From Oscillospiraceae bacterium (GTDB lineage: Bacteria > Bacillota > Clostridia > Oscillospirales > Ruminococcaceae): a DNA stretch of 64,000 nucleotides. The notes under the pieces were generated by a model, which made no database searches, was not told where the DNA came from, and saw only the letters and a program-made list of their open reading frames with translations. A program made the position numbers and the translations under genes. The DNA lies in contig JAGAKZ010000028.1 in NCBI GenBank assembly GCA_017848115.1, positions 1-64,000 of the forward strand. Direction: 5' to 3'. Shown here in pieces: positions 1-64,000 of the stretch. The stretch's first letter is position 1. The number at the start of each line of letters is the position of its first letter.

Positions 1-531
1 GTATTTGTTTATTTTATATAACTCAAAGAAATGTATCATAAACTTTTCTGTCAGTACTTCATGACGTTTATGTTCTATCATCTTAAAACACGAATGATAA
101 TCTTCACACTTGAATGCGTTGAAACTTGTTATGTTTATGCAAATAGTCTGATTGAGGTTTTCGTAGTCATCCCCCGATTTTAACTGTTCTGCGTATAACT
201 TTGCTCCGTAATAAAGCGAGCGTTCACTGAATCCGGGGACTCTGTTTATCTGCATTTCCACGTCTACTATTCTGTCGTTTACGTTTAGTTTGAGGTCAAG
301 TTTGCTGAACTTCTGATTGGCATATTCGGGAGGTAATTCCACGTTTTCTATTGTCAGTGCTGTTATGCTTTCTTTTGGAATTTCAAGAAGTGCTGATAAA
401 AAGGCTTTTATTATCCGCTCGTTTTTACTGTCGCCGAATATTCTTTTAAAAATTATGTCCAGTTTGAGTTTTATTATCTTTGCGTTTCTGTCGATTACAG
501 GTGTGATTTGTTCGTTATTACGGTTATCCAT
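1..531 (-). CDS. Rpn-family PD-(D/E)XK nuclease / putative transposase, 3' end outside window
   Basis: Reading leftward from the ATG at 531 the frame stays open for 177 codons to the window edge. The N-terminal region contains KLDLIFKRIFGD, typical of the Rpn (recombination-promoting nuclease, 'PD-(D/E)XK transposase') family. The nuclease core follows: a Lys-Leu-Asp-Leu-Lys stretch, then DRIVDVEMQ, which supplies the acidic and E-x-Q-type catalytic residues, then RSLYYGAKLYAEQL. Family members are usually about 280-320 residues, so a bit more than half is visible. It faces the same way as the pectin operon but is separated from it by 217 bp with a likely terminator. Such genes are often multicopy and mobile. 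The family call is by motif recognition. Confidence 0.7.
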   Translation of the reverse strand, partial: MDNRNNEQITPVIDRNAKIIKLKLDIIFKRIFGDSKNERIIKAFLSALLEIPKESITALTIENVELPPEYANQKFSKLDLKLNVNDRIVDVEMQINRVPGFSERSLYYGAKLYAEQLKSGDDYENLNQTICINITSFNAFKCEDYHSCFKMIEHKRHEVLTEKFMIHFFELYKINKY

Positions 532-697
532 ATTTATTTACCGTTCCTCTCTTTTTATTTTAACACATAAATATTTCTATTTCAATAGTAATATTATGGT
601 TATGTTATCATTATAACACATTAAGAAATTTTTGTAAATATGTAATTTTATATCTTTTTATATTTTTTTACTCACAAAAAATTTCAGATACAAAAAT

Positions 698-742
698 AAA
701 GCAACACACTACAATATTTCACATACTGTACTATGTTGCTTT
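698..742 (-). terminator. probable terminator of the pectin operon
   Basis: AAAGCAACA at 698-706 pairs with TGTTGCTTT at 734-742. On the minus strand the stem is followed by a U-rich run. The loop is long (about 27 nt), so efficiency is uncertain. It lies just past the stop of the last operon gene. The rest of 532-748 shows only A/T-rich sequence. Confidence 0.5.
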
Positions 743-748
743 CATTTT

Positions 749-1459
749 TTACTTTATCACCTTACCTGCACGAACTCTGCGTACATGGTGGGGTTCTTTC
801 TTTTTTTCTTCCTTTGGTTTTTCTATCTCCGGGTCGGGAGCAAGTTCGGGGTTGTACTGTCTGAAAACAGTAACAAACTGTACTGAGAAGATAAGTGCCA
901 GTATCGCTGAACCTATCATAAGCATAATATACGCAACAATCGGTATTCTGTAGCAGACGTAAGAGATACCAAATGAGCATACTACAAGAACAAAACTCAC
1001 TTTCCAGTGTCTTATCGCCATAAGGAACGCTGTTCTGAGAGTATCATTTATTTTATTTTCGAAAACCGCCAAAACAGGAAATACAAAAAGCAATGTTGCA
1101 AAATACATCAATGCCACACCCAGCCCAAGCGCATTCATGACAAATGCTATCTGCTCTTTACTCTGTGCCCAGTAATACAGATAACTAAGTACTACAGCTC
1201 CTCCAAAAAGCATTATAAAGAAAATTATCGTAGAATCCTTAAAATTACTCTTAAATGCCTTGAAATAGTTTTTGACAAGACTGCTGTCCCTGCCCCTTAC
1301 TATCTTTATCGTATTGTAATAGAGTGCTGTTGTCGATGCACCGAGTGTGAAAACCGGTATACTGGTAACAAGCCACAAAAGCGACAGAATAAACATATCA
1401 CCTATACGTGAAATAAACTTAAAAACAGGATTATCCACACTGAATATACTTCTCATCAT
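749..1459 (-). CDS. YesL-like DUF624 membrane protein
   Basis: A 236-residue integral membrane protein. The N-terminus (FISRIGDMFILSLLWLVTSIPVFTLGAS) and the following TTALYYNTIKIVRG match the DUF624/YesL family. These are usually about 210-230 aa with five or so hydrophobic segments and are found next to sugar ABC transporters and rhamnogalacturonan genes. The charged tail (about residues 205-236, PEIEKPKEEKKK) is probably cytoplasmic. It is the last gene of the leftward pectin operon, 15 bp after the epimerase. The start has a GAGGTG ribosome-binding site. The function of the family is not established; a role with the neighbouring oligosaccharide transporter is inferred from context. Confidence 0.75.
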   Translation of the reverse strand: MMRSIFSVDNPVFKFISRIGDMFILSLLWLVTSIPVFTLGASTTALYYNTIKIVRGRDSSLVKNYFKAFKSNFKDSTIIFFIMLFGGAVVLSYLYYWAQSKEQIAFVMNALGLGVALMYFATLLFVFPVLAVFENKINDTLRTAFLMAIRHWKVSFVLVVCSFGISYVCYRIPIVAYIMLMIGSAILALIFSVQFVTVFRQYNPELAPDPEIEKPKEEKKKEPHHVRRVRAGKVIK

Positions 1460-1474
1460 TTAAAAATTACACCT

Positions 1475-2311
1475 CTAAACTTTACTCATAACCGATTCTA
1501 TATATTCTCTTGCTTTTTCTGAATTTTCCGGAACAGTATTTTCAAGCGTCACATGGATATATGGTTTCTGATATTTTATAAAACGCATAATATCAGTATA
1601 ATCCATCTCACCTGTACCTGCCGCACACGCTGTCAGTTCATCTCCGTCCACCTTAAAATCCTTTATATGCACACAAGCTATGTCCTTGCCAAGAAGTTCT
1701 ATAGCTTCATTTATTACCTGTGTTCTGTTCTGATAATTTTCTGTTCCGAGAAGATTTACAGGATCAAAAATTATCTGAAGATTTGGTGAACCTATCTCAT
1801 CAAGCACTTTTCTTGCTCTCCGAGGTGAGTAAACTATGTGTTTGAGTACAGGTTCTATTGCAACTATAACACCCATTTTTTCGGCATATTCTACTATAGG
1901 GCGAAGGTTTTTTATAAAAATATCAAGTGACTTATCACTGCGACATTCCGGTTCATATTTGTATTCCATATTTGGAGCACCGGTTTCAGTTCCGACAACA
2001 CCACAACCGAGAATGGACGCAAATCTTATGTGTGCCATGTATTTTTCGGTGTTCTGTCTGAGTTTTTCACTGTCGGGTACTGCAAGATTAAGGTAACAGC
2101 CTATAACTGCAATATCCATATCATTTTTAAAAAAAAGCTTTTTAAGATACATCGCAAGTCCCGGAGTCATAGCAGATACATCGGTACTGTGATGTGATAT
2201 TGATTTTGAAAGAGCTATATGACCGCAGAGAAAACCTCTTTTTCTGAGTATCGGAAGAAGTTCTTCAAGCGGTAATTTTTCACCGTCATGTATTCTGATT
2301 CCAAGTTGCAT
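1475..2311 (-). CDS. sugar phosphate isomerase/epimerase (xylose isomerase-like TIM barrel)
   Basis: A 278-residue protein with the AP-endonuclease-2/xylose-isomerase-like TIM-barrel pattern. Metal-ligand-type residues occur in GTETGAP, IVAIEPV, IIFDPVNLL and CVHIKDF, and TLENTVP ends the barrel. Members isomerise or epimerise sugars or inositol derivatives; the substrate cannot be read from the sequence, but the operon suggests a pectin-derived sugar or uronate. Its ATG directly follows the GH28 stop codon, and its GGAGG ribosome-binding site lies inside the last GH28 codons, so the two are probably translationally coupled. Confidence 0.72.
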   Translation of the reverse strand: MQLGIRIHDGEKLPLEELLPILRKRGFLCGHIALSKSISHHSTDVSAMTPGLAMYLKKLFFKNDMDIAVIGCYLNLAVPDSEKLRQNTEKYMAHIRFASILGCGVVGTETGAPNMEYKYEPECRSDKSLDIFIKNLRPIVEYAEKMGVIVAIEPVLKHIVYSPRRARKVLDEIGSPNLQIIFDPVNLLGTENYQNRTQVINEAIELLGKDIACVHIKDFKVDGDELTACAAGTGEMDYTDIMRFIKYQKPYIHVTLENTVPENSEKAREYIESVMSKV

Positions 2312-3865
2312 TTAGTCCTCCATAAAATCATCTATATTGTAAAGCTCGTACTTATCTCCATTATAACCCTTTACAGTTACATTTTCAAGTAAAAGTTTTT
2401 CAATATTATCGGCGTATATTCCTCTTTTACACATTTCTTCAACTCCGCAAAGCATTGCAGGATATCCTTTTGAAGCGTTTTTGTCAAAATCCACATAAAT
2501 ATTTTTCATGGATATCTTTTCGATCTTGCGTTCGGGAAGTCCGTGAAAATATGCCACTGCAAAATGTGTATCCGTACAGTTTATGTCCTCAAAACAAAGT
2601 TCCTTTACCGATGGTGTTCTCTCGTCAACAGGTAACGGATCTCTGTTTTGCACATAACTTGTTCTTCCGTCAGGGTCACAAAAATAAAAACAATTTACAA
2701 CAAAAGGTGTCTTTACGCTATTCATATTTATATGAGAAAACGTTATATTATCTATTACAGCCTTGTCACCTCTGCCACGTCTGGTTTTTATTCTGAGTCC
2801 TCTGTCGGTATTTGAAAAAATGCAGGAAGAAACTTTTACATTTCTTACACCTGCCGACATTTCACTGCCTACTGTCACCGCTCCGTGACCATTTTCCATA
2901 AGACAATGTGAAATATCGATATTTTCCGATGGGAGTCCGTATTTTCTGCCCATGTATATCTTGCATGATTTAAGTGCTATGCAGTCATCACCAAGAGTAA
3001 ACTTTATACCTTTAATGTTCACGTTTTTGCATGATTCCACATCTATTCCGTCTGTATTCGGAGAATCGGAAGGATTTTGTATATTTATACCTGCAAAAGT
3101 GATATCCTCCGAAAAATACGGGTGTATAGTCCATGAGGGGCTGTTTCTGAAAGTAACGCCACAAACAAATATATTTTCACATGAGCTTAAAAAAAGAAGT
3201 CTTGGTCTGAATGCTCCACGCATCGTCTTTTCGTCATACCACCAGTCATCATGAGAGGCATTTCCGTCTATCACGCCTTTACCGCATATCGTGACATTTT
3301 CAACATCAAGACCTGTTATTATCCCTGCAAACATAGGGAGAGGATTGCCCTCCCATGTGCCGAGATTGTACTCTGATTTTCCGTCATAGCTTTCTATCAT
3401 GCCCGGAAATACAGGGTGATTGTAACGCTCATTATCTGCAAGCAGTACTGCGTCCTCGGAAAGTTCTATGGTGATATTGCTTTTTAAGAAAATATTTCTT
3501 ATCCTGTAGATTCCATTCGGAACAAATATTCTGCTGTTTTTCGGACAAGCCATAACTGCAGACTGAAAATATACAGTATCATCATTTACACCGTCACCGA
3601 CTGCACCGAATTTTTTTACATTAAGCGTGACAAATTCCATAGGTACAGTAAATGAAATACTTTCTTCAACGTCATTGAATCTTACAGTCAGAGTGATATC
3701 TTCGCCCGGCTTTATTTTGTCTATGTAGTTTATAACCAAAGAAGTTTTTTTGTAAAATCTGTCATTTATAAAAATTTCAGCCTGTGATGAGTTTTCATAA
3801 AAACCATCATTGTTGATTTTTGCTACTGCAAATCTTGGCATTAATTTTATCAGTTCAATTTGCAT
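2312..3865 (-). CDS. glycoside hydrolase family 28 (polygalacturonase-like), cytoplasmic
   Basis: A 517-residue protein: a short beta-sandwich-like N-terminal module (about residues 1-80) and then a GH28 right-handed beta-helix opening with FGAVGDGVNDDT. Catalytic signatures are present: NTDGID, GDDCIALK (paired Asp) and GHGAVTVGSEMS (His), with RIKT further on. There is no signal peptide, so it should act in the cytoplasm on imported oligogalacturonides, probably as an exo-acting enzyme. It lies downstream of the permeases in the pectin operon. A start at 3865 is supported by AAGGGG 8 bp upstream. Polygalacturonase versus rhamnogalacturonase or a related exo-activity cannot be decided here. 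Confidence 0.87.
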   Translation of the reverse strand: MQIELIKLMPRFAVAKINNDGFYENSSQAEIFINDRFYKKTSLVINYIDKIKPGEDITLTVRFNDVEESISFTVPMEFVTLNVKKFGAVGDGVNDDTVYFQSAVMACPKNSRIFVPNGIYRIRNIFLKSNITIELSEDAVLLADNERYNHPVFPGMIESYDGKSEYNLGTWEGNPLPMFAGIITGLDVENVTICGKGVIDGNASHDDWWYDEKTMRGAFRPRLLFLSSCENIFVCGVTFRNSPSWTIHPYFSEDITFAGINIQNPSDSPNTDGIDVESCKNVNIKGIKFTLGDDCIALKSCKIYMGRKYGLPSENIDISHCLMENGHGAVTVGSEMSAGVRNVKVSSCIFSNTDRGLRIKTRRGRGDKAVIDNITFSHINMNSVKTPFVVNCFYFCDPDGRTSYVQNRDPLPVDERTPSVKELCFEDINCTDTHFAVAYFHGLPERKIEKISMKNIYVDFDKNASKGYPAMLCGVEEMCKRGIYADNIEKLLLENVTVKGYNGDKYELYNIDDFMED

Positions 3866-3886
3866 CTTATTTTCCCCTTACACGAC

Positions 3887-3921
3887 TTCAAGACAGAAGT
3901 AGCTATGACCCCTGTCTTGAA
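3887..3921 (-). other. intercistronic hairpin between permease and GH28 genes
   Basis: TTCAAGACAG (3887-3896) and CTGTCTTGAA (3912-3921) form a perfect 10-bp stem with a 15-nt loop in the 73-bp gap. No U-run follows on the minus strand, so it is more likely an mRNA stabiliser or processing site than a strong terminator. Confidence 0.5.
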
Positions 3922-3938
3922 TTCTTTTAGTATATTTT

Positions 3939-4805
3939 TTAACCCTTTACACTTCCTGCGGAAATACCGTCAACGAAGTTTTTCTGAGCACAGAAGAACA
4001 CTACAAGTGACGGAATGATGGAAATGAGTGATACTGCAAGTACACGATTCCATTCAAATCCTGTATCAGCGTCCATAGAAAGCTTTACAAATATAGTAGC
4101 AGGATATCTTTCCGGAGTTGTAACGTAAAGAAGAGGTCCCATAAAGTCGTTTGATGACCACATAAACTGAAAAAGTGCACAACTTACGAGAGCCGGTTTC
4201 AACATAGGACAGATAACGAGAACAAGTGTCTGTAAAGCGTTACATCCATCTATTGTTGCTGCCTCATCGAGTTCTCTCGGAATACCTCTGAGGAACTGAA
4301 CAAGCATAAATACAAAATATGTATCAAAAGCAAACAGTGACGGAAGTATAAGCGGAAGATATACAGGTGAGTCAACCCAGCCGAACTTGTTGTAAAGAAT
4401 AAACTGAGGAACGTTCATTACAACCTGTGGCAGAAAGAGAGTAGCCATAAGAACTGCAAAGAGAATGTTTCTTCCTTTGAAGTTGAATCTTCCGAAACCA
4501 TATGCTGTTAATGTTGCTGAAATAAGTGTGAAAAACACCTTTGGCAATACGTACTTATATGTATTGAGCATAGCAGAAAGGAGATTTATCTTTCCGCCGT
4601 AGTCATTCATAGCAGCCTTATATCCATCAAAAGTCGGTTTTGTTGTAAATGGTGATATACTGCTGAAAATTTCATTGTTTGTCTTAAAGGTAGCACCTAT
4701 CATCCATATGAGAGGATATACCATTACGAAGCCTACAGCAATAAGTATCACATATTTTAAAAATGACGCCACCTGCTGTGCCTTTTTATAGCTTTTTATC
4801 TGCAT
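3939..4805 (-). CDS. carbohydrate ABC transporter permease, MalG type
   Basis: A 288-residue inner-membrane permease with about six hydrophobic segments. The EAA loop that docks the ATPase reads ELDEAATIDGCN, and the C-terminus QKNFVDGISAGSVKG is typical of the CUT1 MalG/LacG class. It sits 12 bp downstream of the MalF-type permease, with a GGAGG ribosome-binding site. With the solute-binding protein at 6941-8308 it should form an importer for oligogalacturonides or a related pectin fragment. No ATPase gene is present in the locus, so a shared MsmX/MsmK-type ATPase elsewhere is inferred. Confidence 0.92.
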   Translation of the reverse strand: MQIKSYKKAQQVASFLKYVILIAVGFVMVYPLIWMIGATFKTNNEIFSSISPFTTKPTFDGYKAAMNDYGGKINLLSAMLNTYKYVLPKVFFTLISATLTAYGFGRFNFKGRNILFAVLMATLFLPQVVMNVPQFILYNKFGWVDSPVYLPLILPSLFAFDTYFVFMLVQFLRGIPRELDEAATIDGCNALQTLVLVICPMLKPALVSCALFQFMWSSNDFMGPLLYVTTPERYPATIFVKLSMDADTGFEWNRVLAVSLISIIPSLVVFFCAQKNFVDGISAGSVKG

Positions 4806-4817
4806 CGTATTCCTCCC

Positions 4818-5732
4818 TTATTTTTCATCGCCGTAGTAAACCCAGTATTTCTGGCTTATAAATGCGATTATACTAAGTATTGTTACTATTGTGAAGAGTA
4901 CCCATGCCATTGCACTTGCCATACCCATTTCATTCATCTGGAATGCACGCTTGTAAATGAGCAATGAGAACAATGTAGTAGCATTTCTAGGGCCACCCTG
5001 TGTAATAATATACGGACCGTTAAATTCCTGGAATGCCTGACAAAGCTGAGTTACAAGATTGTAGAACACAACCGGTGTTATAAGAGGAAGTGTTATACTG
5101 AAAAACTGTCTTGGCTTGCTCGCACCGTCAATAGTTGCTGCTTCGTAAAGGTCTGCCGGAACACCCTTGAGAGCTGCAAGGAAGAGAACCATTGCAGAAC
5201 CGAACTGCCATACACGAAGAAGTGAGATAATGAACAACGCATACTTAGGGTCAGAAAGCCAGTTTATTCCTTCAAGTCCGAAAATACGGAGCATGGAGTT
5301 TATAAGACCGTCATCTCTGAAAAGTGCTTTCCACAATACTGCTATAGCAACAGAACCACCAAGAATAGACGGAATATAGTATGCTGTTCTGAAAAGATTT
5401 ACGCCCTTTACCTTATAGTTAAGTATCATGGCAATAAAGAGAGCAAATGCAAGTTTGAGCGGTACTGTTATAAATGTATATTTAAAAGTAACGCTCAGTG
5501 ACTTCATGATCTTATCGTCTTCAAAAATTTCCTTATAGTTCATAAGGCCATATTCAGTTGTACCGTTAAAAAGATGGAAATCTGAAAAACTGTATATAAG
5601 CGAAGAAATAAAAGGATAAAGTCGGAACACAAGAAAACCTATAAGCCAGACTAATATAAATAGAAAACCTAAATTATGTCTGAAAAACATATACAGCTTT
5701 CCCGGAGATCTTCGATTTGAAACATTATTCAC
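4818..5732 (-). CDS. carbohydrate ABC transporter permease, MalF type
   Basis: A 304-residue permease with an N-terminal hydrophobic segment (FLFILVWLIGFLVF), about six membrane spans in all and the EAA loop DLYEAATIDGAS. TQGGPRNATTLFSLLIYKRAF is characteristic of the CUT1 MalF class. The start is a GTG at 5732 with GGAGG nine bases upstream. It pairs with the MalG-type permease immediately downstream and follows GH105 by 19 bp. The transported sugar is inferred from the surrounding pectin genes. Confidence 0.92.
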   Translation of the reverse strand: MNNVSNRRSPGKLYMFFRHNLGFLFILVWLIGFLVFRLYPFISSLIYSFSDFHLFNGTTEYGLMNYKEIFEDDKIMKSLSVTFKYTFITVPLKLAFALFIAMILNYKVKGVNLFRTAYYIPSILGGSVAIAVLWKALFRDDGLINSMLRIFGLEGINWLSDPKYALFIISLLRVWQFGSAMVLFLAALKGVPADLYEAATIDGASKPRQFFSITLPLITPVVFYNLVTQLCQAFQEFNGPYIITQGGPRNATTLFSLLIYKRAFQMNEMGMASAMAWVLFTIVTILSIIAFISQKYWVYYGDEK

Positions 5733-5751
5733 TGTTGTTTACCTCCCGGAT

Positions 5752-6861
5752 TTAGTTACGATTTTGTTTTTCGGCATCAAGCATGATCTTCTGAGCATAT
5801 GCCATTATAAAAGGACCTGTTCCCTTTGAATCATCTGACACTCTCGGTTCTGAAAGATAATACCCGATACTTCCGTCTCGTTGTTCTCCCGGTCCAAGAC
5901 CTGCAACTTTACATATGTCACACAAACAGATCTCATCATTGTCTTCACTCTTTACAAGTTTTTCTTTTACCAGACAATCAAATATATCTGCTCCCAGATC
6001 AGCATATTTTTCAAAACTTATAACTTCAAGTCTTGCTGCTTTCATTACAGCATATGCTATCATTGCACTGCCCGAAGTTTCAGTGTAATTATCCTTGTTG
6101 TCATGACAGTCAACAACCTGATAAAACAATCCGCTTTCTTTGTCACGATAACTCAGTATACCGTCAATTGCCTCTCTGAAAATGTCACATAATTCACGAT
6201 AATGTTCATACATCTCCTGCGACATATTATCAATGGTATCAATAAGCGCAATAAGATACCAGCCTATTGAACGAAGCCAGAAGTTCGCAGAAAGTCCTGT
6301 CTTTTTATCTGCCCAGCTCTGAATTTTATCAGAGTCATATCCATGATAATATAATTTTTTATTATTGTCAAACATATACTTACGTACATTTCTGAACTGA
6401 CTTAATATGTCATTATAATTTTCTTTTTTGTTAAAAACCGTTTCATACTGCATATAAAACGGCTGTGCCATATACAATCCGTCAAGCCATACCTGAGCCG
6501 GATAAACCGCCTTGTGTATAAAATTCCCGTCAGATGTACGTGGCTGTTTCATAAGCCAATGTATAGAATAATCTATAGCTTTTTTATATTTTTCATCTTT
6601 GGTTTCTTTATAAGCAAAAAAAAGAATCTTGCTACAGTTAAAACTATCTATGCTGTATTTTTCAGCAGGAAAATTATTGATAGTACCGTCTTCTTCTATA
6701 AACGGAGCAAGATAATCTAAAATGAATTTACGATATTTTTCGTCACCTGTAGCTTCATACAACTGCTGACAACCGACTAAAACACAACCGTCCTCGTAAT
6801 TCCAGTACTCTTTGTAATTTGTATACTTATCAAGAAAACTGTTTATATACTTTTGTACCAT
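5752..6861 (-). CDS. glycoside hydrolase family 105 (unsaturated rhamnogalacturonyl/galacturonyl hydrolase, YteR-like)
   Basis: A 369-residue (alpha/alpha)6-barrel protein of the GH88/GH105 group. Motifs include VWLDGLYMAQPF (catalytic-type Asp) and GLSANFWLRSIGW, which is strongly typical of GH105, plus YTETSGSAMIAYA and GYYLSEPRVSDDSKGTGPFI. These enzymes hydrate the double bond of unsaturated uronosyl residues left by pectate lyases, releasing 5-keto-4-deoxyuronate, the substrate of the KduI encoded in the same operon. There is no signal peptide, so it is cytoplasmic. It lies between the solute-binding protein and the permeases. Confidence 0.88.
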   Translation of the reverse strand: MVQKYINSFLDKYTNYKEYWNYEDGCVLVGCQQLYEATGDEKYRKFILDYLAPFIEEDGTINNFPAEKYSIDSFNCSKILFFAYKETKDEKYKKAIDYSIHWLMKQPRTSDGNFIHKAVYPAQVWLDGLYMAQPFYMQYETVFNKKENYNDILSQFRNVRKYMFDNNKKLYYHGYDSDKIQSWADKKTGLSANFWLRSIGWYLIALIDTIDNMSQEMYEHYRELCDIFREAIDGILSYRDKESGLFYQVVDCHDNKDNYTETSGSAMIAYAVMKAARLEVISFEKYADLGADIFDCLVKEKLVKSEDNDEICLCDICKVAGLGPGEQRDGSIGYYLSEPRVSDDSKGTGPFIMAYAQKIMLDAEKQNRN

Positions 6862-6887
6862 ATTACTTCAACTCCCACCGTTCTTAA

Positions 6888-6915
6888 ATTCATCTCCGCA
6901 AAAACGGAGATGAAT
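6888..6915 (-). other. intercistronic hairpin after the solute-binding protein gene
   Basis: ATTCATCTCCG (6888-6898) and CGGAGATGAAT (6905-6915) form a perfect 11-bp stem with a 6-nt loop. No U-run follows on the minus strand. This is the classic position of a stabilising hairpin that keeps solute-binding-protein mRNA above that of the downstream genes. Confidence 0.6.
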
Positions 6916-6940
6916 CTGACGGTTTTCAGTTTATATTTTA

Positions 6941-8308
6941 TTAACCTTCGAGAACTTCTGTTACACCTTCAACAAGGATCTCAGCAGCTTTTTCAACACT
7001 GTATTCATCATAGCTCAAACCACCGAATACATCGTAATATACGCCATCAGGGTTGCCTTTGAGTTTTGAATTTTCAAACTGTGTATCGAGCGGGAACTTA
7101 GCCCATTCAAGAACCTTTGAGTTAGCTTCTGCAACAACTTCGTTAAGGAGACCGCCGTCTGTACAAGTCTTGAGAGCTGACTTGCTGAGCGGGATACCTC
7201 TTTCAGCAGCCATTATAGCTGTACCTTCTTCGCTGTTGAGAAGGAATTCAAGAAGCTTTGCACATTCTTCAGGGTGCTTTGTATTTTCAGAGATAGCAAA
7301 TGCAAGTGAAACCTTTGTAAATCCACCCTGATGCTTACCGAAGTCCTTGAAGTAGTCACCTACTACAAATTCCTGACCTTCGTTAAGAGCTGAAGCAAAC
7401 TTTGTTGCTGAGGAATCCCATTCGAAAATACCTGCATACTTGCCTTCCATCCACTTAGGATTCTTATCGAGTGAAGCAGCACCATCACCGATGATCGTAG
7501 GAATTGAAGGAATAACGTGCTTATCTTCAAGTTCGTTCATAAACTCAAGACCTGTAGCAATTTCTTCAGCTGTATAGTTGAGTTTACCGTCTTCTACCCA
7601 TGCTTTGCCATATACAGATTCAAGGTAGTAAATGAAAAGAATAGTTCTGTCATATTCGCCGAGTGCGAGCGGATAATAATCATCGCCAAGAACTTCCTTG
7701 AATGTCTGACCTGCTGCATAGAGTTCTTCAAGTGATGTAGGAACACTTATTCCTGCATTTTCAAAAGCTGTCTTGTTCCAGTAGAATATACGGCCTGTCA
7801 TAGCTACAGGAATAGCCTGAAGTTCATCGGCTACTACACACTGGTTAAGAGCTTCTTCACTGTAGTTTGAAAGATCAAAGTGTTCAGACATTGTATTCAT
7901 ATCAAGGAACTTGCTTCCGTCTGCACTGTAGTTTGAGATCCAGTTCCAGTTGATCTGGTTTATGTCAGGAGCAGTACCGGCATACAATGATGTTGACATA
8001 GCGTCTTCCCAGCCGTCCCATGCACCAAACTGTACTTCAACGTTGATATTTTCATTTTCTTCCATAAATGCATTTATAGCATTTTGTGTAGCTTCATGTC
8101 TTGCGTCTCCGCCCCACCATGAAATCTTTATTGTAACGTCTTCGCCTGAATTTTCTTCTTTTTCTCCGCCTTTATTTTCGCTGTCAGAAACACTTGTGTT
8201 TCCTGATTTGCTTTCTGATGAAGCGCCTTCATCTCCACTGCATGATGTAAATGCACCTACAAGAGCTATGCTGAGAACAGCTGCCATTATCTTCTTAATC
8301 TTAATCAT
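6941..8308 (-). CDS. extracellular solute-binding lipoprotein of the sugar ABC importer
   Basis: A 455-residue protein with a lipoprotein signal peptide: a basic start, a hydrophobic run, and the lipobox AFTSC with Cys at about residue 23. A Ser/Gly/Glu-rich tether follows. The remainder is a family 1 carbohydrate-binding protein (ISWWGGDARHEATQNAI, GTAPDINQINWNWI, AFAISENTKHPEECAKLLEFLL). It would be anchored outside the membrane and deliver ligand to the two permeases. A strong AGGAGG site precedes the ATG. A hairpin after the gene may raise its expression. The ligand, likely oligogalacturonides, is inferred from the operon. Confidence 0.92.
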   Translation of the reverse strand: MIKIKKIMAAVLSIALVGAFTSCSGDEGASSESKSGNTSVSDSENKGGEKEENSGEDVTIKISWWGGDARHEATQNAINAFMEENENINVEVQFGAWDGWEDAMSTSLYAGTAPDINQINWNWISNYSADGSKFLDMNTMSEHFDLSNYSEEALNQCVVADELQAIPVAMTGRIFYWNKTAFENAGISVPTSLEELYAAGQTFKEVLGDDYYPLALGEYDRTILFIYYLESVYGKAWVEDGKLNYTAEEIATGLEFMNELEDKHVIPSIPTIIGDGAASLDKNPKWMEGKYAGIFEWDSSATKFASALNEGQEFVVGDYFKDFGKHQGGFTKVSLAFAISENTKHPEECAKLLEFLLNSEEGTAIMAAERGIPLSKSALKTCTDGGLLNEVVAEANSKVLEWAKFPLDTQFENSKLKGNPDGVYYDVFGGLSYDEYSVEKAAEILVEGVTEVLEG

Positions 8309-8327
8309 CTTAATTTTCCTCCTGATA

Positions 8328-9107
8328 CTATTTCGGTTGTTTACCTATATATGCGAGTATACCGCCGTCAACGTAGAGAATATGTCCGTTTACAAAGTTT
8401 GACGCATCTGATGCAAGGAAAACTGCAGGACCTGCAAGGTCTTCAGGTGTTCCCCAGCGTGCAGCAGGTGTCTTTGCAATAATAAAACTGTTGAACGGGT
8501 GACCATCTTCTCTGAGAGGAGCAGTCTGAGGCGTTGCTATATATCCCGGACCTATGCCGTTACACTGTATATTGAACTCACCGTATTCAGACGCTATATT
8601 TTTAGTAAGCATTTTGAGACCACCCTTGGCAGCCGCATATGCTGAAACTGTTTCACGTCCGAGTTCTGACATCATAGAGCATATGTTTATTATCTTTCCA
8701 TGACCTTTTTTTATCATGGAAGGAATGACAGCCTTTGATACGATGAATGGTGCATTCAGGTCAACATCTATAACCTGTCTAAATTCATCAGCTGACATTT
8801 CACACATAGGTATTCTCTTGATTATACCTGCATTATTAACTAATATATCGACAATTCCCACTTTTTTTTCTATATCAGCTATCATTTCTGATACCTGTTT
8901 TTCATTTGTTACGTCACATACGTAACCTGTTGCATCTATACCGATTTTCTTGTATTCTTCTATTCCCTTGTTTACAAGCTCTTCTTTGATATCGTTAAAA
9001 ACGATTTTTGCTCCGTTTTGTGCAAGTGCCGAAGCAATTGCAAAACCGATACCATATGAAGCACCTGTTACAAGAGCTACTTTTCCTTCAAGTGAAAAAC
9101 AATTCAT
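8328..9107 (-). CDS. kduD: SDR oxidoreductase, probable 2-keto-3-deoxygluconate-forming dehydrogenase (KduD-like)
   Basis: A 259-residue classical short-chain dehydrogenase. It has the nucleotide-binding TGASYGIG near residue 15, NNAG at about 90, an upstream catalytic Ser, and YAAAK as the active Tyr/Lys. The family includes gluconate 5-dehydrogenase and KduD. Because it lies 13 bp downstream of kduI, KduD (reduction of 2,5-diketo-3-deoxygluconate to 2-keto-3-deoxygluconate) is the best assignment. A gluconate 5-dehydrogenase activity cannot be excluded by sequence alone. It is cytoplasmic. Confidence 0.85.
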   Translation of the reverse strand: MNCFSLEGKVALVTGASYGIGFAIASALAQNGAKIVFNDIKEELVNKGIEEYKKIGIDATGYVCDVTNEKQVSEMIADIEKKVGIVDILVNNAGIIKRIPMCEMSADEFRQVIDVDLNAPFIVSKAVIPSMIKKGHGKIINICSMMSELGRETVSAYAAAKGGLKMLTKNIASEYGEFNIQCNGIGPGYIATPQTAPLREDGHPFNSFIIAKTPAARWGTPEDLAGPAVFLASDASNFVNGHILYVDGGILAYIGKQPK

Positions 9108-9120
9108 TTTTATACCTGCC

Positions 9121-9960
9121 TTATCTCAGATCAGTCATTGCTACTGCATCCATATCATCAAAAGCCTGATTTTCTCCTGCCATGCCCCAGATAAATGTGT
9201 ATGCCTGTGTACCTGACGCACTGTGGATAGACCAGCTCGGTGAAATAACAGCCTCTTCGTTTCTCATAACAAGATGTCTTGTTTCCTGAGGCTCACCCAT
9301 ATAATGAAATACTACTGCATCATCACTGAGTTCAAAATACAGATACACTTCCATTCTTCTGTCATGAGTATGGCAAGGCATAGTATTCCATACGCTTCCC
9401 GGTTTAAGTGAAGTCATACCCATAACGAGCTGACAGCTTTCTACCTGACCGGGAAGAATGTATTTATTTATAACACGATGATTTGAACCTTCGAGTGAAC
9501 CAAGTTCAACCTTGTTTTCCGGCTTTATATCGTCAAGTGTAATAAGTACTGTCGGATATGATTTGTGTGCCGGTGTGCTGTTGAAGTAAAACTTTGCAGG
9601 CTTACTCTCATCGTCACTTTCAAATATTATTTCCTTTGAACCCATACCGATGTATATACCGTCTTTGTATCCTAACTTATACTCGGTACCGTCAACCACG
9701 ATCTTACCGCTTCCGCCTATATTGATAACGCCCATTTCTCTTCTCTGAAGAAAATATTCCGCACGTATCTCTTCTCCGGCTGTAAGTTCAAGTTTCTGTC
9801 TTACCGGAACAGCAGAACCGGTTATGATCCTGTCAATATGACTATAAACAGTCTTTATCTCATCTTCCTTAAAAAGATCCTGAATGAGGAATTCTTCACG
9901 CAGTCTTGATGTATCATAATTTTTAACATCTTTTGGTGAAGCAGCTGTTCTTATTTCCAT
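9121..9960 (-). CDS. kduI: 5-keto-4-deoxyuronate isomerase
   Basis: A 279-residue cupin enzyme that converts 5-keto-4-deoxyuronate into 2,5-diketo-3-deoxygluconate. KduI hallmarks are the N-terminal VKNYDTSRLREEFLI, the metal-binding NTMPCHTHDRRMEVYLYF (His, His, Glu) and SWSIHSASGTQAYTFIWGM (His). Length matches the family (about 278 aa). The reading frame could open at a GTG at 9969, but the ATG at 9960 is chosen because GAAAGGA lies 9 bases upstream of it, whereas the GTG would be too close to that site. It lies between kdgK and kduD in the operon. Confidence 0.95.
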   Translation of the reverse strand: MEIRTAASPKDVKNYDTSRLREEFLIQDLFKEDEIKTVYSHIDRIITGSAVPVRQKLELTAGEEIRAEYFLQRREMGVINIGGSGKIVVDGTEYKLGYKDGIYIGMGSKEIIFESDDESKPAKFYFNSTPAHKSYPTVLITLDDIKPENKVELGSLEGSNHRVINKYILPGQVESCQLVMGMTSLKPGSVWNTMPCHTHDRRMEVYLYFELSDDAVVFHYMGEPQETRHLVMRNEEAVISPSWSIHSASGTQAYTFIWGMAGENQAFDDMDAVAMTDLR

Positions 9961-9986
9961 TACACACACACATTCCTTTCGATTAA

Positions 9987-11009
9987 TCAGCGCTGTACTC
10001 TTCCTGAGCCATCGCCACCGGCAAGTTTTAATACTTCATCGGCAACTATCATATTGAAATCGCCCTCAACACTGTGCTTGAGACAACTTGCTGCTGCTGC
10101 AAACTCTATTATCTTCTGTGAATCAAAACCTTCGAGACACGCATAAATAAGTCCGCCTCCGAAGCTGTCACCGCCACCTACTCTGTCTACTATATGCATA
10201 AGATAACTCTTGCTGAAGAAGCAGTCATTTCCGTCATAGAGCATAGCTGCCCATTTGTTATCATTTGCTGAGATAGAGCTTCTGAGAGTTATAGCAACCT
10301 TTGAAAATCCGAATCTGTCTGCAAGCTGTTTTGCAACATCTTTATAACCTTCGTGATTTACTGCACCTGCTGTAACATCTGTACCTTTTGATTTTATACC
10401 GAATACATCACTGGCATCTTCTTCGTTTGCGATACAAACATCAACATATTTGCAAAGTTCACTCATAACTTCATTTGCTTTTTCTTTACTCCAGAGTTTA
10501 TTTCTGTAGTTTAAGTCACAACTTACTGTGATTCCTTTTTCTCTTGCCTTTTTGCAGGCTTCAAGACAGATCTTTGCAACGTTGTCACCAAGTGCAGGTG
10601 TTATACCTGTAAAGTGGAACCAGTCTGCATCTTCAAAAATAGCATCCCAGTCAAAATCAGAACTGTCAGCAGTAGCGATAGATGAACCTGCTCTGTCATA
10701 TATAACTGTAGAAGGTCTCTGTGATGCGCCTTTTTCAAGATAATAGATGCCTACACGATCGCCTCCTCTTGAAATAAACGAAGTATCTACTCCGTACTTT
10801 CTAAGGGAATTTACTGCACACTGACCGATATTATGTTTCGGAAGCTTTGTAACAAACTTAGCGTCATATCCGTAATTTGCAAGTGATACCGCCACGTTCG
10901 CCTCGCCACCGCCATAAGTTGCACCAAATTTTTCAGCCTGAACAAATCTGAGATAGCCTTCGGGTGCAAGTCTGAGCATAATTTCGCCAAACGTAATAAC
11001 TTTCTTCAT
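9987..11009 (-). CDS. kdgK: 2-keto-3-deoxygluconate kinase (PfkB family)
   Basis: A 340-residue PfkB-family sugar kinase. It begins with VITFGEIMLRLAPEG and carries the N-terminal GGGEANVAVSLA substrate region, SCDLNYRNKLW and the C-terminal GGGDSFGGGLIYA with the catalytic Asp. The N-terminal LRLAPEGYLRF/GGGEANVA combination is that of KDG kinases. It phosphorylates KDG to KDPG for the aldolase encoded immediately upstream in the operon. It is cytoplasmic. Confidence 0.9.
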   Translation of the reverse strand: MKKVITFGEIMLRLAPEGYLRFVQAEKFGATYGGGEANVAVSLANYGYDAKFVTKLPKHNIGQCAVNSLRKYGVDTSFISRGGDRVGIYYLEKGASQRPSTVIYDRAGSSIATADSSDFDWDAIFEDADWFHFTGITPALGDNVAKICLEACKKAREKGITVSCDLNYRNKLWSKEKANEVMSELCKYVDVCIANEEDASDVFGIKSKGTDVTAGAVNHEGYKDVAKQLADRFGFSKVAITLRSSISANDNKWAAMLYDGNDCFFSKSYLMHIVDRVGGGDSFGGGLIYACLEGFDSQKIIEFAAAASCLKHSVEGDFNMIVADEVLKLAGGDGSGRVQR

Positions 11010-11030
11010 TTTTCATACAACCCTTTCAAT

Positions 11031-11993
11031 TTATTTCTGAAGCAGGTGAAGTGCAAAACTTCCTACACTGTCTTTCAGATATACAGCTTTAAGATTTCCC
11101 TTATTATCATACTTGGCGGTAGTATTGTCAAATTCAAATCCCCTTTTTTGCAAATGATATACCGCTCTGTCTATATAATTTGTCTTAATTCCGAGATGAC
11201 CGCATTCACCAAGATATCTGCTTTTCATAACTTCAACAGCACTTCCGGCAAATACAGAAGATTTTCCTGATTTTTTTGCAAAACCAAAAAGTTTTTCAAA
11301 TGTATCAGCTGTTTTTTCAGCGTCTTCTTCACTGTCTGTGTTTATACCTATATGTGCAAGTTCAAAACCAAGCATCTTTGTAACAGCTTGTGAGGTAAGT
11401 GATTCTATCTTATCAAATTCTCCGTTTGAAACCATATCCTTGCTTACCATCCATGAACCACCGCAAGCAACTATCTTTCCAAAATCAAGATATTCGATTA
11501 TATTTTTTTCAGTAATGCCTCCTGTAGGCATAAACTTCATTGAACCGTAAGGAGCGCTCATAGCCTTTATCATTTTAAGACCGCCTGCCGCTTCAGCAGG
11601 GAAAAACTTTACAACATCAAGTCCGAGTTCAATAGCCTGTTCGATATCGCTTGGATTTGTACAGCCAGGAATAACAGGAATGTTTTTGCTTACGCAATAA
11701 GCTACAGTCTTTGGATTAAGACCCGGGCTTACTATAAACTTTGCACCTGCATTTACTGCTTTGTCAACCTGTTCTTCGTTAAGTACAGTTCCAGCACCTA
11801 TAAGCATCTGAGGAAATTTTTCAGACATTATTCTGATACTTTCTTCAGCGGCCGCTGTTCTGAAAGTAATTTCCGCACATGGAAGGCCACCATTGCAAAG
11901 AGCCTGAGCAAGAGGCTCTGCATCTTTTGCATCATCCAATGCAACAACAGGTACTATACCTATTTTTGATATTTCTTCTATAACAGAATTCAT
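11031..11993 (-). CDS. kdgA: KDPG/KHG aldolase with C-terminal VOC (glyoxalase-like) domain
   Basis: A 320-residue protein longer than the usual 205-215 aa of Eda/KdgA. Residues 1 to about 208 are a class I KDPG aldolase: IGIVPVVALDDA, AEITFRT (Glu), LIGAGTV, DVVKFFPAEAAGG with the Schiff-base Lys, and PTGGI. Residues from about 212 (ELAHIGINT...AEKTADTFEKLFGF) to the end form a single VOC/glyoxalase-type domain. The aldolase splits KDPG into pyruvate and glyceraldehyde-3-phosphate. Its ATG overlaps the uxaA stop by one base, with AAGGAG upstream. The role of the VOC module is unknown. Confidence 0.9.
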   Translation of the reverse strand: MNSVIEEISKIGIVPVVALDDAKDAEPLAQALCNGGLPCAEITFRTAAAEESIRIMSEKFPQMLIGAGTVLNEEQVDKAVNAGAKFIVSPGLNPKTVAYCVSKNIPVIPGCTNPSDIEQAIELGLDVVKFFPAEAAGGLKMIKAMSAPYGSMKFMPTGGITEKNIIEYLDFGKIVACGGSWMVSKDMVSNGEFDKIESLTSQAVTKMLGFELAHIGINTDSEEDAEKTADTFEKLFGFAKKSGKSSVFAGSAVEVMKSRYLGECGHLGIKTNYIDRAVYHLQKRGFEFDNTTAKYDNKGNLKAVYLKDSVGSFALHLLQK

Positions 11994-13474
11994 TATAAAG
12001 TAACTCCTTTTTTAAATATTGTCATATCACGATAACCTGATAACTCACTTTTTAACTTCTTACCTGACGCTACATCAAGTATAAAATCGAACAATTTATC
12101 CGCTGTTTCTTCAATGCCTGAATTTTCTACTATCGGTCCTGCATTGAAATCTATCCAGTTATTTTTCTTTTCATAGAGTGCTGAATTGCTTGAAATTTTT
12201 ATGGTAGGAACAGGGCAGGCAAAAGGTGTTCCTCTTCCTGTAGTAAAAAGCACAATATGTGCCCCTGATGCTGCAAGAGCTGTTGACGCTACCAGATCAT
12301 TTCCGGGAGCGCAAAGGAGATTAAGACCTTTTTGTGAAACGCTCTCACCATATTTCATTACGCCACACACACGAGAATCACCTGATTTTTGTGTACAACC
12401 AAGTGATTTGTCTTCAAGCGTAGAAATTCCGCCTGCTTTGTTTCCGGGTGAAGGATTTTCGTATATGGGCAATCCCTCTTTTTCATAGTAGAGTTTAAAA
12501 TCATTTATAAGATCTACTATCTCTTCAAAAGTAGCTTTATCTTTTGCCCTGTTCATAAGTATAGTTTCCGCACCGAACATTTCAGGAACTTCTGTAAGTA
12601 TAGCCGTACCTCCGAGTGAAACTAACATATCGGAAAAACGTCCGCACAACGGATTTGCTGTTATTCCCGAAAATCCGTCTGATCCTCCGCACTTAAGCCC
12701 TATTACAAGTTCGCCAGCATCGATTTCCTCACGCTGTGATGAAGATGCATATTCCACAAGTTCTCTGAGCATCTGTAAGCCATCACTTATTTCGTCCTCG
12801 TGATCCTGACACTTTAAAAAACGAACTCTGTTTTCATCATAATCTCCGATATAATTTTTCAAAATCTCTATACTGCTGTTTTCACAGCCAAGACCGACAA
12901 CAAGTACACCGCCGGCATTCTGATGATTTACAAGATCAGCAAGTATATGACGCGTATTTTCCTGATCGGCATCAAGTTGTGAACAACCATACGGATGAGG
13001 AAATGCCACTACTGCATCAATATTTTCAGTTATAAATTTTTGCGCTTCTTTTTCAAGTGATTTTACTATTCCGTTTACGCAACCTACTGTAGGAATTATC
13101 CACACTTCGTTTCTTATGCCGACTTTACCGTCTTTTCTTCTGTATCCCTGAAAAGTACGGGCTTTAGGTGCTTTAAGACTGCGTATCTCTGTGGGAGCAT
13201 ATGTATAATCGAGTATTCCGTCAAGTGCGGTCTTTATGTTGTGTGTATGGATCCACTGACCTGCTTTTATATCCTGCAGAGCATTTCCTATGGTATAACC
13301 ATACTTTACAACAGGCGTACCGCATTCTATATCTTTAAGAGCAACTTTGTGACCTGCTGAAATTTCATCAACAACTTCTACAGTATTCTCACCACAATTT
13401 ATAACAGTACCTTTTGCAAGTTTTTCTATAGCTACCGCTACATTATCATTTTCATTTATTTTTATAAATTTCAT
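11993..13474 (-). CDS. uxaA: altronate dehydratase
   Basis: A 493-residue UxaA: an N-terminal SAF-like domain (about 1-100, DNVAVAIEKLAKGT, GHKVALKDIECG, IKAGQWIHTHNI) and the large C-terminal dehydratase domain with GYRRKDGKVGIRNEVW, GLKCGGSDGFSGITANP and FTTGRGTPFACPVPTIKIS. It dehydrates altronate to 2-keto-3-deoxygluconate. Length matches the family. It follows uxaB by 9 bp and overlaps the aldolase gene by one base, in line with a single transcript. Cytoplasmic and metal-dependent, by family. Confidence 0.95.
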   Translation of the reverse strand: MKFIKINENDNVAVAIEKLAKGTVINCGENTVEVVDEISAGHKVALKDIECGTPVVKYGYTIGNALQDIKAGQWIHTHNIKTALDGILDYTYAPTEIRSLKAPKARTFQGYRRKDGKVGIRNEVWIIPTVGCVNGIVKSLEKEAQKFITENIDAVVAFPHPYGCSQLDADQENTRHILADLVNHQNAGGVLVVGLGCENSSIEILKNYIGDYDENRVRFLKCQDHEDEISDGLQMLRELVEYASSSQREEIDAGELVIGLKCGGSDGFSGITANPLCGRFSDMLVSLGGTAILTEVPEMFGAETILMNRAKDKATFEEIVDLINDFKLYYEKEGLPIYENPSPGNKAGGISTLEDKSLGCTQKSGDSRVCGVMKYGESVSQKGLNLLCAPGNDLVASTALAASGAHIVLFTTGRGTPFACPVPTIKISSNSALYEKKNNWIDFNAGPIVENSGIEETADKLFDFILDVASGKKLKSELSGYRDMTIFKKGVTL

Positions 13475-13483
13475 GACCGTACC

Positions 13484-14947
13484 TCACAAAAAATACTTTT
13501 CCATCACTGCTCTCATACCGTCTTTTCTTATTTCAAAAAGAAAATCAGCAACAGTTTTTTCAAGTCCTGAAACTTCTGTAAGATCTCTTCCCCAGAAATC
13601 TTCTTCCTTGAGTACGAGTCTTGTAAGTTCTGCTGTATTTTCTGATGATTTATCAGCGAAAAATCTTAGCACTTTTGCATCATCTTTTATCAGATATTCT
13701 TCACCGTTTCTTTTACCGACAAGAACACCGTCACGAAGATCATCACTGCTGTAAAATGCTATAAGTGCCGCAAGAGAAAACGCCAGACCTTTCGGAATTT
13801 CATTTTTTATCTGAACATATCCGAGAAGACTCGGCATACATCTTGCTCTCCATTTTGAAACACTGTTGAGCGAAATAGAGAGAAGAGCGTGCTTTATAAA
13901 AGGATTTTTAAATCTTTCCTTAACAGAATCCGCAAACTCTGTAAGCGCTTTCTTTGAAAGCTCAAGTGTAGGGATTATTTCATTAAAAATAACCCTGTCC
14001 ATATAATTATATATTACTTTGTCATCCATAGACTGTCCGACATAATCATTTCCTGCAAGATATGACGCAAGTGAAAATGACGTATGAGCTCCGTTTAGTA
14101 TACGTACTTTTCTCTGCTTATACGGCTTATGATCGTCTGTAAAAATAACAGGCAGACCTGCTTTGTCAAAAGGAATTTCATCTTTTATCTCTTTGTCTGA
14201 CTCGATGACCCAAAGAGCAAAAAGTTCACCTGTTACAAGAAGTTTATCTTCATATCCAAACTTCTCAAACATTTCCTTATCCTCTCCGTGAGGATAACCT
14301 GTAACTATTCTGTCAACCAGTGTACTTGCAAACACACACGCTTCGTCAAGCCACTGTATAAATTCTGCTCCGAGCTTCCAGCACTCAGAAAGTTTCTTTA
14401 CACATCTTTTAAGTTCTTTTCCGTTTTCGTCTATGAGTTCTACCGGAAGAATAATAAGTCCTTTTGTGGTATCACCATCAAAGTGTTTGTATCTCTCATA
14501 TAAAAACTTTGTAAGTTTTCCGGGATAACTTGACGGAGGACACATCTCATACTTATCGTTTTCGTCAAAAACTATACCAGCCTCTGTAGTATTTGAAACT
14601 ACAAATCTGAGCGTATCAAGCTTTGCCAGTTCTGCATATTCATTATAATCTGCACCGCAGGCAATAGTTTTGCTGATACTGGTAATAATTCTTGTCCTGG
14701 TTTTCTCTTCTCCGTTTTCAAGACCTCTGAGACAAACCGTATAAATACTGTCCTGTTTTGTAAAAGCTTCAACCGAACCGTATTCTATCGGCTTTACAAT
14801 AGCGATACTCCCATTGAAATCAGTCTTTTCGTTGAGAATATCAAACATATAGTCTACAAACGCTCTGAGAAAGTTACCTTCTCCGAACTGTACGACTTTT
14901 ACCGGTCTTTCCGGCTTCTTTATGCCGGTTTCAATAATACTTAACAC
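13484..14947 (-). CDS. uxaB: tagaturonate reductase (altronate oxidoreductase)
   Basis: A 487-residue member of the mannitol/altronate dehydrogenase family. An N-terminal Rossmann region (VKVVQFGEGNFLRAF) is followed by the C-terminal helical domain with KVRILNGAHTSFSLASYLAG carrying the active-site Lys, Asn and His. It reduces tagaturonate from UxaC to altronate. The frame extends upstream to 15061, but a GTG at 14947 is the likely start: GAAGG lies 7 bases before it and homology begins right after (LSIIETGIKKPERPVK). It is the first gene of the leftward pectin operon, with an operator in its leader. Confidence 0.9.
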   Translation of the reverse strand: MLSIIETGIKKPERPVKVVQFGEGNFLRAFVDYMFDILNEKTDFNGSIAIVKPIEYGSVEAFTKQDSIYTVCLRGLENGEEKTRTRIITSISKTIACGADYNEYAELAKLDTLRFVVSNTTEAGIVFDENDKYEMCPPSSYPGKLTKFLYERYKHFDGDTTKGLIILPVELIDENGKELKRCVKKLSECWKLGAEFIQWLDEACVFASTLVDRIVTGYPHGEDKEMFEKFGYEDKLLVTGELFALWVIESDKEIKDEIPFDKAGLPVIFTDDHKPYKQRKVRILNGAHTSFSLASYLAGNDYVGQSMDDKVIYNYMDRVIFNEIIPTLELSKKALTEFADSVKERFKNPFIKHALLSISLNSVSKWRARCMPSLLGYVQIKNEIPKGLAFSLAALIAFYSSDDLRDGVLVGKRNGEEYLIKDDAKVLRFFADKSSENTAELTRLVLKEEDFWGRDLTEVSGLEKTVADFLFEIRKDGMRAVMEKYFL

Positions 14948-14996
14948 AATACAACCTTCTTTGCCTCTTACCATTTTTACGTTAGTCAATCCGTTT

Positions 14997-15010
14997 TGTA
15001 AGCACTTACA
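14997..15010. promoter_or_regulatory. LacI-family operator copy 1 (uxaB leader)
   Basis: TGTAAGCACTTACA is a perfect 6+2+6 palindrome identical to copy 3. It lies in the untranslated leader of uxaB, well downstream of the promoter, a position suited to roadblock or looping repression. Confidence 0.8.
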
Positions 15011-15116
15011 CAAAATGCTGAAATCAAATGCGCAATATCCTAACCTATTTTTATTGCGCATTTGTTACAACGTTGGATTGAGCTTGAGGAAAATTTTAAT
15101 AATCAGCCACAGCATC

Positions 15117-15130
15117 TGTAACCGCTTACA
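15117..15130. promoter_or_regulatory. LacI-family operator copy 2 (over the uxaB start site)
   Basis: TGTAACCGCTTACA matches copies 1 and 3 with one broken base pair in the palindrome. It begins six bases downstream of the -10 box of the uxaB promoter, so a bound repressor would cover the transcription start. Confidence 0.78.
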
Positions 15131-15136
15131 TAAGAG

Positions 15137-15165
15137 ATTATACACATATTTTTGTGATAAGTCAA
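15137..15165 (-). promoter_or_regulatory. promoter of the leftward pectin operon
   Basis: On the minus strand TTGACT (15165-15160), a 17-bp spacer and TATAAT (15142-15137). Operator copy 2 is just downstream. Confidence 0.82.
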
Positions 15166-15286
15166 TAATTTTTCTGATTTTTATATATAATCACAACATA
15201 GAAAATAAAAAACAATATATTTTGCACAATTTTTTATTTTACGGTTGATTTTACGCAAATTATATTATATAATAATTTTCGGGAGT

Positions 15287-15300
15287 TGTAAGCACTTACA
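15287..15300. promoter_or_regulatory. LacI-family operator copy 3 (lacI-uxaC promoter)
   Basis: TGTAAGCACTTACA, identical to copy 1. It covers the -35 region of the rightward promoter, whose -10 is TATAAT at 15311-15316. This suggests that the regulator represses itself and uxaC. Confidence 0.8.
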
Positions 15301-15417
15301 CTCCTCGCACTATAATCTGAGTTATATAATTGAAAAAACTCAGAAAACAAAGAAGTTAATTTAATAGTTTTAAGATAATTTAAGGTATTTTCATTTTTTA
15401 GAAAGGGCATGAGATAT

Positions 15418-16440
15418 ATGAATATATATGACATATCAAAAATTGCCGGAGTATCGATCGCTACTGTATCACGCGTTATAAACAACAACCCGAACGTAAG
15501 TGAAAAAAATCGTGTCAAAGTTATGGCTGCCATAGAAGAAAGCGGTTACACTCCAAATGTTTTTGCAAGAGGTCTTGGACTCAATACTATGAAAACTATT
15601 GGTGTAATGTGCGCCGATTCTTCAGATCCGTATCTTGCTCAGGCTGTATACTACATAGAACAGAATCTCAGAAAAAACAACTATGATTCCCTGCTGTCAT
15701 GTACCGGATACGATCACGAAACCAAAAAGAAATGTATGGATCTTCTGCTTTCAAAAAGAGTTGACGCTATAATACTTGTCGGCTCAAATTATGTTGAAAG
15801 CGATGACCGTATGAATGACTATATACGCAATGCGGCAAAGTCAGTTCCTGTAATGCTCATAAATGCGGCACTGAATGCGCCAAACGTTTACAGTACATTA
15901 TGTGATGATTTTTCTGCAACATATGAAATAACCGAACGCTTTATAAAACAAGGCAAACGTGAGATATTGTACCTTTACAATTCAAATTCGTACAGTGCCA
16001 TAAGAAAACTTGACGGTTTCAGAAGTGCTATGAAAGCTAACAAACTTCATATAGATGAAAAACTTATTCATTTTATAAGCTCGCACAGCAAATCCGTTCA
16101 CGAAGTAAAACAGTCCATAAAAAGTCTTTGCGACAAGGGAATTACATTTGACGGTGTTATAGCTTCCGATGATGTACTTGCAATAGGTGCTATAAAATAC
16201 GCCAAGGAAACAGGTATATCGGTTCCCGACAATCTTTTTATCGCAGGTTACAACAACTTTGATATAACAGAATACTGCGATCCGACACTTACATCGGTAG
16301 ACAACAAACTGCCGTCTCTGTGTACACACTGTGTTGCAACACTTATGAGTGTATTTTCAAATGATACGTCCACTCCAAAACAGACAATATTTTCTGCTGA
16401 AATAATCGAAAGACAAACTACTAAACTAAATCAAAAATGA
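15418..16440 (+). CDS. LacI-family transcriptional regulator of the pectin/galacturonate locus
   Basis: A 340-residue repressor with an N-terminal helix-turn-helix and hinge helix (YDISKIAGVSIATVSRVINN, then SEKNRVKVMAAIEESGYTPN). A periplasmic-binding-protein-like effector domain follows (GVMCADSSDPYLAQAVYYIE, DAIILVG, DGVIASDDVLAIGAIKYA, IAGYNNFDITEYCDPTLTSV). The ATG at 15418 is preferred over one at 15409 because AAAGGG is correctly spaced from it. It diverges from the uxaB operon and precedes uxaC by 20 bp. Three near-identical palindromes flank it. The inducer is probably a galacturonate-pathway intermediate, by inference. Confidence 0.92.
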   Translation: MNIYDISKIAGVSIATVSRVINNNPNVSEKNRVKVMAAIEESGYTPNVFARGLGLNTMKTIGVMCADSSDPYLAQAVYYIEQNLRKNNYDSLLSCTGYDHETKKKCMDLLLSKRVDAIILVGSNYVESDDRMNDYIRNAAKSVPVMLINAALNAPNVYSTLCDDFSATYEITERFIKQGKREILYLYNSNSYSAIRKLDGFRSAMKANKLHIDEKLIHFISSHSKSVHEVKQSIKSLCDKGITFDGVIASDDVLAIGAIKYAKETGISVPDNLFIAGYNNFDITEYCDPTLTSVDNKLPSLCTHCVATLMSVFSNDTSTPKQTIFSAEIIERQTTKLNQK

Positions 16441-16460
16441 AATGAGGTTCAAGAAAACTT

Positions 16461-17864
16461 ATGAGAAAATTTATGGATAAAGACTTTCTTTTATCAACAA
16501 AAACTGCATCGGAGCTTTTTCACAACTATGCTGAAAAAATGCCTGTAATCGACTACCACTGTCACATAAACCCGCGTGAGATAGCCGAGAACAGAAAATT
16601 TGACAACATAACACAAGTATGGCTCGGCGGAGACCACTACAAATGGCGTCTTATGCGTTCTGCAGGTGTTGATGAAAAATATATAACCGGTGACGCAAGT
16701 GACAAAGAAAAATTTATGCACTGGGCAAAGACACTTTCAAGAGCTATAGGAAATCCGCTCTACCACTGGAGTCATCTCGAATTACAGAGATTTTTCGGCT
16801 ATGACGGTGTGTTAAATGAAAAAACTGCTGAAGAAGTATGGAACCTGTGTAACGAAAAACTTGCTTCTTCTGATATGCGTGTAAGAGATCTCATAAAGAA
16901 ATCAAACGTAACAGTTATATGCACTACCGATGACCCTGTTGATTCACTTGAATGGCACAAGGTACTTGCAGAAGACAGTACATTTGAAACAAAGGTATTT
17001 CCTGCATGGCGTCCTGACAAGGCCATGAATATAGAAAAAGATGAATTTTCCGAATACATTTCAAAACTTGGTTTGCTTTGCAAAAAAGAAATAAAAAGCT
17101 TTGCTGATTTAAAAGAGGCTCTCTCACAGAGAATGGACTTCTTTGCTTCAATGAAATGCTGTGTTTCCGATCATGCACTTGAATATGTTTACTATTTACC
17201 TGCAACTGAAGAAGAAACCGAAAATATTTTCAGAAAAAAAATAAATAATGAAAAACTCACAGAAGATGAAATAGTAAAGTACAAGACAATGTTTATGCTC
17301 TTCTGTGGCAAAGAATACGCAAAAAGAGGCTGGGTAATGCAGCTTCACTATGGCGCAAAGCGTGACAATAACTATAAGCAATTTTCAAAATTAGGTCCTG
17401 ATACGGGCTATGACTGTATAAATAATTTTGCTCCTTCATCTAATATTGCTGACTTTCTGAATTCTCTGGAGGCAGAACAATCCCTTCCCAAAACAATTAT
17501 ATACAGTCTGAATCCGAATGACAATCAGGCTATAGACACTATACTCGGCTGTTTCCAGAGTTCAGAAGTTGCAGGCAAAATCCAGCATGGTTCGGCATGG
17601 TGGTTCAACGACCACAAAACCGGTATGAGAGATCAGCTTATTTCTCTCGGAAATCTCGGTTATCTTGCCGGATTTGTAGGTATGCTTACAGATTCACGCA
17701 GTTTCTTATCATATCCAAGACACGAATATTTCAGACGCATTCTCTGCGACCTGTTCGGCGAACTTGTTGAAAATGGTGAATATCCATATGATATAGAAAC
17801 TCTTGGACAGATTGTAAGTGATATCTCATATAACAATGCTGTAAATTACTTTGATTTTTTCTAA
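16461..17864 (+). CDS. uxaC: uronate (glucuronate/galacturonate) isomerase
   Basis: A 467-residue amidohydrolase-fold isomerase. Motifs: PVIDYHCHINPREIAENRKF (metal His-x-His) near residue 30, GGDHYKWRLMRSAGV, TTDDPVDSLEWH, MQLHYGAKRDNN and GSAWWFNDHKTGM. Length matches UxaC (about 465-470). It converts galacturonate to tagaturonate and glucuronate to fructuronate, the step before UxaB. It is cytoplasmic and co-transcribed with the LacI regulator 20 bp upstream; a bidirectional terminator follows. Confidence 0.95.
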   Translation: MRKFMDKDFLLSTKTASELFHNYAEKMPVIDYHCHINPREIAENRKFDNITQVWLGGDHYKWRLMRSAGVDEKYITGDASDKEKFMHWAKTLSRAIGNPLYHWSHLELQRFFGYDGVLNEKTAEEVWNLCNEKLASSDMRVRDLIKKSNVTVICTTDDPVDSLEWHKVLAEDSTFETKVFPAWRPDKAMNIEKDEFSEYISKLGLLCKKEIKSFADLKEALSQRMDFFASMKCCVSDHALEYVYYLPATEEETENIFRKKINNEKLTEDEIVKYKTMFMLFCGKEYAKRGWVMQLHYGAKRDNNYKQFSKLGPDTGYDCINNFAPSSNIADFLNSLEAEQSLPKTIIYSLNPNDNQAIDTILGCFQSSEVAGKIQHGSAWWFNDHKTGMRDQLISLGNLGYLAGFVGMLTDSRSFLSYPRHEYFRRILCDLFGELVENGEYPYDIETLGQIVSDISYNNAVNYFDFF

Positions 17865-17916
17865 CATTCCATACAATCCGAAATAAATATACCGGATTTT
17901 AAAATTTCTCTTAACC

Positions 17917-17964
17917 AAAACAATAAACCGTCTGAAGTGTGAGCTTCGGACGGTTTATTGTTTT
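17917..17964. terminator. bidirectional terminator between uxaC and the solute-binding lipoprotein gene
   Basis: AAAACAATAAACCGTC plus GAAG on the left arm pair with CTTC and GACGGTTTATTGTTTT on the right arm: a stem of about 20 bp with one mismatch, A-rich left and T-rich right flanks. The right end overlaps the stop codon of the leftward gene. Confidence 0.85.
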
Positions 17965-20857
17965 ATTGTTTATTAAGCATTTCACTAAGATATAATCCTA
18001 CTTTGCTTTGAATATTGCTTGCAGTTTCTTCTGCTGTTTGTTTGGTTTCAATATACAGGTCAATATTTTCCTTTATAATTGATTCAATCTTTGAACCGGC
18101 TAAATTTAAGTGTGATGCTGATTCTATAAGCTCTATAATAAACTCTTTATCATTTTCTGATATATCAAGGATAAAATCAATCGGTTCTGATAAATCAGGA
18201 GTATATATACTCCCACTATGCCCATTATACTTGATTTCCTCTGAAAATTTATTTTCAAAGGACTTTCTCAAAATCGGAAACTCCTGAATCTGATTCTGAT
18301 ATTCTTCCGATAAAAACATTTTAATAAATGACCATGCACCATCAGGATCATCAGAAACAGATGAAACGGCAAATCCAAAGCTATTGCTTGTATCAATTGC
18401 AGACCTGCTTTTACCGGTGGCGGATACATCTGTTATCATATAATCGTTGTTATAAAGAGCAGATAAGTATCCTTTTGAAGAAAAGTCATAAATTTCGTGT
18501 ATTCCTGCTGTACCGTTATCGTTTATTGCATCGGGTATGTATTTAAGAAGGTTTATAAAATCATCAGATGTAAAATCGCATTTTGCATTTTCAAAATCAA
18601 TAAATTCATGTGCTTTTGATATAACCATATACCCCCATAACGATTTCTCGTTTGCATATTTAAAATGAATATCATCGGTTTTAATTTTTTCAAGAAATGC
18701 AGAATAATCATAAGGAATATTTTCATCAGTATTTCCAAGTACTATTCCTTTTAGATTAAATGATGTCATTATTCCATAAATTTTATTATCACTCGAATAC
18801 ATATCAAGCACTGAACTGAATAAATCATTTAAGTTCAGAGTTGAATCACTTTCAATAAGTGTTGTCAGATCAAGTAGAGCATTCTTTTCTGATAACAACA
18901 TAAAATCAAAATCCTTATCCAGAATATACAGATCAGGAATTTCAGAGTTAGCAACATCATGTCCAATATTACTTATCATTTTATCATCTGTTGAATAATC
19001 TCTTACTGTTATATAATAATCCAGATTTTCACGATTAAACTGTATGATTTTCTCGGATAAACCGATATTTTCTTTTATGTTATTACCTGCTACTATTATC
19101 TTTTTACGGTTATTAAATCTTTCTAATTCGTCATCACCAGCTTTTGTAAGTTTTAAATATACCCTATCTGTATCTGATACCATACGGCAGAAATAATTGT
19201 CCTCAGATATTTTTGAGAAAGATTCAATTTTATATATTAATCCGCTGTCAACAAGGTCGATTATTTTATCACTTTTTTCTTCCTTGTCATCATAACCATA
19301 TATAGCTGACCCTGATTCGTAATAAAAATCATACTGATCATCGCCATGAAAAACATTGGATATTCTGATATCTTTTAATGCATTAAGTTCATAAACTGCA
19401 TCTTCTGATAATTTCATTATTTTTATTTCAGTTCTATTTTCTATGCAGGAAAAGTAAACAGTATCTTTTGATTTAAATAATTGTGTAATGTAACTACCAT
19501 CACTACAAGAGTATATACATTCCTCAGATGCACCGTTTATATCATATCTGACTAACTTGTTATTATTGTCTGTATCAAACAAAGATAATAACAACATATT
19601 ATCTGTAATAATAAATGATGAATATTTATCATCAAAATCTTTTTCTATTTTTATAGATTTAACTTGTTTTTCGTCATTATACAAACTTAATTCATACTCT
19701 GTCTGGTCATAGTTTGACAATGCATATACCATATTATCCTCTGTAATTCCACACGCAATAACAGATGAACCCAAATCAATTTCGCCTTTTTTATTATGAT
19801 TGCTGTCAAATTTCTGGCATACAGAATGAATTTCAAAACGCATGTTAGGGAATATAATATAACTCTTTCCTGACTGATAACAATAATTTTCATATGATAA
19901 ACAATCCGGAACATCAACATTTTCTTTACGGTTTTCTTCTATATTATAGTAGAAACAATCCACATTTGTTCTGCACAACTTAACTTCACTTGAATATCCG
20001 CTATATATTTCTGCATCAGGTATTTCATATCTGTCTTTTACCGTACCATCTGACATTTCCATGTGGTTAATATACTTACCTGAATCATCATAAGAACAAA
20101 GTACAAGATAATCATCTTCAACAAATATATCAGATGCCCTTCCGGGCATATCATTTAGTTCTCTTGAATACAATATATCCATATCTTCATTCATACAATA
20201 CAAGTAAAGACTACCACTTCTGTTTGTTCCAAAAAAGAAAATCATTCCCTGACTATAACACATTCTGAAACAATTTCCTGCAAATCCTTCCTTATCCGTT
20301 ATATTACTCAGATTTATAGTTTGTAAGGGTTCAAGGTTCAAATCATATCTATACAAGAGTACTTCTCGTGAATTGATATCATCAGACAAAACAAGAATCA
20401 TATTATCTGTACATACTATAGTTTGAGGAAAATATTCAAGGGATATTGTTTTTTCAGTTTTTTCGGATTTTATATCTACATATGACAAATAAAAAATACT
20501 GTCATACATATATAACATATATAATCTGTCATTACTTATCTCTGCATCCATCATTTCATCATATGGTATATGTGTATTAATATTCAATTCTGAATTATTT
20601 TCTAGTGAGTAGATAGTGCATTTACCATCATCTTCACTTAAATTTTTCAATCCAAACTCATACAGAAAATCATTTCTTTTTATCACGTCTTCAATAAATG
20701 TAAAATCATCTGAAGGATATTCTTCTGTTTTGTAAAACAAAGAAATATAATTTTCATGATTTTTATCTGAATTTATAGTACTGCTACTCGTCTTACTGCA
20801 ACCTGATATAAAAAAAATAATAGTTAATAATATCAGGAATATTTTTTTGTTTTTCAT
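17963..20857 (-). CDS. large lipoprotein: N-terminal propeller-like region plus family 1 solute-binding domain
   Basis: A 964-residue secreted lipoprotein with a short signal and the lipobox FISGC (Cys near residue 20). Residues from about 40 to 560 are a string of short beta-rich segments with recurring 'V-x-LYRYD' and 'DDYLVLCSYDD'-type blades, suggesting a beta-propeller. Residues from about 590 to 900 look like an extracellular solute-binding protein (IIQFNRENLDYYITVRDY, SEIPDLYILDKDFDF, ALLDLTTLIESDSTLN, GAWSFIKMFLSEEYQNQ). No permease adjoins it, so it may be a sensor or an orphan binding protein. It lies at the end of the bacteriocin region, beyond a hairpin; any link is unproven. Confidence 0.72.
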   Translation of the reverse strand: MKNKKIFLILLTIIFFISGCSKTSSSTINSDKNHENYISLFYKTEEYPSDDFTFIEDVIKRNDFLYEFGLKNLSEDDGKCTIYSLENNSELNINTHIPYDEMMDAEISNDRLYMLYMYDSIFYLSYVDIKSEKTEKTISLEYFPQTIVCTDNMILVLSDDINSREVLLYRYDLNLEPLQTINLSNITDKEGFAGNCFRMCYSQGMIFFFGTNRSGSLYLYCMNEDMDILYSRELNDMPGRASDIFVEDDYLVLCSYDDSGKYINHMEMSDGTVKDRYEIPDAEIYSGYSSEVKLCRTNVDCFYYNIEENRKENVDVPDCLSYENYCYQSGKSYIIFPNMRFEIHSVCQKFDSNHNKKGEIDLGSSVIACGITEDNMVYALSNYDQTEYELSLYNDEKQVKSIKIEKDFDDKYSSFIITDNMLLLSLFDTDNNNKLVRYDINGASEECIYSCSDGSYITQLFKSKDTVYFSCIENRTEIKIMKLSEDAVYELNALKDIRISNVFHGDDQYDFYYESGSAIYGYDDKEEKSDKIIDLVDSGLIYKIESFSKISEDNYFCRMVSDTDRVYLKLTKAGDDELERFNNRKKIIVAGNNIKENIGLSEKIIQFNRENLDYYITVRDYSTDDKMISNIGHDVANSEIPDLYILDKDFDFMLLSEKNALLDLTTLIESDSTLNLNDLFSSVLDMYSSDNKIYGIMTSFNLKGIVLGNTDENIPYDYSAFLEKIKTDDIHFKYANEKSLWGYMVISKAHEFIDFENAKCDFTSDDFINLLKYIPDAINDNGTAGIHEIYDFSSKGYLSALYNNDYMITDVSATGKSRSAIDTSNSFGFAVSSVSDDPDGAWSFIKMFLSEEYQNQIQEFPILRKSFENKFSEEIKYNGHSGSIYTPDLSEPIDFILDISENDKEFIIELIESASHLNLAGSKIESIIKENIDLYIETKQTAEETASNIQSKVGLYLSEMLNKQ

Positions 20858-20884
20858 AATTTAAGTTTACCTCTCTGTATAATA

Positions 20885-20931
20885 AAAACATTCAACAATA
20901 AAAGCTTTTAGCCTATATTGCTGAATGTTTT
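20885..20931 (-). terminator. probable terminator of the agr/bacteriocin/ABC transcription unit
   Basis: AAAACATTCAACAAT (20885-20899) pairs with ATTGCTGAATGTTTT (20917-20931), 14 pairs and one mismatch, with T-rich sequence after it on the minus strand. Confidence 0.6.
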
Positions 20932-21009
20932 ATTTTCAACCATTACATAACATTATATGAATTATTTAACCAATCTGCAACATATACATTTTTATTTCAT
21001 AAGCTAATG

Positions 21010-21110
21010 ATTGCCTTAATGTTATATACAACACAACTATCAAAACACCCTAAAATAATCGCTCATACAAAACTCCAAGTATAATGTTACACATCATTTT
21101 TACAAACATA
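21010..21110 (-). pseudogene. decayed fragment of a second agrB gene
   Basis: Read leftward from the ATG at 21109 this gives MFVKMMCNIILGVLYERLF, then a TAG, then GVLIVVLYITLR. The intact AgrB at 24898-25476 has MLVNLICTIILGVLYERLFESILIVALYIPLR. The DNA is nearly identical in the middle, including about 23 consecutive bases at 21060-21082. The reading frame is kept except for one GAG-to-TAG change. Homology fades on both sides. This is a remnant of a duplicated or replaced agr locus. Confidence 0.8.
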
Positions 21111-21182
21111 GTTAAATACACCATTTTTATTTACGTTAAAATTTAATTTTTTAAGCTTCTCTAAGTGTATATTATTTACTTC

Positions 21183-21725
21183 TCAAACATCTTCCCACAT
21201 ATTATTGACTGCGTTCATTATTTCGGATATTTCTTTATAATGATTGTTTATAATCGTTTCTTTACTTTCTATTTCAGCTGAAAGTTCACTGTCATTTGGA
21301 ACATAATTAAGTTCTTTATCAATTGCAAGCATATAAATTTCATCATCTTCAAATACAGATACTCCATATTTCGTTTCCTTCATAATCTGTGGCCATATAA
21401 ATAAAGAACAACTTGGATATTGAATTTGTGCACCATTTTCTGTATGCTGTGATATTTTATTGTTTGAAGCAACATTTATAAATCCTCCTTGAAAAGAAAG
21501 ATATGAAGGCATTTTGATTAAATATGTATAATCAGCATCACTATAAGAATATCTCTGCCCTCGTAAACCTTCATCACTTTTCTCTAAGCTTGCGCATAAT
21601 TTGTGATATGGCTGATATTTAAGAAAATACCATGTTAAATTATATACCGCAAATATAAGTAAAATTATAATAAGCATTATAATAAGTTTTTTGAAACTAA
21701 TATTTTTGCTTTTATTTTGTTTCAT
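21183..21725 (-). CDS. membrane-anchored protein of unknown function in the bacteriocin ABC operon
   Basis: 180 residues: a basic N-terminus (MKQNKSKNISFKK), one membrane segment at about residues 13-33 and an extracytoplasmic domain of about 145 residues with no family I recognise. Its ATG overlaps the stop of the ABC ATPase gene (ATGA), so it is co-translated with the transporter. Position at the end of the bacteriocin/ABC operon suggests an accessory or self-protection role, by context only. Confidence 0.6.
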   Translation of the reverse strand: MKQNKSKNISFKKLIIMLIIILLIFAVYNLTWYFLKYQPYHKLCASLEKSDEGLRGQRYSYSDADYTYLIKMPSYLSFQGGFINVASNNKISQHTENGAQIQYPSCSLFIWPQIMKETKYGVSVFEDDEIYMLAIDKELNYVPNDSELSAEIESKETIINNHYKEISEIMNAVNNMWEDV

Positions 21726-22330
21726 AATCTTATAACATCCTTTTCTTCAGAAATAATTTTTTCATCATGTGTCACCATTATAACAGTTTTTCCTTGATTA
21801 TTAAAATCATGTAAAATTTTCATAACTATTTCGGTGTTTTCAAAATCTAGCGATCCTGTCGGTTCATCGGCAAGAATTATGTCACATTTTTTATACATTA
21901 ATCGTGCAAGAGCCGTTCTTTGTTGTTCTCCACCTGATAGCTTGTACACTTCAGTATTTTTTTTATCAAGCAATCCTAATGAATTCAATATTTCATCAAT
22001 AGATCTGCCTGAACGATGCTTTTTTTGAACATAGTTAAGATTTTCTTCAATAGTTTCTTCTTCTATCAACGCAAAATTCTGAAATAAAAATCCTACCTGT
22101 TCAGAAAAATACTTTCTCATATTTGATTTCTTATGTATATTAACTCCATTTACTGTTATAACACCGCTGTCCGGAAATTCGATTGCACCTATCATATTCA
22201 GAAGTGTAGTTTTTCCGCACCCACTTTTTCCGGCAAATACCTTAAAAGCTTTATCAGGAATCACTATACTGAAATCATTAAAGATTTTGTTATCACCAAA
22301 TGATTTTGTGATACTCTTTATTTCAATCAT
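21722..22330 (-). CDS. ABC transporter ATPase, bacteriocin (lactococcin 972-type) group
   Basis: A 202-residue ATPase with Walker A GKSGCGKTT at about residue 35, signature LSGGEQQRTALAR, Walker B IILADEPTGSLD and the switch His in MVTHDEKI. It belongs to the LolD/MacB-like class. The compact length and direct coupling to a roughly 670-aa seven-span permease match the ABC pair found in lactococcin 972 gene clusters. It overlaps the permease gene by 4 bp upstream and the anchored protein gene by 4 bp downstream. Role: energising export of the bacteriocin or producer immunity (inferred). Confidence 0.88.
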   Translation of the reverse strand: MIEIKSITKSFGDNKIFNDFSIVIPDKAFKVFAGKSGCGKTTLLNMIGAIEFPDSGVITVNGVNIHKKSNMRKYFSEQVGFLFQNFALIEEETIEENLNYVQKKHRSGRSIDEILNSLGLLDKKNTEVYKLSGGEQQRTALARLMYKKCDIILADEPTGSLDFENTEIVMKILHDFNNQGKTVIMVTHDEKIISEEKDVIRL

Positions 22331-24327
22331 AGACTACCACCTTTCAGAATTTTCATAGTATTGACTCTCTCAAATTTTTGTATATACCAAAGTGAAACAA
22401 AAATTTCAATAATCAGAAGTGATATAGTAGTAATAATAACCATATACCATACCGAAATATTAAACATAAGACAACTAATGAAATTTGTTATCATTCCAAT
22501 AAATGCTGTAAACAAATTCAACCCAAAGATTGTTGAATTTCTTTTCAATAAAGAATATCCTAATATCTTTTTTACAGACAGTGTTTTAGCGTTTATTGTA
22601 TATTCAAGTTTTATTATTACTATAGTAAGAAAGAATTCAAGAGCTATCATAACAACACTTATTATTGTATTTAACAACATTATACGTGTCAAACTATTTT
22701 TTATAGTTATAAATTGTTCTGAAACAACAGTAGCAATTGAATCAACAAATTTATTTTCTTCATTTAACTTATTTTCATCGACCAAAAACCTTGTTGTACA
22801 CAGCTCAAAACCAAAATATTTTATTGCCGGTACATCAAACTTATTGTGTATTTCTCTTATTCTCTCACCATCTATATTACAAAAAATTATTGCCGGACGT
22901 TCTATTATATCAAACCCATAATCTGACTCTGTTCCGTTTTCCTGAATATTCATATAAATAACTTTAGCATTAAAGTCATAAGTATCAAAATAATATGAAT
23001 ATGTATCTTCTGGAATTAGAATCCGCCCTCCAAGTTTATCAGAAATTTTTTCTGAACACAACTCCTGTGGAAACCCTTCCGGAATCAAAACTGTAAAATC
23101 ATAATCTGTTCTGATTCTTTCTTTTAATTTATCATCTGTAATCATAGAAGCATCATTGGTGAATAATACCTTATTCCCGTCATCATCACATACGTATATC
23201 TCTGAATATCTGATTTTATCTTTGTATAAGTAGTCAAGACAGATTTTATTTTTCAACAAATTATATATATCATATTTATTGGTTATCTCATCAGTTTCAC
23301 CTAATTCTTTTCTTCCGTTCTTACTTTTATAATAGCTGTAATCAGGAGTAAAATCTATAAAATACTGATCATTACACGTTTCAATTACAGGATAGTATTG
23401 AAGATATTTAATACTACCCATTACGAGATATAAATTTATAGAAATAGATGCTATCGTTATAATCAACGTCAAAGCTTTCATAAGATAACAGTTTGACAAA
23501 AGCGACTGATTTAAATTTGCTCCATAAATAATTTCCTTATAATCGTTCTTTAAAATCGATAATGGCAATACACCATTAATAATCAAAAAAACAGCAAAAG
23601 ATATTTTTAAATCATCTACATGATAATCAATATATATATATCGTTTTAATATCAAATATAAAAGAAAAAATATCAACATCAATATCAATGTATCCCAAAC
23701 AACAAATCTGAGTATAATACTGCCCTTTGAAGCTCCAAGCGAAATCCTCAGAAAGTTTCTTTTCTTGTCAAACTGAACCGAAAACCATGTCAGCATAAGT
23801 AAAAAAAGAAATGGTATAATCCAGATACAATCCAATATCCATTCTAAACCTGATTTATCTTCCTGATGAACATACGATGTCGGCAAATAACGATTAATCA
23901 AATAGTAAATCTGTTCTATTTCTTCTGCTGATGCATCAAAATAAAATCTTATTATATCAGATCGTCCAATTATTTCAGAAAAATCTTTTCTTATTACAAT
24001 GGTACTTCCTGAAAAGAAACTGTTGTATATTCCTTCTTTGATATCACACTGTTCACTTATTGATTCAAATTGTTCGCTATCTGAAAATATGCTTACTGAT
24101 ACTGATTTATAATTTCCAATATTAACATCAACTGCAAAAGCCTTTGGAAAACCTTTTTCTGCAACTTCATTTAATACATCATATAACTCTTCTCTTTTAT
24201 CTGTGTCAATATCAATATAATAAAACCGACCTGTAAACGTACACAAATAATTCTGAAACAATTCATTACTAAGAATAAAACATAAAAAAAATACTATTAA
24301 ACATGATAGATACTTTATTTTTCTCAT
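22327..24327 (-). CDS. bacteriocin-associated integral membrane protein (ABC permease, FtsX/MacB-like)
   Basis: A 666-residue permease. There is an N-terminal span (about residues 3-22), a large extracellular segment, a group of spans near 170-300, a second extracellular segment, and spans in the last 150 residues. Length and layout fit the 'bacteriocin-associated integral membrane (putative immunity) protein' family of lactococcin 972-type clusters. The frame opens at 24354, but the ATG at 24327 is chosen because GGTGA lies 7 bases upstream and the protein then begins with a proper hydrophobic N-terminus (MRKIKYLSCLIVFFL). It follows the small secreted protein gene and is coupled to the ATPase. 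Confidence 0.82.
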   Translation of the reverse strand: MRKIKYLSCLIVFFLCFILSNELFQNYLCTFTGRFYYIDIDTDKREELYDVLNEVAEKGFPKAFAVDVNIGNYKSVSVSIFSDSEQFESISEQCDIKEGIYNSFFSGSTIVIRKDFSEIIGRSDIIRFYFDASAEEIEQIYYLINRYLPTSYVHQEDKSGLEWILDCIWIIPFLFLLMLTWFSVQFDKKRNFLRISLGASKGSIILRFVVWDTLILMLIFFLLYLILKRYIYIDYHVDDLKISFAVFLIINGVLPLSILKNDYKEIIYGANLNQSLLSNCYLMKALTLIITIASISINLYLVMGSIKYLQYYPVIETCNDQYFIDFTPDYSYYKSKNGRKELGETDEITNKYDIYNLLKNKICLDYLYKDKIRYSEIYVCDDDGNKVLFTNDASMITDDKLKERIRTDYDFTVLIPEGFPQELCSEKISDKLGGRILIPEDTYSYYFDTYDFNAKVIYMNIQENGTESDYGFDIIERPAIIFCNIDGERIREIHNKFDVPAIKYFGFELCTTRFLVDENKLNEENKFVDSIATVVSEQFITIKNSLTRIMLLNTIISVVMIALEFFLTIVIIKLEYTINAKTLSVKKILGYSLLKRNSTIFGLNLFTAFIGMITNFISCLMFNISVWYMVIITTISLLIIEIFVSLWYIQKFERVNTMKILKGGSL

Positions 24328-24347
24328 ATAATTTTCACCATTATTAT

Positions 24348-24387
24348 AAACCATACTATGAAAATTATTTTATTCATAGTATGGTTT
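24348..24387 (-). other. hairpin between the bacteriocin-like gene and its ABC genes
   Basis: AAACCATACTATGAA (24348-24362) and TTCATAGTATGGTTT (24373-24387) form a perfect 15-bp stem with a 10-nt loop. The minus-strand tail is only moderately T-rich. It could act as a partial terminator that leaves more transcript for the secreted peptide than for the transporter. Confidence 0.65.
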
Positions 24388-24400
24388 ATAAAGATTTATA

Positions 24401-24835
24401 TTATTTGTAGGAACTTCCTCTACTTATTCCATTTACTGCACCTACATAGTCATTATCAAAATTCATACAATAACTAACATTATCATCTTTATGAGTCAAT
24501 TCCTTTTTGCTCCATTCATTATTGTTCTTAGAGAAACCCCAAAGATATCCACTATCATGTCCATTTCTGCAAACTCCAGCCTTACAGCTATAATCAGAAC
24601 TTCTTGCCCAGGTATAATCTTCATTTACAAGAGTCATATCGTACCCATAGCAAAATTCCCCAATATGATTTCCACTGCCATTAAGAACCTCACAAGTAAA
24701 TTCCCATTCACCACCACCAAAATAAACTGCATTAATTCCGGTAGTTTGTTCTGCGTTTACATTAACACTTGTCATACCTGTCACAATAGTAAAAGCTACT
24801 ATAGCACTAATACCAACTGTCTTAAATTTCTTCAT
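24401..24835 (-). CDS. secreted Cys-rich peptide, putative lactococcin 972-like bacteriocin precursor
   Basis: 144 residues with a clear Sec signal (MKKFKTVGISAIVAFTIVTGMTSVNVNA, cleavage probably after residue 28). The mature part of about 116 residues opens with AVYFGGGEWEF, resembling the Gly-rich, Trp-containing start of mature lactococcin 972 family peptides. It has aromatic-rich segments and five Cys (TCEV, FCYG, SCKAGVC, SYCMN), unlike classical Cys-free lactococcin 972, and it is longer. The downstream permease and ATPase are the pair normally found with that family, which is the main support. It lies 62 bp after agrB. It could instead be a secreted effector of another kind. Confidence 0.6.
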   Translation of the reverse strand: MKKFKTVGISAIVAFTIVTGMTSVNVNAEQTTGINAVYFGGGEWEFTCEVLNGSGNHIGEFCYGYDMTLVNEDYTWARSSDYSCKAGVCRNGHDSGYLWGFSKNNNEWSKKELTHKDDNVSYCMNFDNDYVGAVNGISRGSSYK

Positions 24836-24897
24836 AATAGACTACCTCTCATCTTTTAATAAATTTTGCACCTATAATCTTTCATCTGGTATATCTC

Positions 24898-25476
24898 CTA
24901 GATGAAACCTGACCCTTTGTTTTTTCTGCCCATCACCAGCATAACCGCTACCAATCCAAGCGACAAACTAACACATTCAGCTATTGTATTCCATTTCGTT
25001 AAAATACTGACCACAAATAAAAGAACTTCTATCGCAAGAATTTGTCTTGACCTTCTCTTAAAAACCTTATATTCTATTTTTTCAAGAGGTTTATTTTTAT
25101 CCGGTACTGGCGAAACCAAAAAAATAATTATTCCACTCATTATACATATGATGAAACAGATAGTGTTTCCAAGTTTGAAAAACTTTATCACTGAGAGAAG
25201 TAAAAACATCATAACTAATGAGTAAACAAAACATCTAAATGATGTCTTAGCATGAAAACCACCGGCATAACTTCTTAATGGTATATACAATGCAACTATC
25301 AATATACTCTCAAATAACCGCTCATACAAAACTCCAAGTATGATGGTACATATCAGGTTTACAAGCATTGTCAAAAGTTGTTGTATACCATATTGGCAAA
25401 TAGCTTCATCATCACTGATTATTATTTTGTTATCAGTCATATATCCAGTGATTTTACATGACAATCTGTAAAACAT
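24898..25476 (-). CDS. agrB: AgrB-like accessory regulator protein (peptide cysteine protease)
   Basis: A 192-residue polytopic membrane protease that cleaves and cyclises the AgrD peptide. The catalytic His and Cys are visible in YAGGFHAKTSFRCF (His-x6-Cys), after the typical LYIPLRSYAGG. Four to six hydrophobic segments follow. The frame allows a TTG at 25479, but the ATG at 25476 shares one base with the agrD stop (TGATG) and is preferred. A decayed copy of part of this gene lies at 21010-21110. Order agrD-agrB after the kinase suggests an autoinducing circuit. Confidence 0.9.
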   Translation of the reverse strand: MFYRLSCKITGYMTDNKIIISDDEAICQYGIQQLLTMLVNLICTIILGVLYERLFESILIVALYIPLRSYAGGFHAKTSFRCFVYSLVMMFLLLSVIKFFKLGNTICFIICIMSGIIIFLVSPVPDKNKPLEKIEYKVFKRRSRQILAIEVLLFVVSILTKWNTIAECVSLSLGLVAVMLVMGRKNKGSGFI

Positions 25477-25619
25477 CAAATTTTTCGAAGTTTTCTTGCG
25501 TTTTCAGGAAGTGTCGGCTGATATGTAAGCCATGTACAAGTAGTATTAACTGCCATCGTTGTTATCATCACCGCAAGTGTAGCCAAAAATCCGGCATATT
25601 TGTAAATTAATTTTGTCAT
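25476..25619 (-). CDS. agrD: AgrD-like cyclic autoinducer peptide precursor
   Basis: A 47-residue precursor. It has an amphipathic/hydrophobic leader MTKLIYKYAGFLATLAVMIT, a core around NTTCTWLTYQ with the single Cys for the thiolactone, and the acidic/basic AgrB recognition tail PTLPENARKLRKI. The PxxPE tail is characteristic of Firmicute cyclic lactone autoinducers. The ATG at 25619 is chosen over an upstream ATG at 25658 because GAAAGGTGGGG lies just before it. It overlaps agrB by one base. The exact ring size (probably Cys plus four or five residues) cannot be read from the sequence. Confidence 0.9.
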   Translation of the reverse strand: MTKLIYKYAGFLATLAVMITTMAVNTTCTWLTYQPTLPENARKLRKI

Positions 25620-25658
25620 TACATTTCCCCACCTTTCATATTTTTTCTCAGCACCCAC

Positions 25659-25687
25659 ATTATATCATATATTTTGCTGATTTTCGG
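25659..25687 (-). promoter_or_regulatory. agrD promoter
   Basis: A good -10 (TATAAT, minus strand 25664-25659) with no recognisable -35 at the right distance (CCGAAA at about 25687-25682). This is what is expected of an activator-dependent promoter; the direct repeats abut the -35 position. Confidence 0.65.
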
Positions 25688-25690
25688 GGA

Positions 25691-25725
25691 AATGGTACGA
25701 ATTACACGCTATAATGGTACGAATT
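25691..25725 (-). promoter_or_regulatory. tandem binding site for the LytTR regulator
   Basis: AATGGTACGAATT occurs twice, at 25691-25703 and 25713-25725, a perfect 13-bp direct repeat with a 22-bp period (two helical turns). LytTR-domain regulators bind about 9-bp direct repeats with this spacing. The pair ends just upstream of the agrD -35 position and lies in the gap after the kinase gene. Confidence 0.75.
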
Positions 25726-25729
25726 GATT

Positions 25730-26953
25730 TTATACATATAACATTGCTGTAACAGTAAACAAATTATTTTCATGTGAAACTTTTATATTTCCTCCATACT
25801 TTTTTACTGTATGTTCTACACTCTTTAATCCTATCCCATGACCCGATATATTATGTGTTTCGGGCATTCCATTAACAATTCTGAGATTTTGTGAACATGT
25901 ATTCTGCATTGAGATAAACAACATATTTTTTTCATACTTGATACCGATAAATACATTTGGTGATTTTTCATCTTTTATTGCATTAATAACATTATCAGCC
26001 AGATTTCCTAAAATCACATTTATATCAAACGAATCGATGTTTAAATTTTCAGGAATTAATATTTCAGATTTTATATTTGTATTAGTGTTCTGCAACCGAG
26101 ATAACTTATAGTTAAGCAAACTATCAATTTCATAATTTCCCGAATTTATAATTTTTTCAGAAATTGTAAGTTCATCAAACGAACGGTTCAGATATTTTCC
26201 TAATTCTTCGTATTTTCCGCTTTCAAAAAGTGAATTCATTTTTATGATATGATTTTTTAAATCATGTCTGAAATACCTCTCCTGCTCCTGAAGCTGATAA
26301 ACAATATCAAGTTGGTTAGAATAAGCCTTTACCTGTTGTTCTATCATTTCCTGTTCGTAAATTTTAGTATAAGCCTTATCAAGAGAGCCAAACATATAAA
26401 ATACAACTACATTAATAAAAATAAGCAGTGAAGCTATCAACAGCATCTGTACATTATATTCAGACATCGTAATTATCGTAATACATATACTTGATAATGG
26501 TATAATAATCACAAATAACATATTGCCACCACTTATTTTGTTAAACCTACGTCCTCTGAATACATAATCTATCGCAAGAGCTACCCCATAAAAACCTAAC
26601 GCTGTCATAAATCCTGAATCAATAACAACCGATCTTCCTACAAAGAAATAAAAACCACAGTCAATCAAAATATTAAGAGCATAGCAAAGTGAACCTATAC
26701 CAATGTTGTACAATACTTTTTTTCCATAACAAAATGTAGCTAAATATATAAACAATAAGTTTGAACACAAATTTAACAACGGAATATTTATGGTTAAATA
26801 GACACCGCTATTGACTATAAAAAAAAGAATCATTATAACAATATTCAATAATTTTATGTTACTGTCTTTATAAAAACATCGGAATAGTTTCATATATGCA
26901 TATATTCTCAGACCATTTGATAAAAGATATATTGCATTTTCCAAAGTCAACAT
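25730..26953 (-). CDS. agrC: AgrC-like sensor histidine kinase (GHKL type)
   Basis: A 407-residue kinase: about six membrane segments (residues 1-195), a coiled region (KIYEQEMIEQQVKAY), the phospho-acceptor His in YFRHDLKNHIIKMNSLF, then a GHKL ATPase domain with N box NVILGNLADNVINAI and G box GHGIGLKSVEHTV. This is the AgrC/ComD-type layout for sensing a cyclic peptide. The frame runs up to 26998 inside the regulator gene; the ATG at 26953 (MLTLENAIYLL), two bases after that gene's stop and preceded by AGGTGG, is preferred. Cognate regulator and signal genes flank it. Confidence 0.88.
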   Translation of the reverse strand: MLTLENAIYLLSNGLRIYAYMKLFRCFYKDSNIKLLNIVIMILFFIVNSGVYLTINIPLLNLCSNLLFIYLATFCYGKKVLYNIGIGSLCYALNILIDCGFYFFVGRSVVIDSGFMTALGFYGVALAIDYVFRGRRFNKISGGNMLFVIIIPLSSICITIITMSEYNVQMLLIASLLIFINVVVFYMFGSLDKAYTKIYEQEMIEQQVKAYSNQLDIVYQLQEQERYFRHDLKNHIIKMNSLFESGKYEELGKYLNRSFDELTISEKIINSGNYEIDSLLNYKLSRLQNTNTNIKSEILIPENLNIDSFDINVILGNLADNVINAIKDEKSPNVFIGIKYEKNMLFISMQNTCSQNLRIVNGMPETHNISGHGIGLKSVEHTVKKYGGNIKVSHENNLFTVTAMLYV

Positions 26954-26954
26954 A

Positions 26955-27692
26955 TTACTTTTCACCACCTGATAAAACTTTATCGTGCACCGATTCAATA
27001 AGTTTCTGATTGATTTTATCCTGAAAAGTTTTACTTATTGAAAATTTTTCATCATTTATAAGAGTAATCTCTCCGGGAGAAAATCCGGAAACATAATCAA
27101 TATTAATTGCATAACATCTATGTATCCTCAGAAAAAGATTTTCAGGTAACTTCTTGATTTCATCACTCAGTTTTCCGTATATTTCTATAGTTTCTTTTTT
27201 TGTCTTTATCAGTAGTTTTTTTCTGTTACTCTGCAAGTAAATTATATCCTTGACCCAGATACTGTACTCTTTTCGATTCAGTGTATATTTATAATATGAT
27301 TTAGTAGTAACAAATCCGGTAATATAATCTTTTAGTGTAGACCATACCTTTTCTTCCTTAACCGGCTTAACTATAAAATCAAAAGGTCTGTTTTGAAACA
27401 ACTCCATGGCATATGTTTTCAGAGCAGAAATATACACTATCTGCACTTTATAATCCTCTTTTATCTTTCTAAGAATATTTCCCACCTTTATGCCGTTTAA
27501 CTCATATAATTCAATGTCAAGAAAAACCAGATCAAACTGACACTGATTATCCCAGTATTCAAGAAACTTTTCTCCACTTTGAAAAATTTCTACCTCAAAC
27601 TTTTCCAAGCTAAAATCCGAATAATTAAGCACATATTTCTCTATATCAAAACACACCCTGATATCGTCATCAACTATTGCAATTTTTATCAT
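26955..27692 (-). CDS. agrA: AgrA-like response regulator, LytTR DNA-binding domain
   Basis: 245 residues: receiver domain (IAIVDDD acidic pocket at the N-terminus, phospho-acceptor Asp in LVFLDIEL near residue 59, KPVKEEK Lys) and a C-terminal LytTR domain (about 135-240; WVKDIIYLQSNRKKLLIKT, LRIHRCYAINIDYV). It would be phosphorylated by the kinase encoded next and bind direct repeats such as those at 25691-25725, activating agrD-agrB and the secreted peptide. It is the first gene of the leftward unit; its own promoter is not clear. Confidence 0.9.
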   Translation of the reverse strand: MIKIAIVDDDIRVCFDIEKYVLNYSDFSLEKFEVEIFQSGEKFLEYWDNQCQFDLVFLDIELYELNGIKVGNILRKIKEDYKVQIVYISALKTYAMELFQNRPFDFIVKPVKEEKVWSTLKDYITGFVTTKSYYKYTLNRKEYSIWVKDIIYLQSNRKKLLIKTKKETIEIYGKLSDEIKKLPENLFLRIHRCYAINIDYVSGFSPGEITLINDEKFSISKTFQDKINQKLIESVHDKVLSGGEK

Positions 27693-27730
27693 GATGTCAT
27701 TATCACCATTTTCTATAACATTTCTCTAAA

Positions 27731-27768
27731 AAACCGCCGACACCCGATATCCACGATGCCAGCGGTTT
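27731..27768 (-). terminator. terminator downstream of pilT
   Basis: AAACCGCCGACACC (27731-27744) and GATGCCAGCGGTTT (27755-27768) form a 14-bp stem with wobble pairs, and on the minus strand it is followed by a run of six T. Confidence 0.8.
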
Positions 27769-27871
27769 CTCTTACATCACACCACAGCCTCAACAATAAT
27801 CTTATCGTCACGCTGTACAATATGAACTCCTGATTTTTTATTATGATAAAAATATCTTCTAATTCAAAATA

Positions 27872-28945
27872 TCAGAACATCATAGAATCACTTATAGTCT
27901 GTGACAATTCATTTTTATCTGTTGAAGCTTCCAGTGCTGCTTCTTTTGTGATCTTATTCTCTCTTACAAGTCTTGCAAGGTCGGAATTAAGTGTATGCAT
28001 TCCAAGCGCTTTACCCATCTGCATAGTTGAAACAAGCTGGTGACACTTGCCTGTACGTACAAGGTTCATAGCAGCATCTGTACCTATAAGTATCTCTGTT
28101 GCGGCAACTCGTCCGTTTCCTTCGGCAAGCGGGATAAGACACTGAGAAATAACACCTCTGAGTGTAGTTGAAAGCATTGTTCTTACCTGTGCCTGTGCAT
28201 GAGGAGGACAAGCATCGATAATACGGTCTATTGTCTGAGGCGCACTTGTTGTATGAAGTGTACCCATAACAAGATGTCCTGTTTCAGCTGCTGTAAGAGC
28301 AAGTGAGATAGTTTCATAGTCACGCATTTCACCGATGAGAATAACATCAGGGTCCTCACGAAGTGCAGAACGAAGTGCGGCATTGAAGTCCTTTACGTCA
28401 GCTCCGACTTCACGCTGTCTTATAGTAGCCTTGTTCTGTTTGTAAACATATTCTATCGGGTCTTCGATAGTGAGAATATGTACCGGTTTGTTATCATTTA
28501 CTTCATTTATCATAGCGGCAAGAGTTGTTGATTTACCGCTTCCTGTAGGTCCTGTAACAAGAATAAGACCTCTTGGTTCATTTACAAGTGTCTTGAGTAC
28601 AGAAGGGAGTCCCATCTGGTCAAGTGAAGGTGCATTTGTGTTGAGAAGTCTTAAAACTGCACCAAGCTGTCCCTGTGCTCTGAAAACATTTACTCTGCAT
28701 CGTGAACCGTCAGGTGACTGTATAGCAAAGTCAAGGTCTTCTCCGCTCTCAAGAAGTTCTTTCTGTTCTTTGTTTAACATAGAAAGTATCAGATCAGATA
28801 TATCCGAATCTGTAAGCGGTATCTCGCACGGTGTAAGTGAACCGTGAATTCTGAAAACTGTCGGAAGTCCTACTGTGAAATGTATATCCGATGTTTTCTT
28901 CTGTCTTGCCTCGTTGATAATGTCATATAAATTGTTGATATCCAT
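27872..28945 (-). CDS. pilT: type IV pilus retraction ATPase PilT
   Basis: A 357-residue hexameric ATPase: N-terminal domain (SDIHFTVGLPTVFRIHG), Walker A GPTGSGKST near residue 133, Asp box (LTIEDPIEY), Walker B DPDVILIGEMRD and His box HLVMGTLHTTSA. The C-terminal region has the PilT-type RTGKCHQLVSTMQMG. It would power pilus retraction at the membrane base. No other pilus gene lies nearby, so the rest of the apparatus must be elsewhere. Monocistronic, by its own terminator and the divergent GH9 gene. Confidence 0.95.
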   Translation of the reverse strand: MDINNLYDIINEARQKKTSDIHFTVGLPTVFRIHGSLTPCEIPLTDSDISDLILSMLNKEQKELLESGEDLDFAIQSPDGSRCRVNVFRAQGQLGAVLRLLNTNAPSLDQMGLPSVLKTLVNEPRGLILVTGPTGSGKSTTLAAMINEVNDNKPVHILTIEDPIEYVYKQNKATIRQREVGADVKDFNAALRSALREDPDVILIGEMRDYETISLALTAAETGHLVMGTLHTTSAPQTIDRIIDACPPHAQAQVRTMLSTTLRGVISQCLIPLAEGNGRVAATEILIGTDAAMNLVRTGKCHQLVSTMQMGKALGMHTLNSDLARLVRENKITKEAALEASTDKNELSQTISDSMMF

Positions 28946-29248
28946 TTTAAAATACGCCCCTTTTTATTATTAATAATAATATAGTAGTACAATGTAAAGT
29001 ATATGATGTATCGAATGTTACATAATCCCCAAATCGCATACACTACAATTGTTAGAGTTATTATAACATATTTACCGTATAGTTTCAATACATTTTTGAA
29101 AATACAATTTTTATTATTTTTCACACAATTATATATGCTCAAATTTGCTTGACAAAAGCAGTATTTAATGAGATAATTTAAGTAGCGGATTTACATATTT
29201 TTATGTAAAAGTCAGTTAATTTTCTTATATTTTTAGGAGGAATTAAAA
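28946..29248. other. divergent intergenic region pilT / GH9
   Basis: 303 bp of A/T-rich sequence with no gene seen. It holds the GH9 promoter, TTGACA at 29149-29154 and GATAAT at 29172-29177 with a 17-bp spacer, then a leader of about 65 bp and AGGAGG before the ATG. Confidence 0.75.
29149..29177 (+). promoter_or_regulatory. promoter of GH9-CBM3-dockerin gene
   Basis: Consensus TTGACA, 17-bp spacer, GATAAT, 70 bp upstream of the start codon. Confidence 0.8.
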
Positions 29249-31585
29249 ATGAAAAGTAAAAAGCTGTTAGCCTCTTTACTTGCATGCTCAATGCTTGCTG
29301 TATCAGCAACAAACTCATTAAACGTTTCAAGCCCGGTAACAAATACCACTGTAAACGCTGCTGCTGATATCAACTATGCAGAAGCACTTCAGAAATCACT
29401 TTACTTCTATGAATGCCAGCAGGCAAACGAACTCCCTGAATGGAATCGTGTAGAATGGCGTGGCGACTCAACACTCGGAGATAAAGTTTACAAGGGCTGG
29501 TACGATGCCGGCGACCACGTAAAATTCAATCTCCCTATGGCTTATTCGGCAGCTACTCTTGCATGGGGACTCTATATGTACGGCGATGCTGTAGAAAAAG
29601 TCGGACAGTATGAAATATATCAGAACAACCTTGAATACGCACTCGACTATTTTGTTGACTGCGACCTCGGTGACGAAGTAGTATTTCAGGTAGGTAACGG
29701 TACAGAAGACCACACATGGTGGGGTCCTGTTGAACTTCTCGAATACGGTATGGTTGAAGGTTCAACATATGAAAGACCTTACTACACAGGTACAGGTTCA
29801 GCTGTATGCGGTGGCATGGCAGCAGCTCTCGCAGCAGGTGCGGCAGCTCTCAAGGGCAAATCAGACAAGTGTGACACATACATAGAACACGCTGAAAATA
29901 TATTCAAAATAGCTGATAAGGCAAAAAGCGATGATGACTACAACGATAGTAACGCTTCAGGCTTCTACAGATCAAGCCACTTCTATGATGAACTTTTCTA
30001 CGCTGCAAACTGGCTCTATATAGCTACAGGCAACAAGGATTATCTTGACAAGGCTACAAGTTACATCCCAAATCTCGGAACAGAGCTTGGCTCAAATGAA
30101 CTCAAATACTCATGGAGTCACTGCTGGGATGACGCACAGCAGGGCGGTATGCTCCTCTATGCTATAAATACACAGGAAGACAAATATATCAAACAGATCG
30201 AAAAACATATCAGCTACTGGACAAATGATGTACAGGAACTTCCGGGCGGTTTAAGATGGCTTACAACATGGGGCTGTCTGAGATACGCTACTACAGCAGG
30301 ATTTATAGCAGCCGTTGCTTGTGACACTGTTCTCAAGGATTCTCCAAATGTAGAAAGCTATAAAACATTCTATAAAGAACAGGCTGACTACTGTCTTGGT
30401 AACAACCCTGACGGCAGAGCGTATGTTGTAGGATATAATGAAACATCACCGACAAGACCACACCACAGAACAGCTCATGGTTCATGGAACAACAGTGTAT
30501 TTGATCCGGAAGATTCACGTCATATCCTCTACGGAGCTCTTGTAGGCGGACCTACTGAAGCAGGTGTATATGAAGATGACCGTAACAACTACATAAACAA
30601 CGAAGTTGCTACTGACTATAACGCAGGTTTTACAGCACTTATGTGTAAACTTATTGGCGAATACGGCGGTAAGACAGATCCTAACTTCCCTGAACCTGAA
30701 GTAAGAACACCTGAATATTTCGTTGAATCCAGACTCAAAGGTCTTGATGACAGCGGTATTACAGTAAGCTTCAAGTTTACAAACCACACTGCATGGCCGG
30801 CAAGAACTCAGGACAATATGTCATTCCGTTACTATATGGATATATCAGAAGTTCTTGATGCAGGTTTCTCCGCTTCAGATATAGCAATAAGATGTGACAG
30901 AAACCAGAGTACTATGTATGGTGAATGCAAGCCGGCTACTATATCAGAAATGAAACAGTATGACGGAAATATCTACTACGTTGAAGTAGAAATACCTGAC
31001 GGAAAAATAGCTATGCCTATCTCCGAAGGAAGACATCAGTGTGAATTCCTTATCTCATTTGTATTCCCTAACTATGGAAGTGGCTGGGACGCAACAAATG
31101 ACTTCTCAAATCTCGACGGTATACTTGACACAGGTGAAACTTCATCATGTATAGCTCAGAACGTACCTGTTTACTACAACGGTGAACTTGTTTTCGGTGC
31201 AGAACCTGACGGAACAAAAGCTCCTGATCCAAGTACTCCTGTAAAACCTGAACCACCGACAACAACTGTAACTACAGTAACTACTCCGGCACCTACAACA
31301 ACATCAAAAACAGAACCAACTACTACAACTTCCAAACCGGTTGAAACAACTACAAATAAACCAAATGGTTCTGACACTGTTATATATGGTGACATCAACG
31401 ATGATGGTGAAACAGACCTCAGCGATCTCACAAGATTATCGCTTTATCTCCTTAAAGACATAACATTTACTGATTCACAGATAAAGGTTGCTGATGTAAA
31501 CGGCGACGGTTCAGTAAATCTTTCTGACCTTGCTCATTACAAACAGTATATCTGCAAAGATCCTGTTATACTTGGACCACAGTGA
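29249..31585 (+). CDS. GH9 endoglucanase with CBM3 and dockerin
   Basis: 778 residues, secreted. Signal peptide about 1-37 ending VNAAA; GH9 catalytic domain about 40-465 with WYDAGDHVKFNLPMA (catalytic Asp pair), GRAYVVGYNETSPTRPHHR and the Glu in NEVATDYNAGF. A family 3 (3c-like) CBM at about 480-640 follows (YFVESRLKGLDDSGITVSFKF), then a Thr/Pro linker and a C-terminal type I dockerin (about 713-778) with two Ca-binding repeats, DINDDGETDLSDL and DVNGDGSVNLSDL. A GH9 joined to CBM3c is typical of processive endoglucanases. It should be displayed on a cellulosome scaffoldin. Its start has a strong AGGAGG site. Confidence 0.95.
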   Translation: MKSKKLLASLLACSMLAVSATNSLNVSSPVTNTTVNAAADINYAEALQKSLYFYECQQANELPEWNRVEWRGDSTLGDKVYKGWYDAGDHVKFNLPMAYSAATLAWGLYMYGDAVEKVGQYEIYQNNLEYALDYFVDCDLGDEVVFQVGNGTEDHTWWGPVELLEYGMVEGSTYERPYYTGTGSAVCGGMAAALAAGAAALKGKSDKCDTYIEHAENIFKIADKAKSDDDYNDSNASGFYRSSHFYDELFYAANWLYIATGNKDYLDKATSYIPNLGTELGSNELKYSWSHCWDDAQQGGMLLYAINTQEDKYIKQIEKHISYWTNDVQELPGGLRWLTTWGCLRYATTAGFIAAVACDTVLKDSPNVESYKTFYKEQADYCLGNNPDGRAYVVGYNETSPTRPHHRTAHGSWNNSVFDPEDSRHILYGALVGGPTEAGVYEDDRNNYINNEVATDYNAGFTALMCKLIGEYGGKTDPNFPEPEVRTPEYFVESRLKGLDDSGITVSFKFTNHTAWPARTQDNMSFRYYMDISEVLDAGFSASDIAIRCDRNQSTMYGECKPATISEMKQYDGNIYYVEVEIPDGKIAMPISEGRHQCEFLISFVFPNYGSGWDATNDFSNLDGILDTGETSSCIAQNVPVYYNGELVFGAEPDGTKAPDPSTPVKPEPPTTTVTTVTTPAPTTTSKTEPTTTTSKPVETTTNKPNGSDTVIYGDINDDGETDLSDLTRLSLYLLKDITFTDSQIKVADVNGDGSVNLSDLAHYKQYICKDPVILGPQ

Positions 31586-31606
31586 TACGTTAAGTAAATA
31601 AATCAT

Positions 31607-31640
31607 TATACCGCTGTACATTTATAAATGCAGCGGTATA
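31607..31640 (+). terminator. terminator of the GH9 gene
   Basis: TATACCGCTG (31607-31616) pairs with CAGCGGTATA (31631-31640); a T-rich stretch follows. Confidence 0.8.
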
Positions 31641-31654
31641 AGTTTTATAACAAT

Positions 31655-31696
31655 AAAAAATCAGTTATCAACACAAACGGATAACTGATTTTTTTA
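31655..31696. terminator. bidirectional terminator for the leftward dockerin operon
   Basis: AAAAAATCAGTTATC and GATAACTGATTTTTTT form a long stem flanked by A and T runs, working mainly for the leftward carboxypeptidase gene. Confidence 0.85.
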
Positions 31697-31725
31697 TTTA
31701 GCATATTAAGATATATGATTTTTTA

Positions 31726-32631
31726 TCAATATGAATACTCTGATGTAATACCGAGATATTCTTCAAGACAAAGACCGCTCTCATATACGGCTGTAGCAGT
31801 TTCAACTCCAAGATATCTCAGATGCCACGGCTCATACTTATATCCTGTAATATGTTCCTTAGACTTAGGATAACGAACTATAAAGCCGTACTTGTGACAG
31901 TTTTCTGCAACCCACTGTCCTTCAGCAGTATCTGCAAAACTGTCGCTTATGGAATTAAGATCGAAAGCCAATCCTGATTGATGTTCTGAATGACCCGGTC
32001 TTGCGGAATAAGTATCAGCTGCTGCTTGCCCGTCACTTGCAACGTAACGATTGTACAGATCCTTCTGAAGAGAATAACTTCTGTAACCTGACTGTACCCA
32101 CAGATTAAGACCTTCCGCATACGCATCTGCCGCCATTTTTTTGAAAGCTGAATATGTGTCAGATGTAAGCTCGCCGGGAGCATATGATTCAGGAAGCGGA
32201 TATGTTTTATTTACAACAAGTATACCGTTTATATAAGTCGGTTCTACTTCCTGCTCATAAAAAACTTCTGTCTGCTGCTCCTGTGGCGCCTGAGTCTCAG
32301 TAACAACCGGCGGCTCTGTAACTTTCTCCGTAACAGGAGCCTCTGTTTCAGGTTTTTCTGTTTGTTCAGTAACAACTTCCTGTGTCACTTCTTCTGTCAG
32401 AACAGTAGTTTCTTCTGTTGTAACAACCTGTTCAGTTACGATTTCCTGTGTAACATCAACTTTTTCTTCAACAACCTCCTGCTGATTTGCTGTGTCCTCA
32501 GGAGTTTTTTCAGATGTTTCAGGACTGTTTCCCGGAGTAACTTTTACTTCAAGATTTTCAGTTCCACAACCACCCAAAACAACAGCAAAAGATAATAAAG
32601 CTGCAAGCATTGCTGATACTTTTTTACTCAT
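31726..32631 (-). CDS. VanY-like D-alanyl-D-alanine carboxypeptidase lipoprotein (M15)
   Basis: 301 residues: lipoprotein signal with lipobox VLGGC, then a long low-complexity Thr/Val/Glu linker (about residues 28-128, repeated VTE/VVTE units), then an M15B peptidase domain (about 135-290). The zinc site is visible in SEHQSGLAFD (His, Asp) and EPWHLRY (His), with QSGYRSYSLQ before. It trims the terminal D-Ala of peptidoglycan stems. It ends an operon of dockerin proteins, 7 bp after the repeat protein. The long tether suggests it reaches across the wall. Confidence 0.9.
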   Translation of the reverse strand: MSKKVSAMLAALLSFAVVLGGCGTENLEVKVTPGNSPETSEKTPEDTANQQEVVEEKVDVTQEIVTEQVVTTEETTVLTEEVTQEVVTEQTEKPETEAPVTEKVTEPPVVTETQAPQEQQTEVFYEQEVEPTYINGILVVNKTYPLPESYAPGELTSDTYSAFKKMAADAYAEGLNLWVQSGYRSYSLQKDLYNRYVASDGQAAADTYSARPGHSEHQSGLAFDLNSISDSFADTAEGQWVAENCHKYGFIVRYPKSKEHITGYKYEPWHLRYLGVETATAVYESGLCLEEYLGITSEYSY

Positions 32632-32638
32632 TTAAAAA

Positions 32639-33895
32639 TCATTCTCCTTCCGAAGGTAACCCTAATAATATTTTATCCTGTGAAATAAACTGTTTATAAT
32701 ATGCAAGGTCGGCAAGATTTACTTCGCCATCCTTTAAAACATCTGCATTTGTCTTGGCATTTTCATCAGTTATATCATAATCCCCGATGATATCAAGTGA
32801 CAGCAATGTCATATCTGTCAGATCAGCTACGCCGTCTCCGTTTATATCTCCCGGATTTTCATTTTCATCTATCCAGATAGCTTTAAACTTAAGTGACTCG
32901 CCCGCTTTTTTTATTTTTACCTGATACTCTGCTTCAGGTCCGTAGTATTCATCTCTTAACTGCCAGCCAAGAAGTTTTTGACCTTCTTTTTCAAAAAGAC
33001 ACTTTGAGATATTTATAACTGTATCATGCTCGTACTTTTCTCTTTCCATTGTGCCTGTTCCGCCGTTTGCATCAAAAGACATACCGATTATTATAGGTGA
33101 CCATATGATCTCAAAGATCGTATCCTTGTCAGGAATAATGTATGATTCATTTACTCCATAATAATCTTCTGTACCTGACATATGCCAACCGGTAACTTTG
33201 TATCCGAGTCTTGCTATAACAGGTGTATCTGCTGTATTGAACTGTGCTCCGGGATACTTTGTTGTATATATTATTGATTCGCCTACAACACCGTCAACAT
33301 CGCCTGCGCTGTAAGCAAATGATATAGGAGAAAGCCAGTCAGCCGCTACATGAACATCTTCTTCCGGCATTACAAATGATGTCTGTGGTGCGTAGTATTC
33401 ACCATTCACACGCCATCCGTTGAACATAGCATCGCCGTTGAACATAGCAAGGTTCGGAAGATAAATTTCTGTTCCCGGAACAACTGTTCCATCCGAGAGT
33501 GGTACATCATAACCTATCTCACTGAAATCTTCGTAAGTGAGCGTATAAAGTTTCTTATATACAGCTGTCAACTTCAGGTCATGATCGGGCATTATAATAG
33601 TTTCGCCTCTCTCATAAGTTTTTTCTCCGTCTGTCCAGCCTATATGTGAATAACCTTCTATTCTGAGTGCCCATATCGAAAGTTTTACTTCCGCTCCCGC
33701 TTTTGCAGGCAGTGCATTTGTGATAGTTCCTACTCCACCGTTTGCATCGTATTCTATTGAATAAAGAGTTTCTTTAGTATCAGAAACAACCGCATCTTCT
33801 ACTACAGTTTCCTCCGCATTTACAGCAACTGCCGCATACATATTTACACTGAGAACCGCCGCACAAAGTGCAGCAATAAATTTAAATTTGCACAT
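32639..33895 (-). CDS. secreted InlB B-repeat (Listeria-Bacteroides repeat) protein with C-terminal dockerin
   Basis: 418 residues: signal peptide (about 1-28), then about four repeats of the InlB B/Flg_new type (YDANGGVGTI...GYSHIGWTDGEKTYERGETIIMP; later FDANGGTGTME...LLGWQLRDEYYGP), then a type I dockerin (about 352-412; DINGDGVADLTDM and DVLKDGEVNLADL). There is no enzyme domain. The repeats are usually found in surface or adhesion proteins, so it may be a structural or binding component of the cellulosome. It lies 28 bp after GH9 and 7 bp before the carboxypeptidase. Confidence 0.85.
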   Translation of the reverse strand: MCKFKFIAALCAAVLSVNMYAAVAVNAEETVVEDAVVSDTKETLYSIEYDANGGVGTITNALPAKAGAEVKLSIWALRIEGYSHIGWTDGEKTYERGETIIMPDHDLKLTAVYKKLYTLTYEDFSEIGYDVPLSDGTVVPGTEIYLPNLAMFNGDAMFNGWRVNGEYYAPQTSFVMPEEDVHVAADWLSPISFAYSAGDVDGVVGESIIYTTKYPGAQFNTADTPVIARLGYKVTGWHMSGTEDYYGVNESYIIPDKDTIFEIIWSPIIIGMSFDANGGTGTMEREKYEHDTVINISKCLFEKEGQKLLGWQLRDEYYGPEAEYQVKIKKAGESLKFKAIWIDENENPGDINGDGVADLTDMTLLSLDIIGDYDITDENAKTNADVLKDGEVNLADLAYYKQFISQDKILLGLPSEGE

Positions 33896-33923
33896 CTTTT
33901 CCTAAATCCTTTCGTATTTAAAT

Positions 33924-36269
33924 TTATTTCCCTAATTTTACTGAATCTTTCGAAATATATTGTTTAAAGTGACTCAGATCTGCAAGATTGAGTTCATCAT
34001 CACCTGTAACGTCTGCTGCTACAAGTTTATCTTCAGACAAATTTACATCACCAAGAAGATAAAGTGACAGGAGTGTAAGGTCTGTGATATCAATATCTCC
34101 ATCACCATTAAGGTCACCATAGATAACATCTTTACTATCATTATTTTCCGGTATCTGTGGAGTTGTTCCGTCAGGTTCAGTTCCACCCACCAGAACACCG
34201 TCTACATATACGCAAATATTATCGTTTCTCTCAACTGTTCCGAGAAATGGATTTTCCTCGATTTTTATACCCTGATGACTCCAGTCGTCCGATACATCCC
34301 ATGAATTTCCCCATGCATACGTACCGACAGCAAACTGATATTTTTTATTTGAATTTGCAATAGCATAATCTTCCCATTTAACTTCAACATAGTATATATC
34401 ATCTTTATAATGATGAGGTCCGCTGATAACACCTTCATGACCTTCTGTTTCCTTCTCTGCCTGGTCGTAGAGTTCTTCTACTGTCATATCTTCGGGTGCT
34501 ACCGATGACATTCCTTCGGCATTGAAGAAATATCTTATAGATGTATTTTTTGAAGGTTTTGCAGCATTTGTATTCACAAAAAGCGTTATTTCAGATGCCT
34601 TTGGACCTGAATGTTGCACTATCTCAACACTGAATGCATCTACCCAGTATGTTTCAGGACCTGTTTCCTCATTTACAGGATCAGGCGGAAAATCCGGAGT
34701 TACCTGCATGGTATCGTCTTTATAAAAATGGTAAAGTCCTGCACAAGCACCGACAAATGCGGCATTGTAGTCAATAGTTACTTCATTATATATCCAGTCA
34801 GATGTTATATCATTATGCTCATCTTTTGAATCCGGCCCTCCTACGAGTGCGCCATAAAGAACATATCTGTGTTCTCTCGGGTCTTCACAAGTTGAAAGTC
34901 CCGATGCCGCTCTGTGATGCGGATATTTTACAGCATTTTCACTGTAGCCTACCACATAACATCTGTTGAGCGGATTTTCACCAAGAAGATAATCCATCTG
35001 TGATTTTGCCCACTGACTGTATTCACCCGGCTTATCGCCATTATGCTTGTCATATACAAGAGCCGCAAACTGAGTCGCAGTATTGTAACGAGCCGAACCC
35101 CATACACTAAGGAATGCATATCCTGTAGGAGAAATAGCAGCTACACTTCCTGCTTTCCATTTTCTCGGAAGGTCACCTGCCGCATTCCAGAAGTTACAAC
35201 CCTCATATTCGGTTTTTCCCTGAACTTCAAGAAACTGCTTCATGAAACTGCCGTCCTGACCATAAAGATCTTCTGCTTCGGCAAGAAGAAACATTGTTCC
35301 TGCCCATACGTCATTCCAGCAGTGAGTCCAGCACGAACCGGCATAATAATCTATATTTTCAAGTACGATATCAAGATAATGCTTGTCCTGAGTACACATA
35401 TACAGCCATATTGACGCCCAACAATAGTCATCTTCCCACTTTGAAGAAGAATAATAAACTTTCGGACCATCATCATTGCAAGACTTTTCTTCTGTTTTTT
35501 CCGCAAAATCAAAAAGTGCCTTTGCATATCTGAGATTTTCCTCTGCGTACTCAGGGTCTTCATCTTTAAAATTCATATAGTTTACCGCAAGAGATGCCGC
35601 CGCTGCTGAAACGCAGTCAGTAGACGGCAGTTCTTTTGTAGCAAACCAGCCACGTCTGAACATTTCATCAGCTTCAGGAGCATTCCAGTAAGCGTGGTCG
35701 ATATCGCCGTCACCTACCTGATAACAGAAAGCTACCACTTCTCCGTTGTCATCGAGAAATGTACATCTCATAAAATAATCATTAAAATATCTGAGTATGG
35801 TTTCTATATGATCGTCCTGTCCGGTCTCTTCATACTCTTCACGAAATTCATAATACCCCCAGCCTAATGTAGAACCTGAATAGGCCTCAGGCATTCCAAA
35901 TTTTACATGGTCTCCGGCATCATGAAATCCACCGGAAACATCGACACAACCATCACCATCAGGATCAAGAAATGCCATATTTTCTTTTATAAAACTGTCA
36001 GACATATTTGTATTTTCCGGATCAAGCGGCAAAGCCGAATCATATGTGTGACAATCTGCACGCCATTTGTAGCGGTTATTTTCGTCCACATCAGTACCGC
36101 ACATATTGGCATCATAAAAATACATTGAATACTGCAGAGCTTTTGCATAATTTTTTTCTACTTCTGTATCAGCTGAAACCTCAGTCAGACCAATACCATT
36201 ACCTGAAAACACACTTGCTGCTGTTATAGATATTGCTGCCGCAAATGCACATACTTTTTTCATCAACAT
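33924..36269 (-). CDS. GH9 cellulase with CBM3-like module and dockerin
   Basis: 781 residues: signal peptide (about 1-33), GH9 domain (about 38-540) with GGFHDAGDHVKFGMPEA, RCYVVGYSENAVKYPHHR and NEVTIDYNAAFVG, then a CBM3-like module (about 555-700; YWVDAFSVEIVQHSGPKASEI), a short linker and a dockerin (about 715-778; DLNGDGDIDITDL, DVTGDDELNLADL, tail HFKQYISKDSVKLGK). It is a close paralogue of the protein at 37982-40483 and more distant from the GH9 at 29249. Second gene of the expansin operon, 22 bp after the expansin. Confidence 0.93.
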   Translation of the reverse strand: MLMKKVCAFAAAISITAASVFSGNGIGLTEVSADTEVEKNYAKALQYSMYFYDANMCGTDVDENNRYKWRADCHTYDSALPLDPENTNMSDSFIKENMAFLDPDGDGCVDVSGGFHDAGDHVKFGMPEAYSGSTLGWGYYEFREEYEETGQDDHIETILRYFNDYFMRCTFLDDNGEVVAFCYQVGDGDIDHAYWNAPEADEMFRRGWFATKELPSTDCVSAAAASLAVNYMNFKDEDPEYAEENLRYAKALFDFAEKTEEKSCNDDGPKVYYSSSKWEDDYCWASIWLYMCTQDKHYLDIVLENIDYYAGSCWTHCWNDVWAGTMFLLAEAEDLYGQDGSFMKQFLEVQGKTEYEGCNFWNAAGDLPRKWKAGSVAAISPTGYAFLSVWGSARYNTATQFAALVYDKHNGDKPGEYSQWAKSQMDYLLGENPLNRCYVVGYSENAVKYPHHRAASGLSTCEDPREHRYVLYGALVGGPDSKDEHNDITSDWIYNEVTIDYNAAFVGACAGLYHFYKDDTMQVTPDFPPDPVNEETGPETYWVDAFSVEIVQHSGPKASEITLFVNTNAAKPSKNTSIRYFFNAEGMSSVAPEDMTVEELYDQAEKETEGHEGVISGPHHYKDDIYYVEVKWEDYAIANSNKKYQFAVGTYAWGNSWDVSDDWSHQGIKIEENPFLGTVERNDNICVYVDGVLVGGTEPDGTTPQIPENNDSKDVIYGDLNGDGDIDITDLTLLSLYLLGDVNLSEDKLVAADVTGDDELNLADLSHFKQYISKDSVKLGK

Positions 36270-36291
36270 TTTTTATCGTTCCTTCCGTAAC

Positions 36292-37224
36292 TCAAAGAGG
36301 AAACTGACTTTTTCCTTCTACTGTTTCATCAAGTACAAGCGGTATATCATAATCAACTATTACCTGTCCGTATATATCGGTAGCTCTGAAAGTAAACGGG
36401 CCCGGACCCATTTCCATACTTTCAAAGTAATTATACGGTCTGCGGTTAATTTCCACAAATTCTCCGTTTTCATTAAGATATTCAAGCTTTGATATAGGGT
36501 ATCTGTGATTGAGCAATTGAACACCGCACCAATACGGACTGCTTCCCTCTTTAAAACGATAACTTACCGGCGCACTGTCAGCTGTATCAAGGGGAACTAT
36601 CTTCCAGCTTACCGGAACTCTGCCTTTTTCAGCAGGTGCTATGAGGGGAAATGCATCAACATAAAGATCAAGGTCACCTTTTTTTCCTTCAGGCAATAAA
36701 TCTGTCACAAGAACGTTTATAGTGCCAAGCTCACCTGTAACTTCAAGATATGCTCCTGCCAGACGTGCATCTGCATAATCTTCAAGATTCATTGCTGTTA
36801 TCCAGTAATCAGTAGACACAGGATCAAGCATAGCACATCCTCCGGTATAACCACCACCGTAAAACGTTGCTTCTCCTGTATGTATCGTTCCTTTTGGTTC
36901 CAGAATTTCTGCTTCGTCAATCGGATATCCGGTCTGTGGCGGATCATCAGGAGCAGTATAACTATTCAGAAGTATACTTTTGAGCATAACAAGATCACTC
37001 GCAGTTACGTTACCATCAGAATCAACATCATTATTTCCCTTGTCAAAATCGCTTTTTTCAAGTACAAAACTTTTCAGACGTATCATATCAATAACATTTA
37101 CACGATTATCAAGATTTACATCTCCAACCAGATTTCCTGCACTGCTCTTGGCCTGAATCTGTGTATGTGGCAAAACAAACACACCGCACATCAGCATGAC
37201 ACAAACTTTTTTGTAAAAATTCAA
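36292..37224 (-). CDS. bacterial expansin with N-terminal dockerin
   Basis: 310 residues: signal (NFYKKVCVMLMCGVFVLPH), an N-terminal dockerin (about 33-90; DVNLDNRVNVIDM, DVDSDGNVTASDL), a linker, then an expansin with DPBB domain (about 118-210; ATFYGGGYTGGCAMLDP, VTDLLPEGKKGDLDL with the key Asp) and a CBM63-like domain (FKEGSSPYWCGVQLLNHRYPISKLEY). It loosens cellulose without hydrolysis. The frame opens at an ATG at 37254 with no ribosome-binding site; a TTG at 37224 with AGGACGGAG seven bases upstream is preferred. At the usual Trp-Trp binding pair it has Tyr-Trp. First gene of the leftward operon. Confidence 0.88.
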   Translation of the reverse strand: MNFYKKVCVMLMCGVFVLPHTQIQAKSSAGNLVGDVNLDNRVNVIDMIRLKSFVLEKSDFDKGNNDVDSDGNVTASDLVMLKSILLNSYTAPDDPPQTGYPIDEAEILEPKGTIHTGEATFYGGGYTGGCAMLDPVSTDYWITAMNLEDYADARLAGAYLEVTGELGTINVLVTDLLPEGKKGDLDLYVDAFPLIAPAEKGRVPVSWKIVPLDTADSAPVSYRFKEGSSPYWCGVQLLNHRYPISKLEYLNENGEFVEINRRPYNYFESMEMGPGPFTFRATDIYGQVIVDYDIPLVLDETVEGKSQFPL

Positions 37225-37294
37225 TTTTAATCTCCGTCCTCTCTTAAAATACATCTGTAAAATGTATAACAGAACAAAAGACTCCCACGACTCA

Positions 37295-37324
37295 ATTATA
37301 CCATAAACTTCACTGACTTGTAAA
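37295..37324 (-). promoter_or_regulatory. promoter of the expansin operon
   Basis: Minus strand TTTACA (37324-37319), an 18-bp spacer and TATAAT (37300-37295), about 70 bp upstream of the preferred TTG start. The sequence around it resembles the promoter of the GH9 gene at 40563-40591. Confidence 0.7.
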
Positions 37325-37344
37325 TAATATTTTCATCTATTATA

Positions 37345-37902
37345 TCAATACTCACCGACAAAACCTTTTCTTTCAAGTACATCACATAACTCTATATACG
37401 AATTGAAATATGCATTTTGCTTCTGATACACACCATATCCTGTATATTCACCAAAATAATATTTATATTTTTTACCTCTGTATCTGAAATTTACTTTGCG
37501 ATGAGCATGGTATTCAAATGGCGTTAAAAAGCAATTGCTCAATTCAGAAAAAAGAAATGTTTTTCCGTCTATAACGAGTCTGTCATTATGCACTCCAAAT
37601 TCAGAACAGGTATGCATAAGCCTAAAAAATTTTCCTCCAAAAAAAATGACTATCATTATAGCAATAACAAATACAAGCTGTACAAACGCCATAATTATAT
37701 GTTTTAGATAGTTGCTGTTTATCCCGTTTACAAAAGCTATGTATAACTCTGCCGCCATATATATAACCGGTATTGTCATCATAATAATAAACAGTATAGC
37801 TATATCTTTTTTTAAAGCTTTTGCATGAGCTTTCCTGTTATACATAAATACCACAGAACCTGATCGTTGCTTATGAAATACTCCGCTTTTCTGCCTTTCC
37901 AT
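37345..37902 (-). CDS. membrane protein of unknown function (two spans, YcxB-like layout)
   Basis: 185 residues: basic N-terminus, two membrane segments (about 36-58 and 68-90) and a C-terminal cytoplasmic domain of about 90 residues (EFGVHNDRLVIDGKTFLFSELSNCFLTP) that resembles the PH-like tail of YcxB/bPH proteins. Supported by GGAGTG six bases before the ATG. It lies alone between two dockerin units and after the GH9 terminator. No function can be assigned. Confidence 0.6.
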   Translation of the reverse strand: MERQKSGVFHKQRSGSVVFMYNRKAHAKALKKDIAILFIIMMTIPVIYMAAELYIAFVNGINSNYLKHIIMAFVQLVFVIAIMIVIFFGGKFFRLMHTCSEFGVHNDRLVIDGKTFLFSELSNCFLTPFEYHAHRKVNFRYRGKKYKYYFGEYTGYGVYQKQNAYFNSYIELCDVLERKGFVGEY

Positions 37903-37925
37903 TTGTCACTCCTTCTGAAATCTAT

Positions 37926-37960
37926 AAAAAAGATGCAGTTTTCAGGCTGCATCTCTTTTT
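37926..37960 (-). terminator. terminator of the GH9-dockerin gene at 37982
   Basis: GATGCAG (37932-37938) and CTGCATC (37947-37953) with flanking A and T runs; on the minus strand the stem is followed by TTTTTT. Confidence 0.8.
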
Positions 37961-37981
37961 TATTGTCAACTAAAAAATTTA

Positions 37982-40483
37982 TTACTGTTTTCCAAGTACT
38001 ACATCGTCTTTACAAATGTACTGCTTGTAGTGAGCAAGGTCTGAAAGATTTACACTACCGTCACCCGTTACATCTGCTGCTTCTAACTGATCTGCAGTAA
38101 ATGTAAGGTCCTTGAGCAGATAAAGTGAAAGTCTTGTAAGATCGCTGAGATCTGTTTCACCGTCACCGTTAAGATCACCGTATATTATCTTATCGCTACC
38201 GCCTGAATTACTGCTTGCTGTAGTAGTTGCAGAAGTTGTAACAGGTGGCTTGTCTGCCGGCTTTGTTGTAGTTGTAGGTTCTGTTACAGTACCTGCACCG
38301 TGATCAGGAGTTGTTCCGTCAGGTTCAGTACCGCCTACAAGAACGCCGTTATCATATACGCAGATATATTCTGTCTTTTCAACAGTACCCTTGAAAGCAT
38401 CTTCTTCCTGCTTGAGATCCTGATGGCTCCAGTCATCTGACGGATCCCATGAGTTGCCCCATGCGTATGTACCGAGAGCAAACTGGAACTTCTTGTTTGA
38501 GTTTGCAATTACATAATCATCCCATGAAACTTCAACATAGTAGATATTATCCTTATATTTTTTCGGTGCAGAAAGTGTGCCCGGTTTCTGAGCTTCTGTA
38601 AATGCCTGATCATAAAGAGTTCTGAGTTCGATTGAATTTTCATCAAGTGAGGACATTCCTGTAGCATCAAAGTAGTATCTTACAGAAATATTTTTTGATG
38701 TCTTTGTTACGTTTGAGCAAACATAGAAAGTAACTTCTGTAGCCTTAGGTCCGTCGCTCTGAGCAATGTCAACACAGAATGCTTCTACCCAGTACTTGCT
38801 TGTAGGTGTAAGCTGTCCCGGATCTTCGGAATCACCGCCACCCTCTGCCGGCGGAGGTGGGAAGTCAGGTGTTACCTGCATGGAAGAATCACCAAAGAAA
38901 TGATAGTGACCTGCACAAGCGCCTACAAACGCAGCGTTATAGTCAATAGTAACTTCGTTATAGATATAGTCGGATGTAACGTCAATATGCTCATCGCTTG
39001 AACCCGGACCGCCTACGAGAGCGCCGTAAAGAACATACTTGTGTTCATCAGGATCTTCACACTTTGAAAGACCTGAAGCAGCTCTGTGGTGCGGGAATTT
39101 TACTGAGCTTTCGTTATAACCTACGATATAGCATTTGTTTATCGGGTTTTCACCAAGGAGGTAATCCATCTGAGATTTAGCCCATTCACCGTATTTTGAT
39201 GGCTTATCACCATTATACTTGTCATATACAAGAGCGATAAACTGTGCTGCTGTATTGTATCTTGCAGAACCCCACTGATTAAGGAATGAATATCCGCCCG
39301 GTGTGATCGACGGTGTTTTACCGCTCATCCAGTTATCAGTTTTCTTTGCGATCTCACCCCACCAGCTGATATTTTCGTAAGGGCTCTTGTTCTGATATTC
39401 TATAAACTTATCTATAAATTCTGTACTTGCTTTTCCTTCAACACCTGTTGTAGGAGTACCATAAAGATCATCTGCTACTGCAAGCATAGTTACTACACCT
39501 GCCCATACGTCATTCCAGCAGAATGTCCAGCATGAAGGAGCATAATAGTCAACGTTCTTTAAAACTATATCAACATAATCTTCTTCCTGTGTAGCCATAT
39601 AGAGCCATATAGCTGCAAAACAGTAGTCATCTACCCATTTTGATGAACCGTAATATCCCTTAGGGCCGTCATCGTTACAAGCCTTTGCGTCTGCACGATC
39701 TGCAAATTCAAAAAGTGCCTTTGCATACTTTAAGTTTTCTGCTGCATATTCCGGATCTTCATCCTTAAAGTTCAGGTAATTTATTGCAAGTGAAGCTGCT
39801 GCGATAGATAAACAGTCTGTTGAAACCATTTCATCTGTAGCAAACCAGCCACGTCTGAACATTTCGTCAACTTCAGGCGCATTCCAGTAAGCGTGGTCTA
39901 TATCACCGTCACCTACCTGATAACAGAAAGCAATAGCTTTTCCGCTGTCATCAAGATATGTACATTTCATAAAATAATCGTTGAAATATCTGAGAATAGT
40001 TTCAACGTGATCGTCCTGACCTGTAGCTTCATAAGCATCTCTGAATTCATAATAGCCCCAGCCCACAGCTGCACCTGAATATCCTTCAGGCATACCGAAC
40101 TTAACGTGGTCACCTGCGTCATGATATCCGCCTGCAACGTCAACACAACCGTCACCGTCAGGGTCGAGAACATCAAGATTTGCTTTGATAAAGCTGTCTG
40201 TCATATTTGTATTTTCCGAATCAAGAGGAAGCTTTGCGTCATAAGTATGACAATCACTTCTCCATGTGTACTGAGTGTTTTCGCTTACTTCCGTACCACA
40301 CATATTTGCATCATAAAAGTACATTGAATACTGAAGTGCCTTTGCATAGTTAATTTCTGCACCTGCAGCATTTACTGTCTGTGTAAATGAATCTGACGCC
40401 GGAAAAACAACTGCACTTGAAGCAAGAACCACAGCACTTACAGCTGCAGCTTTTACTCTGTTTAAAAATTTGCCGTCTTTCAT
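37982..40483 (-). CDS. GH9 cellulase with CBM3-like module and dockerin
   Basis: 833 residues: signal (MKDGKFLNRVKAAAVSAVVL ... VNAAG), GH9 domain (about 42-555) with GGYHDAGDHVKFGMPEG, KCYIVGYNESSVKFPHHR and NEVTIDYNAAFVG, a CBM3-like module (about 580-725; KYWVEAFCVDIAQSDGPKATEV), a Thr/Pro linker and a dockerin (DLNGDGETDLSDL, DVTGDGSVNLSDL, tail YKQYICKDDVVLGKQ). The frame opens at 40519, but the ATG at 40483 preceded by AGAAAGGA is preferred and gives a proper signal peptide. Close paralogue of 33924-36269; the linker and dockerin are closer to the GH9 at 29249. Confidence 0.93.
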   Translation of the reverse strand: MKDGKFLNRVKAAAVSAVVLASSAVVFPASDSFTQTVNAAGAEINYAKALQYSMYFYDANMCGTEVSENTQYTWRSDCHTYDAKLPLDSENTNMTDSFIKANLDVLDPDGDGCVDVAGGYHDAGDHVKFGMPEGYSGAAVGWGYYEFRDAYEATGQDDHVETILRYFNDYFMKCTYLDDSGKAIAFCYQVGDGDIDHAYWNAPEVDEMFRRGWFATDEMVSTDCLSIAAASLAINYLNFKDEDPEYAAENLKYAKALFEFADRADAKACNDDGPKGYYGSSKWVDDYCFAAIWLYMATQEEDYVDIVLKNVDYYAPSCWTFCWNDVWAGVVTMLAVADDLYGTPTTGVEGKASTEFIDKFIEYQNKSPYENISWWGEIAKKTDNWMSGKTPSITPGGYSFLNQWGSARYNTAAQFIALVYDKYNGDKPSKYGEWAKSQMDYLLGENPINKCYIVGYNESSVKFPHHRAASGLSKCEDPDEHKYVLYGALVGGPGSSDEHIDVTSDYIYNEVTIDYNAAFVGACAGHYHFFGDSSMQVTPDFPPPPAEGGGDSEDPGQLTPTSKYWVEAFCVDIAQSDGPKATEVTFYVCSNVTKTSKNISVRYYFDATGMSSLDENSIELRTLYDQAFTEAQKPGTLSAPKKYKDNIYYVEVSWDDYVIANSNKKFQFALGTYAWGNSWDPSDDWSHQDLKQEEDAFKGTVEKTEYICVYDNGVLVGGTEPDGTTPDHGAGTVTEPTTTTKPADKPPVTTSATTTASSNSGGSDKIIYGDLNGDGETDLSDLTRLSLYLLKDLTFTADQLEAADVTGDGSVNLSDLAHYKQYICKDDVVLGKQ

Positions 40484-40562
40484 TTTCAAGTTCCTTTCTG
40501 TAAAAGATATTTTTTTCAAATCACTTAAAATCCCTTATACAAAAATAAATCCTTCCTAAAAT

Positions 40563-40591
40563 ATTATACCATAGTTTACACAGATTGTAAA
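40563..40591 (-). promoter_or_regulatory. promoter of the GH9-dockerin gene
   Basis: Minus strand TTTACA (40591-40586), 17-bp spacer, TATAAT (40568-40563). Confidence 0.75.
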
Positions 40592-40703
40592 TGAATATGT
40601 ACACTTAATTTTAAACACATTTTTTATATAAAAAATATAAAAGAGTATAAAACATAGATAATTACTAAGTCAGACAAAAATTAAAATCCCATTAAAAAGA
40701 CTT

Positions 40704-40742
40704 AAAAAAGACACATCTTGATTTTTAAGATGTGTCTTTTTT
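40704..40742 (-). terminator. terminator of the Gld-like ABC operon
   Basis: A perfect 16-bp stem, AAAAAAGACACATCTT and AAGATGTGTCTTTTTT with a 7-nt loop, just after the last gene of the operon. Confidence 0.88.
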
Positions 40743-40753
40743 GAAATTTTTAC

Positions 40754-41299
40754 TTATTGGGTTTCCCAGTCATCATTTACTACTCCGTGATGATCATGGT
40801 CATGTTCTTCGGTCTGAGTTTCAAGCTGTTTTCCGGCAATCTCTGCCACTTTTATTTCAAGCTTGTCAGACTGAAGTGATAATACCGATAGTCTTTCCTG
40901 TAGTTCGGTTATACGTGTTTTCTGTTCTTCTGTGAGATTTTCAGCATCTTTTGCTATTTCCAGATATTCTTTCTGAAGACTTAGTTTTTCCTTTTCATTT
41001 TCGCAGTAGCCTGCTATATCTTCATGTTCATCTTTGAAAGCTGTCGGAGGAGCAAGTTCTATCATTGCATCCATAATTTCCGTTGCCTCATCACAAAGTT
41101 TACCTGCTGTAACTCTCTGTCCTTTTTGTAGTGCAACGGATATTTCATCAAACTTGTCACAATAATCTCCGTATATTGTAACAACTGCCGAAGCATAATC
41201 ATCCTTTGACAATGTTTCTTCACCGCAACTGCAAAAAACAGATGATATCAGCAAAAGACATACAGAAAAAACTATACTTTTAAAAGTTCTCATGATCAT
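40754..41299 (-). CDS. small lipoprotein, last gene of the Gld-like ABC operon
   Basis: 181 residues with a signal peptide and lipobox VFCSC. The mature part is helical and charged, with a probable coiled coil (about 100-165; EKEKLSLQKEYLEIAKDAE, TRITELQERLSVLSLQ) and an acidic/His-rich tail (HDHDHHG). The ATG overlaps the stop of the DUF4340 gene by 4 bp. No family recognised; context suggests a subunit or partner of the ABC complex on the outer face of the membrane. Confidence 0.65.
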   Translation of the reverse strand: MIMRTFKSIVFSVCLLLISSVFCSCGEETLSKDDYASAVVTIYGDYCDKFDEISVALQKGQRVTAGKLCDEATEIMDAMIELAPPTAFKDEHEDIAGYCENEKEKLSLQKEYLEIAKDAENLTEEQKTRITELQERLSVLSLQSDKLEIKVAEIAGKQLETQTEEHDHDHHGVVNDDWETQ

Positions 41300-42714
41300 T
41301 CACCTTCTGCTTCTGAAAGAATATCCATAAGTTCATTATAGTATTTTACAATACCGTTTTCAAACATATATCTTCTTACAAGTACATTTTTATACTTGCC
41401 GTTTTCAAGTGCATAGAACATATTTGAATCATCAGGTGTCTGTACAAATTCAAGTTTGTATTCCTTGCCGTCAGCAAGAGTATAGACAACTGTAACATCA
41501 GGAGCATTTTTAAGAGCTTCCTTGTCAGGTTCAAGACATATCTCCTCAAACGAGATACCTCTTGTAGCATTTACCAATGAGTTGAAAGCTGCTATTATGG
41601 TTTCATTTTTTACATCTATATCTTTTCCGTTTATTGAATGAGCTTCTGTAGAAAGATTTTCAGGATCATAGTTATGATCTATATCTATCTTAGTACCAAA
41701 TACATCGATATCAAATCCTTTTATATCACCAAGATAATCATGTGTCAGATTTAACTTCTTTACGATCATATCTTCAGTTTTTGTTCCTATACAACCTACG
41801 CCCTGTGTTTCAAATACATAAACCTGATCAAGTGCCTTGTTGAGTGCATAGATATATGTTTCATTATCTTCGTAATAATTTCCGAAAAGTACTTCAACTG
41901 ATTTATCTTTTGTCTTTGCTTCTATGATGTAGCGTGGTTTGTCAAATCCATATTTTGAAAGATCTCCGTCAAAGTCTTCAAGCATCATACTTGTTGCACG
42001 TATAAGCTCAGCACCTATAGAATTTATCTTTGAAGCATCGACAACGCCCCAGTCATAAGGAGATGCTATAGTCCAACCGCCATCTTCGTACTCAACTTCA
42101 TAGATAACTTCATCATTTTCGGTATATTTAAGATAAGTAATTTCACTTGAACTCTGGACATCGAACATATAGGCATTTTTAAGATCTTTCTTTTCAGCCA
42201 TTATGTTATCCATATAGTTAGAACTTATAATATATATAGTATCTTCACCCGAAACTCTTACATAGTAAGAAGAAGCTCCGGGAACTTTTTTACCTACCTC
42301 AACGCCCTTTTCTTTTCCGTCTTTTAGAACAGCAGTAACTATCATAGGTTTATCAAGACCATATGTCGGATAATCTTCAGCAGTGGCATTTTCTTTAAGT
42401 ATACTTTCTGCTTTAAGCTCGCATATATTATTTGATATGGCATTAAGTTTTACGGTGTTTACCTGAACAGGTTCTCCTGAAAGCTGTTCCCACTCACCAT
42501 CATCAAGTTCAAACTCATAGTCACCTGTACTATTTGTGATTTTTATTTTTGTAATGTTCTGTACAGCAAAATTGTTGATATTAAGCTTGTTTGCTTCCTT
42601 AGCAAGTTCTTTTTGTTGCTTGTTCTTATATGCAGTAACTCCAAAATAAGAACCTATAGCTACTATAGCAGCAATTATAAGACCTATCAGTATTCTTATA
42701 TAGCGTTTCGTCAT
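41296..42714 (-). CDS. DUF4340 protein, Gld-like ABC operon
   Basis: 472 residues: one N-terminal membrane segment (about 5-27) and a large extracytoplasmic region of DUF4340 type (VQNITKIKITNSTGDYEFE, EDYPTYGLDKPMIVTAVLKDG, SSYYVRVSGEDTIYIISSNYMD, LSKYGFDKPRYIIEA). DUF4340 proteins recur after GldF/GldG-like ABC genes in many phyla. It overlaps both neighbours by 4 bp. The molecular function of the family is unknown. Confidence 0.85.
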   Translation of the reverse strand: MTKRYIRILIGLIIAAIVAIGSYFGVTAYKNKQQKELAKEANKLNINNFAVQNITKIKITNSTGDYEFELDDGEWEQLSGEPVQVNTVKLNAISNNICELKAESILKENATAEDYPTYGLDKPMIVTAVLKDGKEKGVEVGKKVPGASSYYVRVSGEDTIYIISSNYMDNIMAEKKDLKNAYMFDVQSSSEITYLKYTENDEVIYEVEYEDGGWTIASPYDWGVVDASKINSIGAELIRATSMMLEDFDGDLSKYGFDKPRYIIEAKTKDKSVEVLFGNYYEDNETYIYALNKALDQVYVFETQGVGCIGTKTEDMIVKKLNLTHDYLGDIKGFDIDVFGTKIDIDHNYDPENLSTEAHSINGKDIDVKNETIIAAFNSLVNATRGISFEEICLEPDKEALKNAPDVTVVYTLADGKEYKLEFVQTPDDSNMFYALENGKYKNVLVRRYMFENGIVKYYNELMDILSEAEGE

Positions 42715-44147
42715 GCGTTACGCCTCCTCATCCAGATCACTACACCTGAAGCAGATATGATTATCGGGAAAGCTATCATTATAACAAGTATTATATCGCC
42801 TGTCTTTTTATCAGGAATAGTGATATAATCTGTTGCCTGTACTCTTGTCGGATACACTGTTTCGTTACTTCCCTGATCCATCCAACTTATCGTAGTAAGG
42901 AACTGGTATATACACGGCATTGTATAAGGCATCTCTGTTATAGTATCATCTGTAGCAAAATCAGATGAACCTATAATATAAAGTTTACTATCGTTTCTTG
43001 TAGGGTCTTCAACCTTTGCAGCCAGATAAAGAATACCTGAAAGTTCCTTGGCATCTTCGGCAAAACCTCCGCAAAGCTCACTCTGTGCAGTGTTTATTGT
43101 CTGAATAAGCGGTTCAGCTTTAAGCTTACTGTCATCTCCGCTTGTACTATATATACTTCTTGAATTGAGTATATACACAGGGATATCACCCTGCTCATTT
43201 ATAAGTGCCTTGTTAAAGTCAACATCGGAAAGTTCACACATAAAGAGATATTTGTCATCAGTAACCATGTAGTTACTGTCACCTTCATACACCTTATTGT
43301 AGTCAATAGCTATTTCATAGGTAGCAAGAAGCTTTTCTATATTCTTATAAACTACCTTTTCACTGTTTGGTGCCATAAACATTGTAACATTTCCGCCGTT
43401 TGCCATGTATTCCTGTAATATCTGAAGTTCATTGTCGCTTATATCCTTCTTAGGACCTGCAAACAGTACAGTTGTTGCATCTTCAGGAATTTTACCCTCT
43501 TTTTCAATATCAAGAAGTTCAGAATTATAGTTCTGCATCTTGAGCTGAGTTGTAAGCTGGCTGTACTTTGAAATATCTGTTTCGTTATGACCTGTTGCAA
43601 AATATATGGTAGGTGTCAGACCTTTCTGAAGATAATCGATAGCACCTATTATGCTGTTTTCACCATAAAATTCGATACTTCCTGTTTCTCCATTTACAAC
43701 GAAGAGCGTTCTGAAAGAAATATCACGCTTATTATCTCCGCATTCAAGAAGAATATCAAGTTCTGAAAGATTCATATAACCTTCTGGATCTTTTTCTTCA
43801 ACGAACTCCGGATCCTTCATTATATCAACTTCGTGAAGAGTAATATTGTCATACTCTGCTATAGCCTGAACAGTATTCATATACATATCAGCCATCATAT
43901 AGTATTGATCTCCCGGAGATGAGTTATCATGAAGATGATCAAGATCGTAAAGAACATACATATCTATCGGTTCTGTTATAGATTCAAGAGTACTTTTTGC
44001 TTTTTCACTGAGAGAAAAAGCCTTATGCGGAGTCATATCGAAACTGACATCTACTTTTGAAAAAATCATATTTATCGGAACAGCAGCAAGAAGAACCACA
44101 GCCGCAGCGATCCAGGCAAACATATTTACTTTTATACTTTTGTTCAT
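42711..44147 (-). CDS. GldG-like ABC-associated protein
   Basis: 478 residues: N-terminal membrane segment (about 9-28), a large extracytoplasmic domain of the GldG / 'ABC-type uncharacterized transport' family (DMTPHKAFSLSEKAKSTLESI, PTIYFATGHNETDISKYSQL, GPKKDISDNELQILQEYMANGGN) and a C-terminal span (about 450-470) followed by MRRRNA. It overlaps DUF4340 by 4 bp and is 5 bp from the permease. In Bacteroidetes its relatives act in gliding; in Firmicutes the role is unknown. Confidence 0.85.
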   Translation of the reverse strand: MNKSIKVNMFAWIAAAVVLLAAVPINMIFSKVDVSFDMTPHKAFSLSEKAKSTLESITEPIDMYVLYDLDHLHDNSSPGDQYYMMADMYMNTVQAIAEYDNITLHEVDIMKDPEFVEEKDPEGYMNLSELDILLECGDNKRDISFRTLFVVNGETGSIEFYGENSIIGAIDYLQKGLTPTIYFATGHNETDISKYSQLTTQLKMQNYNSELLDIEKEGKIPEDATTVLFAGPKKDISDNELQILQEYMANGGNVTMFMAPNSEKVVYKNIEKLLATYEIAIDYNKVYEGDSNYMVTDDKYLFMCELSDVDFNKALINEQGDIPVYILNSRSIYSTSGDDSKLKAEPLIQTINTAQSELCGGFAEDAKELSGILYLAAKVEDPTRNDSKLYIIGSSDFATDDTITEMPYTMPCIYQFLTTISWMDQGSNETVYPTRVQATDYITIPDKKTGDIILVIMIAFPIIISASGVVIWMRRRNA

Positions 44148-44152
44148 ATCGA

Positions 44153-44884
44153 TTACCCCCTGTTCCAGCGTCTTTTTTCAACTGAGATCATTGTCCAGGC
44201 AAGGAATACAGTTATAAACAATATGTAAAATACCATATCTGAAAGGCGGAATACTCCTGTAGCAAATCCTTCAAAACGAACCTTAGGAGATACAGCAGAC
44301 AGGAGTGACGATAAAACAGGTTTGTTCTGCATCCACTGAATCTGGCTGAAACCGTCCATAAAGAAAAGTAAAAGCATAGCAGCTTCACCAAAAATAGCAG
44401 CAATGATCTGATTTTCAGTAAATGATGAAACGAGCATTCCTACTGCAACACACCCCATACCCCAAAGGAAAAATCCGAGATATCCGCATATGAGAGAACC
44501 CCATCTTACTTCACCGTACATTGTAGTTATCAGCGGATAAAGGAATGTAAGAGCCATTATCATAAAAAATACAAGTCCGATAGCAAGGAACTTACCCATT
44601 ACTATCTTAAAAACATTCAGAGGCGTGGACATAAGAAGAACTTCCGTATTTGCCCTTCTTTCTTCAGCAAATGTTTTCATCGTGAGCATAGGAATAAGGA
44701 AGATGAAGTAGAAAAACTGATCATAGAATATAGCCGCAAATGAAAACTGAAGATTGAGCTTTTCAAGACTTGTTATCCATGTTATAAAACTCAGCGAATA
44801 AATAAGTACGAAAAGAGCACTTATTACATAAGCGAGAGGAGAATAGAAATACGACTGTACTTCTTTTTTAAATAATGCAAACAT
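44153..44884 (-). CDS. ABC-2 type permease, GldF-like
   Basis: 243 residues with six hydrophobic segments. It begins FALFKKEVQSYFYSPLAYVI and has the typical RRANTEVLLMSTPLNVFKIVMGKFLA loop of the ABC-2/GldF group. It pairs with the ATPase 20 bp upstream in the operon and with the GldG-like protein downstream. Substrate unknown. Confidence 0.88.
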   Translation of the reverse strand: MFALFKKEVQSYFYSPLAYVISALFVLIYSLSFITWITSLEKLNLQFSFAAIFYDQFFYFIFLIPMLTMKTFAEERRANTEVLLMSTPLNVFKIVMGKFLAIGLVFFMIMALTFLYPLITTMYGEVRWGSLICGYLGFFLWGMGCVAVGMLVSSFTENQIIAAIFGEAAMLLLFFMDGFSQIQWMQNKPVLSSLLSAVSPKVRFEGFATGVFRLSDMVFYILFITVFLAWTMISVEKRRWNRG

Positions 44885-44904
44885 ACTTTTTAACGTTCCT
44901 TTCG

Positions 44905-45882
44905 TTATTTTTTATCGTCATCGATTTCCTCTGTCGCAAGTCCGGAATATGACCTTCCTCTTGTATAGCTTGCAAATACATCTTCAAGCGACATAGTCAT
45001 TTTCTTTATCTCGATGATAGACATATCATTTTCAAGCATTTCGGAAATGATTTCTTTACGTACATCTTCTGCTTCGAGTTCTATCTTGAATTCACTTGTT
45101 TTTTCATCAACATAGTTTACTTCCATTATATTCTTGATACCGCTTATCTTTTTGAGAACAGCCTCAACAGACTTACATTCACCTTCAACTTTAAGAATAT
45201 ATACGATATCACCTTCGGCGGCACCTGTAAGGTTTTCTTTTGTATCAACAGCCTTTATCTGTCCCTTGTCTATAATAACTATACGGTCACAGACTGCACT
45301 TACTTCCTGAAGTATGTGTGAACTGAATATAATAGTATGATCTTTTCTGAGCATATTTATAAGGTTACGTACTTCCATAGTCTGATTCGGGTCAAGACCA
45401 ACTGTAGGTTCGTCAAGTATGAGCACCTGGGGATCGCCTATAAGCGCCTGTGCAAAACCTACTCTCTGTCTGTAACCTTTTGAAAGGTTTTTGATAACAC
45501 GTTTTCTCATATCTGTTATCTTAAGTCTTGAAAGAGCTCTTGCAACCTGATGTTCTCTTTCTGACTTCGGTACTTCTTTTATACCGGCAACAAATTTAAG
45601 GTACTCGATAACCTTCATATCGAGATAGAGCGGTGGCAACTCCGGAAGATAACCTATTTTCTTCTTTACTTCTTTAGGATTTTCATTCATACTCATACCA
45701 TCAATAAGTATCTGACCCGAAGTCGGAGGAAGATATCCTACTATCATATTCATGGTAGTTGATTTTCCTGCACCGTTAGGTCCGAGAAATCCCAATATCT
45801 CGTTCTTGTTTGCAGTAAAACTGATATTGTTTACAGCAGTGATCTGACCGTACTGTTTTGTCAGATTTTTGATTTCAACCAT
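44905..45882 (-). CDS. ABC transporter ATPase, GldA-like
   Basis: 325 residues: Walker A GPNGAGKST near residue 36, Q loop GYLPELPPLY, signature LSKGYRQRVGFAQAL, Walker B VLILDEPTVGLDP and a C-terminal extension of about 105 residues (ILKVEGECKSVEAVLKKI) ending in an acidic stretch. First gene of a five-gene leftward operon. The ATG is preceded by GAAAGG. It energises the GldF-like permease. Confidence 0.9.
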   Translation of the reverse strand: MVEIKNLTKQYGQITAVNNISFTANKNEILGFLGPNGAGKSTTMNMIVGYLPPTSGQILIDGMSMNENPKEVKKKIGYLPELPPLYLDMKVIEYLKFVAGIKEVPKSEREHQVARALSRLKITDMRKRVIKNLSKGYRQRVGFAQALIGDPQVLILDEPTVGLDPNQTMEVRNLINMLRKDHTIIFSSHILQEVSAVCDRIVIIDKGQIKAVDTKENLTGAAEGDIVYILKVEGECKSVEAVLKKISGIKNIMEVNYVDEKTSEFKIELEAEDVRKEIISEMLENDMSIIEIKKMTMSLEDVFASYTRGRSYSGLATEEIDDDKK

Positions 45883-46193
45883 TTTATTTCTTCACGCCTT
45901 TCAATAAATAAATACCTTAATTTTTTCAGGATTTTTTTAAATGTTCTCAGTTGCACAAGGTATACACAACCTGAAAACAAAAAAGACATACACACTATAT
46001 ATTATCGCAAAAAAATTTTATAAAACTGTGAACAATTTATTACAATTCAGACAATGCTATTTACCGTGCTGTATTATACATGATATATGTGTGCATTGTG
46101 TGTATATTTACAATTTACAACATGAAATTTTTTATTTAAGAATAACAAAGAAAACAAAAAATTTTTTTCAATTTTTTTTAAAAATTTCTTTGT

Positions 46194-46219
46194 CAGCTAT
46201 AACTTTTAGGTTATAGCTG
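46194..46219. promoter_or_regulatory. inverted repeat upstream of GH48, possible operator
   Basis: CAGCTATAAC and GTTATAGCTG, perfect 10-bp arms with a 6-nt centre. The right arm overlaps the place of a -35 box for the TATAAT at 46230-46235. There is no U-run after it on either strand, so an operator is more likely than a terminator. Confidence 0.5.
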
Positions 46220-46395
46220 AATAATAGGGTATAATTATTTTTTGGTTAAAAAGTATTTTTCAAGACGTAAATACGCACTTTTGTTGACACGTATATAAAA
46301 ATCGAGAAAAAATCATTTCGTTTTGATACTTATTTTTTACAATAATTTGTGATGTATATAAAATATTTTTCACAAGTTTGTTTATTTATCAGGGG

Positions 46396-46424
46396 TTGAC
46401 AAACATATTTTTGTGTATTACAAT
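46396..46424 (+). promoter_or_regulatory. promoter of GH48
   Basis: TTGACA (46396-46401), a 17-bp spacer and TACAAT (46419-46424), near consensus, with a leader of about 140 bases. Confidence 0.8.
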
Positions 46425-46572
46425 AATATCATGAAGTGATTATGAAATATCGGTGTAAAGTTTGTGGGAATTTTATATCACAGTTTTTGCATGTTTTATT
46501 TCATGTCTCTGAATTTTAGTCCGCATTATTTATCACAAAATAATTTTTAATTATTGAGAGGAGAATTCAGAA

Positions 46573-49008
46573 ATGGTTCTTAAGAAGAAAACCCAGAAGA
46601 CAGTTGCTTTCGCTTTGTCACTTTCACTTCTCGCAGCTGCAGCAGTTCCAATGACTGCATCAGCAAAAGTAAATGGTAAAGCAGGCAGAACAGTAGCAGA
46701 AGCTTTCGGCAGTGATACATACAAGAACATGTATCTTTCACTCTACGATGACGTTGTAACAAAGGGTACAGCAAACGGTTACCTTTCAGACGAAGGTGTT
46801 CCTTACCACGCAGTTGAAGAAGTTATCGTTGAAGCTCCTGACTACGGTCATGAGACAACATCAGAAGCTATGTCATACCTCGTATGGGTAGCTGCTATGA
46901 GAGATCACCTTACAGGCGAAAAGGGTGAACTCGCTAAGGCTTGGAAAGTTCTCGAAGTTATGATCCCTGAAGTTCAGACAGGCTTTATGGATAAGACTGA
47001 ACCATCAGCTACATACAGTGATGAATGGCAGGATCCTTCAAAGTATCCTACAGACATGGCTACAGGTAACAACGGTCTTAACCCAATTCACAAATATATG
47101 TGCTCTGCATACAGCAGTGACGATGGTCTCTACCTCCTCCACTGGCTCGCAGACGTTGATGACTGGTATGGATACGGCGGCGACAGCGGCAACTTCACAT
47201 TCATCAACACATTCCAGCGTGGTGAACAGGAATCCTGTTTCGAAACAGTTCCTCACGGCTGTATAGAAGAACTCAAGTACGGTATGGACGGCAGAGGTGT
47301 TAAGGGTGTATTCACAACTGAAGATAAGGTTGCTGAACAGTGGGCTTACACAAACGCTCCTGACGCTGAAGGTCGTGCTATCCAGGCTGTATACTGGGCT
47401 AACAGATGGGGCGTGGGCGATTCTTCTGTAACTGCTAAGGCAGGTAAGATGGCTGACCAGCTCAGAAACGACATGTTCGATAAGTACTACAAGAAGATCA
47501 GCAAGACTACAACAAAGAATGACACATCTGCAGGTTACGATGGTGCTCATTACCTCATGGCTTGGTACACATCATGGGGCGGTGCTATAGACGGTATGTG
47601 GACATGGCAGATCGGTTGTAGCCATTCACACATGTTCTATCAGAATGTATTACAGGCTTATGCTGTACTTAACGATGCTGACCTCAAGAGCGCAATGAAG
47701 GCTGAAGGTGCTGTTAAGGACTGGACAGAATCACTCGAAAGACAGCTCCAGATGTACGAATGGCTCCAGACTCCGGAAGGCCCATTCGCCGGTGGTTGTA
47801 CAAACAGCTGGAACGGTAGATATGAAGAATACCCAAGCGGTGTTGCTACATTCTACGACATGGCTTTCGTTGCTCACCCTGTATATGCTGACCCAGGTTC
47901 AAACGGCTGGATCGGTAACCAGGTATGGGCTACACAGCGTATAGCTGAACTTTACTATGTTGCTAAGGAAGATGGTAATACAGCTATAGCTGAAAGATGT
48001 AAGACAATGCTTGACAAGTGGTGTAACTGGTTCTGTGAAAACGTTCAGTGGAACTACACAGACGACAAGGGCAACACAATGCCATTTGCTATCCCGGCAA
48101 CACTCACATGGGGTTCAAACGCTCAGCCTGATGACTGGTCTAACCCTAAGACAAACACAAGCGGTCCTGCAGCTAACAAGAACCTTACATTTATTATCGC
48201 TAACTACGGTTCTTCAGACGTTGGTTGTATCAGCTCACTTGCAAACACACTTCTCTACTACGCAGCTGCTGAAGGCGTAAAGCCGGGCACATCTGAAGGT
48301 AGCGAACTCGGTATCCTTTCTTACAATACAGCTAAGACACTTATCGACTGTATGTGGGCTTGCTACCGTGACGATATCGGTATTTCCTGGTCTGAAGACA
48401 ACGGAAGCCTTACAAGAATCTTTGAAGAGAAAGTTCACGTTCCTTCAACTTATAAGGGTACAATGCCAAGCGGTGACGCTATCGAACCAGGCATCAAGTT
48501 TATCGATATCAGAACAGAATACAGAGAGATTCCTATGTTCCAGGAACTCGAAGCTCACTACAAAGCAAACAAAACAACTGCTGGTTTCGAACTCAACTAC
48601 CACAGATTCTGGCATGCAGGTGACGCTCTCATGGCTATCGGTGCTATGGCTTCACTCTTCCCAGATGCTGTTCCTGATAACACAGCTGATAACTACCAGA
48701 TCGGTAAGGAAGTTGAAGCACCAACAAGCGATAAAGCTATGTTAGGCGGAGGTGGCGGTAACAATGATGTAACAACAACACCAGGCGACACTCCTACTGA
48801 CTTCACCTACGGTGATATCAATGCCGATGGCGCAGTTGATCTTACAGACCTCACATACCTCAGCCTCTACCTCATGAAGGACAGAACTCTTACAGGTAAT
48901 GCCCTCAAGGCTGCTGACGTATATGGTGATGGCGATGTAAACCTTGCTGACCTCGCTCACTTCAAACAGTATATCTGCCAGGATCCAGTAATACTTGGTC
49001 CACAGTAA
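46573..49008 (+). CDS. GH48 processive cellobiohydrolase with dockerin
   Basis: 811 residues: signal (about 1-31, ending TASAK), GH48 domain (about 35-720) with the proton-donor Glu in HETTSEAMSYLVWVAAM, EWQDPSKYPTD, FINTFQRGEQESCFETVPH, YDGAHYLMAWYTSWGGA and NYHRFWHAGDALMAIG. A Gly/Asn/Thr linker and a dockerin (about 748-811; DINADGAVDLTDL, DVYGDGDVNLADL, tail FKQYICQDPVILGPQ) follow. GH48 is normally the most abundant cellulosomal exoglucanase. Its codons differ from neighbours (many GCT, AAG, GGT, CTC), as expected of a highly expressed gene. Confidence 0.97.
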   Translation: MVLKKKTQKTVAFALSLSLLAAAAVPMTASAKVNGKAGRTVAEAFGSDTYKNMYLSLYDDVVTKGTANGYLSDEGVPYHAVEEVIVEAPDYGHETTSEAMSYLVWVAAMRDHLTGEKGELAKAWKVLEVMIPEVQTGFMDKTEPSATYSDEWQDPSKYPTDMATGNNGLNPIHKYMCSAYSSDDGLYLLHWLADVDDWYGYGGDSGNFTFINTFQRGEQESCFETVPHGCIEELKYGMDGRGVKGVFTTEDKVAEQWAYTNAPDAEGRAIQAVYWANRWGVGDSSVTAKAGKMADQLRNDMFDKYYKKISKTTTKNDTSAGYDGAHYLMAWYTSWGGAIDGMWTWQIGCSHSHMFYQNVLQAYAVLNDADLKSAMKAEGAVKDWTESLERQLQMYEWLQTPEGPFAGGCTNSWNGRYEEYPSGVATFYDMAFVAHPVYADPGSNGWIGNQVWATQRIAELYYVAKEDGNTAIAERCKTMLDKWCNWFCENVQWNYTDDKGNTMPFAIPATLTWGSNAQPDDWSNPKTNTSGPAANKNLTFIIANYGSSDVGCISSLANTLLYYAAAEGVKPGTSEGSELGILSYNTAKTLIDCMWACYRDDIGISWSEDNGSLTRIFEEKVHVPSTYKGTMPSGDAIEPGIKFIDIRTEYREIPMFQELEAHYKANKTTAGFELNYHRFWHAGDALMAIGAMASLFPDAVPDNTADNYQIGKEVEAPTSDKAMLGGGGGNNDVTTTPGDTPTDFTYGDINADGAVDLTDLTYLSLYLMKDRTLTGNALKAADVYGDGDVNLADLAHFKQYICQDPVILGPQ

Positions 49009-49045
49009 TATAACTGTTTAAGTTTACTTAAAAAATCAAAAAATT

Positions 49046-49079
49046 TACCCTTTCCGGTTTTTCCGGGAAGGGTATTTTT
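49046..49079 (+). terminator. terminator of GH48
   Basis: TACCCTTTCCGG (49046-49057) and CCGGGAAGGGTA (49063-49074) with one wobble pair, followed by TTTTT. Confidence 0.85.
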
Positions 49080-49097
49080 GATTTATATAAAAAAAGT

Positions 49098-49136
49098 AAA
49101 AAACCAAAGAGCCTTACTTTGACTCTTTGTTTTTTT
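49098..49136 (-). terminator. terminator of the amidase gene
   Basis: An A-run plus CAAAGAG pairs with CTCTTTG plus a T-run around an 11-nt loop, just past the stop of the leftward amidase. Confidence 0.7.
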
Positions 49137-49149
49137 ATATCATATTATT

Positions 49150-49950
49150 TTAATCATCTGAAGATGTGTCATCAAAATATCCGTCTGCACACATTTCTTC
49201 AATAACATCGGCAATTGCGACTGCATACTCTTTATAATGTTTATCAAAAAGTCTGTTGTCTTCATCGTTTGAAATAAACCCAAGCTCTACTATGCACGCT
49301 GTCATATCTGTATATTCTATTATCTGAAAATTGTTCTGCTTGTCGCTTGTATAGCCTGCCTGAGTACCTCTGTCGCTTTGTATACCAACTTCCTTGAGAG
49401 CTTCCCTGATCTTATATCCAAGAACTTCATCAACTACCTCGGCCTCTTTTTGTACCCATACTTCAACACCGTTCGCCGTTGAATCTTCCGACTGATTTCG
49501 ATGGAGCGCAAGGTGAAGATCTGCGCCTGCTCTGTTTGATATTTCTGCTCTTTCCTTATTTTCTATGTGTACATCATTTGTAGTACGTGTAATTATTGCT
49601 TCTATGCCCTCTCGCTTGTTAAGCTCTTCATACACGATGGTAGCATACTTGAGATTATCTACAACCTCTGTTCTGTCACCATAGTTACTACCCGGATCAC
49701 TTCCGCCATGTCCCGGATCGACACAGATTATGTAATTATTATTTTCTACCGGCACTGTGGTCTGCTGGGTTACCTGTACATCAGTCTTCGTCGTCTTTTC
49801 TTTGTCTTTGTTTTTAGCTTTTTTACTGCATCCGGAAATAAGAGAACTGATGCCGACTATCACAATTACTAAAACAGCAAGACACGCAAAAAGTCTGTCT
49901 TTTCTCAAGCGCCTCTTAACGGGGCGTGAACCTGATTTATTATATTCCAT
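49150..49950 (-). CDS. N-acetylmuramoyl-L-alanine amidase (Amidase_3), membrane-anchored
   Basis: 266 residues: a basic cytoplasmic N-terminus (about 1-22), a hydrophobic segment (about 23-40) with a lipobox-like LISGC, a Lys/Thr-rich linker and an Amidase_3 domain (about 72-255). Zinc ligands and catalytic Glu are visible in CVDPGHGG (His), TRTTND, LHLALHRNQ (His) and CIVELGFISN (Glu). It cleaves the amide between MurNAc and the stem peptide. Promoter: minus-strand GTGACA (50018-50013), 17 bp, TATAAT (49995-49990). Monocistronic. Confidence 0.9.
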   Translation of the reverse strand: MEYNKSGSRPVKRRLRKDRLFACLAVLVIVIVGISSLISGCSKKAKNKDKEKTTKTDVQVTQQTTVPVENNNYIICVDPGHGGSDPGSNYGDRTEVVDNLKYATIVYEELNKREGIEAIITRTTNDVHIENKERAEISNRAGADLHLALHRNQSEDSTANGVEVWVQKEAEVVDEVLGYKIREALKEVGIQSDRGTQAGYTSDKQNNFQIIEYTDMTACIVELGFISNDEDNRLFDKHYKEYAVAIADVIEEMCADGYFDDTSSDD

Positions 49951-50102
49951 TTATAACCTCCGAATAAATCATTACATCTATCTATATAAATTATATCATG
50001 TTTCAACGAAAATGTCACTATAAATAAGAGCTATTTCCGATTTTGCATTAAATGAAATAGTTTTTTTGTGTGTTTTTACACTTGATAAACAAATAAAAAA
50101 GT

Positions 50103-50130
50103 TTGACTTTTATGAAATTTCTGATATAAT
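50103..50130 (+). promoter_or_regulatory. promoter of the chain-length/kinase-like gene
   Basis: TTGACT (50103-50108), 16-bp spacer, TATAAT (50125-50130). Confidence 0.75.
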
Positions 50131-50168
50131 TAAGATATATGTTATTTTTTTAGGAGTTGAATTTTTAT

Positions 50169-51503
50169 ATGGGGAAAAATAAATTTAAACACAATTTACT
50201 GATAGTTCTTACATCAACAATTATAGGTGCTGCTGCAGGCAGTGTAATAGGAAATTTTGCTTTTGAGCCCGTATATACTACCACATCACGATACTATATA
50301 AAAAACGAAAGTACAGATTATAATGAAAAAGAAAATGCAAAAGATTATATCTGCTTTTTTTCATCAGATGAGCTATTCGGCAAAATTGCGCTAAACAGTG
50401 GCCTTACATATACTTCAAAAGAAGTAGAAAAAATGATTGATATTGATTCTGTAAAGAAAACATATTTTTTTGATATATCTGTTACCTGCAAAAGTGCTTC
50501 GGATGCATATCAGTTACAACAAGCCGTATTTAAATCACAAAAGGAATATATAAAAGAAAACGTAAGTAAAATAACAAATGCGGACTTCTCAATTGATCTG
50601 GTAGATGAAGCTGATTTCCCCGAAAATCCTTCATCCAAAAATATAATAAAAATTACTTTGTTATGTGCGGTACTGGGGCTTATTTTCGGAACTGCTATTT
50701 TTATTTCAAGACTTAAGGATTGTCTTTTTGAAACCGAATATCCAATAAACGATGAAGATGAAAAAGAATTGTCCGGACACAATATTCTTGCAAAAATACC
50801 ACAGTGTAACCAGATTCAAAAAAATGAAACTGTTATAGTAAATACAGGCGATAATAACTTTGATACAACATTTTTGCAACTCTACGGAGAAGTCAAGTAC
50901 GAATCTGACAATCCCTGCAACGTCATAATAGTTTGCAGTCCTGAAAAAAACGAAGGTACAACCACTACTGCAGTAAACCTTGCAATATCTGCGGCTGCCG
51001 ACAGTATGCGTGTACTTCTTCTTGACTGCAATTTCAGAAACAGCGATATAAAAAAATATTTCCGAACTCAACAAAATCAATCAGGATTTTCTGATATAAT
51101 AAAAAAAGAGATCATACCAGAAAATGCTATAATAACCACACCGTATGATTCTCTGTTTCTTCTCACAACAGGGGCTATACCCGAAAACCCGCTAACTATT
51201 CTCACAAGCCCTCAGATGCCCGATACAATGCAGAAACTTCGTTCAATGTTCGACTATATCATCATTGACACACCTGCCATCAATGACTTTTCTGACGTTC
51301 TCACGATGTCTGAGTTTGCCGATACACTTTTACTTGTAACAAGTACAACAAATACAGACTCTTCAGCTTTTGAAAAAGCAATAAAAAGTTTTGAACTTTC
51401 TTCAAAAAAATCAATTACCGGTATAGTTTACAATCATGGATCTGAAAACGACTTTTCCCAAAAGAAAAACAAAAAAAATCGTTTTATAAATTATAAAATA
51501 TAA
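50169..51503 (+). CDS. Wzz/CpsC-CpsD-like polysaccharide co-polymerase fused to a degenerate BY-kinase domain
   Basis: 444 residues: a Wzz-type N-terminal half with two spans (about 10-32 and 160-182) and the Wzz-like Pro in DEADFPENPSSKN before the second span, then a cytoplasmic BY-kinase-like P-loop domain (about 235-430). The P-loop reads SPEKNEGTTTTAVNLA where active kinases have G-x-G-K-S/T; the Lys is replaced by Thr. Walker A' is LLLDCNFR (Asn for the second Asp), and Walker B YIIIDTP is kept. No C-terminal Tyr cluster. The ATG at 50169 is preferred over the TTG at 50157, which touches the AGGAG site. It stands alone, with no polysaccharide genes beside it. Confidence 0.82.
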   Translation: MGKNKFKHNLLIVLTSTIIGAAAGSVIGNFAFEPVYTTTSRYYIKNESTDYNEKENAKDYICFFSSDELFGKIALNSGLTYTSKEVEKMIDIDSVKKTYFFDISVTCKSASDAYQLQQAVFKSQKEYIKENVSKITNADFSIDLVDEADFPENPSSKNIIKITLLCAVLGLIFGTAIFISRLKDCLFETEYPINDEDEKELSGHNILAKIPQCNQIQKNETVIVNTGDNNFDTTFLQLYGEVKYESDNPCNVIIVCSPEKNEGTTTTAVNLAISAAADSMRVLLLDCNFRNSDIKKYFRTQQNQSGFSDIIKKEIIPENAIITTPYDSLFLLTTGAIPENPLTILTSPQMPDTMQKLRSMFDYIIIDTPAINDFSDVLTMSEFADTLLLVTSTTNTDSSAFEKAIKSFELSSKKSITGIVYNHGSENDFSQKKNKKNRFINYKI

Positions 51504-51505
51504 CT

Positions 51506-51538
51506 AAAAAACCTCGCTTGTTTCCAAGCGAGGTTTTT
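51506..51538. terminator. bidirectional terminator
   Basis: AAAAACCTCGCTTG and CAAGCGAGGTTTTT, a perfect 14-bp stem, shared by the rightward Wzz-like gene and the leftward dockerin-like gene. Confidence 0.9.
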
Positions 51539-51569
51539 ATTTTAAGTATTTTTGAACTAATTAATTTAA

Positions 51570-52535
51570 TTAGCCAACAACCTTACCGAGATCATCCTGA
51601 GCGATATCTTCGAGGAGGAATAATTTAAGACGTGTAAGGTCAGCAGCTTCACAAGCTACACCGTTCTTAGCTACGTCACCAGCAGCTATTGTGTAACCCT
51701 TAGCTTCAATAACCTCTTCATCAAGAAGTTCAAGACCATACTGGAGCATGATAACGAGGTCAACAGCCTTAACCTTACCATCGTTATTAAGGTCACCGTA
51801 TGTATATTCAACTGCAGGCTGTGCAACTTCTACTGCACTGATTATGTCAGCCTTAGCTTCAGCCTGTTCTTCAAATACGTCAATGAGTGTGTTAGCAACA
51901 TCTATACCGTCAGCGAGGTCAGCAGTTGTGATCTTTGTTGCAGGTTCGATATCTTTAACTTCAGCAACTGTAGCACCAGCTTCCTTAGCAACAGCTGCAA
52001 GCTTAGCGTTTACTTCATCAACGTAAACCTGTACAGCAGCCTTAGCAGCTTCAACTGTAGCACCGCCCTGGATGTAGTTGATTGGGTTGTAAACGTTACT
52101 TACTACGAAATCAGCATCAACATCTGCACCGTTAGCAAGTGTCTTCTTAACGCCTTCAACAGCATTATCTACAGCAGCCTTTAATGTTTTATTAGCTTCC
52201 ATAGCAGCTGTTGTGTTTTCCATAGCAGCCTTAACTTCTTCTTTGCTCATCTTAGCAACTGCATCGAGGATAGCATCCTGATCAGCTCTTGCTGCACCAA
52301 CCTGATCCTTGAGGATTTCGAGAGCAGCCTTTTCCATTTCAGCTGTAGCTGAAGTGATTACGAATGCATCAGCGTTTACCTTTGTGAAATCAGTGTTTTC
52401 TGTAGCTGTAGCTGTGTTTACATCCTTGATAGGATTCTTAGCATAAACGTCAGCAGCAGAAGCAACTGCAGCTGTTGTGGATAACATAGCGATTGCAGAT
52501 ACGAGACTAACTATGCTTTTAACAGATTTTTTCAT
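51570..52535 (-). CDS. secreted Ala-rich helical protein with divergent C-terminal dockerin-like module
   Basis: 321 residues: signal (MKKSVKSIVSLVSAIAMLST ... AASA), an Ala/Glu/Lys-rich, mostly helical region (about 30-245; AEMEKAALEILKDQVGAAR, MSKEEVKAAMENTTAAMEAN), and a C-terminal dockerin-like pair (YGDLNNDGKVKAVDLVIMLQYGLELL, then GDVAKNGVACEAADLTRLKLFLL). The second loop lacks the usual Asp/Asn pattern. The frame runs upstream to 52691, but the ATG at 52535 with AAGGAG nine bases before it is preferred. Codon choice resembles GH48, suggesting high expression. Promoter on the minus strand: TTGTTT (52642-52637), 17 bp, TATAAT (52619-52614). Function of the helical part unknown. Confidence 0.75.
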   Translation of the reverse strand: MKKSVKSIVSLVSAIAMLSTTAAVASAADVYAKNPIKDVNTATATENTDFTKVNADAFVITSATAEMEKAALEILKDQVGAARADQDAILDAVAKMSKEEVKAAMENTTAAMEANKTLKAAVDNAVEGVKKTLANGADVDADFVVSNVYNPINYIQGGATVEAAKAAVQVYVDEVNAKLAAVAKEAGATVAEVKDIEPATKITTADLADGIDVANTLIDVFEEQAEAKADIISAVEVAQPAVEYTYGDLNNDGKVKAVDLVIMLQYGLELLDEEVIEAKGYTIAAGDVAKNGVACEAADLTRLKLFLLEDIAQDDLGKVVG

Positions 52536-52793
52536 TTCCAAAAACTCCTTTTTCATTTTTAAATATTTGAAACACTCTTGCGATTTGCAAGGTGATTTCG
52601 TCTTATAGGTAAGATTATAACATATATTCTCAAACAAAACAATTGGTAAAACAGTTGAAAAACTGAACTGAATTATAGTTATTTTCAACAATATAAATAA
52701 TTTTCAAAATTTCAAGAGCTGTTTTCAGGATTTTATTTCCTTGTTTTTGAATAATTTGAAATATATTTCAATCTATTTCATCAGATTTTCTGA

Positions 52794-54677
52794 TTAATCC
52801 ATCATAAGTTCACATACCATGTTTGAAAATTCGACAGGATTTTCAATTGATATACCTTCTATAAGAAGTGACTGCATATATAAAAGCTGTGAATACTTTT
52901 TGAGTTTTTCCTTGTCTGTACTGTACAATGACTGAAGCTTTGCAAAGATACCGTGTTCTGAGTTTATCTCAAGCACCTTTTCTGCCTTCACCTTGTTATC
53001 GCTTGGCATTGCGTTAAGCACCTTTTCCATTTCAAGTGAAAGTTCACCGTCACTTGTAAGACAGAACGGATGGGATTTGAGTCTCTGAGAAAGTCTTACT
53101 TCCTTTACCTTGCCATCGAGAGCTTCTTTCATAAACTCAAACATTTCCTTATTTTCTTCTGACTTTGCTTTTATTTCTTCTTTTTCCTCAGGTGTTTCTA
53201 TATCAAGATCGCCTGCTGAAACTGACTTAAATTCTTTTTCGTTGTAGTTTGCAAGCATTTTTATAGCAAACTCATCTATGTTTTCTGTAAGATAAAGTAT
53301 CTCATAACCCTTATCAGCCACCATTTCTGTCTGAGGGAGACTCTTTATTCTTGCAACGCTTTCACCTGTTGCATAGTAAATATACTTCTGGTCTTCTCTC
53401 ATTCTTGAAACGTATTCTTCAAGAGTTGTAAGCTTATCTTCATTTGAGGACGTAAACATAAGGAGGTCTTTGAGTGTATCCTTATTCATTCCGTATGATG
53501 AATACACACCTGCTTTAAGCTGCAATCCAAAAGCCTTATAAAATTCCTCATATTTTTCACGCTCGTTCTTAAGGAGCTTTGTGAGTTCATTTTTTATAGT
53601 CTTCTCTATACTCTTTGCAATGAGCTTGAGCTGTCTGTCATGCTGAAGCATTTCTCTTGAAATATTGAGTGAAAGATCTTCAGAGTCAACAAGACCCTTT
53701 ACAAAGCTGAAATAATCAGGAAGAAGGTCTGAACACTTGTCCATTATAAGAACACCGCTTGCATAGAGCTGGAGACCTTTTTCAAATTCCTTTGTATAAT
53801 AATCATAAGGTGCTTTTGCAGGAATGTACATAAGTGCATTGTAAGTTGCTGTACCTTCTGTCTTTGCATGGATATGCTTTATCGGATCTGTATAATCAAA
53901 GAACTTTTCCTTATAGAAGCTATTGTAATCTTCATCCTTAAGCTCTGACTTATTCTTTTTCCAGATAGGCACCATGCTGTTTATTGTTTCTCTTTCGATA
54001 AACTTTTCATATTCGTTTTCTGTTCCCTCTTTTTTACGCTGATGTTCAACATCCATTTTTATAGGGAATCTGATATAATCTGAGTACTTTCTTATTATAG
54101 ACTGCAATCTGTACTGTTCAAGATATTCGTCATACTTTTCGTCTTCTGTATTATCCTTTATCTTCAGAATAATCTCTGTACCTGACTTACTCTTTTCACA
54201 TTCTTCTATTGTGTAACCGTCAACACCTTCTGACTGCCACTCATATGCTGTATCACTGCCATATGCTTTACTGCGTACAGTAACGAGCTTTGACACCATA
54301 AATGCTGAGTAAAAACCTACACCAAACTGACCTATTATATCAACTTCTTCTCCAAGGTCATTTTTAGTTTTAAAATCAAGAGAACCACTCTTTGCTATAG
54401 TACCGAGATTGTTCTCGAGTTCATCTTTTGTCATACCTATACCATTGTCACTGATAGTAATGGTTCTGTTGTCCTTGTCAAGGCTGATAAGAATTTCAAA
54501 ATCATCTTTATTCATACCCACACTGTCATCTGTGAGAGATTTGAAGTATAACTTGTCAATAGCGTCACTGGCATTTGAAATCAATTCTCTTAAAAATATT
54601 TCCTTGTGCGTATAAATAGAATTAATCATCATTTCCAAAAGTTTTTTGGATTCGGCTTTAAACTGTTTTGTTTCCAT
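52794..54677 (-). CDS. htpG: HtpG (Hsp90 family chaperone)
   Basis: 627 residues with the GHKL ATP site in the N-domain: [26 protein letters not shown] and [14 protein letters not shown] middle domain contains [16 protein letters not shown]-like segments and [10 protein letters not shown] with the catalytic Arg; the C-terminal dimerisation domain ends the protein. Length is normal for HtpG. The ATG at 54677 ([17 protein letters not shown]) is preferred over an upstream start at 54716 that lies inside the CIRCE element. Controlled by HrcA according to that element. Confidence 0.96.
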
Positions 54678-54709
54678 TTTTTCAAATTCACTCCATACTG
54701 ACTTTTCTA

Positions 54710-54736
54710 TTAGCACTCTAAGAGGTCGAGTGCTAA
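54710..54736. promoter_or_regulatory. CIRCE element (HrcA operator)
   Basis: TTAGCACTC-N9-GAGTGCTAA, an exact match to the CIRCE consensus. It starts five bases downstream of the -10 box of the htpG promoter. Confidence 0.97.
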
Positions 54737-54741
54737 TATTA

Positions 54742-54770
54742 AGTATAGTACACTTTTATGAAAAAATCAA
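54742..54770 (-). promoter_or_regulatory. htpG promoter
   Basis: Minus strand TTGATT (54770-54765), 17-bp spacer, TATACT (54747-54742), followed by CIRCE. Confidence 0.82.
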
Positions 54771-54794
54771 GTATTTATTTAAAAAAATATTTTT

Positions 54795-55661
54795 TTATTC
54801 TTCAAGACCTTTTAATGCCTTTATCTCTTCCTTGTTTACCTTGATAACTGAATCCTTTATAATTTCTACTTCAGAGCGATCAATCAGAACAGGTACAGCG
54901 CTGTCATTTTCAGGTTTCACCTTAAGTTTTCCTGTAATAAGATTGGCTTCTTCAACATATCCGTTGACATTGTTCGGCATACGTACATAAGCTCCAACTT
55001 TAGGTGTTATCTTAAGAAATTCTTCATAACAGTTCTGCTCGTATTTAAGACAACACATCAGTCTTCCGCACGTACCTGAAATCTTTGTAGGATTTAAGGA
55101 TAATCCCTGTTCCTTCGCCATTTTTATCGACACAGGCTGAAACTCTCCAAGGCATCCTTTACAGCAAAATTCTCTGCCGCATATGCCAAGACCTCCGAGT
55201 ATCTTTGCTTCATCACGTACTCCTATCTGACGAAGCTCTATTCTTGTTCTGAAAACCGCCGCAAGATCCTTTACAAGTTCACGAAAGTCAACACGTGATT
55301 CTGCTGTAAAGTAAAAAAGGATCTTGTTGTTGTCAAAAGTAAACTCGACATCTATTAAATTCATATCAAGTCCACGATTTTTTATTTTCTGCTGACATAT
55401 CTCAAAAGCTTCTTTTTGCTTTTTAAGATTTTTTTCAACAACAGCAATGTCTTCAGGCGTAGCAAGACGTATAACAGCCTTTAACTCAGAAGATATTTCC
55501 GAATCTTCTATCATACGGTTTGCTATAACTGCTTCTCCGCATTCAACCCCTCTGGATGTTTCAACGATAACTTTATCCCCGACATTTACAGTTATTCCTC
55601 CGGGTGAAAAATAATATACTTTTCCGACTTTTTTAAATCTTATTCCTACTATCTCTACCAT
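54795..55661 (-). CDS. ricT: RicT/YaaT (PSP1 domain protein)
   Basis: 288 residues: PSP1 domain with VEIVGIRFKKVGKVYYFSPG at the N-terminus, RVDFRELVKDLAAVFRTRIELRQIGVRDEAKILGG in the centre, and conserved cysteines in GICGREFCCKGCLGEF and CGRLMCCLKYEQNCYEEF. RicT belongs to the RicA/F/T complex that affects RNA processing and development in Bacillus. It follows holB by 34 bp, the order also seen in Bacillus (holB-yaaT). Cytoplasmic. Confidence 0.92.
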   Translation of the reverse strand: MVEIVGIRFKKVGKVYYFSPGGITVNVGDKVIVETSRGVECGEAVIANRMIEDSEISSELKAVIRLATPEDIAVVEKNLKKQKEAFEICQQKIKNRGLDMNLIDVEFTFDNNKILFYFTAESRVDFRELVKDLAAVFRTRIELRQIGVRDEAKILGGLGICGREFCCKGCLGEFQPVSIKMAKEQGLSLNPTKISGTCGRLMCCLKYEQNCYEEFLKITPKVGAYVRMPNNVNGYVEEANLITGKLKVKPENDSAVPVLIDRSEVEIIKDSVIKVNKEEIKALKGLEE

Positions 55662-55695
55662 AATTTTTATTCCTCATTGGTTTTAAAATATATTT

Positions 55696-56661
55696 TTATC
55701 TGCAATTCATGATGCCGCCACACAGTGACGAAACCACGAGTTTCAGGTTTACATTTCTGTCTATAAGTTTGTATGAATCTGTCACACATCTGTGAAGATT
55801 TCCGCACGACCTTACTGTAAGTGTTTCAGAAAGCTTTAAAGCACCGCCACGATAACAGCCAATAAAACTCTCCTCCTGATATTTTAGAGCAAGAGAATCA
55901 CGTATTATCCTGTCAAGCATAGACAGAATATTTTTCAGAAACGCTTTTTCTGATGCCGCCTCTGTAAGTGCATACAAAAGTGAATATTCATCTCTGTTTA
56001 TTATACAGTCTGTTATTCTCTTTGTCAATTGCACCGCATTTTTAAGTTCATCCTGATTTATATAATCAAGACACATACCTATATTTCCGCCAAAACATCC
56101 TACAGCATCATTTGCCTGTTCTTCTGTTATGCCATAATCGTTAAGAGCCGTCAAAGCCGTTGATATATCGGTCTGTGACACACTCAGTGACACTGCTCTG
56201 GAAATAATCGTTTCAAGAAAAACACTTTTTGAATGTGCTGTAAATATAAAATATGCATATGAAGGCGGTTCTTCTATAAGTTTAAGAAGAGAATTTTGTG
56301 CCTGAACCGTTATATTATCAGCATCCGTAAAAATATAAATCTTTACATTTGAATTGTTAGGATGAATATATGCATCAGTACTGATATTTCTTATTGTATC
56401 TACAGAAAATCCTCCAAGTTTTCCTGAATGTTCCGCATATATGATATCCGGATGCGTATTGTTCCCGGCATTTATACACGCTCTGCATCTTCCGCAAGGT
56501 TTTTCTTCATTTTCACAAACAAGGAGCTGGGCAAGATAACCTGCTACCATTTTCTTTCCAAGGCCCTTTTCGCCATATATCAGAAAGGAATGTGCCATTC
56601 GTCCTGTTCTCAGCATATTCTGAAAAGTTGAAATCAAATGTTCATTTCCATATATTTTCAT
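55696..56661 (-). CDS. holB: DNA polymerase III delta' subunit
   Basis: 321 residues: AAA+ clamp-loader fold with P-loop GEKGLGKKM near residue 30 (Lys where an active P-loop usually has Ser/Thr), zinc-binding cysteines in CENEEKPCGRCRAC, EEPPSYAYFIFTA and the SRA motif as ISRA. It is part of the replicase clamp loader. It lies between a decarboxylase-family gene and ricT, the usual Firmicute neighbourhood. Confidence 0.9.
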   Translation of the reverse strand: MKIYGNEHLISTFQNMLRTGRMAHSFLIYGEKGLGKKMVAGYLAQLLVCENEEKPCGRCRACINAGNNTHPDIIYAEHSGKLGGFSVDTIRNISTDAYIHPNNSNVKIYIFTDADNITVQAQNSLLKLIEEPPSYAYFIFTAHSKSVFLETIISRAVSLSVSQTDISTALTALNDYGITEEQANDAVGCFGGNIGMCLDYINQDELKNAVQLTKRITDCIINRDEYSLLYALTEAASEKAFLKNILSMLDRIIRDSLALKYQEESFIGCYRGGALKLSETLTVRSCGNLHRCVTDSYKLIDRNVNLKLVVSSLCGGIMNCR

Positions 56662-56686
56662 ATAATATCATCCCGTTCAAATTATG

Positions 56687-58018
56687 TTATTTTACAACCT
56701 TGATTGTCGTCAATCCGAATCTTCTCATTATATCAATACATTCGGCAGTTATGATCTCTCCGCTTACCGATATAGGAATAGCAGGAGGAAACGGAACATT
56801 TATATTTGCACATATTTTCCCCACTGATTTTTCAATCGGTAATTCTTCATAAGGTGAAAGTGCCGCTTCTCTTACACTCATATGCTTTTGAGGAAGTGGA
56901 AAATGCAACTTTTTTTCTGAAAATGTTTTCTTCTCAAAATCAATATTCATAAGTGCATCTCCTACTTTTTGGTACGCTTCTTCTGTATCAGACGGAGAAA
57001 ACAGCATAACCAAATGTGTATCACAATAAAATTCACATTCGATTTTGTTTTCCTGCAATTTTTTCATCAGCATACTTCCGTCTATGCCGCTAGAATGCGC
57101 ATTTATTGTAAAGTGCAAAGGTTCCTGAGCAAACGTACCTTTTTGTACAGAAAATTTTCCGCTCACCCTATCCCGAAGTCCCGATACAGCATCCTGGGCA
57201 AACACAAGTTTTTCTCTTATTTCTTTTTCAAGAAAAAGATTGCAGAGATCGAGTGAACAGATTATCAGATATGACGGACTTGTCGATGCAAATAAAAGCA
57301 TAGAATCCTTTATATAAGGTATATACTTTTTTTCTCTCAGATGAAGATATGCAGCACCTGTAAGAGCAGGCAACATTTTATGCGCTGAATCGCAACACAT
57401 ATCTGCTCCGAGTGATATCGGATGAAGATTTTGTCTGTAAAAATGAAGACACGCACCATGTGCATTGTCAACAAGCAGAACCGCACCATATTTGTGACAT
57501 ATACGTGCAAGAGTTTCTATATCGGCTATACATCCGAGATAATCCGGAGATGTCACATACAGACAAGCATTTTTTGTTTTTTTCAGTTTTTCTTCTACTT
57601 CACTTTCTGAAATAGTTCCTGATATTATAGTATCATCATAATGCGGACAAATCCACTGCGGATCTATATCAAGAAGTACACAGGCACTTAAAAATGCTCT
57701 GTGAGCATTTCGCACTGCTATAACATTTCTGTTTTCATATTTCATCAGTGCAAGCATCGTCTGTATGCATTGTGTCGAACCATGCACAGAATAAAATGTT
57801 GCAGCAGTTCCAAAAATACGTGAAGCATTTTTTTCGCTCTGAGCAATTATTCCTTCTGTTTCAAAAAGATTTCCGGCATCTGTTATCTCAGTTATATCAA
57901 GCGGAAAAATTTTTGACAGTTCATTTTCCATGCAGATTCCCTTATGTCCGGGCATATGCATACGTGTTATACCGCTACCGGCATATTTTATCAGATAATC
58001 ATATATAGGTGTATTCAT
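56687..58018 (-). CDS. Orn/Lys/Arg decarboxylase-family PLP enzyme (YaaO-like)
   Basis: 443 residues of fold type I: MHMPGHKG at the N-terminus, FYSVHGSTQCIQTMLA, LLVDNAHGACLHF (PLP Asp/His) and the PLP Lys in DSAHKMLPALTGAAYLHL. The C-terminal domain is shorter than that of the large inducible decarboxylases, as in YaaO/SpeA. Substrate (Arg, Lys or Orn) undetermined. The ATG at 58018 with AGGGAAGAAAG just before it is preferred over an upstream start at 58087. Promoter: minus TTGAAC (58080-58075), 17 bp, TATAAT (58057-58052). First gene of the holB-ricT unit. Confidence 0.88.
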   Translation of the reverse strand: MNTPIYDYLIKYAGSGITRMHMPGHKGICMENELSKIFPLDITEITDAGNLFETEGIIAQSEKNASRIFGTAATFYSVHGSTQCIQTMLALMKYENRNVIAVRNAHRAFLSACVLLDIDPQWICPHYDDTIISGTISESEVEEKLKKTKNACLYVTSPDYLGCIADIETLARICHKYGAVLLVDNAHGACLHFYRQNLHPISLGADMCCDSAHKMLPALTGAAYLHLREKKYIPYIKDSMLLFASTSPSYLIICSLDLCNLFLEKEIREKLVFAQDAVSGLRDRVSGKFSVQKGTFAQEPLHFTINAHSSGIDGSMLMKKLQENKIECEFYCDTHLVMLFSPSDTEEAYQKVGDALMNIDFEKKTFSEKKLHFPLPQKHMSVREAALSPYEELPIEKSVGKICANINVPFPPAIPISVSGEIITAECIDIMRRFGLTTIKVVK

Positions 58019-58168
58019 CTTTCTTCCCTGCTTTATAAATGTATCTTTATAATTATACCACAAATTTGTTGTCTGTTCAACAATCAAGTATTTCTCAGAA
58101 TTAACAGTTATTAGCTTTATTTGATGTATTTATTTTTTGTTTATATCACATAAAAAATAAAAAAATTA

Positions 58169-58197
58169 TTGTTTTTTATTTTAATATGGTGTATAAT
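58169..58197 (+). promoter_or_regulatory. promoter of the DHH phosphoesterase gene
   Basis: TTGTTT (58169-58174), 17-bp spacer, TATAAT (58192-58197); AGGGGG precedes the ATG. Confidence 0.65.
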
Positions 58198-58230
58198 TAG
58201 TATATAGTTTTATTATTAGGGGGTTTTAAC

Positions 58231-59157
58231 ATGAGATTAGTTACCAGATCGGATTTTGACGGACTTGCTTGCGGTGCATTGTTACTGGAAATAGGTCTTA
58301 TAGACAATTGGAAATTTGTTCACCCGAAAGATCTTCAGGACGGACTTATTCCTATAGATGAAAATGATGTTCTTGCAAATGTTCCGTTTGTTGAAGGGTG
58401 TGGTTTGTGGTTTGACCATCATTCAAGCGAATTTGAAAGAAATCAGCTTGAAGGCAAGTATAAGGGAGAAAGCAGAATAACACCTTCATGCGCCCGCATC
58501 ATATATGACTATTACGGGGGAAAAGAAAGATTTTCACACTTTGACGATATGATGGTTGCGGTTGACAAAGTTGATTCGGGAAATCTTACAATTGATGAAA
58601 TACTTGATCCTAAAGGCTGGATTATGGTTGGATACCTTATGGATCCACGTACAGGACTCGGAAGATTCAGAAATTTCACTATAAGCAACTATCAGCTTAT
58701 GGAAAAACTGCTCAACTGTTGCCGTACTATGACTACAGATGAGATTCTGAGTATGCCTGATATTATCGAAAGAATAGAAGTTTACAACGAACAGAACGAA
58801 CTATTCACAAAGATGATAAAAGAACATACAGAAATAAGAAAAGATGTTATCATAACCGATCTCAGAGGTGTAAATCCGATCTATACCGGAAACAGATTTA
58901 CTATATACAGCCTCTATCCCGAACAGAACATATCTGTATGGATAGTAAACGGAAAAGGCGGACTCGGTTGTTCATGTGCTGTAGGACACAGTATACTTAA
59001 CAGAACTTCACCTGTAAATGTCGGCAGTCTTATGCTCAAATACGGCGGAGGCGGTCACAGAGTAGTCGGTACTTGTCAGTTCCAGGACGAAGTAATGAAC
59101 GAAAAAGTTCCTGCATTGCTTGATGAAATAGTAAATTACGCAGAAATCTATAAATAA
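58231..59157 (+). CDS. DHH-family phosphoesterase
   Basis: 308 residues. Motif I TRSDFDGLACGALL is at the very start and the DHH-type motif WFDHHSSEFERN is near residue 70. Further conserved acidic residues occur in VDKVDSGN, and the C-terminal DHHA1-like Gly-rich segment reads YGGGGHRVVGTC. Members hydrolyse pyrophosphate, oligonucleotides or cyclic dinucleotides; the exact substrate is not readable. Cytoplasmic and monocistronic, with its own terminator. Confidence 0.82.
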   Translation: MRLVTRSDFDGLACGALLLEIGLIDNWKFVHPKDLQDGLIPIDENDVLANVPFVEGCGLWFDHHSSEFERNQLEGKYKGESRITPSCARIIYDYYGGKERFSHFDDMMVAVDKVDSGNLTIDEILDPKGWIMVGYLMDPRTGLGRFRNFTISNYQLMEKLLNCCRTMTTDEILSMPDIIERIEVYNEQNELFTKMIKEHTEIRKDVIITDLRGVNPIYTGNRFTIYSLYPEQNISVWIVNGKGGLGCSCAVGHSILNRTSPVNVGSLMLKYGGGGHRVVGTCQFQDEVMNEKVPALLDEIVNYAEIYK

Positions 59158-59165
59158 ATATCTTA

Positions 59166-59198
59166 AGCGGAGAAATGTAAAAGACTCATTTCTCCGCT
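59166..59198 (+). terminator. terminator of the DHH gene
   Basis: AGCGGAGAAATG (59166-59177) and CATTTCTCCGCT (59187-59198), a perfect 12-bp stem followed by a T-rich tail. Confidence 0.88.
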
Positions 59199-59274
59199 CT
59201 TTTCGTTTATAATCTTTTATTGTAACAAAAAAATACTACTGACTGCCGTTTGATAATATTTTGCAAATAACACC

Positions 59275-59303
59275 TTGCCAAACTAAAATTATCATTGTAT
59301 AAT
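59275..59303 (+). promoter_or_regulatory. promoter of the LCP gene
   Basis: TTGCCA (59275-59280), 17-bp spacer, TATAAT (59298-59303). Confidence 0.75.
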
Positions 59304-59337
59304 ATTATAGAATATCGAAATAAAAGGAGCATCAAAA

Positions 59338-60675
59338 ATGGCAAATAAAAACACAAATGAATCTATTGATACAATGAAATTTTCGGTACCGAAAACCGAT
59401 AAAAATATAGAAAAAACACAGGTATACCGTATACCTAAAAAAAATTCCGAAGTCAAAAACACGGCTGGTAAAACCGATGCTATAAAACAGGCAGTTGCCC
59501 TGAAAACATCAGCACCATCTTCCCAAAATAATAAACCAAAACAACCATCACCGATAATACCAGAACCTATAATACCCGAAACACCACCAAAACCTGTTAC
59601 CCCAAAAACAGCACCTGAACCCACCATACCGCCACCGACTCAAAAAAACAGATCTGCCTCGCAAACTACAAATCAGACAAAAACATCTGCACCAAAAGCC
59701 AAAAATAAAAAGAAGGAAAAATCACCTTTTCTTAAATTTTTAAAAATATCCGCTATCGTAATAGTTGCATTATTTCTCATATATTCGGGTGCAGCACTAT
59801 ACTATGCATCATGTCTTACACCTATCGAAAAAACAAATCAGTACATAAACGATGACTCAACCATGCTGTATTCATCAGAAGTAAAAAATATACTCATAAT
59901 AGGTGCCGATGCCAGAGACAGTGCAACAAGAGGATTGTCAGATTCAATGATACTTCTTTCGGTAAACAAGAAAAATAAAAAATTGCAGATGACTTCGTTT
60001 ATGAGGGATATGTATGTCGAAATCGAAGGATATGGCTCTGACAAATTAAATGCCGCATACTCATATGGCGGTGCAGAACTTCTTGAAAATACAATAGAAG
60101 ATAATTTTAAAATAAGAATAGACAGCTGTGTCACAGTAAACTTTATAGCTGTAGCACATATCGTAGATTCTGTAGGAGGAATTGAAATAACTCTTTCTGA
60201 CTCCGAAGCACAGGCTGTAAACGACATACTTTACAGTGAAGTAAACGGAATAATGGGAGACGATCCGTACTCTGACTTCCTTTCGGGTGGCGGAACACAT
60301 AAACTCAACGGCAAACAGGCTCTTTCATACAGCCGTATACGATATGTAGGTGATGCTGACTTTGAGAGAACACAGCGACAGCGTACTGTAATAACACAGC
60401 TCTTTGCAAATATGAAATCAATAAATCCTTTTACCTTCCATAAAAACATCACAAAAGCCCTCCCTTATATATCTACAGACCTCGACCTTGATGATATGTA
60501 TGTATATTGTCTGCGACTTCCGTCACTGCTTATAGGATACGATACCGAACAGATGCGTGTTCCTGCAGAAAATACCTGGTGGTACGATCAGACATGGGAC
60601 GGTCAGTCAATAATAGGCGTTGACTTTAATGCCAATATCGAATACTTAAAAAATAATATTTATCTTGTAGGCTAA
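59338..60675 (+). CDS. LytR-CpsA-Psr (LCP) family cell-wall glycopolymer ligase
   Basis: 445 residues: a long cytoplasmic Pro/Thr/Lys-rich N-terminus (about 1-130, PEPIIPETPPKPVTP), one membrane span (about 137-158) and an extracellular LCP domain (about 185-400) with ADARDSATRGLSDSMILLSV, TSFMRDMYVEI, KLNAAYSYGG and ALSYSRIRYVGDADFERTQRQ. These carry the conserved Asp and Arg residues for lipid pyrophosphate binding. LCP proteins attach teichoic acids or capsule to peptidoglycan. The long disordered N-terminus is unusual. Flanked by its own promoter and terminator. Confidence 0.92.
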   Translation: MANKNTNESIDTMKFSVPKTDKNIEKTQVYRIPKKNSEVKNTAGKTDAIKQAVALKTSAPSSQNNKPKQPSPIIPEPIIPETPPKPVTPKTAPEPTIPPPTQKNRSASQTTNQTKTSAPKAKNKKKEKSPFLKFLKISAIVIVALFLIYSGAALYYASCLTPIEKTNQYINDDSTMLYSSEVKNILIIGADARDSATRGLSDSMILLSVNKKNKKLQMTSFMRDMYVEIEGYGSDKLNAAYSYGGAELLENTIEDNFKIRIDSCVTVNFIAVAHIVDSVGGIEITLSDSEAQAVNDILYSEVNGIMGDDPYSDFLSGGGTHKLNGKQALSYSRIRYVGDADFERTQRQRTVITQLFANMKSINPFTFHKNITKALPYISTDLDLDDMYVYCLRLPSLLIGYDTEQMRVPAENTWWYDQTWDGQSIIGVDFNANIEYLKNNIYLVG

Positions 60676-60680
60676 GACAA

Positions 60681-60719
60681 AACAGGGAAATCACAAAAAT
60701 CAAGTGTGATTTCCCTGTT
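60681..60719. terminator. bidirectional terminator LCP / CE8-PL9
   Basis: AACAGGGAAATCACA and TGTGATTTCCCTGTT, a perfect 15-bp stem with TTTTTT beyond on the plus strand. Confidence 0.88.
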
Positions 60720-60746
60720 GTTTTTTATTCTAAAAAAATTTATTTA

Positions 60747-63710
60747 TCAGTGTTTCCCTAAAACAACGTCATCTTTTGAAATGTACTGTTTAAGATATGC
60801 AAGGTCTGCTATATCAACGGAACTGTCATACCATACATCTGCTCTTTCAAGCTGTGCGTCATCAAATGTTTTGTCATTGAGAAGATAAAGACTAAGATAA
60901 GTAAGATCTGTAAGGTCAACTACATTATCGGCATTTATATCACCGTATTTCATTTCAGGAACTACAGGTGCTGTCGTAGTAGCTGATGTGGTAGTAGTGT
61001 CAGTGTCATTATTATCGTTATTGCCACCGTTTTCATACATGGGAAGCGGAGTTGCCTTTTGCTGTGCAAACTTGCTCATGTCTGCACCTTTTCCTGACAA
61101 TGCAGATGATTTTACTTCAAGAAATCCCTGTGTATTTATAGAACCGTCAGAGTTTCTCCAGAGTTTATGAAAATCAGAACCCATCTTCGGTGCTGATACA
61201 CTTACAAAATCACTGTCCGAAGGAGCAGTAGTCTGACTTCCTGCTTTACTGTTTGAAACAGCTGTCGAAGAATCTATTTTCCAGTATGCATTGCTGTTGT
61301 ATATTACCGAGTTTGATATAGTACCGTTAAATTTGTCATTATTACAGCTGTTTCCACCCGTGTATGAAAGAAGATTTTTAAAAGTACCTGCACTGCATCT
61401 GTCAAGCTGGAAATTGGCTTTTGAACCGCCTACAGCATTTTTGTATGATGTACAGCCTGAAAGCAACGCAAATAACGGATTGTTATTATCAGTAAATCCA
61501 TGATGAAGATTTTCAAAAGCAATACTGTTTTCAACTGTGTGAGCAGTTCCAACTCCTGCACCACCAAGCTTAAATCCGTTTCCGTCACAGTCACCGTATC
61601 CTCTTCCGTCTTCAGTATAACCGTTTCTGAATGAAACACAATTTTTTATAGTAACGACTCCTATAGGACCTGTTTCAGTCTTGGCATAGAGATCCCAACC
61701 GTCATCGCTGTTGTTGTATGCCATGCAACCGTCAAATACATTCTGCTCACCGCAAGTAAGCTTTGCTGCAAATCCGTCTGCATTTTCCATAGTCTCGTCA
61801 TCGCAGTTATTCATAGATGTACAGTTTTTGATATAGTTATTTGTAGGCCACTCGCTTATAGAATTGTAGGCCGAATTATAACGGCTCAGTTGCAGACCTG
61901 TATCCTGGTTTCCTGAAAAAATGCACATCTCTACTATATTGTTGTCACCCGAAAGCAACATTCCGTTGTCGCCTGCATTTTGCACAGTTACTCCGTACCA
62001 GTGCCACCAGCTTGCATCAAGTACAACACCTCTGTTACTTCCGCTCACTGAAAGTGCCGAAAAATCAAATACCGCACTCTCTCCCGGAACTGAGGCAACT
62101 GTTCTGTATGCACCTGATTTTCCGCTCATAGCTTCTGTTATAACTATAGTCTTATCAAAATTATAAACTCCGCCTTTAAGCCAGATCACTCCTCCGTCTT
62201 CGAGTTTTGAAAGCGCATTTTCAAAACTTGTCGGATCGTCATATGTTCCGCTACCGTTTGACGATGCTGAAGGTGAACAATATATCTGCATTGTTGCCTT
62301 GTTATTGTCATTGTTTTGAGTATTATCCGTACTTGTAACCGGTGGCTGTGTATCCTGAGTATCCTGAATATTTCCGCCGTACATGGAATTCATAACAGAT
62401 ATCACATCGTAATTATCGTTTGTTCCTTTTGAAAATACATTTTTGATATTACAATCATTTGCCTGCGAATCGCTTAGCTGTCTTCTGCTGTCATTTACAA
62501 CTGCGCCTGCTCCGAATGAATGATATTCAAAAAAACGTGCGTTTTTATATGAGTTACCGCTCATATCGCCGTATCCCTCAGACTTGACACATTCGGACAT
62601 ATAGCAGTTTAAAAATGTTGCAGATGCATCAGCTCCCCATGGTCTTGCAAGTCTGTAAGCACCGTCACCTATTCCTTTTTCAGCAGTAAAACGACAGTTA
62701 TTGAAAACATAACCATACGCATTTGATGAAGCTGTACGTGGTGCTGTAAAGCAACCGTCTTTTTTATACTGAGTATATCTGCCGACTATATCACAATCTT
62801 CAAAGTATGAACGTCCGTCGCCGTATATAAAGTCAACGTTTCCTGTTATATAGCATTTGTAAAAATATTGTCTTGCTATCTTTGAAGAAGATGCATGAGC
62901 CAGAAGTGTGTCCTGATATCCGACAAGAGCAACATTTGCAAATACTGCCTTATCACATATTACGCACAGAGCGTCTGCCTGCTCATTTGAACCGTTTGTA
63001 TACGGATAAGTATTTTCAACAGTTATATTTTCAAGAGTGAATCCTGTTGCAGATGATTCTATCTTCATACAGTTTCTTTCACTCATTCCGTTTACATCTT
63101 TTGACGCTATGGAATAATAAACTCTTGTTTTAAGTCTGTCCTGACCTATTATGCTTATACCTTCTTTTTTTACAACTACTCTCTCGTTATAGTCTCCGTT
63201 TTTTACAAATATCACATCACCTGCATTTGTGCTGTCAACAGCTGACTGAAGAGTGGTGTATACCTTACAGCCCGAACTGTCTGCTTTTCCGGATCTGTCA
63301 ACGACTGCATCATATTCTTTAAGATAAACATAGTTAAAGGTTTTTCTTGTTGTTTTACCAGAAGTATCGGTAAAATATATATTTACATCATTTCTTCCTC
63401 TTTTGAGCGTCCCGTTAAAATCAAATGAACCACCTGCCTGTACATCAGAAGAAGCTGTAGTATTTCCGTTTACCTCAAGTTTTATTTTTCCTGCTTTATT
63501 TACAGTACCTGACATATAAAATCCGTTTGATGTAAGTGTATCATCTGACTTTGAAATGATATTTATATCAGCAGAATCATTTCCATATGCAAATGAACTT
63601 ATTGATGTAACCGCCAGAACATCGTGATCGTTTTCAAAGCTCTGACAAACAGAAGAAGCAAGACACAATGCGCATACAAATGCAGTTATTTTTTTGGAAA
63701 TCGTTTTCAT
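60747..63710 (-). CDS. bifunctional pectin methylesterase (CE8) / pectate lyase (PL9) with dockerin
   Basis: 987 residues: signal peptide (about 1-25), a beta-sandwich-like N-terminal module (about 38-130), a CE8 pectin methylesterase (about 135-440) with GYQDTLLA, GNVDFIYGDG (catalytic Asp) and RLARPWG, an Asn/Thr linker, a PL9 beta-helix lyase (about 475-880) with NADGFAAKLTCGEQN (catalytic-type Lys) and NNSDDGWDLY (Ca-binding Asp), a linker and a dockerin (about 925-987; DINADNVVDLTDL, DVWYDSSVDIADL). De-esterification followed by cleavage would yield unsaturated oligogalacturonides for the importer and GH105 encoded at 4-8 kb. It starts 36 bp after the maf-like gene and may share its transcript. 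Confidence 0.92.
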   Translation of the reverse strand: MKTISKKITAFVCALCLASSVCQSFENDHDVLAVTSISSFAYGNDSADINIISKSDDTLTSNGFYMSGTVNKAGKIKLEVNGNTTASSDVQAGGSFDFNGTLKRGRNDVNIYFTDTSGKTTRKTFNYVYLKEYDAVVDRSGKADSSGCKVYTTLQSAVDSTNAGDVIFVKNGDYNERVVVKKEGISIIGQDRLKTRVYYSIASKDVNGMSERNCMKIESSATGFTLENITVENTYPYTNGSNEQADALCVICDKAVFANVALVGYQDTLLAHASSSKIARQYFYKCYITGNVDFIYGDGRSYFEDCDIVGRYTQYKKDGCFTAPRTASSNAYGYVFNNCRFTAEKGIGDGAYRLARPWGADASATFLNCYMSECVKSEGYGDMSGNSYKNARFFEYHSFGAGAVVNDSRRQLSDSQANDCNIKNVFSKGTNDNYDVISVMNSMYGGNIQDTQDTQPPVTSTDNTQNNDNNKATMQIYCSPSASSNGSGTYDDPTSFENALSKLEDGGVIWLKGGVYNFDKTIVITEAMSGKSGAYRTVASVPGESAVFDFSALSVSGSNRGVVLDASWWHWYGVTVQNAGDNGMLLSGDNNIVEMCIFSGNQDTGLQLSRYNSAYNSISEWPTNNYIKNCTSMNNCDDETMENADGFAAKLTCGEQNVFDGCMAYNNSDDGWDLYAKTETGPIGVVTIKNCVSFRNGYTEDGRGYGDCDGNGFKLGGAGVGTAHTVENSIAFENLHHGFTDNNNPLFALLSGCTSYKNAVGGSKANFQLDRCSAGTFKNLLSYTGGNSCNNDKFNGTISNSVIYNSNAYWKIDSSTAVSNSKAGSQTTAPSDSDFVSVSAPKMGSDFHKLWRNSDGSINTQGFLEVKSSALSGKGADMSKFAQQKATPLPMYENGGNNDNNDTDTTTTSATTTAPVVPEMKYGDINADNVVDLTDLTYLSLYLLNDKTFDDAQLERADVWYDSSVDIADLAYLKQYISKDDVVLGKH

Positions 63711-63746
63711 AAATTATTAAACCTCACACTTCTTTTTTAATTTCTT

Positions 63747-64000
63747 TTAAAAATTTCCTAACACCCTTTTTAACCTTGCAACAGGAAGCCCCATTACAGT
63801 AAAGAAATCCCCTTCTATTCCCTCTACCAGAACACATCCCTCTCCCTGAATACCATAAGCTCCTGCCTTATCCATAGGATCTCCTGTTTTTATGTAGCCA
63901 AGTATCTCACTCTCATCAAGTTCGTAAAATCTGACTTTTGTTTCCTGAGAAAAACTTTCCTTCCTGTCACCTTGTACCAGACAAACGCCTGTAATGACCT
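63747..64000 (-). CDS. maf: Maf family nucleotide pyrophosphatase, 5' end outside window
   Basis: The last 84 codons of a Maf protein read leftward to a TAA at 63747: VRFYELDESEILGYIKTGD, DKAGAYGIQGEGCVLVEGI, GDFFTVMGLPVARLKRVLG. The KAGAYGIQG segment and VxGLP ending are diagnostic. Maf/YhdE proteins hydrolyse non-canonical nucleoside triphosphates. Just over half of the usual roughly 190 residues is missing at the window edge. Confidence 0.9.
   Translation of the reverse strand, partial: VITGVCLVQGDRKESFSQETKVRFYELDESEILGYIKTGDPMDKAGAYGIQGEGCVLVEGIEGDFFTVMGLPVARLKRVLGNF

What the first reader, a model, noticed from the sequence alone, without database searches (positions are those of the whole stretch)
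21183..27692. Agr-type quorum-sensing cassette directly upstream of a lactococcin 972-like bacteriocin/ABC cluster
All genes point the same way in the order LytTR regulator, GHKL kinase, LytTR-site promoter, agrD, agrB, secreted Cys-rich peptide, bacteriocin-type permease, ATPase, anchored protein. Peptide-signal control of a lactococcin 972-like system in a cellulolytic ruminococcus would be a density-dependent competition module. Seen: gene order, motifs and repeats. Known: AgrABCD circuits and the permease/ATPase pair of lactococcin 972 loci. Inferred: that the signal controls the peptide.
Basis: partly seen in the sequence, partly recalled or inferred. Interest (0 to 1): 0.72.

Follow-up and report, generated by a model that had tools for sequence, protein, structure and literature searches.

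The report
Quorum-sensing cassette carrying a mediterrocin-type bacteriocin
A rumen Ruminococcus relative carries a peptide cell-to-cell signalling system directly in front of a gene for a known kind of secreted antibacterial protein, and in several related loci the same sort of signalling system sits in front of other, mostly unknown secreted proteins, as if the weapon could be swapped while the trigger stays.

Summary
Eight minus-strand genes run LytTR regulator, GHKL kinase, agrD, agrB, secreted 144-aa protein, DUF1430 permease, ABC ATPase, anchored protein, with a repeat pair ahead of agrD. The secreted protein belongs to NCBIfam mediterrocin (81.2 bits, cut-off 40), a family whose founder is a proven bacteriocin; it does not hit Pfam Lactococcin_972. 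The repeat-pair pattern occurs once in the held genome (about 81% complete). The likeliest model is an autoinducing operon whose local output is the bacteriocin; control is inferred.

Beyond the finding: of the ten AgrB frames most like the window's, 7 by script (8 by hand) are followed directly by a small secreted protein, against 8 of 391 background genes. Two loci with 91.8% identical kinase-agrDB DNA and identical AgrD carry unrelated secreted proteins; homology stops at the agrB end. The window has an agrB relic behind its cargo. A relative with 97-99% identical flanks lacks 6.8 kb of the cassette.

Against: four of four mediterrocin loci outside the genus with readable upstream DNA have no agr directly ahead (one has an agrB 7.9 kb away); most agr loci of the wider family lack such cargo. 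New variant of a known kind.

The parts
26955..27692 (-). LytTR response regulator (AgrA-like)
   Evidence: PF04397 60.9 bits, PF00072 51.3 bits
25730..26953 (-). GHKL sensor kinase (AgrC-like); start taken at the ATG at 26953, the ORF list gives a TTG start at 26998
   Evidence: PF14501 64.2 bits; sequence
25691..25723 (-). Direct-repeat pair TTCGTACCATT x2, 22 bp start to start; probable regulator site upstream of a TATAAT at 25659-25664 (by eye)
   Evidence: only hit of the pair pattern in the held genome
25476..25619 (-). agrD, 47-aa pheromone precursor; ring probably the five residues from the Cys (inferred)
   Evidence: TIGR04223 44.9 bits, cut-off 19
24898..25479 (-). agrB, pheromone-processing membrane peptidase
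   Evidence: PF04647 130.7 bits
24401..24835 (-). Secreted mediterrocin-family protein, 144 aa, N-terminal signal peptide by my own rule
   Evidence: NF052268 81.2 bits, cut-off 40; signal rule; no PF09683 hit
24350..24385 (-). 13-bp RNA stem-loop between bacteriocin and permease genes, no T-tract; possible mRNA-end protector or attenuator (inferred)
   Evidence: z -6.7, 0 of 200 shuffles as stable
22327..24354 (-). DUF1430 permease (mdcH-like)
   Evidence: PF07242 29.2 bits, cut-off 28.2; TIGR01654 only 20.9 of 189.35
21722..22330 (-). ABC ATPase (mdcI-like)
   Evidence: TIGR03608 L_ocin_972_ABC 217.8 bits, cut-off 254.85, best of 201 families
21183..21725 (-). Membrane-anchored protein, no family over cut-off; a homologue (25-29% identity, E 2e-6 or better) is in each of the 6 other mediterrocin loci; candidate immunity protein (inferred)
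21015..21116 (-). agrB relic (102 bp, 84% identical to the agrB of this cassette, in-frame stop) behind the cargo
   Evidence: blastn E 2e-29
20882..27682 (.). 6.8-kb segment absent from G003, whose flanks are 97-99% identical
17963..20857 (-). Solute-binding-protein-like lipoprotein; homologues lie near agr loci in four other places; possibly part of the same low-GC island
   Evidence: PF13416 34.4 bits

Best explanation
It is an agr-type peptide quorum-sensing circuit joined to a bacteriocin module. AgrB would cut AgrD to a cyclic peptide; the GHKL kinase would sense it; the LytTR regulator would bind the repeat pair ahead of agrD and switch on agrD-agrB and, by read-through across 62 bp, the mediterrocin-type protein, which is secreted by Sec. 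The stem-loop after the bacteriocin gene would set its mRNA above that of the permease, ATPase and anchored genes, which would give self-protection. In this genus and near relatives the agr part seems to act as a dock behind which different secreted-protein modules are exchanged. Shown by sequence: gene families, order, repeat pair and its rarity, hairpin, one clear case of replaced cargo. Inferred: signal structure, DNA binding, read-through, killing, immunity.
For: Families. The repeat-pair pattern has 4 hits in 11 genomes of the genus, all ahead of agr/cargo cassettes (one decayed), against 1 for the reversed control; the pattern was drawn up after seeing these sites. No terminator-like site between agrB and the peptide, and none of the 60 promoter-like sites shown begins in the gap (3 weaker ones not shown). 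AgrD and the same cargo order in G006. Next gene small and secreted in 7 of the 10 AgrB frames closest to the window's, window included, against 8 of 391 background genes. Cargo replaced behind identical AgrD. Hairpin after the secreted gene at z<=-3.0 in 10 of 12 agr-linked loci folded. agrB relic. Mediterrocin is antibacterial (PMC12345188; abstract, sections 9 and 12 and passages read).
Against: No expression or binding data. Outside the genus, four of four mediterrocin loci with readable upstream DNA have no agr directly ahead; G909 has an agrB frame 7.9 kb away on the other strand. So mediterrocin does not need agr. The G006 cassette has an AgrD and a relic of a second one but no agrB on its contig, which starts just upstream. 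A repeat pair beats shuffles (p<=0.01) in only 6 of 20 agr promoters tested. The hairpin is also at two non-agr mediterrocin loci (L025, L027), so it goes with the weapon module. By script 7 of the 11 other agr loci of the genus have no small secreted gene directly behind agrB, and 68 of 78 in the wider family.
Confidence: 0.7

Rival explanations
1. Loose neighbourhood: the agr operon ends after agrB and the bacteriocin block has its own promoter and independent regulation.
For: Mediterrocin loci outside the genus run without agr directly ahead. Promoter-like matches are frequent here, 63 against 54.8 expected.
Against: Same strand, 62-bp gap, no terminator-like site; AgrD ahead of a mediterrocin block also in G006; 7 of the 10 nearest AgrB frames have a small secreted protein right behind, against 8 of 391.
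Confidence: 0.18
2. The secreted protein is not a weapon but an agr-controlled signal, adhesion or cell-wall-acting protein, the permease and ATPase being a sensor of envelope stress.
For: Most cargo proteins of relatives have no known family; one has a peptidoglycan-binding domain and one a dockerin.
Against: The window protein is over the cut-off of a family whose founder was proved antibacterial by gene disruption (PMC12345188).
Confidence: 0.12
3. The locus is a decaying remnant, no longer functional.
For: agrB relic in the same segment; a relative with near-identical flanks lost the segment; decayed cassettes L041 and L065.
Against: All eight reading frames of the window cassette are open, and the main family matches (AgrB, AgrD, mediterrocin, DUF1430 domain, ATPase, LytTR, GHKL) cover nearly the whole profile.
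Confidence: 0.08

Closest known systems
Mediterrocin gene cluster of Mediterraneibacter gnavus (mdc; PMC12345188, sections 9 and 12 and passages read)
   Same: Sec-secreted protein of the same NCBIfam family, DUF1430 permease, ABC ATPase.
   Different: 'agr' and 'quorum' occur 0 times in its main text; its cluster has a transcription regulator and mobile elements, and regulation is left for further study. Here an agr circuit precedes the gene.
Enterococcus faecalis fsr system and enterocin O16/EntV (PMC5454873, passages read)
   Same: agr-type circuit with a LytTR regulator switching on a Sec-secreted bacteriocin.
   Different: ef1097 lies 800 kb from fsr and has its own LytTR site; here the bacteriocin gene is the next one after agrB.
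Lactobacillus plantarum pln locus (PMC3673130, passages read)
   Same: agr-like regulators controlling bacteriocins.
   Different: Linear pheromone; that it lacks AgrB is recalled.
Lactococcin 972 locus (PMC4289311, passages read)
   Same: Secreted small protein with transporter and immunity genes.
   Different: No PF09683 match here; agr in front. In Staphylococcus shinii both a lactococcin 972 cluster and agr are described, but over 500 kb apart (PMC11161930, passages).
Streptococcal blp loci (recalled, not tested)
   Same: Peptide pheromone with exchangeable bacteriocin cargo.
   Different: Linear pheromone and small class II peptides; here AgrD-type and larger Sec proteins.

Membership tests
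agr quorum-sensing system | AgrB membrane peptidase | tested here: met
   PF04647 130.7 bits, cut-off 23
agr quorum-sensing system | AgrD cyclic-peptide precursor | tested here: met
   TIGR04223 44.9 bits, cut-off 19
agr quorum-sensing system | GHKL kinase and LytTR regulator beside agrBD | tested here: met
   PF14501 64.2, PF04397 60.9 bits
agr quorum-sensing system | Autoinduction by the processed cyclic peptide | not testable with these tools
   Only a repeat pair ahead of agrD is seen
Mediterrocin family (NF052268) | Match over the curated score | tested here: met
   81.2 bits, cut-off 40, profile 1-115 of 115
Mediterrocin family (NF052268) | DUF1430 permease and ABC ATPase beside it | tested here: met
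   PF07242 over cut-off; ATPase best match L_ocin_972_ABC
Mediterrocin family (NF052268) | Antibacterial activity | not testable with these tools
   Shown for the M. gnavus protein (PMC12345188)
Lactococcin 972 (PF09683) | Match to the Pfam model | tested here: not met
   No hit at E<=10 in the protein nor in the genome
Lactococcin 972 (PF09683) | Same fold | not testable with these tools
   Structure prediction switched off; a three-sequence profile found no relative in the PDB
Bacteriocin-associated integral membrane protein (TIGR01654) | Match over the curated score | tested here: not met
   20.9 bits, cut-off 189.35
L_ocin_972_ABC (TIGR03608) | Match over the curated score | tested here: not met
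   217.8 bits, cut-off 254.85, yet the best of 201 families

The most novel reading that the evidence does not exclude
In rumen ruminococci the agr operon is a general dock: a fixed signal-sensor-promoter unit behind which modules of secreted antibacterial protein, hairpin and self-protection/export genes are exchanged by recombination at the agrB end. Most docked proteins belong to no known family, so reading what follows agrB would uncover many new bacteriocin families, and strains sharing one signal could answer it with different weapons.
Probability: 0.45. Interest if true: 0.78.

Novelty: new variant of a known kind. Interest (0 to 1): 0.6.

Why it matters
The mediterrocin paper leaves regulation of that bacteriocin for further study; an agr circuit in front of a family member gives a direct, testable answer for one lineage. 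A review calls evidence for peptide signalling in the rumen limited and its effect on gene regulation unclear (PMC10838665, passages). A signal dock with exchangeable cargo would let synthetic cyclic peptides induce cryptic antibacterials in fibre-degrading rumen bacteria, and would offer a rule for finding unknown families by position rather than by similarity.

Tried and rejected
Lactococcin 972 membership: rejected at sequence level; a PDB profile search gave only chance hits. Plasmid or phage carriage: tblastn of the peptide found nothing in 72,556 plasmid and 50,697 phage records; viral contigs gave no relative of peptide or permease. Known structured RNA: no Rfam family at gathering score in the window. 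An ancestral empty site in G003: loss is favoured, since G003 keeps the regulator's first ten bases and a 29-bp remainder; insertion into G000 or an assembly fault is not excluded. Weak NF052268 hits below cut-off in G362 and G689 were dropped as chance.

No tree was built, and that group left out L042 and L053, which are as close by score and do not fit.

Weaknesses of the script: the signal-peptide rule is crude; it took a response regulator (L097) for a secreted protein, scored two frames each in L039 and L041, and missed the secreted gene of L030 because of ORF overlap. L049, L050 and L045 were dropped before counting as repeats of L031, L030 and L043. L029 (partial agrB) and L024 (no agrB) were not scored. 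Of the matches listed I fetched 80 stretches, not all.
Full report
WHAT IS THERE. Profile searches give a LytTR regulator, GHKL kinase, AgrD, AgrB, a mediterrocin-family protein, a DUF1430 permease, an ABC ATPase closest to the lactococcin-972 ABC subfamily, and an anchored protein with no family over its cut-off. The secreted protein fits NF052268 from end to end (81.2 bits, cut-off 40) and does not match PF09683. Mediterrocin was purified from Mediterraneibacter gnavus, confirmed by gene disruption and shown to inhibit gut bacteria; the authors file it under lactococcin 972 at 18% identity and leave its regulation for further study (PMC12345188; abstract, sections 9 and 12 and passages read).

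PROMOTER. Two exact copies of an 11-mer stand 22 bp apart ahead of agrD. In 20 agr promoters tested, a repeat pair at 20-23 bp beat shuffles at p<=0.01 in 6: window, L024, L030, L031, L048, L051; in the other 14 it did not. The form TTCGTNCC N10-16 TTCGTNCC, drawn up after seeing these, has four hits in 11 genomes of the genus: the window (the only hit in its genome, which is 81% complete), two in G006, one in G010; the reversed control has one, in G007. Both G006 sites precede an agrD, and the G010 site precedes a decayed cassette with small relic frames, a lipoprotein and a permease-like gene (by eye). This suggests a regulator largely devoted to its own operon. Binding is inferred; that the LytTR regulator FsrA binds sites ahead of its targets is stated in PMC5454873 (passages), that such sites are direct repeats is recalled.

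READ-THROUGH AND HAIRPIN. The gap agrB-peptide is 62 bp without a terminator-like site. A 13-bp stem-loop follows the peptide gene (z -6.7). Of 13 further loci folded, 11 had z of -2.8 or lower and two (L035, L041) did not; L039, L044 and L047 were not folded there. Two of the 11 (L025, L027) are mediterrocin loci without agr in front. Counting agr-linked loci, window included, 10 of 12 have z<=-3.0. By a simpler stem rule 44 of 253 background gene ends had a stem of 13 bp or more.

WHERE MEDITERROCIN OCCURS. Over the cut-off, window included where its group contains it: 2 of 11 genomes of the genus, 1 of 394 of the order, 2 of 391 of the class, 3 of 297 of the family; and 3 of 206 and 3 of 225 of the family and order of G759, the same three. 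The draws overlap. Seven loci in all: G000, G006, G759, G842, G909, G1224, G1057. All seven carry permease, ATPase and anchored homologues (in G1057 the anchored gene comes before the permease). For G842 the contig ends inside the peptide gene, so its upstream side cannot be judged. In the other four outside the genus there is no agr gene directly ahead. A profile search of the stretches held found no AgrB in G759, G1224 or G1057, but one in G909 at L027:17765-18334, 7.9 kb from the peptide gene and on the other strand. In G006 an AgrD (31.9 bits, cut-off 19) and a relic of a second one precede the peptide, with no agrB on the contig.

THE DOCK. Around agr genes of the genus and relatives I found other small secreted proteins directly behind agrB. 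Ten of them scanned against Pfam and NCBIfam gave one domain over a curated cut-off, peptidoglycan-binding in L039. A script scored the next gene after 114 AgrB frames: 23 small secreted, 10 large secreted, 41 other on the same strand, 33 on the other strand, 4 far, 3 at a contig end. Ranked by similarity to the window's AgrB, the ten closest frames (window included) gave 7; the three without are L042 (a 1029-aa protein next), L053 (590 aa) and L030, where a secreted gene is there but the script missed it. The next 15 gave 2, the next 35 gave 5 and the last 53 gave 9. Background: 8 of 391 genes. Fisher tests against that background: top ten 2.3e-9, all 113 ranked frames 2.8e-10, wider-family stretches 10 of 78, p 1.3e-4, or 9 of 78 without the false call L097, p 5.0e-4. 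By locus, 4 of the 11 other agr loci of the genus fit; of the rest, L037 has a secreted gene behind a transposase-like frame and L040 one elsewhere nearby. Loci are related, so p values are guides only.

CARGO REPLACEMENT. L030 and L048 share 91.8% of DNA over 2,428 bp covering kinase, agrD and agrB, with identical AgrD, and the match ends at the agrB 3' end. Their secreted proteins are unrelated in the mature part (local score 29, reached by 317 of 500 shuffles). L048 and L046 share about 75% up to the same point and again over 611 bp of the ATPase gene; the genes between are 20-28% identical at protein level, and the secreted proteins show no significant match. The window bears a 102-bp agrB relic behind its cargo (84%, E 2e-29), as recombination between agr cassettes could leave.

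GAIN AND LOSS. G003 matches the flanks at 98.8% over 12,883 bp and 97.1% over 1,464 bp but lacks window 20882-27682. It keeps the regulator's first ten bases and a 29-bp remainder, which favours loss in G003. G003 is probably Ruminococcus sp. SIG549: its contig C118 has the same length as SVNW01000087 and the same agrB place. The missing segment has 29.0% GC against 36.6% in the flanks; the lipoprotein gene next to it has 28.9%.

WHAT IS KNOWN. agr-type control of a secreted bacteriocin is known from fsr and EntV (PMC5454873). Searches of open-licence papers for mediterrocin; lactococcin 972 with agr and quorum, or with Ruminococcus; agrD, agrB or agrBD with Ruminococcus, rumen or bacteriocin; cyclic lactone autoinducer with bacteriocin; EntV with fsr; agrD with bacteriocin and same operon; and agr with bacteriocin gene cluster listed nothing I recognised as this linkage. 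Two of those lists were cut at 20 of 35 papers, and most listed papers were not opened. Staphylococcus shinii has both a lactococcin 972 cluster and agr, over 500 kb apart (PMC11161930, passages). A Hungate1000 survey counts cyclic-lactone autoinducers among bacteriocin classes (PMC13289728, passages); my reading is that some may be triggers of neighbouring weapons.

VERDICT. The anatomy is solid, the control is inferred, and the wider pattern of an agr dock with replaceable cargo, clear in one locus pair and statistical in the rest, is the part worth testing.

Noticed in passing
L044:1993-9054: A second agrD (35.4 bits) stands ahead of a 2171-aa protein with RHS repeats, dockerin domains and a C-terminal Scabin-like domain: a possible cellulosome-attached polymorphic toxin behind an agr gene. 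Proteins of about 2,200-2,340 aa with similar starts follow agrB in L100, L109, L115 and L139, not domain-scanned.
   Followed up: partly
window 17963-20857; L036, L038, L039, L040: Large solute-binding-protein-like lipoproteins recur near agr loci; role unknown, perhaps a cargo or peptide-binding partner.
   Followed up: partly
L029:1-3045: G006 has a cassette in which agrB's 3' end is followed at once by a different Cys-containing secreted protein and two permease-like genes (by eye).
   Followed up: partly
L042:9840-14012: In Clostridium pascui the agrD-agrB pair is followed by a 1029-aa protein that looks like a lantibiotic dehydratase (by eye, not scanned) and a 70-aa frame.
   Followed up: no
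L095, L103, L138, L144, L151, L035: Cargo proteins of other genera share a conserved signal-peptide region while mature parts differ more (L095 and L138: 76% over 29 aa only).
   Followed up: no
L037:7777-8079: A transposase-like frame on the other strand lies between agrB and the secreted protein (name by eye).
   Followed up: no
L093: G146 has two agrB genes about 6.5 kb apart, each followed by a secreted protein of over 1,000 aa.
   Followed up: no
L027:17765-18334: G909 carries an agrB frame 7.9 kb from its mediterrocin gene, on the other strand; whether it regulates it is unknown.
   Followed up: no
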